This document shows, in pieces, positions 1-47,490 of a stretch of 47,490 nt of DNA (position 1 is the first letter of the stretch; every line of letters begins with the position of its first letter). Source of the stretch: Nitrososphaerota archaeon (GTDB lineage: Archaea > Thermoproteota > Nitrososphaeria > Nitrososphaerales > Nitrosopumilaceae); NCBI GenBank assembly GCA_021325595.1, contig JAJPGX010000001.1, positions 1-47,490 on the forward strand, in the 5' to 3' direction. The notes under the pieces were generated by a model. The model saw only the letters and a list, made by a program, of their open reading frames with translations. It searched no databases and had not been told where the DNA came from. Position numbers and translations under genes: made by a program.

Positions 1-235
1 GTACGAGAGGAACAGAGCAGCGTGGCCTCTGGTTTAACGGTTGTCTGATAAGGCAGGCCGTGCAGCTAAGCCATTTAGGCTAACTCCTGAAAGCATCTAA
101 GGAGGAATCCTATCCCGAGAAAAGGCAACCAGTCGTAAGACATAGGGTGGCCGCAGAAGACGGCTTTGATAGAACAGCAGTGTAGATCCCAAGCTTCGGC
201 GAGGGGTGAGCTGGCTGTCACTAACAACCCAATAC
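1..235 (+). rRNA. rrl: 23S ribosomal RNA, 3' end (partial)
   Basis: The window opens in domain VI of large-subunit rRNA. The first bases, GTACGAGAGGAAC, are the universal sarcin-ricin loop that elongation factors contact. The conserved run toward the mature 3' terminus follows and ends near CACTAACAACCC around position 230. The exact 3' end is estimated. No 5S rRNA or tRNA follows, as expected where 5S is unlinked. Confidence 0.96.
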
Positions 236-268
236 ATCAGTCAGTCATAATACATAGAGACTATACGC

Positions 269-295
269 GACGAAATCATTCGTCACTCTTTTTTT
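269..295 (+). terminator. Probable rRNA operon terminator
   Basis: A perfect 6-bp stem (GACGAA / TTCGTC, 4-nt loop) is followed four bases later by seven T residues. It sits about 35 nt past the end of 23S rRNA, where transcription should end. Archaeal termination depends mainly on the T-tract, so the hairpin may instead take part in rRNA processing. Confidence 0.6.
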
Positions 296-384
296 ACAAT
301 TTTATACTGTATTTGAAAATTATACCATAGTGTAGACCATGCAATAGTTTTTTAGATCGGATGACCATATGATACAGAGAAAAA

Positions 385-540
385 ATGAGTAGTGTAGAAA
401 AGATACAGAGGCACTGTGACTGTGGAATATGCGGTCATGTATACGAAAAGGACTGTATCGAAAATGAATGCAAGTGTTGCCTGAACTTTCATGTAAGGTC
501 AGGACCGAAAACCTGGCGCGGAATTTTCAAGCTGAAATAG
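385..540 (+). CDS. Cys-rich mini-protein, probable zinc binder
   Basis: A 51-residue ORF starts MSSVEKIQRHCDCGICGH and ends in a basic segment (KTWRGIFKLK). Seven cysteines (C11, C13, C16, C24, C29, C31, C32) plus His10 and His18 make a compact zinc knuckle or ribbon likely. A TATA-like TTTTTTAGA lies about 35 nt upstream, so the gene has its own promoter just after the rRNA operon. No specific family is recognised. It belongs with the other small Cys-rich genes of this window (7442, 35205, 35382, 38935). Function is unknown; nucleic-acid or protein binding is only a guess. Confidence 0.6.
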   Translation: MSSVEKIQRHCDCGICGHVYEKDCIENECKCCLNFHVRSGPKTWRGIFKLK

Positions 541-726
541 GAAATTTATTTTTGTATTTTGGTTTTGTCTAGTGGGAACTATCTTCCAATGATGTTACAA
601 TCTAATGTACATGTCAACTTAAAATGAAACAAAGATATTAAATATTTGAAAAATTTGATTTTGCAAGAAATTTACCATTTATTTCCATTTATTCAGGCAC
701 AAAGTGCGGTACTAATACTGCCTCAT

Positions 727-745
727 CCTACGCCAGTTTTTTTAA
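727..745 (+). promoter_or_regulatory. Shared promoter element, operon A
   Basis: CCTACGCCAGTTTTTTTAA lies 36 nt (T-tract start to ATG) before the serpin gene. The TTTTTTTAA part sits where the TATA box belongs, and the CTACGCCA block replaces the usual purine-rich BRE. CCAGTAC at 757-763 is also found downstream of the operon B and E boxes. Near-identical elements start operons B to E, with a partial match at F. Confidence 0.7.
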
Positions 746-772
746 GCTGCACCAATCCAGTACTGATGTCAA

Positions 773-2575
773 ATGAAGATTTTACACATTGGATTTGTCA
801 TTGTATCTGTTCTTGTCATACTATCATACGCAAGACCAGCTCACGCAGATGATGGTGTTGAAATCCTCAACTTACAAGCCATTCCAGATACCATAACAAT
901 AGGAGATACATTTGCAATCAACGCAACTTTATCCAACAATTCCCCATATCCAATCTATATCGTAAGTGGTCCTTGCACAGTGTCATTTGATGTAATATTT
1001 GATGATCATGCAAAACAAGACGACAGCCAGCCTAAATGTTATGCTCCGGCTATGTTGAAACAAGTTGATCCTCAAACTCAAGTAACAGGAACCAGTGCAA
1101 AGCCTGGTACTGTATACGTGGCACAAAAGGCAGGACTAGCAAATGCAACTGTGGTATTTTCATATCACATACCAAACCAGACTGATTCAGGACAGCCAGG
1201 AATTGACAAGACCATATCAAAATCATTCCAGTTTGTGATACATGATAAAACCGAGTCTCAAAAACAGCCTGCATATTTTGGATCACCATTGCAGCAATTC
1301 AATGCAGGAGTTGCACCACAAAATGTAAAATGCAAACAAGACTATATCGTGGTAATAAAATCAGAAAACAACCATCCCGCATGTGTCACGCAATCAACTG
1401 CACAAAGACTTGTAGTCTTAAACTGGGGAACAATCTCTCCAACTCAGAACATACTTTCAGTAGAGAAATCGCCTGCTTCTGCCAACAACAATTTTGCATT
1501 TGCATTTTTATCCAAAGTGTCAAACCAAGACAAGAACATCTTTTTCTCACCTTACAGTATCTCTGATGTATTTTCAATGGTATATGAGGGTGCCAGAGGA
1601 AACACTGCAACACAGCTACAGTCAGTCTTTGGATTTATCCAAGATGATACCACGAGAAAAAACCAAATAAAATCACAAAACGAGCAACTGGCATCAACTG
1701 ACAATTATCAACTAAATACAGCAAATGCATGGTGGGTCCAAAACGATTATCACATTTTACCAGATTACACCAATACGCTACAAAACTATTACAAGGCAGA
1801 AATAACAAGCCTTGATCTAAAAGGCGATTCTGAAAACTCAAGAAAGACAATCAACACATGGGTTGAGAACAAGACAAACCAAAAGATAACCAACCTGCTA
1901 CCGCCTGGTTCAATTAACTATCTGACAAGAGCTGTTATAACAAATGCAATTTACTTTAAAGCAAACTGGACTAACCAGTTTGCACCAAGTGACACGCAAG
2001 AGCAGAACTTTACCACATCTAACGGCACTCAGGTCAAGGTACCAATGATGAGCCAGTTTACAACTTTTCCTTATTATGAGGACAATACCGTTCAAGTGCT
2101 TGACATGCCATACAAGGGAGACAGACTGTCCATGATTGTAATTTTGCCAAAAGGAAGTATACAATCACTTGGTACAATATCACAAGAGCAGTTCAACAAC
2201 TGGAATAACAAACTAGCAGATTCTCCAGTCAAGGTATATATTCCAAAGTTTAAGCTTGATACAAAATATACGCTAAAGGACATACTTGTTTCAATGGGAG
2301 TCAAGGACGCGTTTGATCCTAATACGGCAGATTTTTCTGGCATGACAGGAAATCATGACCTCTCAATTAGTACTGCTATACACCAGGCCTATGTAAAGGT
2401 GGATGAAAAGGGAACTGAAGCTGCCGCTGCAACAGGCATTGTCATTTCAGCAACTGCAATGCCAATATACCAACACACGTTCCAAGCAGACCACCCATTT
2501 GTGTTTGTGATTTATGACAAGCAGACAGGTCTTGTGCTTTTCATGGGTCAGATAATGAATCCGTCTGTATTATAA
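773..2575 (+). CDS. Exported serpin with N-terminal Ig-like and PACV domains
   Basis: This 600-residue protein has a signal peptide (1-25), a beta-rich domain (26-165), the recurrent PACV two-Cys domain (171-219), and a complete serpin fold from about residue 235 to the end. The serpin part shows FFSPYSISDVFSMVYEGARG near its start and HPFVFVIYD near its end. The reactive-loop hinge (about 545-555, EKGTEAAAATG) has the small residues needed for loop insertion, so an inhibitory rather than storage-type serpin is expected. By alignment with antitrypsin, P1 falls near the Thr of SATAM, suggesting an elastase- or subtilisin-like target; this is uncertain. The N-terminal half closely matches the free-standing protein at 41598. 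The gene heads operon A, and its start MKILHI is a variant of the operon leader. It should act outside the cell as a protease inhibitor. Confidence 0.93.
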   Translation: MKILHIGFVIVSVLVILSYARPAHADDGVEILNLQAIPDTITIGDTFAINATLSNNSPYPIYIVSGPCTVSFDVIFDDHAKQDDSQPKCYAPAMLKQVDPQTQVTGTSAKPGTVYVAQKAGLANATVVFSYHIPNQTDSGQPGIDKTISKSFQFVIHDKTESQKQPAYFGSPLQQFNAGVAPQNVKCKQDYIVVIKSENNHPACVTQSTAQRLVVLNWGTISPTQNILSVEKSPASANNNFAFAFLSKVSNQDKNIFFSPYSISDVFSMVYEGARGNTATQLQSVFGFIQDDTTRKNQIKSQNEQLASTDNYQLNTANAWWVQNDYHILPDYTNTLQNYYKAEITSLDLKGDSENSRKTINTWVENKTNQKITNLLPPGSINYLTRAVITNAIYFKANWTNQFAPSDTQEQNFTTSNGTQVKVPMMSQFTTFPYYEDNTVQVLDMPYKGDRLSMIVILPKGSIQSLGTISQEQFNNWNNKLADSPVKVYIPKFKLDTKYTLKDILVSMGVKDAFDPNTADFSGMTGNHDLSISTAIHQAYVKVDEKGTEAAAATGIVISATAMPIYQHTFQADHPFVFVIYDKQTGLVLFMGQIMNPSVL

Positions 2576-2584
2576 CGTACAAAA

Positions 2585-3424
2585 ATGAAAACCCTGCATC
2601 TTACAATAATATTAATATCATTTGCATCTATTCTCCTTTCAACATCTCAAGTATTTGCGCAAGAATATCTTACAGTTAACCCTGTATTTTCAAAAGATCA
2701 ATCTGATTCATGTTCGAAATTGGAAAAGAAATTTCCTGGAAGTGGTCGCTCGGACAGTTGGACAACACACGTAGCAATCAATTTTGTACCAACTATTGAC
2801 TCAAACCATACCAGAACCACAATGGTTGATTATAACGGAACTAAACTCATAGTAACACTAAATGATTATAACCAAACAATCTACAACGATTACCCAGTTA
2901 ACACACTTTTGCAGTCTTCAAATTACACAATACAAAAAACACATCAAATAATTTTAGATAAATTCCCTCATGTTACAATAGCTATGGCCAATATTGGAAA
3001 CAAGTCAACCAATCTTTATGATTACGTGTATTCTTCGCTTGTCATAAACAACAAGGATGGAACATATGTCACAACATCTATGACTCCTGTTTCCATGATG
3101 GAAGACCCAATCAATCCAATAATGGAATGGGCAGTCTACCAATCATCATATGTGATGCCTGGTCAATCTGTGGGTGCCAGCAAGAGTTTTCCATTGAATG
3201 GTTACATTGAAGACATCAAACCAGGAAACTATACGGTATCTGCAGTCATGGCACTGCTAGGTGATATAAACGGCACATGTACTAGAGTATTTTTGTGGTC
3301 ACAGCCAGTAGATCTTGTAGTTTTAGACCATACCAAGAGTCCTGAATTTCCTTTTGCCCAAATTATTCTTATCATATCTATCATGTCAACAATTATTTTT
3401 TACAGGTTGAAATTTAGGAAATGA
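2585..3424 (+). CDS. Exported PEF-tailed surface protein
   Basis: This 279-residue protein has the MKTLHL-type signal peptide (1-26), a beta-rich, Asn-glycosylation-rich body, and a C-terminal tail of SPEFPF, a hydrophobic helix and basic RLKFRK. The tail has the layout of thaumarchaeal PEFG-CTERM sorting signals, but PEFP replaces PEFG. It starts 9 nt after the serpin stop, and its stop overlaps the next start by 4 nt (ATGA), so it is the second gene of operon A. No catalytic motif is seen. A surface-anchored structural or accessory protein is the best reading; the exact family is not recognised. Confidence 0.8.
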   Translation: MKTLHLTIILISFASILLSTSQVFAQEYLTVNPVFSKDQSDSCSKLEKKFPGSGRSDSWTTHVAINFVPTIDSNHTRTTMVDYNGTKLIVTLNDYNQTIYNDYPVNTLLQSSNYTIQKTHQIILDKFPHVTIAMANIGNKSTNLYDYVYSSLVINNKDGTYVTTSMTPVSMMEDPINPIMEWAVYQSSYVMPGQSVGASKSFPLNGYIEDIKPGNYTVSAVMALLGDINGTCTRVFLWSQPVDLVVLDHTKSPEFPFAQIILIISIMSTIIFYRLKFRK

Positions 3425-5118
3425 AAACTTTCCATCTTGCAATAATCATAATTGCATTTAGTATGATGATTTTATCAATAAGCTTGGCAGAGGGAAGAAT
3501 TTCTCCAATGACTGTACTTCAACTTTACAAAGATTCAGACATGATCCTAGTTGGAAATGTAACATCTGCAGAAATGGATTCCTCAGGCATTTACACTTTT
3601 TACCATGTCAAAGTTGAGCAATATCTTAAGAGCTCGCAGAAAAATGATACCATTACTGTAGTAGGATCAGGTCCTAACGGTGGTCATCCTCCGCCAGATC
3701 CTAAATTTTCAGTTGGAGATAGAGTTCGTCTTTACCTTGAAAAAGAAGATGGAATGTTCATGATCTCAATGTATTCAACCAAAGCCAATCCAAAATGCTA
3801 CGGGCATGAATTGCTAGGGTTGGGCCCATTCGAAGCCATTCCTAGAGGAGAATCTGGCATTGACTATTCAGAAAGAAATTGTGGTCCACCTTTTGCAACG
3901 CTTGATAAGAATTCTGATTCCTTTCTTCCACCAAGGATTCAATTCAAATCAGGAATTTCGGCTCTTGATGTGGAGTGTAACGATGATCTTGTTCACATAA
4001 TCAAAGCTAAAGATCTTTCTCCTGCATGTGTGAGACAAAGTAGCGTTGAAAAATTAGAAAATCAAGGATGGTCAAATCCAGGAGAGATTCCCTCAAGGAA
4101 AGAACACCACATAGTGACTCCTCCTATATTTCCTACCGATATATCTCCATGCACAATCCCATATGAACAAAAACCAAGTACAACCAGTCCAGTTTATCCA
4201 AACGGTACCATCATTACTACAGGCTATATTCCTGTTCTCTACATGCCAACAAACTCTACTGGAATGATATGTGTAAAATATGAGAATTCAAATGATCCAA
4301 AACCTGCCAGCATGCAAATCTTTGATGCAAATAACTTGTCACAAAAATCTGACACCACATCATATGCATCTCCTGATACAATCGCAAAAGGAAACAGCAC
4401 TGTTGTTTATACTATATCAACAGGAAAGCAAGCTGGCTATTACGGCGTATCATTTTCTTGTGTGCCAATTCCATTTGCTGTTGGATATGACAACCAGTCA
4501 AAAATAGTCTTAGATGATTTTCCATGGATGAATAGCAAAACAATGTACTGCCCCCTCATATCATATAGTTCTAAAATTTATGGCCTTGATGGAATAGGAA
4601 TCTATTATATCAAAACCATATCTCATGATCAATTAATCTATAATATCCAAAATACAACAGTCATCTCAGTTCATGCAGGGCCAACTAGCCAGAATGTTAC
4701 CTTCTCATTGCACATCCACACCTTTGACAAACCTGTTCACTTTTGGTTTGATTACAAGGACAGCACCATTACAGAGTTTATGACAAATCCAGGATTCAAG
4801 CAAGCCTCTAATCCATGCAATTGGGATATTACATACAACAATGCCATACAAAATGCACCATGGCTTAGATTGGATGGAATTAATGTCAAGGAAAAACCTG
4901 TAACCATTCCACCTTATTCAAATGGAACTTTTACCTTTTCTGTACTTGCCAAAAATCTATCTGATGGATATTATGGATTAAATCCTGTAGTTTACGGAGC
5001 CACTTCTGATACACCAGCGGAGAATGCAGGAACCAATTACGTTGCATTCAATTATCCAATAACGATAGGTACTGGAATTGCTTGGTCTCTAGATTCTGTT
5101 GGAACATGTTTAAGATAA
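3421..5118 (+). CDS. Exported protein with OB-like N domain and PACV domain
   Basis: This 565-residue protein has a signal peptide of the MKTxHL type. An N-terminal beta-barrel-like domain (about 30-120) shows DMILVGNVTSAE and VGDRVRLYLEKEDG; the product of 5493 has the same domain. The PACV domain spans about 168-217 (CNDDL ... PACV ... GW). About 340 residues of tandem Ig-like beta sandwiches follow, rich in NxS/T sites. There is no C-terminal membrane anchor, so it is probably released or held by partners. It overlaps the preceding stop codon (ATGA), indicating translational coupling in operon A. Confidence 0.8.
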   Translation: MKTFHLAIIIIAFSMMILSISLAEGRISPMTVLQLYKDSDMILVGNVTSAEMDSSGIYTFYHVKVEQYLKSSQKNDTITVVGSGPNGGHPPPDPKFSVGDRVRLYLEKEDGMFMISMYSTKANPKCYGHELLGLGPFEAIPRGESGIDYSERNCGPPFATLDKNSDSFLPPRIQFKSGISALDVECNDDLVHIIKAKDLSPACVRQSSVEKLENQGWSNPGEIPSRKEHHIVTPPIFPTDISPCTIPYEQKPSTTSPVYPNGTIITTGYIPVLYMPTNSTGMICVKYENSNDPKPASMQIFDANNLSQKSDTTSYASPDTIAKGNSTVVYTISTGKQAGYYGVSFSCVPIPFAVGYDNQSKIVLDDFPWMNSKTMYCPLISYSSKIYGLDGIGIYYIKTISHDQLIYNIQNTTVISVHAGPTSQNVTFSLHIHTFDKPVHFWFDYKDSTITEFMTNPGFKQASNPCNWDITYNNAIQNAPWLRLDGINVKEKPVTIPPYSNGTFTFSVLAKNLSDGYYGLNPVVYGATSDTPAENAGTNYVAFNYPITIGTGIAWSLDSVGTCLR

Positions 5119-5122
5119 GAAA

Positions 5123-5419
5123 ATGAAAACACTCTATCTTCCAATCATTCTGGTTTCAGGTCTGGCAGTAGTTGGCATGACCGAACTATTATGGCTTTTT
5201 GCAAACAACTCACAAGCTACACTTGAGCTAAGATTCTCACACACATTTTTTAACATATTTACACTTGTTCCATTTTCCATTATGGGAATAGGCATAGCAG
5301 CCCTTACTCTAGTATTTAGAAAAAAATACATCTCAAAAATAAGATTCCAAATAATCTTGTTTGGCGTTATAGTAATATTTGCAGGACTTGGAACATTTAG
5401 CCTGTATCTTATTGATTAA
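5123..5419 (+). CDS. Small three-helix membrane protein
   Basis: This 98-residue protein contains three predicted membrane helices (about 5-27, 42-65, 74-96) and little else. It begins MKTLYLPIIL, the same leader as its secreted neighbours. Here the first helix is probably kept as a signal anchor, since no cleavage site is visible. It starts 4 nt after the previous stop and is the last gene of operon A. A membrane partner for the exported proteins is plausible from position only. Confidence 0.7.
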   Translation: MKTLYLPIILVSGLAVVGMTELLWLFANNSQATLELRFSHTFFNIFTLVPFSIMGIGIAALTLVFRKKYISKIRFQIILFGVIVIFAGLGTFSLYLID

Positions 5420-5492
5420 ATTGTATAGTAAAATTGGATAGAAAACAGAGTAGAAGGACTTATCAACTGTATAGTTTAGCTAAAAATTAGAA

Positions 5493-6497
5493 TTGTTCAG
5501 GAAAACATCTTTTACATTAATAATGTCGCTTGTTTTTACTGTGTGTTCACTGCAATACGCCAGCGGACATTTGGTTGCAGAAACCCCATTGCAAGTCTAT
5601 CATAGCAATGATCTTATATTGATTGGCAAAGTAACATCATTGAAAAACACTGGAAATTTCTCTGAAACCTACCAATATGACATTCAAGTAGAAGAGTATG
5701 TCAAAAACAAACAATCCAATTCTACCGTTTCAGTAATAGGAATTAGTAACAGCATTCCCTCATCTCCCAAATTTAATGTCGGTGACAGGGTTTTGCTCAT
5801 GCTTGACAAGCAAGATGGAAATTATGTCATATCACCAGACTCTATCAAGGCAATTCCAGATTGCACTTCTCATGAAATGCTTGGGTTGTGGAAATTTCCT
5901 TATGAGTCAATGCCACAAAACCCAAACTTAGAATTTAAAATCAAAAAAAACTGCCTTGACCCATTAATACAAGTAGATCCTTCTGATGACGTATTCTTTT
6001 CTCCGCTGTTACAAATAAAGTCTGGAACCAGCCCAGAACAGGTAAGCTGCAAGCCAAATCTAGTGCTTGTCATAAAGTCTGAAAACAACATGCCTTCTTG
6101 CGTGACACATGATTCTGTATACAGGATGGTAAAGCAGGGATGGATGCCAGGACCAATAAACAAGATAGTAACTGATATCCACAATGTCTACTATAACGAT
6201 GACAAGATCGATTTTTCAATTGATTTTATAGGATTTGTAAAAGGTTGTGACTATCCACATATAACAATACTTGACTCAAATCATGATATCACATGGAAGG
6301 GAAATAACCTTGCCATGTTATGTGATCCTGAAATGAATCTCTATCCAGTATATGTCAACCAGACTTACAAGCTAAGCGATGATCTTGGAGGACCAATTAC
6401 AATAAACAAGACAGGTGATTATATGATGAAAATTTCATTTTATGATCAAACCCTCAATTCCAATTTTACTATAATAGATGAGCCAAAATACCGATAG
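5493..6497 (+). CDS. Exported OB-like/PACV protein, paralogue of 3421 product
   Basis: A TTG start gives MFRKTSFTLIMSLVFTVCSL, a clear signal peptide. No ATG lies near, so the TTG is chosen. The 334-residue product repeats the layout of the 3421 protein: an N-terminal domain with NDLILIGKVTSL and VGDRVLLMLDKQDG, then a PACV domain at about 169-217 (here PSCV ... GW), then one beta domain. Domain positions match almost residue for residue, so the two are duplicates that differ in their C-terminal extension. It lacks a clear shared promoter element. A dead MKT leader follows 3 nt after its stop. Confidence 0.78.
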   Translation: MFRKTSFTLIMSLVFTVCSLQYASGHLVAETPLQVYHSNDLILIGKVTSLKNTGNFSETYQYDIQVEEYVKNKQSNSTVSVIGISNSIPSSPKFNVGDRVLLMLDKQDGNYVISPDSIKAIPDCTSHEMLGLWKFPYESMPQNPNLEFKIKKNCLDPLIQVDPSDDVFFSPLLQIKSGTSPEQVSCKPNLVLVIKSENNMPSCVTHDSVYRMVKQGWMPGPINKIVTDIHNVYYNDDKIDFSIDFIGFVKGCDYPHITILDSNHDITWKGNNLAMLCDPEMNLYPVYVNQTYKLSDDLGGPITINKTGDYMMKISFYDQTLNSNFTIIDEPKYR

Positions 6498-6500
6498 GAA

Positions 6501-6524
6501 ATGAAAACTTCGAGATGTCCCTAG
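6501..6524 (+). pseudogene. Remnant of an operon leader (MKT start, 7 codons)
   Basis: Three bases after the 5493 stop, ATGAAAACTTCGAGATGT encodes MKTSRCP and then a stop. Spacing and first nine bases match the coupled MKTLHL starts of the other operons, but the rest of the gene is missing. It reads as the scar of a lost downstream gene. Chance similarity cannot be excluded for such a short piece. Confidence 0.4.
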
Positions 6525-6673
6525 TCTGTGCATATACATGATATCATAAGATATTTTTTCTTTTTAACACAACTTATTTTTATTCAAAGTTGAAAAATGC
6601 AAGTTTTCTAAAAATAGATTTGGAAGAGAATTGGAACAATCTATTTATCATTTGATTGCGAATTGGTCAAACT

Positions 6674-7399
6674 ATGACAATGGAAGCTATCCAGTATCCA
6701 AAAAAAGTTGCACTGGGAGCAGGAATAGTGGGAGGAATCGCAGGCGGGGCTGTAATGTATGGAGTAATGGGAATCGTGATGATACAGATAGGAATGGGGG
6801 CAAACTGCTTTGCCATCATAATGGGTCTTATCACTGGGCAGTCATATGAAAATGCATTAGGTCCGGGAATTACTGCACACTTTCTCACAAGTATTGCAAT
6901 AGGGGTAGCTTTTGGTGCAATGATTACAACCAAAAAACTTCAGATAAGAGGATATGGAAAAGGAATAGGTTTAGGAATTGCCACTGGAATTATAGCCTTT
7001 GTTGTAATCTTTCTTCCAATTGCAATGACAGTTCTTCCGTCCAATATGACGGACTTGATGAAGATGATGCCAATGGAAACAACGCAAGGAGGCACGCAAA
7101 GCGATTCCATGAGTGGACAATCTTCGATGCATGACAATTCAATGAACCAAGAACAAATGAGTAACACCTCAGAGATGGAACAACAAGGCATGATGACAGA
7201 CCAAACAATGCAGGGAAAAGATTCCATGAATGAAAAAATGAAGATGGAAGAAATGGATAAGATGATTACACAAGAGACTCAAAAACTCTTTCCACTGATA
7301 CTTGTAGGATCGCTTGTATCTCACATTGCATTTGGTGCAACACTTGGAGTAGTTGTTACACCAATAGTGAAAAGATCATCGCAAAAGCTTGGAATTTAA
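6674..7399 (+). CDS. Membrane protein with Met-rich, probably copper-binding loop
   Basis: The ATG at 6674 is chosen over an in-frame TTG 18 nt upstream because a TATA-like CTATTTAT lies 25-32 nt before it. The 241-residue protein has four or more Gly-rich membrane helices (GAGIVGGIAGGAVMYGVMGI first). A long polar loop (about residues 125-200) is crowded with Met, Gln, Asp and Ser, including MMPMETT, MSGQSSM, MKMEEMDKM. A final helix contains SHIAFGATLGVV. Methionine-rich exported loops are typical copper ligands, which fits an organism built on copper enzymes. The AHxxFGxxLG-like last helix is also present in the product of 7548, so the two may be distant relatives. Confidence 0.72.
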   Translation: MTMEAIQYPKKVALGAGIVGGIAGGAVMYGVMGIVMIQIGMGANCFAIIMGLITGQSYENALGPGITAHFLTSIAIGVAFGAMITTKKLQIRGYGKGIGLGIATGIIAFVVIFLPIAMTVLPSNMTDLMKMMPMETTQGGTQSDSMSGQSSMHDNSMNQEQMSNTSEMEQQGMMTDQTMQGKDSMNEKMKMEEMDKMITQETQKLFPLILVGSLVSHIAFGATLGVVVTPIVKRSSQKLGI

Positions 7400-7441
7400 A
7401 TTTCCTTTTATTTTTATTTCATTATGAGAATATTAAATAGA

Positions 7442-7555
7442 TTATTTCAAGCAACAACATTTTTTCAAAGTACAATTTGGACATTTTTTGCCTGTTTTAT
7501 TCTTCTTACACTCATCAGGAAAACATCCACAATCAGCACATCTTATCTTATTCAT
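7442..7555 (-). CDS. 37-residue Cys-rich protein coupled to membrane gene
   Basis: The minus-strand ORF encodes MNKIRCADCGCFPDEC followed by a basic stretch, CPNC, and an ending KKCCCLK. It has nine cysteines in 37 residues, including the pairs CADC and CPNC expected of a zinc or other soft-metal site. Its ATG overlaps the end of the 7548 gene by 8 nt (ATGAATAA), so translation is coupled. The CCC end is unusual for a plain zinc ribbon and could bind Cu(I). The metal is inferred. Confidence 0.65.
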   Translation of the reverse strand: MNKIRCADCGCFPDECKKNKTGKKCPNCTLKKCCCLK

Positions 7556-8285
7556 TTTTTTCTACCGTTTCAATGATAGAATGCTTATCCCTTTTCCACC
7601 TCTGTACCAATATTCCTAATATGGTTCCAAAGAGAAGATGTGCTATTATAGTTACTACAAACAGGTTATAGCCATCCATATAGTTTACACCAAATGGTCC
7701 TTTCATTATAATCAAGTATGGTGCAAACATCATGCCCATCTCTATGATTGACGCCCAGATGATACCATACCACCATCTGCCTCTTCCAATTATTACTGAA
7801 TATATGATGCCAAATGTTGCCCCGTTCCAAAAATGCCACAAGGCTCCTGCAATAAATGGCTCAAGTGGTGCATGATACAGATTCATTGGAAGACCTGAAG
7901 ACATTGCTGTCTTTTTTACTTCCATCAGGGAATGAATCTGCCCTGTTATCAATAGACCCGGAAGTGAGATCATGCTATCCATTGGCATCCATTTGAGAAT
8001 CATATATCCGGGAATTCTAATTGCCTCTAGTGCAAATGTAGCAATAGCACCTGATGCCATCCCAACAAAAATTCTGTTTGAAAGCCTTGGAAATTTTTTT
8101 CTAAATATGATTGCAACAGAAAAGATTGCAACAACTGAGGGAATTATTGCCACATATGTAAAAGTGGTATATTCAATGATTCCAAGTGGTGGAAATATGA
8201 CTAGGCTTGCAGAGGCACCTGATATTATGACAACAAAAATTGATAGAGAAAATTCCTTTCTTGTCTTTTTTACAGTCTCTGTCAC
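7548..8285 (-). CDS. Multi-pass membrane protein, divergent from HxlR regulator
   Basis: The longest frame would begin inside the HxlR gene. The GTG at 8285 is preferred because a TATA-like CTTAAGTAC lies 29 nt upstream on this strand and the product starts MTETVKKTRKEF. The 245-residue product has about six membrane helices with conserved-looking His/Met/Trp residues (IHSLMEV, ALWHFWNG, AHLLFGTILG). No enzyme signature is seen. It is cotranscribed with the Cys-rich mini-gene 7442 and shares a 59-bp control region with the HxlR gene, so HxlR-type control is likely. Transport or sequestration of a metal or small molecule is a reasonable guess. Confidence 0.72.
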   Translation of the reverse strand: MTETVKKTRKEFSLSIFVVIISGASASLVIFPPLGIIEYTTFTYVAIIPSVVAIFSVAIIFRKKFPRLSNRIFVGMASGAIATFALEAIRIPGYMILKWMPMDSMISLPGLLITGQIHSLMEVKKTAMSSGLPMNLYHAPLEPFIAGALWHFWNGATFGIIYSVIIGRGRWWYGIIWASIIEMGMMFAPYLIIMKGPFGVNYMDGYNLFVVTIIAHLLFGTILGILVQRWKRDKHSIIETVEKNE

Positions 8286-8304
8286 GATATAGCTACAGAA
8301 ATCA

Positions 8305-8312
8305 AAGTACTT
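8305..8312. promoter_or_regulatory. Palindrome AAGTACTT over the leftward TATA box
   Basis: A perfect 8-bp palindrome lies in the 59-bp gap between the divergent 7548 and HxlR genes. It overlaps the likely TATA box of the leftward gene. A dimeric HxlR protein bound here would block that promoter. Its short length means chance occurrence is possible. Confidence 0.4.
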
Positions 8313-8331
8313 AAGATACAAAGTTCGTAGT

Positions 8332-8345
8332 ATAGTAGTTACTAT
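8332..8345. promoter_or_regulatory. Palindrome at the HxlR start codon (probable operator)
   Basis: ATAGTAGTTACTAT is a perfect inverted repeat (6-bp arms, 2-bp centre) that overlaps the ATG of the HxlR gene. The gene is leaderless (TATA-like GATACAAAG about 28 nt before the ATG), so this is the transcription start. Binding there would give autorepression. Confidence 0.5.
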
Positions 8346-8703
8346 GAAAGAGCAAAGTAATGCAATATGTCTGTGTCCACTAGATGGCGTAATAGATACT
8401 ATTGGCAAGAAGTGGGGATTGTTGATAATAAACGAGATAGGAAATCACGGTACACTTCGATATAATGAACTAATGACAGAGCTGAGGGGAATCAGTCCGT
8501 CAACTCTTGCTTCAATGCTAAAGGACTTAGAAAAAGAAGATCTTGTCAAAAAAGAAATCTTCAGGGAGATACCACCAAGGGTGGAATACTCTTTGTCAAG
8601 CAGGGGAAGAGAGCTTCGAGACGCAATCATTCCGTTACTAAAATGGGCAACAAAGAAGGGCAATTACAAGATACATTGTACGTGTAGTCTTGTTAAAAAG
8701 TAA
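8344..8703 (+). CDS. HxlR-family winged-helix regulator
   Basis: This 119-residue protein has the typical HxlR layout: an N-terminal CLCPLDGVIDTIGKKW helix, a helix-turn-helix containing LRYNELMTELRGISPSTLASM, and a wing with PPRVEYSLSSRGREL. Cys residues sit near the N-terminus (CLCP) and at the C-terminus (HCTC). In other HxlR/HypR proteins N-terminal cysteines act in redox or electrophile sensing, and a metal site is also possible. It is divergent from the 7548/7442 membrane/Cys-rich pair and probably regulates both that pair and itself through the palindromes in between. Confidence 0.9.
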   Translation: MKEQSNAICLCPLDGVIDTIGKKWGLLIINEIGNHGTLRYNELMTELRGISPSTLASMLKDLEKEDLVKKEIFREIPPRVEYSLSSRGRELRDAIIPLLKWATKKGNYKIHCTCSLVKK

Positions 8704-8782
8704 GACTTGTGGATTAGGCCTTTAGGTTTATGTGGTATTAAACAAATTTGACCAAACCCACCTCAGTATATTTCATAAACTG

Positions 8783-8817
8783 AAGGGAACTGAACCATTT
8801 GACCTAAACCCCTCAAG
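8783..8817 (+). repeat. Left 35-bp direct repeat flanking the TA module
   Basis: AAGGGAACTGAACCATTTGA begins a 35-bp sequence that recurs at 10127-10161 with 31 of 35 bases identical. The two copies enclose the whole HTH-MNT/HEPN module with its control region (about 1.38 kb). A weaker partial match (AATTTGACCAAACCC...) lies at 8746-8766. Confidence 0.7.
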
Positions 8818-8869
8818 ATACTAGTTTTTCAAACCAGACTTTTTTTCAATAATAATTTGAAGACAAAAA

Positions 8870-8920
8870 GGGGGCTAGCCTAGGGCTATCCCCGGGGTGT
8901 ATTGGGGGATGGTACGGGGG
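8870..8920 (+). other. G-rich tract with G-quadruplex potential, upstream of TA operon
   Basis: Five G-runs (8870-8874, 8883-8885, 8894-8897, 8904-8908, 8916-8920) are separated by 6-8 bases, and the last three have loops of 6 and 7. The first part can alternatively fold as an imperfect hairpin (GGGGCTAGC / GCTATCCCC). Such G-density stands out in this AT-rich window and lies 25 bp before the first operator pair. Confidence 0.45.
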
Positions 8921-8944
8921 ATAGCATACACTGCCAAGCATTCA

Positions 8945-8982
8945 TGTCCTAAATCTAGGACACATGTCCTAAACATAGGACA
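8945..8982. promoter_or_regulatory. Distal operator pair: two 18-bp palindromes
   Basis: Two inverted repeats with arms TGTCCTA / TAGGACA and 4-bp centres occupy 8945-8962 and 8965-8982. Their centres are exactly 20 bp apart, so two dimers would lie on about the same DNA face. They lie 60-100 bp upstream of the antitoxin start. Confidence 0.75.
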
Positions 8983-9022
8983 AACCCCTTTGACTAATCA
9001 AAAACAATACCTTTAAGTGGAT

Positions 9023-9060
9023 TGTTGGATTAATCCAACACATGTTGGAAAAAACCAACA
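9023..9060. promoter_or_regulatory. Proximal operator pair over the antitoxin start codon
   Basis: TGTTGGATTAATCCAACA (9023-9040) is a perfect 18-bp palindrome. A second with the same arms TGTTGG / CCAACA occupies 9043-9060 inside the first codons. The centres are again 20 bp apart. They lie just downstream of the TATA-like CTTTAAG (9011-9017) and cover the leaderless start, so occupancy should block transcription. Confidence 0.78.
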
Positions 9061-9650
9061 TTACACAAACTACCTTGAGAATCCTAGCTCTCTATAATGA
9101 TAATTATAAAAAAGCACTTCATTTGAGGGAAATAGCAAGAAAAACAAAGACAGATGTGAATACTACTTATCCACAGCTTAACAAACTGGAAGAAATGAAT
9201 ATTCTAACAAGTACAATTAAAGGTAAAAACAAGGAATATACTATGAATCTAGACAATATCATTTCCAAATATTATCTAACTTTAGCAGAAATTTTTACCA
9301 CGATAAGATATCTGCAAAAGAATTTTGTGATAAAAAAGATAATGACAGAATTAGACTCTCAGATAGATGACCCGATTATACTTTTTGGTAGTTTTGTAAA
9401 GGGAGGATATACCAAAGAAAGTGACATAGATCTATTTGTTATAGGGCAAAAAAGAACTAACAAGACAATTCTTGAAATAGGAGATCTTGTTGGTCATGAT
9501 ATTAGTATTAAATTTGCAGATCCCAGCAAATTTCAAAGTGGTTTGAAGGATAAAGATCCCCTGGTAAACGAAGTTGTTTCCAACCATATAGTACTTAAGG
9601 GAGCAGACAAATTTTGTGATATCATGTGGCGATATTATGAATCCAAATAA
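9042..9650 (+). CDS. Winged-helix/MNT nucleotidyltransferase antitoxin
   Basis: The 202-residue protein has an N-terminal winged-helix domain (about 1-75; HLREIARKTKTDVNTTYPQL) and a C-terminal minimal nucleotidyltransferase domain (about 100-190). The latter contains the signature GSFVKGG followed by SDIDLFVIG, giving the two metal-binding Asp of the GSx10DxD motif. MNT proteins paired with HEPN toxins neutralise them, in studied cases by AMPylation. The fused HTH should bind the palindromes that overlap its own start. The downstream HEPN gene overlaps its end by 14 nt. The start is fixed by the TATA box 30 nt upstream. Confidence 0.9.
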   Translation: MLEKTNITQTTLRILALYNDNYKKALHLREIARKTKTDVNTTYPQLNKLEEMNILTSTIKGKNKEYTMNLDNIISKYYLTLAEIFTTIRYLQKNFVIKKIMTELDSQIDDPIILFGSFVKGGYTKESDIDLFVIGQKRTNKTILEIGDLVGHDISIKFADPSKFQSGLKDKDPLVNEVVSNHIVLKGADKFCDIMWRYYESK

Positions 9651-10125
9651 AAAATATCTCAAATGGTGTGCAAAACAAAAAAATGGAATCAAAATAATTG
9701 CAGAATCAGTTACACTGCAAAAAGCTTACCTGCAGAAATCAAAAAATGCCATAAAGTCAATGGAAGTAAATGCTAAGGCAGGAATCGATGATTGGGCACT
9801 GGCAGCAAGCTATTACGCAAGATATGATGCCGTATACGCACTATTATCACGTATAGGAATAAAATGTGAGATACATGATTGTAATATATCGCTATTCAAA
9901 TATCTATTCTCAGGTAAAATTGCACCTAAGTTTATACAAGATCTGGAACAATCTAAAGACGATCGCATAGATGCACAGTATTATACTAGAACTATTCAAA
10001 TCGATCAAGATAAAGTGATTACTGCTACCAAGAATTTTGTACTTGAGATAGAACAAATTATCTCCAATCTTACCAAATCTGAAATTGCAGCTCTTCAGGC
10101 TACGCTCAAATCTGCGTTAAAATAG
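9637..10125 (+). CDS. HEPN-domain toxin (UPF0332-like)
   Basis: The ATG at 9637, overlapping the MNT gene by 14 nt, is preferred to a GTG 21 nt upstream. The 162-residue all-helical product shows the HEPN signature SYYARYDAVYALLSRIGIK followed by CEIHD, as in UPF0332 proteins. HEPN partners of MNT proteins are usually RNases with an Rx4-6H motif. Here the nearest Arg and His are seven residues apart (RIGIKCEIH), and the RX4HXY block AMPylated in HepT is absent, so catalytic detail may differ. A later DDRIDAQYYT helix corresponds to the conserved RxxAxY segment of the family. Toxin role is inferred from pairing. Confidence 0.82.
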   Translation: MNPNKKYLKWCAKQKNGIKIIAESVTLQKAYLQKSKNAIKSMEVNAKAGIDDWALAASYYARYDAVYALLSRIGIKCEIHDCNISLFKYLFSGKIAPKFIQDLEQSKDDRIDAQYYTRTIQIDQDKVITATKNFVLEIEQIISNLTKSEIAALQATLKSALK

Positions 10126-10126
10126 T

Positions 10127-10161
10127 AAGGGAATTGAACCATTTGACAAGAACCCCTCAAG
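10127..10161 (+). repeat. Right 35-bp direct repeat flanking the TA module
   Basis: AAGGGAATTGAACCATTTGA begins the second copy of the repeat at 8783, in the same orientation. It starts one base after the HEPN stop codon. Differences from the left copy are one C/T change and three changes in the CCTA/CAAG segment. Confidence 0.7.
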
Positions 10162-10180
10162 TGTAACTGGCATGCTGTGA

Positions 10181-10318
10181 AAAAATAGTTATCAGCTAGC
10201 TGGTACAACTTCAAATGAAAAAGTTCCATGTCCAGATGTGTATCCATTCTTTTGGCCATCTGACAAATTTCAAGGTATTGAACTAAAATTGCAATACGAA
10301 CCAAAGGTACATAATTAG
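10181..10318 (+). pseudogene. Coding remnant without start codon
   Basis: Between the right repeat and operon B, one frame stays open for 45 codons with a natural protein composition (QLAGTTSNEKVPCPDVYPFF early, LKLQYEPKVHN at the end). It has no start codon and is preceded by TGA. It looks like the 3' end of a gene whose 5' part is missing, which would fit insertion of the repeat-flanked module or a deletion. The parent gene is not identified. Confidence 0.4.
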
Positions 10319-10324
10319 AAGAAA

Positions 10325-10343
10325 CCTACGCCAATTTTTTAAA
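10325..10343 (+). promoter_or_regulatory. Shared promoter element, operon B
   Basis: CCTACGCCAATTTTTTAAA, with CCAGTAC following at 10354-10360 as in operons A and E. The T-tract begins 32 nt before the ATG at 10367, which decides that start over the in-frame ATG at 10346, which would sit almost on the TATA box. Confidence 0.7.
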
Positions 10344-10366
10344 GTATGTTTATCCAGTACAATTCG

Positions 10367-11521
10367 ATGGGAATTTTAAAATTTGTAATTGCGATTTCTG
10401 TTTTAATAGTATTCAGTATGGTACTTTTTAATTCTACAAAATCATATGCCATGTACGTCGGTCCAGATTGTAATGAAAAAGACGTGGTAGGGTTTTCACA
10501 AATCACATCAAAGGTGGCCTTCATCTCAAATGAGGGAAGTGCCAATGTAGACAATTTTACATTATATACGGTAAATAGTGATGGTACGGGCAATCTTGCA
10601 AAAATAGGAGCGACCGCATCTAGGTCATCACCTGTAATTATCTCACAGGATGGAAAAATGATTGTGTTCTCATCTAACGTAAACGGAACAAGCCGACTTT
10701 TTGCAAGTAATATTGATGGCACATACATGAGACAACTAACTAATGGCACTAATTCTGTTTCCGCAATTGCTATATTTCCAAACAGTACAAAAATAATATT
10801 TGGTACTAATCTTAAATACGCAAATGGATTTGCAAACATATATTCCATAAATTCTGATGGAACACATCTTTTCCAAATTACACATGATCCTCAGAACAAA
10901 TTTTGGACAGCAGCATCAGCTAATGGAAAGGTAATTGCATACAGTGTAGAAGTTGATGTACACACAGACAAAATATTTGCAATAAATACAGACGGCACCA
11001 ATTGGCACTTTGTAACATATGGATCGCTTTTTTCTTATGAAAACCCTGTGATTTCAGATAATGGTTCCAAAATAACATTTTCAAGATTCAATGGTGTTGA
11101 AGATTTCGTGTATAGAATAAACATAGATGGTAAAGGGCTTGTTGCTGTTGGTCCTTTAGGATCTTCGCCTTCAAACGATTTCATAATGACTAGAGAAGGT
11201 AATGCAGTATATTATTGGCCAATTTTTAGATCTCCTGATGGCTCAAAGATCATAATCGATGAACGAGCTAACGGTACGATGCAACTTTTTGCCTCTGATG
11301 ACAATGGAGTGCATCTTATTCCGTTAGTTGATAATTCATACTTTAAACCAAATCCTGACTGTAGGATTCCTTCTTCAGATCCAGAATATGATATTGAGAC
11401 TGCCATATCAAACAAATCACAATTACAATCACAAGTTCCAGAATTTCCTTTTGCAGTTCCAGTTCTATTGATCAGTATAACATCATTAGTTGTATTTTAT
11501 AAGATAAAGCTTGAAAAATGA
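10367..11521 (+). CDS. Exported TolB/PD40-like beta-propeller with PEF tail
   Basis: The 384-residue product has a signal peptide (1-25) and repeated propeller blades. Each blade ends in sequences like SDGTGNLAKIG, IDGTYMRQLTNG, SDGTHLFQITHD, TDGTNWHFVTYG and IDGKGLVAVG. These are the DGT...LT motifs of TolB/PD40 proteins. The C-terminus carries VPEFPFAVP, a membrane helix and KIKLEK, a PEF-type sorting tail. It heads operon B and overlaps the next start by 4 nt. It is likely a surface-anchored binding scaffold; no catalytic residues are seen. The first propeller of the 16237 product is similar. Confidence 0.85.
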   Translation: MGILKFVIAISVLIVFSMVLFNSTKSYAMYVGPDCNEKDVVGFSQITSKVAFISNEGSANVDNFTLYTVNSDGTGNLAKIGATASRSSPVIISQDGKMIVFSSNVNGTSRLFASNIDGTYMRQLTNGTNSVSAIAIFPNSTKIIFGTNLKYANGFANIYSINSDGTHLFQITHDPQNKFWTAASANGKVIAYSVEVDVHTDKIFAINTDGTNWHFVTYGSLFSYENPVISDNGSKITFSRFNGVEDFVYRINIDGKGLVAVGPLGSSPSNDFIMTREGNAVYYWPIFRSPDGSKIIIDERANGTMQLFASDDNGVHLIPLVDNSYFKPNPDCRIPSSDPEYDIETAISNKSQLQSQVPEFPFAVPVLLISITSLVVFYKIKLEK

Positions 11522-12993
11522 AAACTCTTCATCTTTCAATAATTGCATTTCTGCTTGTAATCCTTGGAACAAATCTATCCTATGGACAGTATTCTATAAC
11601 AGGGCCTTTTCCGGGATTTATCACGGTAAAAACTGACAGAATAAGCTATGATTACGGAAATACAATAACACTAGAGGGAAACGCTGTAAAGTATGGTACA
11701 GTAACAGTACAAATCTTTGATCCTTTCAATCAGCCAGTATTACACTACGAAATAGAACCAAATTCCGGACATTATTCAGGTTCATATTTAATATTGGGTC
11801 CATTGTGGAAATCAAAAGGAACCTATACAGTTACGGTACAACAAGATTCATTTTCATACGAGAAAACAACATTTTACTTTACTGGCAATGGCCCAGTAGG
11901 CAGTATAGGAGAAATACCATCACCACAAAACCCTCCATTGATAATAACCCAGACTGAGTTTTACGGACCTTGGACGCATCATGAACATTCATGTATTGGA
12001 AGTGGTGATACTTTTGCAAACCAGTGGTTTGAGCTTTACAATCCCACATCATACGAGATCCAGATCAGAGGATATGCACTTGACATAAGAGGGCAGAGTG
12101 GGTTTGGAGGAACCGAAATTTCAAGTGAAGAATGGATTGACCTACAACCCCACCAAAAATGCACCTATGCTCTGATAGGTATAGGACAGGCATACATACC
12201 TGACCCAAGAAACGTTGTCATATCATTTGGGTACAATTACAGCACTGACAGATACAAGATCACAACTCCTCCATTGACTGACACCTACAATGATTCCAGA
12301 ACATGGAGTCTGGTAGACAACAGCTGGAATTTTTCAGCACCAAATCCATTGAAACAGATATCATCAATGATAAAACCTGATGTTGTGACATGTAACAATG
12401 ATCTCAAGCTTATGATATATCAAAATAAGACATCATGCATAAAACCAAACCATGTGACAAAAATGACACATCATGGATGGAATACATACGAAAAACCAGA
12501 ATACATTCCTGTATTTGATAGAGTATACAGCAGCGGGCCTGGATTTGGCTGCCCGTTCATATTTCCAAATGCTACAATTGTAAATTCAACAGGGTTTGAG
12601 ACCTACGACCATTCTGGAATAACACATTATATCTTGAAACCTGGACATTCAGGCTCTTTTACATATGACATTTACAGCGAATCGTACCATCTTTATCCTC
12701 CAATATTGAGCCCAAGCAAGATAAATGTGACAAATGGTGCTGACATTTACTTTCAGCCTGATGCACGTCAGGAAATAAAACAAGATACAAATTCTACAAT
12801 CATGATTTGGTTTAATCAAAAATCAGAGATAGTCAATCGTGATCAATATGTTACCGTTGTAGCAAAGATATCTGCAAATGAAAACATTCCAAAGGGAACA
12901 TACTGGCTGAATTTTGTCCCAGGAGGATGTAGTCAGTTGCCACAAATACCTATTGTAATAGGAAACAAGACAGATGCAACAGACATGGGATAG
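11518..12993 (+). CDS. Exported protein with lamin-tail-like and PACV-like domains
   Basis: The 491-residue protein starts with an MKTLHLSIIAF leader. A beta-sandwich (about 30-120) has the look of a macroglobulin/Ig repeat (TDRISYDYGNTITLEGNAV). A domain resembling the lamin-tail domain (about 145-260) shows QWFELYNPTSYEIQIRGYAL, IDLQPHQ and WSLVDNSW. A degenerate PACV domain follows (about 276-321), where TSCI replaces PACV but both Cys and the final GW remain. A C-terminal beta domain ends the protein, with no membrane anchor. It is coupled by ATGA overlap to the propeller gene. Confidence 0.78.
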   Translation: MKTLHLSIIAFLLVILGTNLSYGQYSITGPFPGFITVKTDRISYDYGNTITLEGNAVKYGTVTVQIFDPFNQPVLHYEIEPNSGHYSGSYLILGPLWKSKGTYTVTVQQDSFSYEKTTFYFTGNGPVGSIGEIPSPQNPPLIITQTEFYGPWTHHEHSCIGSGDTFANQWFELYNPTSYEIQIRGYALDIRGQSGFGGTEISSEEWIDLQPHQKCTYALIGIGQAYIPDPRNVVISFGYNYSTDRYKITTPPLTDTYNDSRTWSLVDNSWNFSAPNPLKQISSMIKPDVVTCNNDLKLMIYQNKTSCIKPNHVTKMTHHGWNTYEKPEYIPVFDRVYSSGPGFGCPFIFPNATIVNSTGFETYDHSGITHYILKPGHSGSFTYDIYSESYHLYPPILSPSKINVTNGADIYFQPDARQEIKQDTNSTIMIWFNQKSEIVNRDQYVTVVAKISANENIPKGTYWLNFVPGGCSQLPQIPIVIGNKTDATDMG

Positions 12994-13017
12994 AACACAG
13001 AGTACTCTAGGCAAATT

Positions 13018-13035
13018 CTACACCACTTTTTTAAA
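13018..13035 (+). promoter_or_regulatory. Shared promoter element, operon C
   Basis: CTACACCACTTTTTTAAA, T-tract 35 nt before the ATG at 13062. It is identical to the operon E element over 22 bp including the upstream AATT. Confidence 0.72.
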
Positions 13036-13061
13036 CCCTACCTGTACAGTAAATCTAAAAC

Positions 13062-15137
13062 ATGAATTCTTATGATTCTGTAATTGTATTTTCAGCAATT
13101 CTGGTTTTCCTGTTATCTGGATACCAATCTGCATCAGCAGACTCGTATCCTAATGAAATCAAGACGGCCACATCAGGAAGTCATGTCTATGTTGTATGGC
13201 AACAAAGAAGCGATGGACCAGTAGAAAAACAGGATATCTACTTTAGGACAAGTAGTGACAACGGTGCAACCTTTGCAGATACAATACGTCTCAATGAGAA
13301 CCAAAACCAAGACCCGTGGGGACCTGGAATGAAAGAAGAAAGCCCGTCTATTGCAGCATCAGAAAACCACGTATACATAATATGGAATGAGTATGGTAAC
13401 AGTATTCCGTCTGGATGGAAACTTGCAATAAGCGATGATTACGGTCAACACTTTAGGAGACCCGTTCTCCTTCCAGCAGAAAATGCCTATGAAGCATATC
13501 TTGCAACCTCTGAAAGTAACGTCTACATATTCTGGGTAAACGGCACCTTGATGAGTACAAAACCAAACTATCATCTGTTTGCAGAAAAAAGTGATGATTA
13601 TGGAAAGACATTTGATGCACCAGTTGAGATGTTTACTGATTTTGATATTTCATTTCCACAAATTGTAATCTCTGGCGATGATGCTCTTGTAGCATGGAAT
13701 TCTCCAATCGCGGTACACCACAATGGTAATACGTATTACAACTCTACCTTGCAGGCCTTTGCCAAACTCAACTTGCAAAACTTGAATGGAACCATAACCA
13801 AGATGAGCAATTCTACACTAGGTTTGCTTGACAAAATGGTAACGACAGGGAACAACATCTACATCCTATCTCAAAAACATCAAGAAAATCTTGTTTACAA
13901 CAACGATATCGTATATCTTACAATAAGTCAAGATAATGGAAGAACATTTGAAGCCCCAATAGATCTGACAGGAAAGTACGATGTCCCCAGGCAGATAAAT
14001 TCCGCAGATTTGGATGTGTCTGGGAATGATATTCATGTAATGTGGTCTGAACTTGACGGACAAGGTGCTGATGCCATACCAAGATTATATGTTATTTCAA
14101 GTGATGACAATGGAAAAAGCTTTGGCAACAAGACATTGGTCTCAGAGGCTATTTCAAACAATTTGATTACACATGGCGATAAGATGTATCTTGTATATGA
14201 GACTAAAACACATAAGCAATTGTTCCTTGCTACAAGCTCAGACGCAGGAAAAAGCTTTACAAAAAGACCATTGAACAATGATACCGAGATTGTTGATCAA
14301 TCACATGTGCTCATGACTGGAAATGGAACTCCAAATGTATATTGGCATGGTACTGTTGGCAATTCCAATATTCTATCTTATCTTGGAGATATTAACGGGA
14401 CTAAAGTTACGAACCTTCTTGACAAGTTACCAAAGCAATACCAGTCAATATGGACAAACGATGATACCATAATCAAAAAATCTGAATCAAATATATCAAA
14501 TACTATTTCAATATCCAGTGACGCAAGGCAAGAAGTCTTACCTACAAATACAACGATAAATCATGGACCAAAATCGTATACAAACAATCAATTACAAAAT
14601 AAATCACAAAATCAGATTCCAATTGGTACTCCTTTCAAATCAATCCTGAATTCACCATTAAAACAATTCAAATCAGGCATTGCACCTAAAGACGTAACAT
14701 GTAATGATGATCTTCAACTAATTTTCAAGACAAAAGACAATTCCCCGGCTTGCGTAAAAACCAATACCGTATTTCGTCTCTTAGCACTGGGATGGGGATA
14801 TCCGCCAAGTCCTTTTACCACAAAAACAGACCTTTTGAATAGTAAGATTTCTGGCGGAGAAATAAAAGAATTCCAGTACGATCCTCAGAATAGAATTATT
14901 ATAATAAAAATCCAGACTGTAAGTGATGGATCTCTTATGGTAATTATTCCAAAAATTATCACTGATCTTAATCCGTCTGATAAACCATTCAAGGACTTTC
15001 ATACCGTTCTAGCTGATGGTAGGGAAGTAAATGTTGACCTGGTGCCTACAGAAAACGGATCAAGCTTTACTATTCCATTTACAAATGGTACTCAAGAAAT
15101 TGAAATTATCGGAAATCAAGTTGGACAGCAGAGCTAG
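13062..15137 (+). CDS. Exported sialidase-like (BNR) propeller with PACV domain
   Basis: The 691-residue protein has a signal peptide (1-27). A BNR/Asp-box propeller (about 30-440) carries six S-D-x-G-x-x-F boxes: SSDNGATF, SDDYGQHF, SDDYGKTF, SQDNGRTF, SDDNGKSF and SSDAGKSF. A Ser/Asn/Gln-rich linker, a PACV domain (531-579) and a C-terminal beta domain with LMVIIPKIITDL follow; that last domain is shared with 20735 and 25681. Asp boxes are structural, and I see no clear sialidase catalytic set, so glycan binding or structure is more likely than hydrolysis. It heads operon C. Confidence 0.85.
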   Translation: MNSYDSVIVFSAILVFLLSGYQSASADSYPNEIKTATSGSHVYVVWQQRSDGPVEKQDIYFRTSSDNGATFADTIRLNENQNQDPWGPGMKEESPSIAASENHVYIIWNEYGNSIPSGWKLAISDDYGQHFRRPVLLPAENAYEAYLATSESNVYIFWVNGTLMSTKPNYHLFAEKSDDYGKTFDAPVEMFTDFDISFPQIVISGDDALVAWNSPIAVHHNGNTYYNSTLQAFAKLNLQNLNGTITKMSNSTLGLLDKMVTTGNNIYILSQKHQENLVYNNDIVYLTISQDNGRTFEAPIDLTGKYDVPRQINSADLDVSGNDIHVMWSELDGQGADAIPRLYVISSDDNGKSFGNKTLVSEAISNNLITHGDKMYLVYETKTHKQLFLATSSDAGKSFTKRPLNNDTEIVDQSHVLMTGNGTPNVYWHGTVGNSNILSYLGDINGTKVTNLLDKLPKQYQSIWTNDDTIIKKSESNISNTISISSDARQEVLPTNTTINHGPKSYTNNQLQNKSQNQIPIGTPFKSILNSPLKQFKSGIAPKDVTCNDDLQLIFKTKDNSPACVKTNTVFRLLALGWGYPPSPFTTKTDLLNSKISGGEIKEFQYDPQNRIIIIKIQTVSDGSLMVIIPKIITDLNPSDKPFKDFHTVLADGREVNVDLVPTENGSSFTIPFTNGTQEIEIIGNQVGQQS

Positions 15138-15140
15138 AAA

Positions 15141-16181
15141 ATGAAAACTCTACATCTTACCACAATTGCACTTGTCCTTGTTTTGTCAAGCCAACTGGCA
15201 TATGCCACTACATATGGCGGACATTTGGGTCCGATAACCATTCAGATGCCATTTATGAAAACAAACTCAACTGGCACAATTACAATAAAGTATGCAGTCT
15301 ATTACCCGCAGAATGACACATTTGATACCACATTTGCAGTATATGATAGCAGGTTGCAAAATACGGAACCGTTCACATTAAAAGATCTTACAATTAACGC
15401 AGAGCCTAAATCAATAAATCTACTTGAAAATAATACAGTAACATATACTATTGTTGCAAAAAATAACATCAAAGGAGTATATGGCATTGGTCCCATTTTT
15501 CCTTGCAGCAAATATTCACTGGTTGTGGGATTGAACGAATCAGAAATCATGCCTTCAACATTGTTTAGGCTATCCATGCCGGTTCACTGTGGTGTAATAT
15601 CAAGCGATGCACCGGTCAGAGAGATCATAAATTATGACGGAATTGTACTCAAAAATGTTACAAGAACACAGGACCAGTTCAGTCCAATAGAACAAATTCA
15701 GCTTGGATCAAACTCTACAGATGTTCAATGCAAGCAAGGACTTGATCTAATAATAAAGACACACGACAACATGCCAGCATGTGTAAAACCAGATACTGCA
15801 AACATTTTGGCAAAACGAGGATGGGCAAGACAGATTGCTTTTGAACCTAATATTGCTTCAAATCATCCAATAGAGTTAGTTTCAATCAAATCAGTTCCAC
15901 CAGTAAACCCTGGAGGACCTGTGATTGAATTGACATTGAAAAACACTGGAACTACACCCATTACCAACCTCAAGGCAATACTTCAGCTTAGCAATAACTA
16001 TACATTTGATTTTAACAACGTGACACCAGCAACACCGCTTGCTCCTGATAGTTCTATATCTGACACTAAAATATTGATTGGAGCAGGTTTTAGAACAGAA
16101 TCTGCATATCCACTTGTCATAAGCGGTATTGAAAATGATATGCTACCGTTCAGGTATTCTGTTGGTGTTAACATAAGATGA
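15141..16181 (+). CDS. Exported protein with PACV and CARDB-like domains
   Basis: The 346-residue product has the MKTLHLTTIA leader (signal peptide 1-22), an N-terminal Ig-like domain (about 25-150) and a PACV domain at about 181-229. The C-terminal domain (about 245-345; PVIELTLKNTGTTPITNLKA) looks like a CARDB or NEAT-type adhesion sandwich. Two extra cysteines in the first domain (FPCSKYS, VHCGV) may pair. It starts 3 nt after the 13062 stop and closes operon C. No anchor is seen. Confidence 0.78.
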   Translation: MKTLHLTTIALVLVLSSQLAYATTYGGHLGPITIQMPFMKTNSTGTITIKYAVYYPQNDTFDTTFAVYDSRLQNTEPFTLKDLTINAEPKSINLLENNTVTYTIVAKNNIKGVYGIGPIFPCSKYSLVVGLNESEIMPSTLFRLSMPVHCGVISSDAPVREIINYDGIVLKNVTRTQDQFSPIEQIQLGSNSTDVQCKQGLDLIIKTHDNMPACVKPDTANILAKRGWARQIAFEPNIASNHPIELVSIKSVPPVNPGGPVIELTLKNTGTTPITNLKAILQLSNNYTFDFNNVTPATPLAPDSSISDTKILIGAGFRTESAYPLVISGIENDMLPFRYSVGVNIR

Positions 16182-16202
16182 CCATTTTTAGAATAACAAA
16201 AT

Positions 16203-16220
16203 CTACGTCAGTTTTTTAAA
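16203..16220 (+). promoter_or_regulatory. Shared promoter element, operon D
   Basis: CTACGTCAGTTTTTTAAA, T-tract 25 nt before the ATG at 16237. This is the shortest spacing of the set, implying a strictly leaderless transcript. Confidence 0.7.
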
Positions 16221-16236
16221 CTAGTGTATACCATAC

Positions 16237-19200
16237 ATGTTAGATAACTTGTTTTCAAAAATTTTATTATTATTACTATTAGTTGTAATTTGTCCAACCA
16301 TAGGACTTGCTTATGCTGTACAAGGTGACATTCACTATCAAGGAAGCTTACAATTTGAAGGTACAGTATTTCATCGTGGAGATATTATCAGATTTAATGG
16401 CTGGTCAAATACATATAAGGACGGAAATCCAGGAAAAAGCCAAACTCCAAGCGGACTTTTTGCTGTAAATATTATGGGTCCTGACAACAAATCTGTTTTT
16501 GAAAAAAATTTTACAACAGATGAAAATGGTAACGTTGCTTTCTCTCTTCCAATTACCAGCAATTTTCAATTTGGGAAATATGTTGTAAATTACACATTGA
16601 TATCAAAAGATGGTTATGACACAAATCAATATGGTAATCTAAAAGAATTTTTTGTATCAAGGGAGAAAAACGATATTGTAGAGGCAAAAGGATATGACTT
16701 TAAATTATTGCCAGAGTCTTCTGAAATAAAATACCAGTCTTATCCAAAAACAAGCATCAGTATCTGTCCTACTCCAAATGTGCATAACCATGAGGGTTTT
16801 TCTGACCCATATACCGGAATTACTGTTGATGCATCACACGGTCTTGTAATGTATTATCTTACAAAACCAGACGGCACAAAAATAAATTCTGACACATACG
16901 GGACTACACTTTACGGGTGGTTTGACGCTGATGTGTGTACTGACAAAACTGCCGGTTTTAATTTCTATGCAAATATGGGAGGAAACTGGAATGCATATGC
17001 GGTGGCAGAGTGGGTCTCAAATGGAACTTTGTACAGAATTCAAAGCAACACTATATCATTTCATGTGACAGAACCAGAGTTTACAGCCCAAGTAACAAAG
17101 ATTGCAAACATGACAGCTCTTGGTCAAGGCCTTGACATAGATCGTGATAACAAGTTTGTAATATTTACGACAGGAACTACAAATGATAAAGGTCAGGACA
17201 TTAACTTGCTCTGGACTATACATACAGATGGCACAGGTCTTCAAAAAATTGACACTGGAAAAAATTTTCAACAAATAACATCTCCAAAGATTTCACCATC
17301 AGAAGATATGATATTGTGGTCTGGAGCGTACTATACTGATAATATTCCAGTCTATGGACTCTTTGTATATGATATCAAAGAAAACAAACTTGTACAGATC
17401 ACAAATGAAAACCAAAGTCCAGATTCAATTGGTGAGTTCCATTGGACACATGATAACAATATCGTCTATGTTGCCAAAAAATGGGACAATACATCTCATA
17501 CACTTGCAACCAGTCTTGTAGTTGATGACTACAATGGAAAGGTGTTAAACACAACCAAGACATCAGATCTTTCCATGTTTAATCCATATCGTGACCCTGA
17601 TCATTTGGGACAAATGTATGTGTCAGTACAAGGTTATCAATACAGTGGAGGAGGAGCCGTTTCAATAAAATCAATTGATGGCTTTGAAGAAAAAATATTT
17701 GAGATACCAAACGGAGGAAGTTATCCAGTCAGTGCTGCAATAAGCACTGATGGAAAAAATATCATTTTTGGGTATGGTAACGATGGAATCTATATTGCAA
17801 AACTGGGAAAACCAGTGACAGAATACAAACCTGTTGTACAGACAACTACAACACCTGTTATATCTCAACAAAATAATACATTACATCAAAAACAATCAAG
17901 TGTAAAGTTTGACAGTCCAGTAAATCTAAGCAGTGACGGCAAGGCACAAAATGCCAAGATTGTAGTGTCTGGAAACAACATCTATGCAGTATGGGAGGAC
18001 TACTCGCCTGGAAACTCTGAAATTTACTTTAAGAAAAGCACTGACGGAGGAAAGACTTTTGCAGACAAGATCAATGTCAGCAATGACATTGGACGTTCCT
18101 ATGAACCACAAATTCTGGTTTCAGGAAATAATGTCTACATTGTGTGGAGTGATGAGACAAAGCTTACACAAGCAAATACAAATGTCTTGTTTGTAAAAAG
18201 CACAGACGGAGGACAGACCTTCTCAAAACCTGTCAACTTGAGCCAAGATAATGCATATTCTTCTGCCACAATTAACTGGTACCCACACATTACATCTTCT
18301 GAAAATAACGTCTATGTAATGTGGATTGTGTCAAACTATAACTGGGTTAATGTCTTTGTTGCAAAAAGCTACGATAGTGGAAATTTGTTTGGCAAGCCAG
18401 TCAACATAAGCAATAATGAGAATTCTGACATTGTCCAGTTGCCAAGCATCACAGCATCAGAAAAAAATGTCTATGTCATATGGCAGGACTATTTTAATAA
18501 TTCACGGGATCCACCATATGGATATATCAAAATTGCAAAAAGCAATAACGATGGAAATTCATTTGATGTGAAAAAATTAAGTGAAAACAATGGAACAAGA
18601 GGGCTTAGCTCAACTGAACCCCATGTATATGCAAGTGGAAACAATGTCTATGCGTTATGGAGAGATGAGGTTCAAGAGCATGGAATTACTCTGGCAAAAA
18701 GCACAGACAGTGGAAACACGTTTGACAAAACATATCTTATAACAGCTGGTTCGCTTGCAAGTGATAATCCATGGAAAGTTGGCAAGAACGGAAACCAGTA
18801 TGTCATATGGGATGATTGGAAAGACATATTCTTTGCAAAAAGCTCTGATGGGATATCATTTAGCAGTCCAATTAATCTGAGCAACAACACCTGGAGCCTT
18901 AATCCTTATGATGAAATCCCTCTTCCACATATTGCAGTATCTGGAAAGAATGTCTTTGTTACATGGAAGTATACCATATCACCTGATGGTAACCATGCAC
19001 CATTTTTTGTTTCAAGTGATGATGGTGGAAATACATTTAGTGATCCGATAAACTTGAGCCAAAGTGCAGGCGATTCAAGAGAAAACCCGCAGGTTGCAAT
19101 ATCTGGTAATTCTGTCTATGTTGTTTATTCTGATGTCATTCCATTAGGTTCCGACATATTTCTTGTAAAGGGAACATCGCCTCAAATGTCAGCCGAAGAA

Positions 19201-19302
19201 ACCGAGGAACCAAATGTGGAAAACAATCCTCCTGCAAATATTTTTGAACAGTTACTAAACTGGCTAAAACAAATTTTCCATTTTGTGATCATCGGTATCT
19301 AG
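16237..19302 (+). CDS. Giant exported double-propeller surface protein
   Basis: The 1021-residue protein is the largest in the window. It has a signal peptide (1-27), Ig-like domains (about 28-270), and a TolB/PD40-like propeller (about 285-550; TIHTDGTGLQKIDTG). A BNR propeller (about 565-985) has about seven repeats such as SGNNIYAVWEDYSPGNSEIY and STDGGKTF, each followed by PVNLS- or INVS-like strands. A short acidic segment then leads to an amphipathic end (FEQLLNWLKQIFHFVIIGI) that could touch the membrane. It carries no PACV domain. It heads operon D. The blade pattern predicts a binding or adhesion scaffold, with no enzymatic signature. Confidence 0.85.
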   Translation: MLDNLFSKILLLLLLVVICPTIGLAYAVQGDIHYQGSLQFEGTVFHRGDIIRFNGWSNTYKDGNPGKSQTPSGLFAVNIMGPDNKSVFEKNFTTDENGNVAFSLPITSNFQFGKYVVNYTLISKDGYDTNQYGNLKEFFVSREKNDIVEAKGYDFKLLPESSEIKYQSYPKTSISICPTPNVHNHEGFSDPYTGITVDASHGLVMYYLTKPDGTKINSDTYGTTLYGWFDADVCTDKTAGFNFYANMGGNWNAYAVAEWVSNGTLYRIQSNTISFHVTEPEFTAQVTKIANMTALGQGLDIDRDNKFVIFTTGTTNDKGQDINLLWTIHTDGTGLQKIDTGKNFQQITSPKISPSEDMILWSGAYYTDNIPVYGLFVYDIKENKLVQITNENQSPDSIGEFHWTHDNNIVYVAKKWDNTSHTLATSLVVDDYNGKVLNTTKTSDLSMFNPYRDPDHLGQMYVSVQGYQYSGGGAVSIKSIDGFEEKIFEIPNGGSYPVSAAISTDGKNIIFGYGNDGIYIAKLGKPVTEYKPVVQTTTTPVISQQNNTLHQKQSSVKFDSPVNLSSDGKAQNAKIVVSGNNIYAVWEDYSPGNSEIYFKKSTDGGKTFADKINVSNDIGRSYEPQILVSGNNVYIVWSDETKLTQANTNVLFVKSTDGGQTFSKPVNLSQDNAYSSATINWYPHITSSENNVYVMWIVSNYNWVNVFVAKSYDSGNLFGKPVNISNNENSDIVQLPSITASEKNVYVIWQDYFNNSRDPPYGYIKIAKSNNDGNSFDVKKLSENNGTRGLSSTEPHVYASGNNVYALWRDEVQEHGITLAKSTDSGNTFDKTYLITAGSLASDNPWKVGKNGNQYVIWDDWKDIFFAKSSDGISFSSPINLSNNTWSLNPYDEIPLPHIAVSGKNVFVTWKYTISPDGNHAPFFVSSDDGGNTFSDPINLSQSAGDSRENPQVAISGNSVYVVYSDVIPLGSDIFLVKGTSPQMSAEETEEPNVENNPPANIFEQLLNWLKQIFHFVIIGI

Positions 19303-19308
19303 TAAAAA

Positions 19309-20724
19309 ATGAAAACTCTTCACATTTTGATCATAGGAATAGTACTTGTAGCATCAGGATTTGGTGAGATATATGCAGACCAATCCATAATTCTTACACC
19401 ATTTGACATATCATTTTTGAAAACTGATTTTAATAGAACCGGAATATCGCACCAGATTCTTGTCATAAAACCAAATCAAACCTCGTCTATTCATGTAATG
19501 GTATACAACAATGACAACGAGATACATCAGGTAAATTTACAGATCCCTGAGGAAAACCTTGCAAACTTTGTATCCTCTTATTCATTTACTCCGCCTTCTC
19601 TTACAGTATACCCGCACTCATCCAATGAAACTATTCTACACATAACAGCAGCTGGCATCAATGACACCCAAACAGGATTTGTCAGCGTATTGGCTCAAGA
19701 CAACTCGTTTGGAATGAAATCCAGGGGATTCTATCTAGCAATTGGCAATGACATTCCCGAATCTAGACTTGATTGGATTGACCAATCCCTCCGCGAAGCA
19801 ATGCCAGGTGCTGCATTTCCCAACCTTCACACTTTTTATGAAACAGAAAACAAAATCATACCTGGCAATGTGTTTGGCATGCCAAGATATCTTCCAAAAG
19901 GATACCAGTTACAAGGATTCTCAGAGGTTGCTCCAGGACCGCTACTAGTTTACTCTCCTGTCCAAATTACAACAAACACTACCATGATAGATTTTCTCCA
20001 TTCAGGCGGAATAGTGGTATACTATGAGGTAAACAGTCCAGCCTTTGATCTCAATAAATGGATGACTGGATATGTGGGATCAAACGAGGCACAAGAGATA
20101 GTCATAAACGGTATGACAGGTGTGGCCATTGAACAGCAAAAAAGGCAGACAGACAACACGCCTTTTACTTCTCCTGCAGTAATACTGCTCTACAAAGGTA
20201 CATCCCAGCTTGAAATGTATGGTAACATATCGCTTGATGAGCTGCTAAAAGTTGCATCATCTGTTCCTGTAATAAATGAGAGTCAGGCAGTATCTGCTCA
20301 GTGTTTAGAAGACAAAGATTTTCCTGGCAAGCCTTGCAATGACGCAATTGATACCGCAAACCCAAATCAAAAGCCTATCTTAGGTGACAAGAGCGATTGG
20401 AAGGCATTCTATGACATGAAAGGAAAAGTCTGGATGGAATCAAAAAAACAGGAAATGTATTTTGCTGAACAAAATAAAATTCTCAAGGAATGGTACGAGT
20501 ACGGAAGAGATTCAGGCTACTTGGCAAACTCTGATGTCTGGTACTATTACAATCTATATGGTCAGTCACCTGACATTATGAAATATTATAATGGTACAAT
20601 ACAAAAAGACTGGACAAAACCAATCATCACGTATTATTATGTGAGTCCAATCGTCTTTGTCATTATTGGAATAATTGCTGTTGCGGTAGGGTTTTTTATA
20701 TCCAAAAAAAAAAAATACTGGTGA
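19309..20724 (+). CDS. Membrane-anchored exported protein with DUF4367-like segment
   Basis: The 471-residue protein has the MKTLHILIIGI leader, an N-terminal Ig-like domain (about 25-145) and a middle domain (about 160-330). The middle domain shows RYLPKGYQLQGF and YYEVNSPAFDLNKWM, resembling DUF4367/outer-membrane-lipoprotein-like folds. A charged helical region is followed by a C-terminal membrane helix (about 444-465) and KKKKYW. Thus the bulk faces outward with a short basic cytoplasmic end. It lies 6 nt after the giant propeller gene and may tether the operon D products. The function is unassigned. Confidence 0.72.
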   Translation: MKTLHILIIGIVLVASGFGEIYADQSIILTPFDISFLKTDFNRTGISHQILVIKPNQTSSIHVMVYNNDNEIHQVNLQIPEENLANFVSSYSFTPPSLTVYPHSSNETILHITAAGINDTQTGFVSVLAQDNSFGMKSRGFYLAIGNDIPESRLDWIDQSLREAMPGAAFPNLHTFYETENKIIPGNVFGMPRYLPKGYQLQGFSEVAPGPLLVYSPVQITTNTTMIDFLHSGGIVVYYEVNSPAFDLNKWMTGYVGSNEAQEIVINGMTGVAIEQQKRQTDNTPFTSPAVILLYKGTSQLEMYGNISLDELLKVASSVPVINESQAVSAQCLEDKDFPGKPCNDAIDTANPNQKPILGDKSDWKAFYDMKGKVWMESKKQEMYFAEQNKILKEWYEYGRDSGYLANSDVWYYYNLYGQSPDIMKYYNGTIQKDWTKPIITYYYVSPIVFVIIGIIAVAVGFFISKKKKYW

Positions 20725-20734
20725 GGATTAGAAA

Positions 20735-21961
20735 ATGAACACTCTACATCTTGGACTAGTTGCCTTGTTGGCGTTGTCAACAATAATGGTGACATCTGCT
20801 CAAGCTTTACCAGTTCCTATATTTGATACTGCATATTTCAAAGGCAACAATGGAACATATCAAATTCCATACAGGCTTGTCAATGGTACACTGACCGCAT
20901 CACTATTGGATCTTCCAGCAAAAGAGTTATTGTTTGAAATCAACTCAACATCTAATGGGCAACTAACGGTTGTGCTTCCACGCACAATAATTGATTCAAA
21001 AAGTGGACTTGATGACATACCATACTTTGCTTCAACTTATGACATTAGATCACTTGGAGGACCGATGCGAATTACACCACAAGAATTAAACGATAAAAAT
21101 CAAAGAGTCGTCCAAGTTGATTTTCCTCAAGGAACAACAGAAGTAACAATATCTGGGACATGGTTTGTTGAAAACAACTCTACCAATCCATCCCATTGGA
21201 ATCCCTTTGGATCACTTTCACCGCTGCAGCAATACAACAAAGGAATAGCACCAAAAGATATTCAATGCAAACAAGGCTTTATGCTGATTACAAAAGCAAG
21301 CAATAATCTGCCTGCATGTGTAACTTCGCAGACGTATTTTAAGCTGGTAAGCCGTGGCTGGACTATACTGCAAAATGCTACAACAACAGCTTGGGTATTT
21401 GTAAATGGCACTAGATATGATATTCCATATGTAATACGCGGATGGAATAATTATCTGTCATCTTCTATTAATTTTGATCCACAACACAAATCACTCATAG
21501 TGCCTCTCAAATCTGTAGCAGAAAAAGGCGAGATTACGTTAACAATCCCAAAGTCACTTTTGGATTCTAATCTAGGAATAGAGTTTGTTGTACTTGTAGA
21601 CGGACAAGAGACCAAGCATACCGAGGTCACATCTACTACTGCAAGAATGCTTACCATCCCATTTGGGTTTGGTGCAAAAGAGATTGAGATTGTAGCACCC
21701 AGTCTAGGTATGGAAAGCAATATGGAAAAAAATGGAACACTTTCAGGTGTAGTATCTGCATATGTCTATGGCGGACCTCTAGGATCATCACACAATCAAA
21801 GCGTGAATTATGAAATAGACGTGTACGCAAGTGATGGAATAACTATTGCAGGAACAACCTTTTCTGATGCTAACGCACATTATTCAATACAACTTCCAGC
21901 TGGAAATTACATAATTTACACATACAATGATACTAAACCGCATCTTGTTTCAGTGTACTAG
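20735..21961 (+). CDS. Exported protein: two LPR-type beta domains, PACV, Cna-like end
   Basis: The 408-residue product begins MNTLHLGLVALLAL (signal peptide). It has an N-terminal beta domain with LTVVLPRTIIDS (about 30-150), then PACV (about 162-209). A second copy of the first domain type follows (ITLTIPKSLLDSN, about 215-325). A carboxypeptidase-regulatory/Cna-B-like domain ends it (about 335-408; LSGVVSAYVYGG ... YSIQLPAGNYIIYTYND). It is the last gene of operon D, 10 nt after 19309. The architecture is that of an extracellular adhesion or matrix protein without an anchor. Confidence 0.78.
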   Translation: MNTLHLGLVALLALSTIMVTSAQALPVPIFDTAYFKGNNGTYQIPYRLVNGTLTASLLDLPAKELLFEINSTSNGQLTVVLPRTIIDSKSGLDDIPYFASTYDIRSLGGPMRITPQELNDKNQRVVQVDFPQGTTEVTISGTWFVENNSTNPSHWNPFGSLSPLQQYNKGIAPKDIQCKQGFMLITKASNNLPACVTSQTYFKLVSRGWTILQNATTTAWVFVNGTRYDIPYVIRGWNNYLSSSINFDPQHKSLIVPLKSVAEKGEITLTIPKSLLDSNLGIEFVVLVDGQETKHTEVTSTTARMLTIPFGFGAKEIEIVAPSLGMESNMEKNGTLSGVVSAYVYGGPLGSSHNQSVNYEIDVYASDGITIAGTTFSDANAHYSIQLPAGNYIIYTYNDTKPHLVSVY

Positions 21962-22058
21962 GGAAAGAACACAATTTTTAACATATCATATAGTATCAAT
22001 GTGCCATAATTAGATGACATAAATTCCAAAACTGAATATGATGAAAACCTATGAAATT

Positions 22059-22076
22059 CTACACCACTTTTTTAAA
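22059..22076 (+). promoter_or_regulatory. Shared promoter element, operon E
   Basis: CTACACCACTTTTTTAAA, followed by ATCCAGTACAATTC at 22085-22098, which also follows the operon B element. The T-tract lies 35 nt before the GTG at 22103 and supports that unusual start. Confidence 0.72.
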
Positions 22077-22102
22077 TCACACATATCCAGTACAATTCAA
22101 GC

Positions 22103-22525
22103 GTGAAACCTCGTCGTTTTTTGATAATTGCCGCAATAGTGATAGTTGCAATCATAGGTATCTACATGACACTTCCGCACCTGTATCCAATATTTCCAAT
22201 AAACTATGCATATCTTGAAGTCATAGGAATCAATGGCACCTACAATGTTAACCAAATAATAAAATTCCAAATCAAGGCAGTAGGTTATGGCATTCCATGT
22301 GATATGCCATCTATTACGATTTACAAATCTAATCAGCCATCGGTTATAGTGTATGAGAAAAAGGTCCCGCCTCTCATGTGTCCCATAATGGGCTCTACTT
22401 TCTTTAACAATGTGTATCCAAACAAAAATGGTACATACTCACTAACAATCAAGGATCCTTCAAAGTACATAATAGACGCATCATTTTTGAATCATGAAAT
22501 CAAAAAGGAATTTGAGGTGAAATGA
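22103..22525 (+). CDS. Small membrane-anchored Ig-like protein, GTG start
   Basis: The 140-residue product has one N-terminal membrane helix (about 5-27; FLIIAAIVIVAIIGIYMTL), probably uncleaved, and a single Ig-like domain (about 35-140) with two or more cysteines (IPCDMP, PPLMCP). The start is GTG, fixed by the operon E promoter 35 nt upstream. It overlaps the next gene by 4 nt (ATGA). Family not recognised. Confidence 0.7.
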   Translation: MKPRRFLIIAAIVIVAIIGIYMTLPHLYPIFPINYAYLEVIGINGTYNVNQIIKFQIKAVGYGIPCDMPSITIYKSNQPSVIVYEKKVPPLMCPIMGSTFFNNVYPNKNGTYSLTIKDPSKYIIDASFLNHEIKKEFEVK

Positions 22526-23274
22526 AAACTTTATACATTATTATAATATCTGCAGCCGGAATAGGTGCAGGGCTTGCAGCTCTTATGATCTTTGGAAATA
22601 TCTCTCTCGCTACAGTGCCATTTCATGACTGGAATAAAATGTCAGAAAACCAATGTGGAGAGTTCTATACTATTCCAGAAAACAAATCTCATTTCAATAC
22701 TATTCCAGAAAACAAATCTCATTTCAATACTATTCCAGAAAACAAATCTCATTTCAATACTGTTCCAGTCCTTTTGTTAAAATCCAATTCTACTGCATGT
22801 GCAAGACTCACTTTTACTATAACGTCAAATTACAAGGATTGTAATGGTCCAAATTGCCAGCATGTATTCCAGCTTGCACCAATTCTTTTCATACGTAATC
22901 TGCACTATGAAAAAAACGGTGGCTCTTTTAGTATAACTCCAGGAAAAGACTATACAAATTCCTTTGACATTATAACCACACCGGATTCTATCGATCTTGA
23001 AAACTATCCAATAGGTACAAACTTTACGGCAACTTATGTAATCAAGCCTCTTCCAAACGCCACTGGTTTTTATGATCAGTCAATTCCAAGACTTGTCTGT
23101 GAACGCTATCCTATAGCAGTAGGATATAGAGCAGATCAAGTCAACGCTTCTGACTTTTCTTACATTGATACCTTGAATCCTCCTTGTGGTTCTGGAGTAT
23201 ACAATCTGTCAAAAGTGGAGATTTCGGGCATGGACTACAAGGAGGTAACATTAAGACTTGCTGTTCTGGGATGA
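22522..23274 (+). CDS. Exported protein with three exact 10-residue repeats
   Basis: The 250-residue product starts MKTLYIIIISAAGIG (signal peptide or anchor). After about 45 residues come three copies of a 10-residue unit read as TIPENKSHFN (about 50-79), then a Cys-containing beta domain (CNGPNCQ, LVCERYPIA, PPCGSGVY). Each repeat adds an NKS glycosylation site. The DNA repeats are identical, so expansion was recent. It follows the 22103 gene with an ATGA overlap, ending operon E. Confidence 0.75.
   Translation: MKTLYIIIISAAGIGAGLAALMIFGNISLATVPFHDWNKMSENQCGEFYTIPENKSHFNTIPENKSHFNTIPENKSHFNTVPVLLLKSNSTACARLTFTITSNYKDCNGPNCQHVFQLAPILFIRNLHYEKNGGSFSITPGKDYTNSFDIITTPDSIDLENYPIGTNFTATYVIKPLPNATGFYDQSIPRLVCERYPIAVGYRADQVNASDFSYIDTLNPPCGSGVYNLSKVEISGMDYKEVTLRLAVLG
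22668..22757 (+). repeat. In-frame 30-bp tandem repeat, 3 exact copies
   Basis: Three perfect 30-bp units (TACTATTCCAGAAAACAAAT...) are followed by a partial fourth that diverges at TACTGTTCCAG (22758-22768). Unit length is a multiple of three, so copy-number change alters the protein by 10 residues without frameshift. Confidence 0.93.
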
Positions 23275-23298
23275 GAAAAATAGAAATGAAAGAGACCA

Positions 23299-23616
23299 TC
23301 ATCTCATTTTTGCAAGATGTGCCTCTGCTTTCTTTGCTCTTACAACAAACGCGACAAAGATTCCGCCAAACACTGCTCCTGATATTATTGATGCACCAAG
23401 TACCCCGTTTACATCAAGGTATGGAGTGCCAGAGCCCTGCCCAGGATTATCTTGTACCTCCTTGATTCTTTCCCGGGCAATTTTTAGAGTCTCCTCAAGT
23501 GTCATCGGGTTTGTTGGATTTGGCGGATATGTCTGTGCAAAAGCAAGCGGTGCCAGTGTTGTTGCTGCAACAAAGGCAAACAGTGTGCCTGACAACAGGA
23601 TTTTTTTGTCTGTCAT
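23299..23616 (-). CDS. Small exported membrane protein, partner of 23715 regulator
   Basis: The 105-residue product has a signal peptide (1-27, ending LAFAQ). An outward segment (28-68) contains TLEETLKIARERIKEV followed by GSGT. A membrane helix (about 71-92) and a basic cytoplasmic end follow. The 26-residue outer segment aligns without gaps to the outer part of the divergently encoded regulator (12 of 26 identical). The genes share a 98-bp control region with a perfect inverted repeat. A ligand, sensor or competitor role for that regulator is inferred. Confidence 0.75.
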   Translation of the reverse strand: MTDKKILLSGTLFAFVAATTLAPLAFAQTYPPNPTNPMTLEETLKIARERIKEVQDNPGQGSGTPYLDVNGVLGASIISGAVFGGIFVAFVVRAKKAEAHLAKMR

Positions 23617-23647
23617 GATTTACAATATGGCAATTTTGCTTTTAGCG

Positions 23648-23673
23648 TTTGATGAAAGTAGAATTTCATCAAA
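23648..23673. promoter_or_regulatory. 26-bp inverted repeat between divergent genes (operator)
   Basis: TTTGATGAAA and TTTCATCAAA form perfect 10-bp arms around GTAGAA. The site lies between the two divergent TATA-like boxes (GCTAAAAG leftward, ACATATTA rightward), so one bound regulator could control both genes. The half-site recurs at 24519. Confidence 0.7.
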
Positions 23674-23714
23674 AGTCTTACATATTACAAATGAGCTATT
23701 ATGGTATATTTATC

Positions 23715-24500
23715 ATGGTTCCAGAAAACACAAGACAACCAATAGCAGAACGAGTCAGCATCTATGACACTGACGATGATAAACTAAGGGCACTAGGAGA
23801 AGTACTGATAACGGATGCAAGTAGAAAAATTCTAAAGTTATTGTTTGAGCAAACCCTTACAGCAAACGAGATTGCAACAAGAACAGGATTCTCACTGCAA
23901 CTTGTACGATACCATGTCAAAAAAATGCAGGATGTAAATTTAATCGAGATAGCAAAGATTGGCAAGAACACAAAATCGCACGACATGAAATACTATTCTG
24001 CAACAAAGTTTGCAATTGTCATTGTTCCTTCCAAGTTTTCCGAAAAGACAAAGTCAAGCAAGTCACTGTTTAGGTCATTTAGCTCAATTTATCGACTGGG
24101 AGTAATTGGAATTGCAACAGTAGGATCTTGGTTTGCAACAGTATCACTGCAGGGAACAGGACAAGTATCTGACATGTCAAAAGGAGTTACAGATGCAACA
24201 GGCGGGGGCGGATATACAAGCTACAATCCGTTTTACAACGCAGTAGGAGGACCATATTCAGGTGACGGAGGAATTGGTTCTGGCGCATCACTTGAAGAGA
24301 TGCTTAAGCTTGCACGGGAAAAAGTTTCTATTGCGGCCCAAACCCAACATGCAGGATCTGGAACGTCATTTTTCAACGGCTCTCCGCCTGACTTTTTCTG
24401 GCCACTTGTGATTGCAATGTCTGTGTTGGCATTTGGGCTTTCAATTGAGCTTGTTTTGCGCGTACTCAAAATCAAAAAAATAGAACAAAACACAGATTAG
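23715..24500 (+). CDS. Membrane-anchored winged-helix regulator
   Basis: The ATG at 23715 is chosen because a TATA-like box (ACATATTA, about 23679) lies about 30 nt upstream; earlier in-frame ATGs would sit inside the operator. The 261-residue product has an ArsR-type winged helix (about 30-100; LTANEIATRTGFSLQLVRYH), a basic linker, a membrane helix (127-146), a Gly-rich outer segment with SLEEMLKLAREKV and GSGT (191-218), and a second helix (228-250). A DNA-binding domain tied to the membrane with an external segment suggests one-component transmembrane signalling. It likely binds the inverted repeat upstream and the half-site before 24559. Confidence 0.85.
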   Translation: MVPENTRQPIAERVSIYDTDDDKLRALGEVLITDASRKILKLLFEQTLTANEIATRTGFSLQLVRYHVKKMQDVNLIEIAKIGKNTKSHDMKYYSATKFAIVIVPSKFSEKTKSSKSLFRSFSSIYRLGVIGIATVGSWFATVSLQGTGQVSDMSKGVTDATGGGGYTSYNPFYNAVGGPYSGDGGIGSGASLEEMLKLAREKVSIAAQTQHAGSGTSFFNGSPPDFFWPLVIAMSVLAFGLSIELVLRVLKIKKIEQNTD

Positions 24501-24515
24501 GTTTTGGTAAAACCT
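24499..24515 (+). other. Hairpin at the end of the regulator gene
   Basis: AGGTTTT-GGT-AAAACCT is a perfect 7-bp stem with a 3-nt loop, overlapping the 23715 stop codon. No T-tract follows directly, so a terminator role is uncertain. Confidence 0.3.
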
Positions 24516-24518
24516 GAA

Positions 24519-24528
24519 TTTCATCAAA
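24519..24528 (+). promoter_or_regulatory. Second TTTCATCAAA site, upstream of 24559
   Basis: This exact copy of one arm of the 23648-23673 inverted repeat lies directly before the TATA-like GTTTTAAC (24529-24536) of the next gene. It is placed for control by the same regulator. Confidence 0.5.
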
Positions 24529-24558
24529 CGTTTTAACCTATTTTTGGTGTATGATGCT

Positions 24559-25125
24559 ATGAGACGTCTTCCGATTTTGATGTTTGCTGTCATGATCTCA
24601 ACAGTGATGATAATGCCGGCACATGCACAACTGTATTATGATGATAATACCCCATCTTCCATTCCAAGCTATGCACAACAGAATCAGCTAAAGATAACTG
24701 ACAAGGGCAGTCTCGCAATAGGGCTCTATACTGAGCCTGCAAACCCATCAACATCAAACCCCGTCACGCTTGAGCTAAGCTTTGAAGACAAGGATACCAG
24801 AACGCTCATACAAAATGTTGACTATGCTGTATCTATAACAAATGACACTAGTACCATATATCAAAGCCCTATATCGCATAGCTCTGCAGGTACTGCAAAG
24901 ATCCTATACCAATTCAAGGTACCAGGCAAATATGACGCAGTGATATCAGTAACGGCTATCAACTCCAAGCAGATGCCGAAAGAGAGTGCCTCGTTTTCTA
25001 TCAATGTCGATTCTTCCGCGGTTCCAGAGTTTCCACTTGCAGTTCCAATCTTCTTAATTGGTACGATATCGGTAATTGCATTTTACAGTATGAGATTCGG
25101 AAAGATGGGAAGAACAATCGCCTAG
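24559..25125 (+). CDS. Exported Ig-like protein with PEF sorting tail
   Basis: The ATG at 24559, about 28 nt after the TATA-like box, begins a clear signal peptide (MRRLPILMFAVMISTVMI, cleaved after AHA). Upstream TTG/GTG codons in frame are less likely. The 188-residue product has one Ig-like domain (LAIGLYTEPANPSTSNPVTL, about 55-150), then SAVPEFPLAVP, a membrane helix and a basic end: a PEF-type C-terminal anchor. The possible operator TTTCATCAAA before its promoter suggests control by the membrane-bound regulator upstream. Confidence 0.8.
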   Translation: MRRLPILMFAVMISTVMIMPAHAQLYYDDNTPSSIPSYAQQNQLKITDKGSLAIGLYTEPANPSTSNPVTLELSFEDKDTRTLIQNVDYAVSITNDTSTIYQSPISHSSAGTAKILYQFKVPGKYDAVISVTAINSKQMPKESASFSINVDSSAVPEFPLAVPIFLIGTISVIAFYSMRFGKMGRTIA

Positions 25126-25130
25126 AGAAA

Positions 25131-25146
25131 TCGCCAATTTTTTAAA
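25131..25146 (+). promoter_or_regulatory. Partial shared promoter element, operon F
   Basis: TCGCCAATTTTTTAAA matches the operon B element from CGCCA onward (CGCCAATTTTTTAAA, 15 bases) but lacks the CTA. The T-tract is 31 nt before the TTG at 25169, supporting that start. Confidence 0.6.
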
Positions 25147-25168
25147 GGTTGCAAATGAATAACAAATA

Positions 25169-25684
25169 TTGTTCTACTTAGCTTCCATACTGGGTAGTTT
25201 TCCACTACCCAAAACATTTGAAATAAAATCGTGGAATGATGAGAATGTCATTAACTCTATTAAGGAAAAATACCACTCACGAATTTTGAATGAGGATATG
25301 CTAGTTGTGATGGTTCTAGGCAACGTAATTCCTACAAACACAACACTCATGGACGGAAAAACCAAATCCTATTCTGTTATTTTCGATGTTCTGCTTTTTA
25401 TTCCAAAAATCAGAGAAATTATACCATCATCAGTTAGTCAAATCAGGGAATCAGACATGGTTGCCAGGATAGGTTCCTTTGATGCATATGTGCATAAATC
25501 ACAAATACTTGACGGAAAATCAAAAATAGATTTCATTAATCAAACTGTAACTTCAAGTAACAAGTCAATTAGAGTTGGGACCATTATTCGTGGTAAGATT
25601 ACATCGGTATCATTTCCGCATACAGGACCGATAAAGATCGGTATGACTTGTGCTCAACCGTATCTGGGTGTAATAGACGAATGA
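25169..25684 (+). CDS. Diverged paralogue of RNA polymerase subunit Rpo7 (RpoE')
   Basis: The TTG start gives MFYLASILGSFPLPKTF, aligning with the start of archaeal Rpo7. The 171-residue product has the N-terminal RNP-like domain (IKEKYHSRILNEDMLVVMVL) and an S1/OB domain (about 80-165; MVARIGSFDAYVHKSQILDG, then VGTIIRGKITSVSF). It ends IGMTCAQPYLG, the Rpo7 hallmark (usually T-R-Q-P-x-L-G). Rpo7 forms the polymerase stalk with Rpo4, binds RNA and helps promoter opening. Sequence drift (Ala for Arg in TCAQP; loss of the usual GDGA segment) marks it as a second copy rather than the housekeeping one. It is read from the shared promoter and overlaps the next exported-protein gene by ATGA, which is an odd place for a core transcription gene. 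Confidence 0.85.
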   Translation: MFYLASILGSFPLPKTFEIKSWNDENVINSIKEKYHSRILNEDMLVVMVLGNVIPTNTTLMDGKTKSYSVIFDVLLFIPKIREIIPSSVSQIRESDMVARIGSFDAYVHKSQILDGKSKIDFINQTVTSSNKSIRVGTIIRGKITSVSFPHTGPIKIGMTCAQPYLGVIDE

Positions 25685-27273
25685 AAACTCTGTTTCTTTC
25701 AATAATTGTTTTTTCAGTATCTATCTTACTGATTGGTACATCAAATCAAGTCTTTGCACCCTGTCTTGTTGGCGTAACTAGCTGTGGTCCTCCTCCGGGA
25801 GTAACAGTTGTGGCAACCACTGACAGTCAGTTTTATGAAAAAAACGATACAATTACTGTACAAGGACAGGTCTATCTAGAAAACTATACAAAACCTGTTA
25901 CAATCCAAGTTGTAAATCCTAACAACACAACAATACAAAGCATTGACGTACCAGTAAATAATGAAACATTTGGTACAAAGATCACAGCAAATTTTACCAA
26001 AACTGGAATGTATCAGATTGTCACTTGTGTGCAAAATTGGTGCAATAGGTCATACATCAAATTTGTCTCAGAACCATACAGATTAACTGCTGGTAGTACA
26101 GACTTTCTTATTAATTACAAAAGTTTTGCAGATCTTGTAGGGATGGAAGCTGATGTCAACAGTCAAGCATTGCGAGTACACATAACTAACGCAACAGCTC
26201 AAGGGCTACAGTTTGTAATTACACTTCCAAGAGAATTGATTGATTCAAGAGGGTATGATGGAAATGATGCAAGCTTTAGGGTTTGGATTGGCATGCACCA
26301 ACCTGACAAATACATGGCTCCTGCAAACTTTACACAAATAACATCAAATGGTAAATCCAGAACACTTGCAATTGACATACCATATGAGCCAGTTTCAAAT
26401 TCGAACGGCATATGGGATTTCAAAATCATGTCTGCAGATGTTGCATCAGGACCTGGAGTATCTAACGAATCTCCCCTCAAGTTATTCAGACTAGGGATGA
26501 CAATAGATCAGATACACTGCCAAAAAGATTTTGTGCTGATTATAAAATCTGAAGATGGCTCCCCAGCATGTACTTCATCAGAAACTGCACAAATATTGAT
26601 ACAAAGAGGATGGGGACATGCACTTGACACGGGAGTTTCTGTAACACTTAGAGAAGGACAAAGGGACGGACCATTGCTTGTGCAAAAGGTTCTGCAAGAC
26701 AGCATACAGGGATTAAATTTCAGAGAGTATCCACTTGCAACAAATGTTGGCATGCCAGTGACTCTGCACATAGGTGACACTGCAAGCAATGGATGCACTG
26801 TTGAGCTGACACTTGTAAAGATAAACAACGATACTGCAACGTTTCTAAAAAAAGAATATCACAACAAACCATGCCCCATATGCCTTTCTGAAGATACCGT
26901 AATTGATACGCCAAATGGACGGGTCAACATCAAAGACCTAAAAGTTGGAATGAGTGTATTTACACAAGATGATTCTGGCAAGAAGCAAATTGTCACCATA
27001 TCAAAGACTGGAAAGACTCTAACTCTTCCAGGGCACAAGATGGTTCATCTCATTTTAGATGATAACCGAGAACTATACGTATCTCAGAATCATCCAACGG
27101 CAGATGGAAGATTGTTTGGTAAACTAGCTCTAGGAGACATTATTGATGGCTCTAAAATAAAAAGCACAGAACTGGTTTCATACAATGGAACCTATACCTA
27201 TGACATTTTACCATCAGGTGGTACGGGATTTTACTGGGCAAATGGAATTCTTGCTGGAAGCACACTCAAATGA
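25681..27273 (+). CDS. Exported PACV protein with C-terminal Hint (autoprocessing) domain
   Basis: The ATG at 25681, overlapping the Rpo7-like stop, gives MKTLFLSIIVF and a signal peptide; the longer frame has no leader. The 530-residue product has an Ig-like domain (about 35-130), an LPR-type beta domain (FVITLPRELIDSR, about 140-255) and PACV (about 264-312; PACT variant). A further beta domain precedes a Hint domain (about 401-530) starting CLSEDTVIDTPNG with SQNHPT as block B. Hint domains cleave by an N-S acyl shift at the first Cys. The C-terminal end (WANGILAGSTLK) lacks the His-Asn pair for splicing, so cleavage or ester transfer, not protein splicing, is expected. Confidence 0.82.
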   Translation: MKTLFLSIIVFSVSILLIGTSNQVFAPCLVGVTSCGPPPGVTVVATTDSQFYEKNDTITVQGQVYLENYTKPVTIQVVNPNNTTIQSIDVPVNNETFGTKITANFTKTGMYQIVTCVQNWCNRSYIKFVSEPYRLTAGSTDFLINYKSFADLVGMEADVNSQALRVHITNATAQGLQFVITLPRELIDSRGYDGNDASFRVWIGMHQPDKYMAPANFTQITSNGKSRTLAIDIPYEPVSNSNGIWDFKIMSADVASGPGVSNESPLKLFRLGMTIDQIHCQKDFVLIIKSEDGSPACTSSETAQILIQRGWGHALDTGVSVTLREGQRDGPLLVQKVLQDSIQGLNFREYPLATNVGMPVTLHIGDTASNGCTVELTLVKINNDTATFLKKEYHNKPCPICLSEDTVIDTPNGRVNIKDLKVGMSVFTQDDSGKKQIVTISKTGKTLTLPGHKMVHLILDDNRELYVSQNHPTADGRLFGKLALGDIIDGSKIKSTELVSYNGTYTYDILPSGGTGFYWANGILAGSTLK

Positions 27274-27377
27274 TAACTCGAGAATCTTTTCATCATCAAC
27301 TATCAATAAGATCTTTGTTCCCTATTTCTCCTCGTACTCTAACGTATATCATTATGATGTGGTACTCCATCCAATGA

Positions 27378-27563
27378 TTTCCTTCCTTACCTGATTTCTT
27401 TGTAAGAAAGTCTGACATTCACGTAGAAGGAATATCTGTTAACATGCCACTTATTATTGAAGCAATTGATGAACTACAAAAATTCGAAAAGATTCTTCCT
27501 GAAATAAAAGAATTGGTTGATGACAACGGCCTGATTACGTTACAAGAAGTTGGCATAGTTTAA
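27378..27563 (+). pseudogene. DUF190-family remnant, N-terminus missing
   Basis: This frame encodes SDIHVEGISVNMPLIIEAID and then ELQKFEKILPEIKELV ... GLITLQEVGIV, matching the C-terminal half of DUF190 proteins (nucleotide-binding, P-II-like ferredoxin fold). A TGA lies just before it, and no N-terminal GxSDK-like part is present in any frame. The only ATG (27444) would give 39 residues. It is most likely a decayed gene; a short expressed fragment is less likely. Confidence 0.55.
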
Positions 27564-27644
27564 GATTTGTACTTCCAAAATAAAAAAATTAAGAAAAGAG
27601 ATCAAGATCACATTATGTGAATAGTTCGAAATTCATTGAAGAAA

Positions 27645-28538
27645 CTATCTTGGAATGTTCCCATACTTGTCAAATTTTGCCTGAACGTCCTTGTCTGCAT
27701 GACCGTACTTTATGTTCAGATCCTTGTTTACCGCTACTATCTCGCTTTTAGAACTAGAAGCATTTTGAATAAACGCGTTTCTTGCCTCGTCTGCAGTTCC
27801 TCCGTTTTGAAGCACCTGATCTCTTGCAGCAAGCCCATTGTTTGTTTTCTGTTCTGTAAAGTTAAACTGGCCCCAGAAGATGGACTGGACTGTTTGATTT
27901 ATCTGTGAAACAAACATGGCATATGCATTTCTTGGTGTAAATGGATTTAGCTGGTCAAACCAGTTTTGAAGATCAATCTGAAGTTGTTGATTAGCAAGTG
28001 CCCGTTGTTGTTCTTGAAGTTTTTTCTCATCTTCAATCTGTTTTGTTTTTGCATCTTGCTCAGCCTGCATTTTTTTTGCAATTTCTATATTTTTGAGAAT
28101 GCTAGATGCAACAGGATCTTGAATGGTATTGTTTCCTGATATGGTACCAGAATGATACTGAGATTGTGCTGGAACACCGCTTACAAAAAATGTCGTACTT
28201 CCAAGACCTACCCTGTAACCATCTTTTTGTGCCTTGATGTTTACCAAGTATTCTGCAGGTGAGACAGTATCAGGATATTGGTATCTAAACTTACCATCAC
28301 TATCTGTTGTGGTATAGAAAACTCCAGATGCAGTGCTTATACTGATTTGGGCGTTATCAACTGGTTTGCTTGCCTGATTTGTGACAGTTCCTACAATTGC
28401 TGGAATCTCGTTTGATTCAATCGGGCTTTTTTCTGGATTTACTGTAATGACCAGACTTCCCATGGGTACAAGTGCATATGCAGTACTAACAAGCAAGATT
28501 GATGATATCATTGTCGCAAGTACTAGCGCAGTTTTCAT
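27645..28538 (-). CDS. Exported protein with regulatory-like beta domain and coiled coil
   Basis: The 297-residue product has a signal peptide (1-22). A carboxypeptidase-regulatory-like domain (about 28-120) contains IPAIVGTVTNQASKPVDNAQ and TTTDSDGKFRYQYPD. A Lys/Glu/Gln-rich coiled coil (about 150-190), a segment FDQLNPFTPRNAYAMFVSQI and an alpha-helical C-terminal part follow. MKTALVLAT differs in DNA sequence from the operon leaders, so it is not counted among them. Monocistronic on the minus strand. Function unknown; extracellular location is clear. Confidence 0.8.
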   Translation of the reverse strand: MKTALVLATMISSILLVSTAYALVPMGSLVITVNPEKSPIESNEIPAIVGTVTNQASKPVDNAQISISTASGVFYTTTDSDGKFRYQYPDTVSPAEYLVNIKAQKDGYRVGLGSTTFFVSGVPAQSQYHSGTISGNNTIQDPVASSILKNIEIAKKMQAEQDAKTKQIEDEKKLQEQQRALANQQLQIDLQNWFDQLNPFTPRNAYAMFVSQINQTVQSIFWGQFNFTEQKTNNGLAARDQVLQNGGTADEARNAFIQNASSSKSEIVAVNKDLNIKYGHADKDVQAKFDKYGNIPR

Positions 28539-28720
28539 TTTTTTTTCGTTTTTATTTGAAATTATAATTTACAATATCAAATCTTTTGATCATGTTGTGT
28601 CCAAAAATTCAAGCTGACGCCAAAATCAAAACACAAATGTCTAACAAATAACATAACGTCAAAATAAATTAGTAGGATTTATACGCAAGGTTTTTAGCAA
28701 CCTGTTTTTTGATAAACAGA

Positions 28721-29884
28721 TTATTTCAAACGCAGTCTTGATACTGCTTTGAAAATATTCTTCTGGATTTGTTTATCGTACGTATCAGGAATAATATTAT
28801 CATATGAAAGATCTTTTTTTGATACGGTATCTGCGATGGCCCTTGCTGTTGCAAGAAGCAAATCTGGAGTTATCTTTGTGATCTTTCGGTCAAGTATTAC
28901 TCTCATAAGGTGAGGAAACACCAGCGCATTGTTGACTTTATTGTGATACAGATAACTACCCGTTGCAACTATTCTTGCACCTGCACTTTTTGCAATTCCA
29001 GGTTTTATTTCTGGATCAGGATTTGTCAGGGCAAATATTATTGGATCTCTATTCATCTTTTTTATCAAACCCGGATTTACCAAGTTCTTTTTGCCTGACA
29101 CACCGATAAAGACGTCTGATTTTTTCAGCACATCGTGAATTAAACCGGTTTCTTTTTTTAAATTGGTTATTTTAGCAAGCTCTTCTTTGTATTCGTTCAT
29201 GTTTTCTTGTCTTCCATGATATATTGCACCGTTGGAATCTGTCACGATGATGTTTTTACACCCTGACGAAGTGAGCAGTTTTGCTATGCCATATCCTGCA
29301 GAGCCAGCGCCTGCCACTATGATTCTAACCGAATCAAGTTGTTTTTTGACAAGCTTTAACGAATTAATCAGTGCGGCAAGAACCACAACCGAAGTCCCAT
29401 GTCTGTCATCATGAAACACAGGAATTGAAAGAGATTTTTCAAGTTCTTTTGAAATCTCCAACACCTTGGGCGATTCGATATCTTCTAAATTTATGGCTCC
29501 AAAAGCAGGCTCTATTGCCAAAATAGCAGAAATGATTTCTTCTTTTTTTGTCACATTAAGACATATGGGAAAGGCATTCACACCTCCAAATTCTCTGTAC
29601 AAAACTGCCTTTCCTTCCATTACAGGTAATGCAGCATTTGGTCCAATGTTTCCCAAACCAAGTATCCTTGTACCATCAGTTACTATTGCAACATTGTTTC
29701 CCTTGGAAGTAAGATCATATTTTTTTTCAGGGTGACGATAAATTTCTTCGCATACTGCAGCAACTCCTGGCGTGTAAATTAGCTTAATTTCACCAGGTCT
29801 TAATTTGTGAATCTTTCCTGTGATGACTATCTTTCCATGAAGTTTATTGTGAAGTTCTAGAGCTTTTTTTGTAATCTTATTCAT
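28721..29884 (-). CDS. NAD(P)-dependent malic enzyme
   Basis: The ATG at 29884 gives a 387-residue product, the normal length of short malic enzymes; a TTG two codons upstream is ignored. Motifs are YTPGVA with the catalytic Tyr, TDGTRILGLGNIGPNAALPV, MEGKAVLY with the catalytic Lys, HDDRHGTS, and the dinucleotide fold VAGAGSAGYG. The enzyme converts malate to pyruvate and CO2 with reduction of NAD(P)+, linking the C4-acid pool to pyruvate in the cytoplasm. Cofactor preference cannot be read with confidence. It stands alone on the minus strand. Confidence 0.95.
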   Translation of the reverse strand: MNKITKKALELHNKLHGKIVITGKIHKLRPGEIKLIYTPGVAAVCEEIYRHPEKKYDLTSKGNNVAIVTDGTRILGLGNIGPNAALPVMEGKAVLYREFGGVNAFPICLNVTKKEEIISAILAIEPAFGAINLEDIESPKVLEISKELEKSLSIPVFHDDRHGTSVVVLAALINSLKLVKKQLDSVRIIVAGAGSAGYGIAKLLTSSGCKNIIVTDSNGAIYHGRQENMNEYKEELAKITNLKKETGLIHDVLKKSDVFIGVSGKKNLVNPGLIKKMNRDPIIFALTNPDPEIKPGIAKSAGARIVATGSYLYHNKVNNALVFPHLMRVILDRKITKITPDLLLATARAIADTVSKKDLSYDNIIPDTYDKQIQKNIFKAVSRLRLK

Positions 29885-29965
29885 AACCAATCAAAATTAG
29901 TACCTGAGTTATACATGACCTTGTATATATCATCCACGTAAATTGTTCAATCAGGGTCTCTGTCT

Positions 29966-30313
29966 TTACAGTTTTTTCAGCTCATCTAAAAGAAACACTG
30001 CATTGTTATGCCTGTCATCGCTGGCCGCATAAACCAGAGTTATGGTACCGTTTTGTTTTTCGATCTCTTTTATCTTCTGTAGAGTCTTTCTTTGATTTTT
30101 TAGTTCCATGTGGTATCTTTTCTTAAATTCATTCCATTTTTCCACATCATGAGAAAACCATTTTCTAAGTTCATTGCTTGGTGCTATCTCTTTTAACCAT
30201 GAATCGATTCCTGCTTTGCTTTTACTGACTCCCCTTGGCCAGAGTCTATCCACTAGGATTCTATATCCATCATCTTTTGATGGTTTTTCATATGCTCTTT
30301 TGATTTTGATCAT
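29966..30313 (-). CDS. DUF488 (YeaO-like) family protein
   Basis: The 115-residue product begins [20 protein letters not shown] and carries [17 protein letters not shown] with [16 protein letters not shown], the signature of DUF488/YeaO proteins. The full domain is present and nothing else. The family is cytoplasmic and its biochemical role is unsettled. It is 81 bp from the malic enzyme gene on the same strand, so cotranscription is possible but not shown. Confidence 0.9.
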
Positions 30314-30431
30314 GCCTAATGTAATGTTAATCTTAGAAGAATTTCGAATCTTAAAAGACTTGATACGAATGTCAGCGTAGGAATTTTTAAATCATAAGAA
30401 GGTGCACGGTTCACAATAGGGTATGCATTAG

Positions 30432-30722
30432 ATGATTAATTTTGATTCCGAGACTGCAAAGAGGGCATTGGTGAGTTTAGCAATAGAAACAGCTCTGCTT
30501 GAAATTGGTAATGCCATGGTAGAAGAGGTCGGAAATAGGCTGTATGCAAAACATAAATGCTATTTTATGGATTGCCTTGAACATCCTGAATACCTCAAGG
30601 ATGTACTCAACCAAGTATTTGGCAGGTCACATGACTCTATAATAAAATCAATTGAAAAAAACCTTGCAGAGTTTGCTAATCAAAGACCTATTGCAGAATT
30701 TCTTGCTGCTATGAGTGAATAG
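30432..30722 (+). CDS. Small helical protein, unknown function
   Basis: The 96-residue product (MINFDSETAKRALVSLAIET start) is all-helical and soluble, with two cysteines (KCYFMDCLEH). It has no signal peptide. A TATA-like TTTTTAAATC at about 30382 implies a short leader. It is followed after 5 nt by the 30728 membrane-protein gene, so the two form an operon. It resembles small conserved archaeal DUFs, but I cannot name the family. Confidence 0.7.
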   Translation: MINFDSETAKRALVSLAIETALLEIGNAMVEEVGNRLYAKHKCYFMDCLEHPEYLKDVLNQVFGRSHDSIIKSIEKNLAEFANQRPIAEFLAAMSE

Positions 30723-30727
30723 ATATT

Positions 30728-31531
30728 ATGAATACTCTCGAAAAATTAAAGACAAAATATCTGTTGATTTCATTATTGCTGACATCTTTTGTGATTGTTA
30801 TTGCAAATCTATTTGGGGAAAACCCAGCAACACTTGCTTCAGACTGGATTAATTTACTGGTAACAAGTGCAGTTGTAGTTCTATCTATGCTGGCAATTAG
30901 AAAACATGGAATAAAAGGCAATCACGGTAAGGCATGGATATTTTTTGCAATATGTGTGGGCTTGTGGTTTATCGCAGAACGAATATGGATGATTGATGAG
31001 TTGGTATACAATACAAAACCATGGCCTTCTATGGCTGATTTCTTCTGGATGGCAGGATATCCACTGTATTACGCATTTTTAATTTTCTACCTTAAACCTT
31101 TCAAGGATTCTATTACAAAAAAAATGTTGATTTCTGCAGTATTGGTTTCTCTTGTTATATTGTTCCCAACTTTGTATCTTACCATTGAAAATGATTCTGA
31201 ATTAAATAATTATGAGAAAGCACTGGATGCAAGTTATCCTATAGCCGATGCAATCTCTTTGGTGCCTGCAGTAATAGGAATAAGTCTTTTTTTCAAAGGT
31301 GAGGTGAATTTTTCTTGGACCCTATTACTATTTGGTACGCTATCTTTTGTTGTATCTGATTTTGGCTATTTGTATCTAACCCTTGGAAACATGTACTATA
31401 CTGGTCATCCAATCGATATTCCATACATATGGGCATATATTCTATTTTCTTTTGCAATTTATACTAACTTGAAAATTTTCAGAAAACGCAACGCAGAAAA
31501 TACTTATCACGATCAAGAAAAACTCAGATAG
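30728..31531 (+). CDS. Multi-pass membrane protein
   Basis: The 267-residue product has about eight membrane helices, with aromatic-rich loops (WFIAERIWMIDE, WPSMADFFWMAGYPLYYAFL). The layout resembles the 7TM/8TM sensory modules often found at the N-terminus of archaeal histidine kinases, but no kinase or other output domain follows. It is cotranscribed with 30432 (5-nt gap). A free-standing sensor or structural protein is possible; function unassigned. Confidence 0.75.
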   Translation: MNTLEKLKTKYLLISLLLTSFVIVIANLFGENPATLASDWINLLVTSAVVVLSMLAIRKHGIKGNHGKAWIFFAICVGLWFIAERIWMIDELVYNTKPWPSMADFFWMAGYPLYYAFLIFYLKPFKDSITKKMLISAVLVSLVILFPTLYLTIENDSELNNYEKALDASYPIADAISLVPAVIGISLFFKGEVNFSWTLLLFGTLSFVVSDFGYLYLTLGNMYYTGHPIDIPYIWAYILFSFAIYTNLKIFRKRNAENTYHDQEKLR

Positions 31532-31612
31532 TTTTTTGCTAGCCAAAACTCAATTCAGAAAAAGGAGGTTTCTAGTTAAGCTTTACAGTACTAGTTAAAT
31601 CAAAGATTGATA

Positions 31613-31921
31613 ATGTCATACACAATGAAGTTTGACGAGTTTTGGAATCTGGTAGCAACAACACTTACAACGCCAAAAAAGTTTGTAGCCCAATCTAACA
31701 TCTTTGAGGCAAAATATTCTGGTGGAAGAATAATGGTATCAACATCACATGGTTCCCTATGGGCAATAGAGCGCTCAACAGCACGCCAGATCTGGACCAA
31801 AGCATTATCGTTACATGAAAAACTACGATTTATTCATACAAATTATAGTGACATTCGTACCTCGGCATACGTGCTTTCTATAATGAAGCACTTTGTTGTT
31901 GATGAATCAAAAATGGAATGA
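31613..31921 (+). CDS. Small soluble protein, unknown function
   Basis: The ATG at 31613 gives MSYTMKFDEFWNLVATTL; a TTG two codons earlier is less likely. The 102-residue product is mixed alpha/beta with SGGRIMVSTSHGSLWAIERS in the middle and a C-terminal helical part. There is no signal peptide, membrane helix or metal motif. It stands alone between the 30728 operon and the convergent TFB gene. Family not recognised. Confidence 0.65.
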   Translation: MSYTMKFDEFWNLVATTLTTPKKFVAQSNIFEAKYSGGRIMVSTSHGSLWAIERSTARQIWTKALSLHEKLRFIHTNYSDIRTSAYVLSIMKHFVVDESKME

Positions 31922-31976
31922 CACAAACACCATCTGAAGTAATGTACATATCAGCTGCCTTTTGTTCTTGTTATGA

Positions 31977-32891
31977 TTATTTCAAATCTCTTCCGACTTT
32001 TTTAAAAAACAAAGCCAAGTTTCTTACAGCAACATTACTTACTCCACATGCTTTTGCAATCTCAATCTGAGTCTTATCTTCTCTGGTAATACAGCATGCC
32101 ACGTAAATTGCCGCTGCAACAAGTGACATGGGGTTTTTTCCAGTGGCAAATCCATTTTCTTCTGCTCTTGATACTAGATTCAAGGCAACTCTTCTTGTTT
32201 TTTCACTTGCGTCAATCTCACTACATATCCTAGTAACAAACTCTACCGGGTCGTAGGGGTCTATTTTTAGATCTAGACTTTTAATCATAATTCTAAACGC
32301 ACAAGCAAGATCACCTCTGCTAAGATTTCCAGCTTTTGCAATATCTCGTAATGTTCTAGGTGTGTTGTTTTTTCTACATGATGCATAAATGGATGCACAT
32401 AAAATAGGATCAATTCCCCTGCCACGTGTAAGTTTTTTTGCAATTGCTTTCCTGTAAATATATGCAGCCTCTTCAACTACATTGTCAGGAAGTACCAGCT
32501 GTGATTTTATCATGTCAAGCAGAGTAAACGCACGCCTCAAGTTTCTGTCGTTTCCTTCTGACTTGCTGCGTTTGTCCCAGATTCGAAGTCTATGGAATGT
32601 GTTTTTCATGTATCCTGACAGATAATTTCCAGATGCATCCTTGTCTGACACTCCTATGGTTGTGGCAAGTCCCTTATCGTGTATTGCAAGGCTTGATTTG
32701 GCTCCAGTTCTGCTTTTTTCGTTAAACTGTTCAAGATCAAAGGAACGAGCATCCAATCCCATGCTGTTTATCTTTTCTACCAAAACTTGGCCGCAGCTAC
32801 CACAAAGAACTTCGCCAGTATTGTTATCAGTTACAACAGGACCTTTTATGCAAGTAACTAACTTACACTTGCTAAAGACATCGTCTTCCAC
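31977..32891 (-). CDS. tfb: Transcription initiation factor TFB
   Basis: The GTG start is supported by a TATA-like ATTAATTAG about 29 nt upstream. The 304-residue product has an N-terminal zinc ribbon, a linker and two cyclin-like repeats (about 110-200 and 205-300), the second with NPMSLVAAAIYVACCI and the DNA-recognition helix CGVSNVAVRNLALFF. TFB recruits polymerase to TBP-TATA and reads the BRE. The ribbon is atypical: the first Cys pair is spaced by four residues (CKLVTC) instead of two, while the second is normal (CGSC). Thaumarchaea carry several TFB copies; this may be a specialised one. Confidence 0.93.
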   Translation of the reverse strand: MEDDVFSKCKLVTCIKGPVVTDNNTGEVLCGSCGQVLVEKINSMGLDARSFDLEQFNEKSRTGAKSSLAIHDKGLATTIGVSDKDASGNYLSGYMKNTFHRLRIWDKRSKSEGNDRNLRRAFTLLDMIKSQLVLPDNVVEEAAYIYRKAIAKKLTRGRGIDPILCASIYASCRKNNTPRTLRDIAKAGNLSRGDLACAFRIMIKSLDLKIDPYDPVEFVTRICSEIDASEKTRRVALNLVSRAEENGFATGKNPMSLVAAAIYVACCITREDKTQIEIAKACGVSNVAVRNLALFFKKVGRDLK

Positions 32892-32978
32892 GGGGTCTAT
32901 TATAGGTCAAATTTTCCTAATTAATAATTCGCAAACAATACGAAGGTTTTTTTGCAGTAGGCAAAGCTAATGTTATGT

Positions 32979-33149
32979 TTACGTGCAGAATTCATGTATT
33001 TTATACAGTAAAAATCTCATAATGAAAAAGGGCGTAGACCTTCTTGGATTAAGACCGTTGTGATCCTTGTGGTCACCCGCTATCCTAAAAACCAAACCCT
33101 CCAAAGAGTTCTTGATTTTTTCCGAGTCGGCTGTTACGCCCAAGTACAT
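32979..33149 (-). CDS. Possible 56-residue protein
   Basis: An ATG at 33149 lies about 20 nt after a TATA-like CCTTTTATC on this strand. The product (MYLGVTADSEKIKNSLEGLV, then GDHKDHNGLNPRRS and an aromatic-basic end) has a natural composition. No family is recognised. It lies between the TFB gene and the NHL gene, all on the minus strand. Confidence 0.45.
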   Translation of the reverse strand: MYLGVTADSEKIKNSLEGLVFRIAGDHKDHNGLNPRRSTPFFIMRFLLYKIHEFCT

Positions 33150-33283
33150 ATGCAACTCCAATAGATAAAAGGTTGATCATGATTTTCACATTTGATTTTT
33201 AGATTAGTTCTATCATCTAAAATGTGATTCTAGTTGTATTAATCAAAAAATGAGTCTGTTATCATGTCTGATTTGAAATTATC

Positions 33284-34471
33284 TTATCTGGTCTTTGCAG
33301 AAACAATTACTAGTACAGACATGGATGCAGCAAGAACAATTCCAGCTAGACCAAACTCTGGAACTGTAGTTGTCTTAAACTCAACCACTCTGTTGTTTGC
33401 AGTGTCTGCTACCCACAAATTACCCGAATTATCAAATTTTGCGTCATATGGTTCGGAAAGGATGTCTGCTGAAGTTCCCATATGCATGCCTAGAAAATTT
33501 TGTTGCCCTAGTACGACTGATGCAGGCTGTCCATTTGTAAAAGGGGGAACATATTCCAATACGCGTGCATTGTTGCCATCAGTAACCCACAAGTTTCCAC
33601 TGGGATCAAATGTTATTCCATAGGGAGTGTTTAATGTATCATTTGTTATCCCAGGCTGATTTGTAGTTAGGATCTTTTGCCCAATCACAAGGCTTGCAGA
33701 CTCGTGATTTGAAAAAGGATATCTGAATTCCATGACTCTATTATTGAGGCTGTCAGTAACCCACAAGTTTCCACTTGAATCAAACGCTATCGAAGATGGT
33801 AAATTGAGATTACTGGAAGAGGTACCATCGGAATTATCAGTAAAACTGTATTGGCCCAAGACAAGTGTCGCGTTCATGCCATTTTTAAATGGTGGAATGT
33901 ACTCTAGTATCCTATTATCATAATAGTCTACTACCCAAAGGTTTCCTTGTTTGTCAAATGCAAGTCCATATGGCGCTGCAAGTGAGCTTGCAGATGTTGG
34001 ATATATTCCCTTGTTAAAACTAGGTGAACCAATCACAAGTGATGTAGATTTCCCATCTGTAAACGGAGCGGTGAATTCTACTATTCTGTTGTTGTTTGTA
34101 TCTGCAACCCACATGTTTCCATCCTTGTCAAAGGTCAATCCATAAGGCTGGTTAAGACCCGTAGGTGATAAACTGGCTTGAGATGAAGCAAAATCTTTCT
34201 GTCCTATAACAACGGATGCATTTTCTCCATTGGTAAATGGTGGAACGTACTCTAGTATACGATTAAACCCAGTATCTGCAACCCACATGTTTCCCGATTT
34301 ATCAAAAGCAATCCCCTCAGGAAAATAAAGTGTATTTCTGGTAGTATCGCTGTGAATGGTTCCTACCGTAAAAAAATCTGTATGACCAATCACGGTTGTG
34401 GCATTTTGTCCAGTTGTAAACGCGTATGCCTGTGCAGGCAAAAGTAACGAAATCAACAGCAAATATTTCAT
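33284..34471 (-). CDS. Exported NHL-repeat beta-propeller with PEFG sorting tail
   Basis: The 395-residue product has a signal peptide (1-18) and six NHL blades of the type GIAFDKSGNMWVADTGFNRI followed by LEYVPPF-like strands, filling about 25-365. The C-terminus is VPEFGLAGIVLAASMSVL plus a basic end, a canonical thaumarchaeal PEFG-CTERM tail. It is expected on the outer surface as a closed six-blade propeller, likely for binding. It is monocistronic; a TATA-like TTTAATTTTTT lies upstream at about 34490. Confidence 0.9.
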   Translation of the reverse strand: MKYLLLISLLLPAQAYAFTTGQNATTVIGHTDFFTVGTIHSDTTRNTLYFPEGIAFDKSGNMWVADTGFNRILEYVPPFTNGENASVVIGQKDFASSQASLSPTGLNQPYGLTFDKDGNMWVADTNNNRIVEFTAPFTDGKSTSLVIGSPSFNKGIYPTSASSLAAPYGLAFDKQGNLWVVDYYDNRILEYIPPFKNGMNATLVLGQYSFTDNSDGTSSSNLNLPSSIAFDSSGNLWVTDSLNNRVMEFRYPFSNHESASLVIGQKILTTNQPGITNDTLNTPYGITFDPSGNLWVTDGNNARVLEYVPPFTNGQPASVVLGQQNFLGMHMGTSADILSEPYDAKFDNSGNLWVADTANNRVVEFKTTTVPEFGLAGIVLAASMSVLVIVSAKTR

Positions 34472-34544
34472 AGGCTTGTAATGTAAGACAAAAAATTAAA
34501 GATTACCAGAATTTTCTTAAGATCTATGAGATTTATTTTTACAA

Positions 34545-34811
34545 TTATTCACTATGTCTTTTTAAGACTAATGTAAGAAATGGTATTCCATAAATAATTC
34601 CATTTATGCTATAAAACGCAATCCAGTGAAAGCTGGTTTGATATGTACATTTAGAATCCATGGCATTTGTAGAAACGATGTCTGATTCCTTCGCTTCACA
34701 ATGATATCCGGACAGTGCAGAGTGCCATAAGTATGTCACAGGAACAAAAACCAAGGTTGCCGCAACCAGAATAATTATTTTTAATTTGAAAGATCTAGTC
34801 GACATGTTCAT
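34545..34811 (-). CDS. Small two-helix membrane protein
   Basis: The 88-residue product has a basic N-terminus, a membrane helix (about 10-30), an outer loop of about 35 residues with two cysteines (YHCEAK, SKCTYQ) that may pair, a second helix (about 62-80) and a KRHSE end. A second ATG two codons in (34805) is also possible. It is divergent from 34871. Family not recognised. Confidence 0.65.
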   Translation of the reverse strand: MNMSTRSFKLKIIILVAATLVFVPVTYLWHSALSGYHCEAKESDIVSTNAMDSKCTYQTSFHWIAFYSINGIIYGIPFLTLVLKRHSE

Positions 34812-34870
34812 TTACTAGTTCCTATTTTTCAAGCAATCCGTATATCTAAGATTTGTGTATTGTAAGATCA

Positions 34871-35101
34871 ATGTCTACACATACGGGTACATTTGGTACG
34901 ACAACAAGAAAACATGATGAGTATCTGCCAATTGCCGTAGCAGTGATGTTGACAGCTTGCCTTGTCACCATATTTGTGATAAGCCCACAAAGTGGTGGTT
35001 ATGGCGGCGGAAACAATGCCCTTGCTTTTTGGGAAGGAACTGGCCTTATCTGGGCTGGTGTCCTAATAGGGTTCATTGCACTGGTCTTTAGAGCTACCTG
35101 A
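34871..35101 (+). CDS. Small two-helix membrane protein
   Basis: The ATG at 34871 is chosen; a TATA-like GTATATC lies about 30 nt upstream, and the upstream TTG (34853) would lie too close to it. The 76-residue product has a Thr-rich start (MSTHTGTFGTTTRKHDE), a helix (about 20-40), a Gly-rich loop (SGGYGGGNN) and a second helix (about 55-73). No function can be assigned. Confidence 0.65.
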   Translation: MSTHTGTFGTTTRKHDEYLPIAVAVMLTACLVTIFVISPQSGGYGGGNNALAFWEGTGLIWAGVLIGFIALVFRAT

Positions 35102-35204
35102 CAAAGAATAACCGAACAGAACGGATCTAGCTCAGCATGCACTATGGACTATATTATGACGCTTTTGTTCATAAGGTAATTATTTTTGCATATGAAAAAA
35201 TAAT

Positions 35205-35336
35205 TTAGGAAATCAGTGGCCTTCCACACTTTGCGCATGTGACATGAAACATTTCCATGTATACTTGTTGCTGTGTATCGACCTCAACGCATTTCTTGCC
35301 CCCTTCTTTGCAAAAGTGGCAAAACTCTTTTTTCAT
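35205..35336 (-). CDS. 43-residue zinc-ribbon protein
   Basis: This minus-strand ORF encodes MKKEFCHFCKEGGKKC, a polar middle, then VTCAKCGRPLIS. CHFC and CAKC make a textbook four-Cys zinc ribbon, with one extra Cys. It precedes another small Cys protein gene (35382) in the same direction. Likely a nucleic-acid- or protein-binding zinc module; role unknown. Confidence 0.68.
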   Translation of the reverse strand: MKKEFCHFCKEGGKKCVEVDTQQQVYMEMFHVTCAKCGRPLIS

Positions 35337-35381
35337 ACATAATTATGGTCTTTCTTTGTTATAAAATTTAGCCATTATGGA

Positions 35382-35573
35382 CTACTTTAGCTGCTCAAGC
35401 AAATTAATGTCATAACATTTCTTATTTCTCATGTCTTGTATCGTTTTTTCAATACAATCTCCTCCATGAAATGACCTGCTGTTTTTGATGCTCTCAAGTA
35501 GGCATTCTTCAGAACAATGTGTTGCATCCCATCTTCTCATTAACTTGTCACAGTTTTCACAAAATTCTGCCAT
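35382..35573 (-). CDS. 63-residue Cys-rich zinc-finger-like protein
   Basis: The product begins MAEFCENCDKLMRRWDATHC and continues SEECLLE, giving a C-x2-C...HC-x3-C site in the first 24 residues, a layout seen in HIT/MYND-like small fingers. A helical C-terminal part has two more Cys (GDCIEKTI, KKCYDI). It lies 45 bp upstream of the 35205 zinc-ribbon gene on the same strand and may be cotranscribed with it. Confidence 0.7.
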   Translation of the reverse strand: MAEFCENCDKLMRRWDATHCSEECLLESIKNSRSFHGGDCIEKTIQDMRNKKCYDINLLEQLK

Positions 35574-35660
35574 GAACTAGTATTATGATATCAATTAATA
35601 AAAAGTAGAATCGATTATCACGCTTGGTTTGGAACATTATACAGGATTGTATGCAATGCC

Positions 35661-36053
35661 GTGCAAAGCAGTCCTGCTGATTATATGCTGTTGTCAGTAT
35701 ACTCACCTATGCAAGTATTACAACATGGAAAACAGGTGGAAGAGGAAGCAACAAGGGACTTTCTTCTTGAAATCCAAGCAGACAAGTATTGCAGAACAAT
35801 ACTAGATTCTACAGTTGAATGTCCAAAGTCAGCAAAGCAACTAAGCCAAGATTGCAACATACCAATTAGCACTGCTTACCGTAGAGTTCAACAGTTGCAC
35901 GACCACAAACTCTTGTCGATATCAGGCATGATTAACGAGGATGGAAAAAAATATTTTCTATACAAGAGCAAAGTCAAGGGAATCATATCCTGTTTTAGCA
36001 ATGGCAAGATCCAAGTAAAGATTATTCCTAATACCACAATGACGGCAGCTTAG
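35661..36053 (+). CDS. ArsR-type winged-helix regulator
   Basis: A GTG at 35661 lies about 22 nt after a TATA-like ATTATAC and is taken as the start. The 130-residue product has a winged helix (about 35-100; SAKQLSQDCNIPISTAYRRV as recognition region) and a C-terminal beta extension (YKSKVKGIISCFSNGKIQVK). The product of 37489 has the same layout, including a DGEIACKI-like end, so the two are paralogues. Effector unknown; a Cys in the HTH and one in the extension are the only possible metal ligands. Confidence 0.82.
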   Translation: MQSSPADYMLLSVYSPMQVLQHGKQVEEEATRDFLLEIQADKYCRTILDSTVECPKSAKQLSQDCNIPISTAYRRVQQLHDHKLLSISGMINEDGKKYFLYKSKVKGIISCFSNGKIQVKIIPNTTMTAA

Positions 36054-36193
36054 GAATACCGACATTATTTTTAAAAATTATTTTTATCTTTTGTTCAGAA
36101 AATATCCAATATATAGTACTTGAATATTACTCAGAAATACCGCTGATAAGTTCTACTTGATAGTTATATGCACTTACAATAAAAAGACCTCCA

Positions 36194-37147
36194 ATGAAAA
36201 GAAAAGTGCTTACATTTGGAATAATTGCACTTGTGGTATCTCTTGCGTTTTCTACCACGACTTATTCTTTTGCAGTGACATCTCCTATTGCTTCAAATGA
36301 CTCTTATATGATTAACGAAAATACATTGCTCAATATTGCAGCGCCAGGGCTCTTGGCAAACGATACAGGTGCAGCAGGAAAAATTCTAAGCGTAGGCCTA
36401 GTCTCAAATGTAAAAAATGGAACTTTGCTACTTGAGACAAATGGTAGTTTCATCTACGTTCCAGATCTTGATTTTCACGGAATTGATACTTTTAGGTATA
36501 TAGTAAATGATGGCAGTCTTAACAGCAACATTGCTAATGTAACCATAACTGTAAAACAAATCAATCATGCGCCAGTGGCAACAAACGACGCATATTCTGT
36601 AAACGAAAACTCTACTCTTGTCATATCAGGACACGGTGTACTTGCAAATGATACTGATATTGACGGAAACACGCTTTCTGCAATATTGGTCTCATCTGTC
36701 TCAAATGGATCACTTGGTTTGAATTCAAACGGAACATTTACCTATGTTCCAAACACGAACTTTTATGGAACAGACACATTTACCTATAAAGCAAATGATA
36801 GCGTGTCTGATAGCAACATAGCTACAGTTGTGATCACAGTAAACAAAATAAATCCAAACCCATCACCTGGAACAAATCCTATTTTGCAGTTGATTTCACA
36901 AATACAAAACATACTTGCCAAGATAACCGGACTTGAAAACCAGATTACAACTCTACAAGATAAAAACAATGCCCTTGAAATCCGAGTATCTCATCTTGAA
37001 AGTATAATATCAAATATCAATGGCAACACTGGACAATTATCTCAAAACAATAACCAGACTAGTTATAATGACTCTGAAGATGATGACCATGGTAAACACA
37101 ACAACGAAAACAAAAACCAGCATCATGACAATGGACATGATGATTAA
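36194..37147 (+). CDS. Exported protein with two cadherin-like (tandem-95) domains
   Basis: The 317-residue product has a signal peptide (1-27). Two tandem Ig/cadherin-like repeats (about 30-118 and 122-215) show VATNDAYSVNENSTLVISG, GVLANDTDIDG and NFYGTDTFTY. A coiled coil (about 235-275) and a His/Asp/Asn-rich tail (DDDHGKHNNENKNQHHDN) follow. The tail should bind divalent metals. There is no membrane anchor, and the coiled coil suggests oligomers. A TATA-like GTTATATGC lies about 30 nt upstream. Confidence 0.88.
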   Translation: MKRKVLTFGIIALVVSLAFSTTTYSFAVTSPIASNDSYMINENTLLNIAAPGLLANDTGAAGKILSVGLVSNVKNGTLLLETNGSFIYVPDLDFHGIDTFRYIVNDGSLNSNIANVTITVKQINHAPVATNDAYSVNENSTLVISGHGVLANDTDIDGNTLSAILVSSVSNGSLGLNSNGTFTYVPNTNFYGTDTFTYKANDSVSDSNIATVVITVNKINPNPSPGTNPILQLISQIQNILAKITGLENQITTLQDKNNALEIRVSHLESIISNINGNTGQLSQNNNQTSYNDSEDDDHGKHNNENKNQHHDNGHDD

Positions 37148-37210
37148 CACGAAGAATTAGTCGTGTCAACATAAGACTATAAGAAGGCATATTTGTAAAA
37201 CTAGTAAGAA

Positions 37211-37483
37211 ATGTCAGAGTCTCCGATACTTCAATACGTAATACTTGCAGCACACTTGATCGTTGGGTTTTTGCTAGTCTTTTTCTCGGCTAAAGCGTTC
37301 AAAAGAACAAAGTATAAGCCCATGATTCTTCTTGCAATAGGTTTCACACTATTGGTCTTGGGAGAGACAGTTATGGAATATGCATTTGCATTTCTTAACA
37401 ATGATAACCTACGAAAGATAATTGAGGAAGGATTTGAGATAGCTGGCTTTATTGTATTAATTATGGCAGTCAAGAAAAGCTGA
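37211..37483 (+). CDS. Small three-helix membrane protein, paired with regulator
   Basis: The 90-residue product has three membrane helices (about 8-28, 38-62, 72-88) and short polar loops. It is followed after 5 nt by a winged-helix regulator gene. A membrane protein with a soluble HTH partner in one operon is a common one-component signalling pair, but direct contact is only inferred. Confidence 0.72.
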   Translation: MSESPILQYVILAAHLIVGFLLVFFSAKAFKRTKYKPMILLAIGFTLLVLGETVMEYAFAFLNNDNLRKIIEEGFEIAGFIVLIMAVKKS

Positions 37484-37488
37484 AAAAA

Positions 37489-37830
37489 ATGGCTGAGAAT
37501 GACGAAATACTATCCATTTTAGGCGATGAATATAGCAGAAAGATACTCTCAACATTGTCAAAAAATGAAATGAGTGCACAAGAAATTTCAGATAATCTTG
37601 GAATACCAACTTCTACTACATATAGAAAAATAAAAAATCTGGAAACACTTGGATTGGTAAAAAAAACCAAGGTTATACGAACTTTGGAAGGCCTTGATGA
37701 GAGCTATTACAAGAGTCTTGTCTCAGGAATTGACATAAAATTCAAGGATGGAGAAATTGCTTGCAAGATTGAGAAATTCACCATGGACCAGAAAATTCAA
37801 AGGCTCTGGGAAAAGTTCTCAGAAAAATAG
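37489..37830 (+). CDS. ArsR-type winged-helix regulator
   Basis: The 113-residue product has a winged helix (about 5-75; MSAQEISDNLGIPTSTTYRK) and a C-terminal segment ending KFKDGEIACKIEKFTMDQKI. It is paralogous to the 35661 product (STAYRRV / STTYRKI). It is cotranscribed with the small membrane protein 37211. Target and signal unknown. Confidence 0.85.
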   Translation: MAENDEILSILGDEYSRKILSTLSKNEMSAQEISDNLGIPTSTTYRKIKNLETLGLVKKTKVIRTLEGLDESYYKSLVSGIDIKFKDGEIACKIEKFTMDQKIQRLWEKFSEK

Positions 37831-38089
37831 GCCATTTAGATTTGTTTTAAGTTAAAAACTGATGCAATAGCAATAGTTCTACGTAAGATGGGTGGCAATG
37901 AAGAATTTTTAGAGAAAGTTGATATCTTACAAGGGAAGGATTAGGCTAGTACATCAAGAAAGTATACACAATATTCCTACAGGTCTTAGAACAAGCTATC
38001 CATTAGGAAGCCTGTATTATTTCAAAATGTAAAATACATTGGAAAAACCTAATCATTTACCAAAAAAAAAAATAATCAGATGTATATTG

Positions 38090-38494
38090 TCATTTTACCA
38101 GCATTACTGCAGTCTTTGCTTTACTCAACACATAATCTGATACACTCCCAACAAAAATTTTCTTGAATTTACTAAGGCCCCTTGCACCTATAACTATTAG
38201 ATCAATTCCATGTGTTTGGGAATACTGCACAATCGCATGTGCAGGATCCCCTGCAATGACTCTCTCAGTAAATGGTATCTTTCTTTTTTGTGCGGCTTCT
38301 CTTGTTACGTCAAAAAAGGACAACTCCTTTAGCGCCTCTTTCCGTATCTTTTTTGATGATCTGGTACTGGGTCTAACATGTAATACAATTAACGAGGCCT
38401 CATGTTCTTGTGCAAGATGAACTGCTTTTCCAAATGCACGAAGCGAGTTTTTAGAACCATCCATTGGTACTAGGATCTTCCTTATCTGGCTCAA
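38090..38494 (-). CDS. Universal stress protein (UspA family)
   Basis: The 134-residue product is a single Usp domain: KILVPMDGSKNSLRAFGKAV at the start, IDLIVIGARGLSK and IFVGSVSDYVL near the end. The G-2x-G-9x-G-S motif is intact, so it belongs to the ATP-binding class. It is cytoplasmic and expected as a dimer. It stands alone; archaeal genomes carry many such copies. Confidence 0.94.
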   Translation of the reverse strand: MSQIRKILVPMDGSKNSLRAFGKAVHLAQEHEASLIVLHVRPSTRSSKKIRKEALKELSFFDVTREAAQKRKIPFTERVIAGDPAHAIVQYSQTHGIDLIVIGARGLSKFKKIFVGSVSDYVLSKAKTAVMLVK

Positions 38495-38609
38495 TCACTA
38501 GATGTGGTATCATACAAGCATATGAATTGGTTTGATGATTTTCACGTCTGGTAACAAAATATGGTTTTCAGTTCTGTAATGTTTAATTCTACTGAAATCG
38601 TATCATGGT

Positions 38610-38864
38610 ATGTTGAGCGCCCCAGAGCCTGACAGCCTACCATTTACTGATATAGAAATGGATCCTAGCTGCTGGGAGGAAAAGCAAAGTAATGAACGTG
38701 GCACTAGGTTCTTTTTTGTACCTCCAAGCTACCGAGGAACACCATCTATTACATTGCACAATCATAGAGAAAAACGCAAGATCTGTTTTGATAAATCTAT
38801 CACTATAACAGTTAAGAAAAATCAAGTTTTCTTTGACAAGAAAAAAATTGTACACTGTCCATAA
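38610..38864 (+). CDS. Small protein of unknown function
   Basis: The 84-residue product (MLSAPEPDSLPFTDIEMDPS start) has an acidic first third, then TRFFFVPPSYRGTPSI and a basic beta-rich end. A TATA-like GTTTAATTC lies 30 nt upstream. There is no signal peptide or known motif. Convergent with the 38935 zinc-ribbon gene. Confidence 0.55.
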   Translation: MLSAPEPDSLPFTDIEMDPSCWEEKQSNERGTRFFFVPPSYRGTPSITLHNHREKRKICFDKSITITVKKNQVFFDKKKIVHCP

Positions 38865-38934
38865 TCTAAAATCACTAAATCTGATATAACTTCCAGTAAG
38901 AACCCTGATGAGATGTAAACGTTGGATGATGTTT

Positions 38935-39165
38935 TTAGTCTGTCCTTGGAGTCAAGCTTTTGGGATTTTTGTTATATTTACTGACTATATACTGCACCTT
39001 GTCGTCACCTTCAGGCGTGGGATTGGCACACCTGCCACATTTTGGCAAAGTAACCACGGCGTCATAATCTATCTCACCTATGAATCTGTCACACTTGGAG
39101 CAACGGACTGATTTTTTATCATAGATGTTCATTGTATAATATACGTCTTCCTTACTATTAAGCAT
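38935..39165 (-). CDS. 76-residue zinc-ribbon protein
   Basis: The product begins MLNSKEDVYYTMNIYDKKS, then VRCSKCDRFIGEIDY and LPKCGRCANPTPEG: two CxxC pairs 20 residues apart, a complete zinc ribbon. A short Lys/Asn-rich end follows. It is one of the small stand-alone ribbons of this region. Role unknown. Confidence 0.75.
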   Translation of the reverse strand: MLNSKEDVYYTMNIYDKKSVRCSKCDRFIGEIDYDAVVTLPKCGRCANPTPEGDDKVQYIVSKYNKNPKSLTPRTD

Positions 39166-39245
39166 GACAGAACATTGGTTAGTTACAAATCTAAAATTAG
39201 AAAAAACAAAAACAATTTAATTAAAACCAAAAACTGAGCAGTATC

Positions 39246-39635
39246 ATGAATTCTGTCACTGAAACTTGTGTGGTCTCAATACCAAGTGATACAGTATTAC
39301 AGTTTTTATCCAACATTGAAAATCTTCCAAAATGGAGCACAAAATTTGTCCAAAAATTAATTGTATCTGACGGAAAACACAAAGCAGTTACACCAATAGG
39401 TGAGGTTTTCATAAAGTATGATGTAAACAAACAAGCAGGACTTGTTGACATTTACGCAGGACCTACAGAAAATCGTATGAGGCCTGCATATTTACGAGTA
39501 ATACCTTTCTCAGAAAATTCTACTGGTGTAATGTTTACCTTCTTTCAATGGCCTGATACCGATGATCAAACTTGGAAGATGTTTTGTGATTGGATTAAAA
39601 TCGAGGTCGCAAATATCAAAAAACATTTTTCTTGA
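39246..39635 (+). CDS. SRPBCC (START-like) fold protein
   Basis: The 129-residue product fits the SRPBCC fold: an N-terminal strand (ETCVVSIPSDTVLQFLSNIE), LPKWSTKFVQ after the first helices, alternating strands, then a long C-terminal helix (WKMFCDWIKIEVANIKKHF). These proteins bind hydrophobic ligands in a deep cavity. The ligand is not predictable. Monocistronic. Confidence 0.8.
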   Translation: MNSVTETCVVSIPSDTVLQFLSNIENLPKWSTKFVQKLIVSDGKHKAVTPIGEVFIKYDVNKQAGLVDIYAGPTENRMRPAYLRVIPFSENSTGVMFTFFQWPDTDDQTWKMFCDWIKIEVANIKKHFS

Positions 39636-39715
39636 TTTGTTCTAGATGCTTGAAATAAATCTCATATCTGACTGCATTTAGAATTCCTTTTGTATCTCTT
39701 TTGTTATATTATTAC

Positions 39716-40087
39716 ATGTCTATAGAAAGAATTCTGGAAAACATCATGCATACCGACAACCACATAAGATATGCAACCATTTTTGATCTGGAAGGAAACG
39801 AGATTAAAACATCGATACGTAAAGATACCACACCATTTCTTGACGAAAAATCCACAAAAGATACACTGCGTTATTCTGCAAATGCATGGAAAACTCGCAG
39901 AACATTTGAGCCAAATATTGGCAAGGGCCAATATGTTCTTGCCGTCTATGAGAAGCTTAGGCGTCTGACAATGCCTGTTGGGGACCAGTACCTACTCATG
40001 GTAACTTGGGGACCAGACGGCGGCACATCTGATATCATCGAACGAATTGGAAACATGTTCTCAGGCGACTATACTAAAGACTGGTAA
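39716..40087 (+). CDS. DUF6659-like small cytoplasmic protein
   Basis: The ATG at 39716 gives MSIERILENIMHTDNHIRYA; an upstream TTG is ignored. The 123-residue product looks like a roadblock/LC7-type alpha-beta sandwich (IRYATIFDLEGNEIKTSIRK, then YVLAVYEKLRRLTMPVGDQY). Thaumarchaea have many copies of this fold, often labelled DUF6659. The assignment is from general pattern only. Confidence 0.65.
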   Translation: MSIERILENIMHTDNHIRYATIFDLEGNEIKTSIRKDTTPFLDEKSTKDTLRYSANAWKTRRTFEPNIGKGQYVLAVYEKLRRLTMPVGDQYLLMVTWGPDGGTSDIIERIGNMFSGDYTKDW

Positions 40088-40191
40088 GAAACATGAAAGC
40101 ACAGAAAGTACCGACTCGCTATTGTAAATGATTCTCTAAACCTACTGATCAACTCTTAAGTACGATGTTCACATGTTAATGTAAGATCCTA

Positions 40192-41142
40192 ATGGAAATT
40201 ATGGGAAGAGGGTTTGGCCAAATAGTAAATGAGACTCCGGCATATTTCCATTTGTTTACAAAGTATGCAATGTACAAATTTTTCAATAAAAAAAGTCCGC
40301 TTTATGGCTCCGCTGATATCATAAACGTGTGTAATTTACACTGTGAGCACTGTTACTGGTGGCTCAACAGAAAGGAAAACGAAGAGCTAACCGTTGAGCA
40401 ATGGAAAAAAGTAATTGATGAAAAATTCAAGAAAAAACATGTGTTCCTGATAACACTAGTAGGTGGCGAGCCTACACTTAGACCTGATGTGATAGAATTA
40501 TTTGCAAAAGAGTTTCCAAGAAGAACATGTGTTGTATCAAATGGAACATTTCCCATAAAGCGATACAAAGGAGTCTATTTTTACTGGATCTCAATAGACG
40601 GTACAAAAGATATCCATGACAAGATACGTGGAAACGGTTCGTGGGACAAGACAAGGAAAAATGTATTAGATTACATTGCTGGAAATGGAAAAAATGCACA
40701 CAAGGATATCTGGATTGCCATGACTGTAAACTCACAAAATTACAAAACTGTGCCAGACGTGGTAAAAGACTGGTATGGCAATTCAAACAAGATAAGCTTT
40801 CAATTTCATACACCGTTTATGAAAAATGATCCACTGTGGCTTCCATTTGGAAAGGAAAGAGACCAAGTTATAGATGATATCATATCTATGAAAAAACAGT
40901 ATCCAGATAATTACATCATAAACCCAGAAAAACAGCTTCAACTAATGAAACGTAATTGGGGAGGAAATGGTACTACGCCAATTGATTGCCCTACCTGGAC
41001 TATCATATCAGTGGATCATATGGGGCGAGAAAAATTGCCATGCTGCATTGGAAGTGCAGAAAAAAATGCCATGAAGCCAATCTGTGAAGACTGTGGTCTA
41101 GGATGCTATTCGGTCTTTGTAAGCTATGGAATGAAGGGGTAG
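40192..41142 (+). CDS. Radical SAM enzyme with C-terminal Cys cluster
   Basis: The 316-residue product has the radical SAM motif CNLHCEHC (about 47-54), the GGEP motif (VGGEPTLRPD) and a TIM-barrel pattern (TCVVSNGTFP, YFYWISIDGTKD). The C-terminus has a second Cys set (DCPTW, LPCCIGSA, CEDCGLGC) that could hold an auxiliary Fe-S cluster, as in SPASM/twitch enzymes. The layout resembles the HpnH-like group. Substrate is unknown; neighbours do not help. An internal ATG at 40201 is an alternative start. Confidence 0.88.
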   Translation: MEIMGRGFGQIVNETPAYFHLFTKYAMYKFFNKKSPLYGSADIINVCNLHCEHCYWWLNRKENEELTVEQWKKVIDEKFKKKHVFLITLVGGEPTLRPDVIELFAKEFPRRTCVVSNGTFPIKRYKGVYFYWISIDGTKDIHDKIRGNGSWDKTRKNVLDYIAGNGKNAHKDIWIAMTVNSQNYKTVPDVVKDWYGNSNKISFQFHTPFMKNDPLWLPFGKERDQVIDDIISMKKQYPDNYIINPEKQLQLMKRNWGGNGTTPIDCPTWTIISVDHMGREKLPCCIGSAEKNAMKPICEDCGLGCYSVFVSYGMKG

Positions 41143-41180
41143 CACCATTCTTATTGAGGTATTATGCAGCAAAAGCAGAA

Positions 41181-41188
41181 AGGAGGTG
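41181..41188 (+). promoter_or_regulatory. Strong ribosome binding site of the TRAM gene
   Basis: AGGAGGTG lies six bases before the ATG at 41194. It is one of few clear Shine-Dalgarno sequences in a window of mostly leaderless genes, and it decides this start over the in-frame ATG at 41164. Confidence 0.7.
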
Positions 41189-41193
41189 CAGTG

Positions 41194-41490
41194 ATGAGTT
41201 ATAGCGGTGGTTATGGAAGATCTAACCGAGGATACGGTAGAGACAGAGGTTTTGGAAGACGAGAATTTGACGACAAACCAAAACCAGTTGAAACAGGCAA
41301 AGAGTATGATGTTTCCATAACTGAAATTAGCAGAAAAGGAGACGGTATAGCAAGAGTAGAAGGCTTTGTTATATTTGTAAAGAACGGAAAAGCAGGACAG
41401 AATGCAAAAGTAAAGATCACACAAGTTGGTCAACGATTTGCTTCTGCTGATATAGTCGGAGAAGGTTCTTCGCCAACTACGTCTGAGTAA
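41194..41490 (+). CDS. TRAM-domain RNA-binding protein
   Basis: The 98-residue product begins with a Gly/Arg/Tyr-rich segment (MSYSGGYGRSNRGYGRDRGF) followed by a single TRAM domain (about 35-95; GKEYDVSITEISRKGDGIAR, then FVIFVKNGKAGQNAKVKIT). Single-TRAM proteins in archaea act as cold-inducible RNA chaperones, replacing bacterial Csp proteins. The RG-rich tail should add RNA affinity. The start follows the strong AGGAGGTG site; starting at 41164 would add ten residues. Confidence 0.9.
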   Translation: MSYSGGYGRSNRGYGRDRGFGRREFDDKPKPVETGKEYDVSITEISRKGDGIARVEGFVIFVKNGKAGQNAKVKITQVGQRFASADIVGEGSSPTTSE

Positions 41491-41597
41491 GTACGTTTAA
41501 TCAAAAAACAGTTTTCATTCCCAATTTTTTCACATTTTTCAATAATCAAAAATAATTGACTGGTTTTGTTTATATTGAGATTATCTAAAACAAGACC

Positions 41598-42254
41598 ATG
41601 AAATTTATAATTCTTGCCTTTGCATTACTTGGGTTGCTCTTGATATCGCCATATCCAAAGCCAATCCAGGCTGATTCTGAAACAGTATCGATTGTCAACC
41701 CAGTAGTGCAGCCATCTAAAATCATGGCAGGAGATGAATTTGCAGTAAACGCAACTATCGTAAACAATTCAAACCAGACCATATCAGTTCACAATGACTG
41801 TGGTGGTGCGTTTTCAGTATCATTTGATAACCATGTTGTAGCAGGTCCCACCAAAATATGCAACTTTTTGGCAATCCAGATTATACTCAAACCAGGTGAA
41901 AACATAACCAGATCGAGTCTATTTTCAGTCATTGGTTACAAGGCAGTATCACCTGGAACAGTAAATGCAACTATTACCGCATCATATATTCCGGTAAACC
42001 AAACAAATTCTAATTTATCATCAAATCCGATTAACGTAACAAAATCATTCCAGTTTACTATACTGAATCAGACAACCTACACACCTCATATCACATCACC
42101 ACTAACACAATTCAAGGCAGGTGTTGCAGCAAAGGATGTAAAATGTCAATCAGATCTTCAACTAATCATAAAATCTGAAGATGGATCACCTGCATGTGTC
42201 AAGTCACAAACAGCACAAAGACTAGTTGATCTGGGATGGGGAACAAGCCCTTAA
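41598..42254 (+). CDS. Exported protein matching the serpin N-terminal half
   Basis: The 218-residue product has a signal peptide (1-25), a beta-rich domain (26-160; MAGDEFAVNATIVNNSNQTI) and a PACV domain (167-215), ending right after GWGTSP. It aligns along its whole length with residues 1-222 of the serpin at 773, including shared SKSFQF/TKSFQF and TAQRLV segments. It is thus the free-standing version of the serpin's N-terminal half. It lacks the shared promoter element and MKTLHL leader. Confidence 0.82.
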   Translation: MKFIILAFALLGLLLISPYPKPIQADSETVSIVNPVVQPSKIMAGDEFAVNATIVNNSNQTISVHNDCGGAFSVSFDNHVVAGPTKICNFLAIQIILKPGENITRSSLFSVIGYKAVSPGTVNATITASYIPVNQTNSNLSSNPINVTKSFQFTILNQTTYTPHITSPLTQFKAGVAAKDVKCQSDLQLIIKSEDGSPACVKSQTAQRLVDLGWGTSP

Positions 42255-42352
42255 TTCAAAATTTAGATCTAAATTTTTACATAAAAAACATGATCCAAGA
42301 AGAATGATTTCTAAACAACCTTTTTATTCAAAACCTCAAGTGTTGTTTTGAA

Positions 42353-43330
42353 TTGAAAAAATTTGCATTACTCGCACTTGTCTGTGGTATACTATCTACT
42401 CAAATAGCATCTGGACAAACCCAAAAAGACTTTGCACCAGACTGGATAAAAAATGACGCACGCATGTTATGGGACTCTGATATTACAGATGAGGAATTTG
42501 TTAATGCTATGAAGTGGCTAATTGAAAATAACATACTTCATGTTCAACGCATGGAATTTGTATCCAATTCCTCGCCACAAATTCCTCAAAATGTAAAGAC
42601 AATAGCTTACTTTTGGAGTCAAGATAGAGTATCTGACAGGGAATTTCTAAACAGTATACAGTATCTTGTAAGTGAGGGCGTAATACCTTTGAGCACAGAT
42701 TTCGTTTCTAAAAAAACATCTGATCTCAATACAGTTATTGAATCAAACGAAAATCAAACCACGGTTGTCATAATTCCTACTTTTACCGCAATAGCCTATT
42801 CTCATTCTTCATTTTATGCGTATTATTTTCACCAATGCGACCAATCTTGTCTGATCGCCTCACTTGAAAAAAACATTTCATTGGATTTTACATCAAGTAA
42901 GAATGGAGTTGCAATTCTAAAATCAATGGGATATGATACAGTAACTGATATCGATGTTGATAAAAACCCCAGAATCCTCTCAAAATATGATAGAGTCATA
43001 GTATTGCACAATGAGTATGTTACTCAAAACGAGTTTAACGCAATTACTTCTCACTCACATGTCATCTTTCTATATCCTAATTCATTATACGCTAAGGTTG
43101 TAGTTGATTATACAAATAATACCATGACACTTGTACGCGGTCATGGATATCCTGACAAGTCAATAATTAATGGCTTTGATTGGGAATTTGATAACTCTGT
43201 GCTTGAATATGACACAAAATGTTCTAACTGGAATTTTTATCAATCTTATGACTACGTCATGCTAAATTGTTATCCTGAGAATGTCCTGTCGAAAAATATT
43301 GATATGCTAAAAGCCATAAGAAATCTTTAG
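42353..43330 (+). CDS. Exported protein with paired DWIKNDA-type domains, TTG start
   Basis: The TTG start (MKKFALLALVCGILS) is supported by a TATA-like TTTTTATTC 32 nt upstream and the signal peptide. The 325-residue product has two related roughly 40-residue helical units near the N-terminus (PDWIKNDARMLWDSDITDEE and TIAYFWSQDRVSDREF...), a unit common in thaumarchaeal secreted proteins. A larger alpha/beta domain follows (about 140-325; DRVIVLHNEYVTQNEF) with Cys pairs (HQCDQSC). Function unknown. Confidence 0.78.
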   Translation: MKKFALLALVCGILSTQIASGQTQKDFAPDWIKNDARMLWDSDITDEEFVNAMKWLIENNILHVQRMEFVSNSSPQIPQNVKTIAYFWSQDRVSDREFLNSIQYLVSEGVIPLSTDFVSKKTSDLNTVIESNENQTTVVIIPTFTAIAYSHSSFYAYYFHQCDQSCLIASLEKNISLDFTSSKNGVAILKSMGYDTVTDIDVDKNPRILSKYDRVIVLHNEYVTQNEFNAITSHSHVIFLYPNSLYAKVVVDYTNNTMTLVRGHGYPDKSIINGFDWEFDNSVLEYDTKCSNWNFYQSYDYVMLNCYPENVLSKNIDMLKAIRNL

Positions 43331-43953
43331 CAAACCCAGAGTTTTATCCTAGTTATCTTGGAATATTATTTGAATAAGAATTAATAAAAAAGATGTCTCT
43401 ATGGTTATTTGTAAATGATAATCATAGAGTAAGCGATGATATTGTCTACCCGATAAAATTGGGCTATGGTCTGTAATCGCTCAGGAGTAATCTCTGACAC
43501 TTGTTTTTTCTATGTTGTGTGATTGGTTTTAAAGTTTGAATCCAAATTATTCCATCAATAGATCAATTATAGTTGAACATTCTTTAACTTGTTTTCTTAC
43601 TGAATCTATACTTTGACTGATATGGTGATGATGATCTACTGTCTATAATATTTTATGTTAATATGTAGATAAGTTTATGTGATTTTGAGAAAATTTAGAA
43701 TTGATATATCTTAACTCATCCTTAAACATTTGAGCAAATCAGATTATGATTGTGTGATGGAAATTATTGTTGGCCAAATATCGCTAAATGTAAGTTATAT
43801 CAACCATAAGTCCAAGGTAGAATCTTATTCAGACTGTCTGATCAAAATATAACAATACCTCGCATATCACGCTTACCTTTATTGCTAACTGCTTTAGTTA
43901 ACTTGGTTAAGTCACAAAGCTACGCAATCTATTAAATATATTGAGAGCACTAC
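43331..43953. other. Gene-poor 620-bp stretch with one weak minus-strand ORF
   Basis: No convincing gene is present. A minus-strand GTG ORF (43405-43500) encodes 31 residues (MSEITPERLQTIAQFYRVDN...), with a TATA-like CTTTAAAA 34 nt upstream. A second open stretch further right reads DHHHHISQSIDSVRKQVKEC but has no start. Both may be remnants. Near the right end, TAACTGCTTTAGTTA is a small inverted repeat before the 43960 promoter. Confidence 0.35.
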
Positions 43954-43959
43954 TTGTTA

Positions 43960-44910
43960 ATGATTATAAACCTCAAGTACAGTGCATTGCTTGCATCAGT
44001 GCTTCTGATATTGCCATATGCCGCATATGCAGACTCTGGTTCTACATATGTAAATCAAAGAATGCAGATACAGATGGCAACTGACACATGCTATAACACA
44101 TACATTACTGGATACCTCAATGCAGTTGTAACTGTAATCAACAACAGTACCATCACGGCAACTATATCCGCTACTGATTTGCCAAAACTTGCAACAGATT
44201 ATTCTGTATTGCAATCTGATATTTCTGCAAACAATACAGCGCAATTCAAAACAGATGACAAGACATTCCATTCAGATGGCCGAACAGCAAATCATGATGC
44301 TACTGCAGCAATAAGAATGGCTCATGACAAGACGGTAAAATCAACATTAAGAACAGATGTCGTTCCAATCAAATCTGCATACATAAAATGCCTCTTTGGA
44401 GTAAGACAACAACAAGCTAGTTTGAAAGTAGACATATTCTCAAAAGCTATAGGACGTGCAGAAGCACATGAACAAAATATGCAAAAAGGTGGATTGGATA
44501 CATCCACATTAAATAAAACAATAGGTGATGCTAACTCGAAGATTGTAGAGTTCAAGACTGCTGTTGAGAATGCAGAAAACAGTACACAACTCAAATCTGT
44601 AATGGACAGTTTCTGTCTTTACAATGGATGTAAGGATTCAAACAACTTTCACTTTGCAGCAAAAGTAGCAATTGATACAACACAGACAAAGCTAAATCGT
44701 CTTGCCGGAATGAATACCACGTCATCATATCAAGCACTGGTAAGCCAAGCCCAAACTGACATCAACAATGCCCAGACTACACTGGATCAAGTAAATTCCA
44801 ACAAATACAACGGCACCCAGTCAAATGACGTCTGGAACAATATCAAGGCAGCATCTGATATAATACATCAGCTACAACAAATCATATCTCACAAAAACGG
44901 CAAACACTAA
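43960..44910 (+). CDS. Exported helical (coiled-coil) protein
   Basis: The ATG at 43960 is 29 nt after a TATA-like ATTAAATAT. The 316-residue product has a signal peptide (about 1-25, ending YAAYA) and a Thr/Ser/Asn-rich, mostly alpha-helical body, with coiled-coil-like stretches at about 150-210 and 235-310. Four cysteines (DTCYNTY, IKCLFG, FCLYNGC) may form two disulfides. No catalytic motif. A secreted filament or coat component is plausible; family unassigned. Confidence 0.75.
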   Translation: MIINLKYSALLASVLLILPYAAYADSGSTYVNQRMQIQMATDTCYNTYITGYLNAVVTVINNSTITATISATDLPKLATDYSVLQSDISANNTAQFKTDDKTFHSDGRTANHDATAAIRMAHDKTVKSTLRTDVVPIKSAYIKCLFGVRQQQASLKVDIFSKAIGRAEAHEQNMQKGGLDTSTLNKTIGDANSKIVEFKTAVENAENSTQLKSVMDSFCLYNGCKDSNNFHFAAKVAIDTTQTKLNRLAGMNTTSSYQALVSQAQTDINNAQTTLDQVNSNKYNGTQSNDVWNNIKAASDIIHQLQQIISHKNGKH

Positions 44911-45124
44911 TTTTTTTTATTTTTTAATCAGAATTTCATAGTACGTCTACAAATTATGTTATCAAGATTTTGAGACAAATGAATCCATATTGTCATAATG
45001 GTGAGAACCTACTCATGAGCATGAATCTCTAATTCTTAATCTGCTATAATATGCTCAAACTCATACATGTTCAATCATATGTTATGAACACTTATCAATT
45101 CCCAAACGATTAACTATTTTATCC

Positions 45125-45451
45125 TTGACAAAAAAGACTGGACAAAAAAAGAACCCACAACTTGGGTTTGACCCTGATAATTTATCTCTGAATAAAAAAG
45201 ACATTATTGATTTCTGTGACAGGATAATTTCAGATTGGCAAAAAAAGCCATTGACACAAACAAATGCAAAAAATATCGCAGCTATGGTGGGAGTCAGAAC
45301 TGCTGTTCACTTTACTGACGAGGAATCACTGAAGGCAATCTGGTCTGAAATCATAAAGTGGGTGTATCAACTTCTATATGAGAATGCTATGGCCCAAGCA
45401 AAAGGGGAAAAGTCTCAATGGGCATCTACTTTTGAAAAATTAAAAAAATAG
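45125..45451 (+). CDS. Small cytoplasmic helical protein, TTG start
   Basis: There is no ATG near the 5' end; a TTG gives MTKKTGQKKNPQLGFDPDNL, with a TATA-like ACTTATC about 35 nt upstream. The 108-residue product has a basic N-terminus and a helical domain (IIDFCDRIISDWQKKPL, IWSEIIKWVYQLLYENA). No known motif. It may bind nucleic acid through its basic start, but this is a guess. Confidence 0.65.
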   Translation: MTKKTGQKKNPQLGFDPDNLSLNKKDIIDFCDRIISDWQKKPLTQTNAKNIAAMVGVRTAVHFTDEESLKAIWSEIIKWVYQLLYENAMAQAKGEKSQWASTFEKLKK

Positions 45452-45590
45452 AAACCAGATGTTGTTTAATTTTAATTTAAAATTTGAACTAGTACAAAAT
45501 AAAATTCTACAATATTAGAATCAAAATATGTTCTAAACAAATATGTTGATTGTACGTATTAAATAAGCAATATTAGCTTGTCCTAATGAA

Positions 45591-46307
45591 ATGGTTTCAC
45601 AAAGATTTCTGATAGTAATCGTATCAGTTTCTGTTGCAGTACTGCTGTTTTCTAGTTCTACCGTGTCTGCAATTTCTTTGCAGCCAAATGAAAAATCATT
45701 ACAGACAGTCAAAACTTGTTATGGCAAATTATCTCAAAAAAATGACTGGTCTAATTGTAACTTAAAGCACGTAAACATTTCATACAAAAATCTTGCTGGC
45801 ATCAATTTCTCCGGTGCGGACCTCTCAGGCGCACGATTCTATGATACAAACCTTACAGGCGCAAACTTTGCCGGTGCAAAACTTTCAGGAGTAAGCTTCA
45901 ACTATGTAAATCTCTCAAATGCAGATCTTCATGGTACTATTTTACAAAGTGCAGATTTTTATCATTCAAATCTCTCAGGAGCAAATCTGCAAGATGCTGA
46001 TCTTCAATACTCTAGGTTTCCAAGTGTTAATTTTCAAGGTGCAAACTTGTCTAACTCTGATCTATCTAATATCAGTGCACAAACTGCTAATTTCCAAAAT
46101 GCCATTCTAAAAAATGTTAAACTGTTAAACGCTGAATTATTGGGAAGTGATTTTTCATGGGCTGATCTCTCAGGCGCTGATCTTACCAGTGCAGACAATA
46201 CTGGTGGATTTATGACAAATGCTGATCTGACCGATGCGAAGGTGTCAGGCCTAGATACCGCAAGCGTGGATCTGTCATGCCATGGAAATTCCATCTGTAC
46301 AGAATAG
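45591..46307 (+). CDS. Exported pentapeptide-repeat protein
   Basis: The 238-residue product has a signal peptide (1-26) and about 30 pentapeptide repeats (A[D/N]LxG; NFSGADLSGARFYDTNLTGA) from about residue 60 to 222. This predicts a right-handed quadrilateral beta helix. Two Cys at each end (KTCYG, SNCNLK; LSCHGNSIC) may cap the coil by disulfides. A TATA-like TATTAAATA lies 32 nt upstream. Export is unusual for the family, which is mostly cytoplasmic. It lies 16 bp before the multicopper oxidase. Confidence 0.92.
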   Translation: MVSQRFLIVIVSVSVAVLLFSSSTVSAISLQPNEKSLQTVKTCYGKLSQKNDWSNCNLKHVNISYKNLAGINFSGADLSGARFYDTNLTGANFAGAKLSGVSFNYVNLSNADLHGTILQSADFYHSNLSGANLQDADLQYSRFPSVNFQGANLSNSDLSNISAQTANFQNAILKNVKLLNAELLGSDFSWADLSGADLTSADNTGGFMTNADLTDAKVSGLDTASVDLSCHGNSICTE

Positions 46308-46323
46308 AATATGTGTTTGATTT

Positions 46324-47490
46324 ATGGACATAAGTAAGATAACTCTTGCATGTCTTGCAGTAACTGTATCTTCACTTGTATCTATAATGGGCTATCAATT
46401 CATTGTAACAAACCAAAATCATAACCATGACGATGATTATAGTGCAAATTTTTACAACTTTGTTAGTCCTACCAAATACCAAGGACAAATACGTACATAT
46501 TATATCGCAGCAGATGAGATAAACTGGAATTATGCTCCGACTGGAATGAACATGATTACAGGAACAATCCTGTCAGATGATCCTGTAGCTTCAGTCTATA
46601 CAATTAATGGAAAAGACAGGATAGGTAGCACATATCTGAAATGTCTCTATCGAGAATATCTTGATGATAGATTTAACAAAAAAAAAACCTGAAAATGAAA
46701 ACTGGGAACATCTTGGAATGCTTGGACCTGTAATTCATGCTGAAGTCGGTGATACAATAAAAGTAGTTTTCAAAAATAACTGTCGTATTCCTACAAGCAT
46801 GCATCCGCATGGAGTCTTTTATGACAAGGCATCAGAGGGGGCACCATACAATGACGGAATACCTGATTCTGACAAGATAGGTGAAAAAATCCAGCCTGGA
46901 AAAAACTATACCTACACATGGCAAGTACCACTAAGGGCAGGTCCAGGTCCACATGATCCAAGTTCTATAGTATGGATGTATCATTCGCATGTTGATGAAA
47001 TATCAGACACATATGCAGGATTGGTAGGACCTATTATCATAACAAAACATGGAGAGGCAAATCCTGATGGAACGCCAAAAGGTGTAGACAAGGAATTTGT
47101 AACAATGTTTGCTATAATGAATGAAAACAAAAGTCCATATCTTGATTATAACATAAACACATTTGCTCAAAATCCATCTTCAGTAAACACAGAAGATGAT
47201 AACTTTCAGGAAAGTAACCTAATGCATTCCATTAACGGATATGTCTATGGGAATCTTCCAGGGCTGAAAATGAAAGCCTTTAGTCATGTACGATGGTATG
47301 TTGTGGGAATGGGTACCGAAGCTGATCTGCACACACCGCACTGGCACGGGGAGACACTTTTGATGAATGGAATGAGAACTGATATGGTGGAACTTCTTCC
47401 AATGAGTATGAAAGTGCTTGATATGTATCCTGATAATGTTGGAACATGGCAGTATCATTGCCATGTCAACGACCATCTTGCTGCTGGTAT
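46324..47490 (+). pseudogene. Ceruloplasmin-like multicopper oxidase, frameshifted, 3' cut by window
   Basis: Frame 1 (46324-46692) encodes a signal anchor and the start of a cupredoxin domain (YYIAADEINWNYAPTGMN). It then meets a stop right after a run of ten A (46678-46687). Skipping one base restores the frame to the window end: PENENWEHLGMLGPVIHAEV, SMHPHGVFYD, MYHSHVDE, HTPHWHGE and YHCHVNDHLAAG. All visible copper ligands are intact, so the protein should oxidise a substrate at T1 copper and reduce O2 at the T2/T3 cluster. Two cupredoxin domains fill about 390 residues (two-domain type). The A10 tract may be a sequencing error, a true mutation, or a slippage site. Confidence 0.85.

Follow-up and report, generated by a model that had tools for sequence, protein, structure and literature searches.

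We identified a strongly diverged second copy of the RNA polymerase stalk subunit Rpo7 in Candidatus Nitrosotalea, a soil ammonia-oxidising archaeon. The gene lies in the window, i.e. the whole analyzed stretch of 47,490 nt, which is contig C45 of a 1.64-Mb genome (99.5% complete). Its identity as an Rpo7 paralogue and its origin by duplication within the Nitrosotalea lineage can be stated with high confidence. The role we lean towards, at somewhat less than even chances, is that of an accessory paralogue acting with Rpo4 as an altered or decoy stalk subunit. The features relevant to the analysis are listed in Table 1.

Table 1. The Rpo7 paralogue and associated features of the window
Feature	Coordinates	Strand	Basis or remark
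Exact copy of the exported-operon promoter motif	10326..10343	+	16-nt identity with the promoter of the paralogue (CGCCAATTTTTTAAAG)
Winged-HTH protein with membrane segments	23649..24500	+	Conserved in about half of the genus
Upstream exported protein	24544..25125	+	Orthologous genes in G012 and G027 (close relatives), where no Rpo7-like gene follows
Promoter-like element AATCGCCAATTTTTTAAA (BRE-like CGCCA + TATA-like box)	25129..25146	+	Partial match to CTACrCCAnTTTTTTAAA
Divergent Rpo7 (RNA polymerase stalk) paralogue, 171 aa, TTG start	25169..25684	+	Homology searches, alignment, predicted fold
Exported 530-aa protein (MKTLFL signal-like start, PAC(V) motif region, Hint_2)	25681..27273	+	4-nt overlap with the paralogue (ATGA)
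TFB (TFIIB) paralogue, one of five in the genome	31977..32891	-	Context

The frame of the paralogue is full length and intact, with no internal stop. The other reading frames of the same interval contain 5 to 17 stops, and with this composition 170 open codons would arise by chance with a probability of ~5e-6. The original prediction regarded the product as an Rpo7 paralogue, and NCBIfam, PDB sequence matches and the predicted fold all bear this out. The top NCBIfam models are both Rpo7 (PRK08563, E 4.8e-25; rpoE, E 4.3e-15), and the match spans residues 22-169, covering both domains. The scores are nevertheless under the curated cut-offs (88.3 versus 143 bits for PRK08563 and 55.7 versus 124 bits for rpoE). 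Archaeal Rpo7 chains among the PDB sequences match residues 24-169 with E ~6e-16. Pfam by itself would miss the gene, because it gives no SHS2_Rpb7-N match and only a subthreshold S1 match (13 bits versus the cut-off of 22, E 0.14). The protein is 33% identical to the Rpo7 of its own genome. Contamination or misassembly was ruled out, since GC and GC3 are as in the neighbours and the flanking genes have Nitrosotalea orthologues. No membership of the gene in a defence system was detected.

A search for the canonical rpo7 had been set beforehand as a check able to refute the prediction, and it located this gene on another contig (G000:C34:9292-9843(-)), beside spt4. The window gene is therefore a genuine second copy. 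It lies outside the rpo7-spt4 neighbourhood, the Spt4 neighbour being present at the canonical gene only. The canonical copy scores 228.9 bits against the family model, compared to 87.8 bits for the window copy, and passes both the SHS2_Rpb7-N and S1 cut-offs of Pfam. Extra copies are very rare, and Rpo7 is single-copy in practically every surveyed genome, as had been assumed. In a set of 397 Thermoproteota genomes with completeness of at least 90%, two full-length Rpo7 matches occur in the window genome alone, and one further genome carries a 45-residue Rpo7 fragment. Within the genus (37 genomes), another diverged second Rpo7 occurs only in Centralia_MAG_109 (G010) and Centralia_MAG_78 (G026). 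Second copies in G304, G248 and G490 were not counted as diverged paralogues, being family-standard copies or a fragment. Orthologues of the window copy were found neither in 37 congeners, nor in 300 genomes of the class, nor in GTDB r220 contigs. Viral contigs, phages and plasmids likewise held no relatives of the gene, and a viral or plasmid origin was rejected on these grounds. We found no description of an archaeal Rpo7 paralogue in the literature searched.

The loss of key residues, also predicted, is extensive: of 75 columns with conservation of 95% or more across canonical Rpo7, the window protein keeps 31. By region, with domain borders defined in this analysis, it keeps 4/15 such columns in residues 1-55, 2/8 in the tip loop, 3/4 in the link and 22/48 in S1. 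Both phenylalanines of DFGAF are replaced (F95S and F98V), while H109, S111, Q112, D105 and the K/G/T/Q/P/L/G end are retained. The RNA-binding site of S1 includes Phe19, Phe22 and His34 (PMC6705787), to which F95, F98 and H109 would correspond according to our mapping. The AlphaFold model consists of two domains (pLDDT 83.6, pTM 0.57); the canonical control, modeled from nearly the same alignment, reached 89.0 and 0.73. Agreement of the structural prediction with Rpo7 was the other check fixed in advance, and the best PDB matches of the model are indeed archaeal Rpo7 chains (TM 0.76-0.82). This agreement is partly built in, because the input alignment was rich in canonical Rpo7. The protein should thus adopt the SHS2 + S1 two-domain fold of Rpo7. 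Overall, it resembles archaeal Rpo7 (RpoE1) in length up to the QPYLG end, the QPYLG motif itself, domain order, N-terminal register and fold. It differs in the sub-cut-off NCBIfam score, the unmatched Pfam N-domain, the missing lysine-rich C-terminal tail, the loss of F95, F98 and most N-domain invariants, and the genomic neighbourhood.

In the phylogenetic tree the window gene sits on a saturated branch. A clue to its origin is the loss of one residue between M and K close to the C-terminus (AM-K versus AMGK). The same deletion is present in the two Centralia paralogues, all 30 canonical Nitrosotalea copies and the copies of the sister genus; none of the other rows compared carries it. T138 and T152 are likewise genus-typical. 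Because all three features follow Nitrosotalea, we favor a duplication inside the lineage, and distant lateral transfer is disfavored. The housekeeping copy stayed almost unchanged while the window copy diverged very far; dS between them is ~2.2. The absence of a stop in 171 codons despite such divergence argues for selection during much of the gene's history. Having no detected orthologue, the gene could be drifting.

The proposed TTG start is likely, since the N-terminus (MFYLASIL) aligns column for column and without a gap to MFSISTLT of canonical Rpo7. A non-ATG codon also opens the canonical rpo7 frame at the same place in several congeners. The start also fits a leaderless promoter, as 22 nt separate the TTG from the end of TTTTTTAAA (25138-25146). 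Judging from these sequence features, transcription of the gene is probably leaderless and driven by a variant of the exported-operon promoter. This promoter is bipartite in the exported-protein operons of Nitrosotalea, where CTACrCCAnTTTTTTAAA is followed by TCCAGTAC shortly ahead of the start codon; the downstream element is found in most members. With at most one mismatch, the motif has six sites in the genome, five of them ahead of the window's exported-protein operons. The sites recorded in the window are 728-745, 10326-10343, 13018-13035, 16203-16220 and 22059-22076, and further ones are L163:7544, L164:5245, L165:3087, L167:2634, L145:1050(-) and G000:C20:2085. Looser matches in the window number seven, which no shuffled window attained. 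The element ahead of the paralogue has three mismatches to the motif, all among the first bases. It retains the CrYCA-TATA core and lacks both the leading CTA and the downstream TCCAGTAC, and is therefore only a partial member of the class. TTTTTTAAA occurs 24 times in 249 kb of genus sequence, and CrYCA precedes it at fixed spacing in 10 of the 24 sites, including that of the window gene. Scans for sigma-70-type promoters and terminators gave nothing above chance. The motif also precedes exported-protein operons in several Nitrosotalea genomes without the window gene; it represents a promoter class of the whole genus that a dedicated TFB may recognise.

The paralogue had been described as the head of an exported-protein operon, coupled over 4 nt to a secreted Hint/PACV protein. 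It does head a gene pair with the exported protein, behind a promoter related in part to those of the neighbouring exported operons, and the 4-nt overlap is present. The Hint assignment also stands (Hint_2, 28.8 bits versus the cut-off of 28.4); the PACV motif reads PACT in this protein. The N-terminal 313 residues of the exported protein are 74% and 69% identical to proteins of G012 and G011, respectively. In both of these genomes a different exported-protein gene precedes the module, also with a 4-nt overlap, and DNA similarity to their modules begins at window position 25680. Where close relatives have the left-hand genes (23299-25125) in common with the window, the sequence that follows is unrelated and contains no Rpo7-like gene. 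The junction therefore resembles a recombination joint, so co-transcription need not imply joint function. The link to the exported-protein operon may be accidental, given the other upstream partners of the module in other species. Exported MKTL proteins are in general modular and shuffled between genomes (25681-27273, L163:6074-7486, L164:6655-8265), the same MKTL N-terminal module being joined to varied C-terminal modules (Hint; 22522-23274-like) and upstream genes.

In archaea, Rpo4/7 makes contact with TFE and nascent RNA and supports both processivity and termination (PMC7289017). Since only one Rpo4 and one Rpo1 N-half were found in the genome, a stalk role would have to rely on the usual partners. 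We tentatively propose a decoy-stalk mechanism, in which the window protein would still pair with the only Rpo4. The resulting altered or decoy stalk would be impaired both in docking to the single RNA polymerase core and in gripping RNA, as suggested by the loss of F95 and F98 in S1 and of most N-domain invariants. When expressed, the protein would then reduce or modify stalk function, much as other archaeal factor paralogues have become inhibitors or modulators. One of these is Sulfolobus TFS4, a diverged TFS1 paralogue (34% identity) that inhibits RNAP (PMC5715097). Like the window gene, TFS4 is a diverged duplicate of a component of the transcription machinery and has lost key residues. 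However, it is a different protein, and its function was demonstrated by experiment, whereas that of the window gene is a proposal.

The missing docking-domain residues may also be taken to argue against any polymerase contact. In that case the protein, free of RNA polymerase, would be an S1-type RNA- or protein-binding factor, perhaps targeting the transcript of the gene pair it belongs to; a new RNA-binding role had also been raised in the original prediction. The N-domain, unrecognised by Pfam, is more eroded than S1, where H109, S111, Q112, D105 and the terminal motif persist. Yet both stacking phenylalanines of S1 are gone and the Pfam S1 match is marginal. RNA binding by the protein is thus putative, and we regard this explanation as doubtful. 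It is also conceivable, though unlikely, that the gene is a transient duplicate, an rpo7 copy recombined at the MKTL start of a shuffled module and having no selected function now. The joint at 25680, the alternative upstream genes in G012 and G011, the relatives without an Rpo7-like gene at this place and the restriction of the gene to one genome would all fit such hitch-hiking. What it explains less well is an intact frame and a fold signature kept after saturating synonymous divergence, as well as a regulon-type promoter of the gene's own. Both of these explanations are nevertheless close competitors of the decoy stalk.

According to the original prediction, a stalk variant under the regulon promoter could alter polymerase choice, that is, replace Rpo7 on polymerases transcribing the exported-protein operons. 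The promoter does have CGCCAATTTTTTAAAG in common with the regulon, and a TFB paralogue lies ~6 kb off. Moreover, specialised plant polymerases have diverged stalk paralogues; NRPE7 of Pol V is an Rpb7-family paralogue with unconserved core-interface residues (PMC10229537). However, NRPE7 has a matched specialised core (NRPE1), with no counterpart among the single Rpo1 N-half and Rpo4 found here. The residues expected to serve in docking and in RNA contact by S1 rank with the most eroded ones, the gene's own promoter is a partial match, and congeners have the promoter and the operons without the gene. The last point weakens the idea that the window gene selects the polymerase of the regulon, and we consider a regulon-specific stalk very improbable.

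For an alternative stalk, the Centralia genomes offer a better candidate than the window gene does. Their extra Rpo7 (L059:6001-6525 in Centralia_MAG_78; L060:6001-6516 in Centralia_MAG_109) is better conserved, keeping 55 of the 75 near-invariant columns compared to 31, and passes the Pfam and NCBIfam cut-offs that the window protein does not. The two kinds share the genus, the AM-K deletion, the lack of the C-terminal tail and the lack of R in CRQP. They differ in locus, and the Centralia paralogue is conserved in two species, whereas the window gene is found in one genome. Between the two species the Centralia paralogue shows pN of 0.216 and pS of 0.772, while the canonical Rpo7 protein is identical over the compared stretch. 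The paralogue pair is thus under clear purifying selection, constrained but fast. For one origin of the window gene and the Centralia paralogues, the AU test gave p 0.50, with the window-gene branch saturated; 6 of the 31 jointly novel columns agree.

Extra Rpo7 genes of two kinds therefore occur in a single genus, and one kind evolves under purifying selection in two species. These genes make alternative stalks or stalk decoys testable in archaea (cf. NRPE7 and the Sulfolobus factor paralogue). That some Nitrosotalea make two alternative stalks, using a second Rpo7, a specialised promoter class and a shared Rpo4, seems to us quite unlikely. If true, the resulting polymerase variant would elongate and terminate differently, and archaea would provide an example of subunit-swapped polymerases. 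The extra Rpo7 of Centralia adjoins an uncharacterised gene and lies near a TFB paralogue. Elsewhere, the window starts inside the 3' end of a 23S rRNA gene (1-244), and an exported protein with a serpin domain (773-2575; 408 bits) is the first after a shared promoter. At 23299-24500, a small membrane protein and the winged-HTH membrane protein form a divergent pair that is jointly conserved in ~12 Nitrosotalea genomes.
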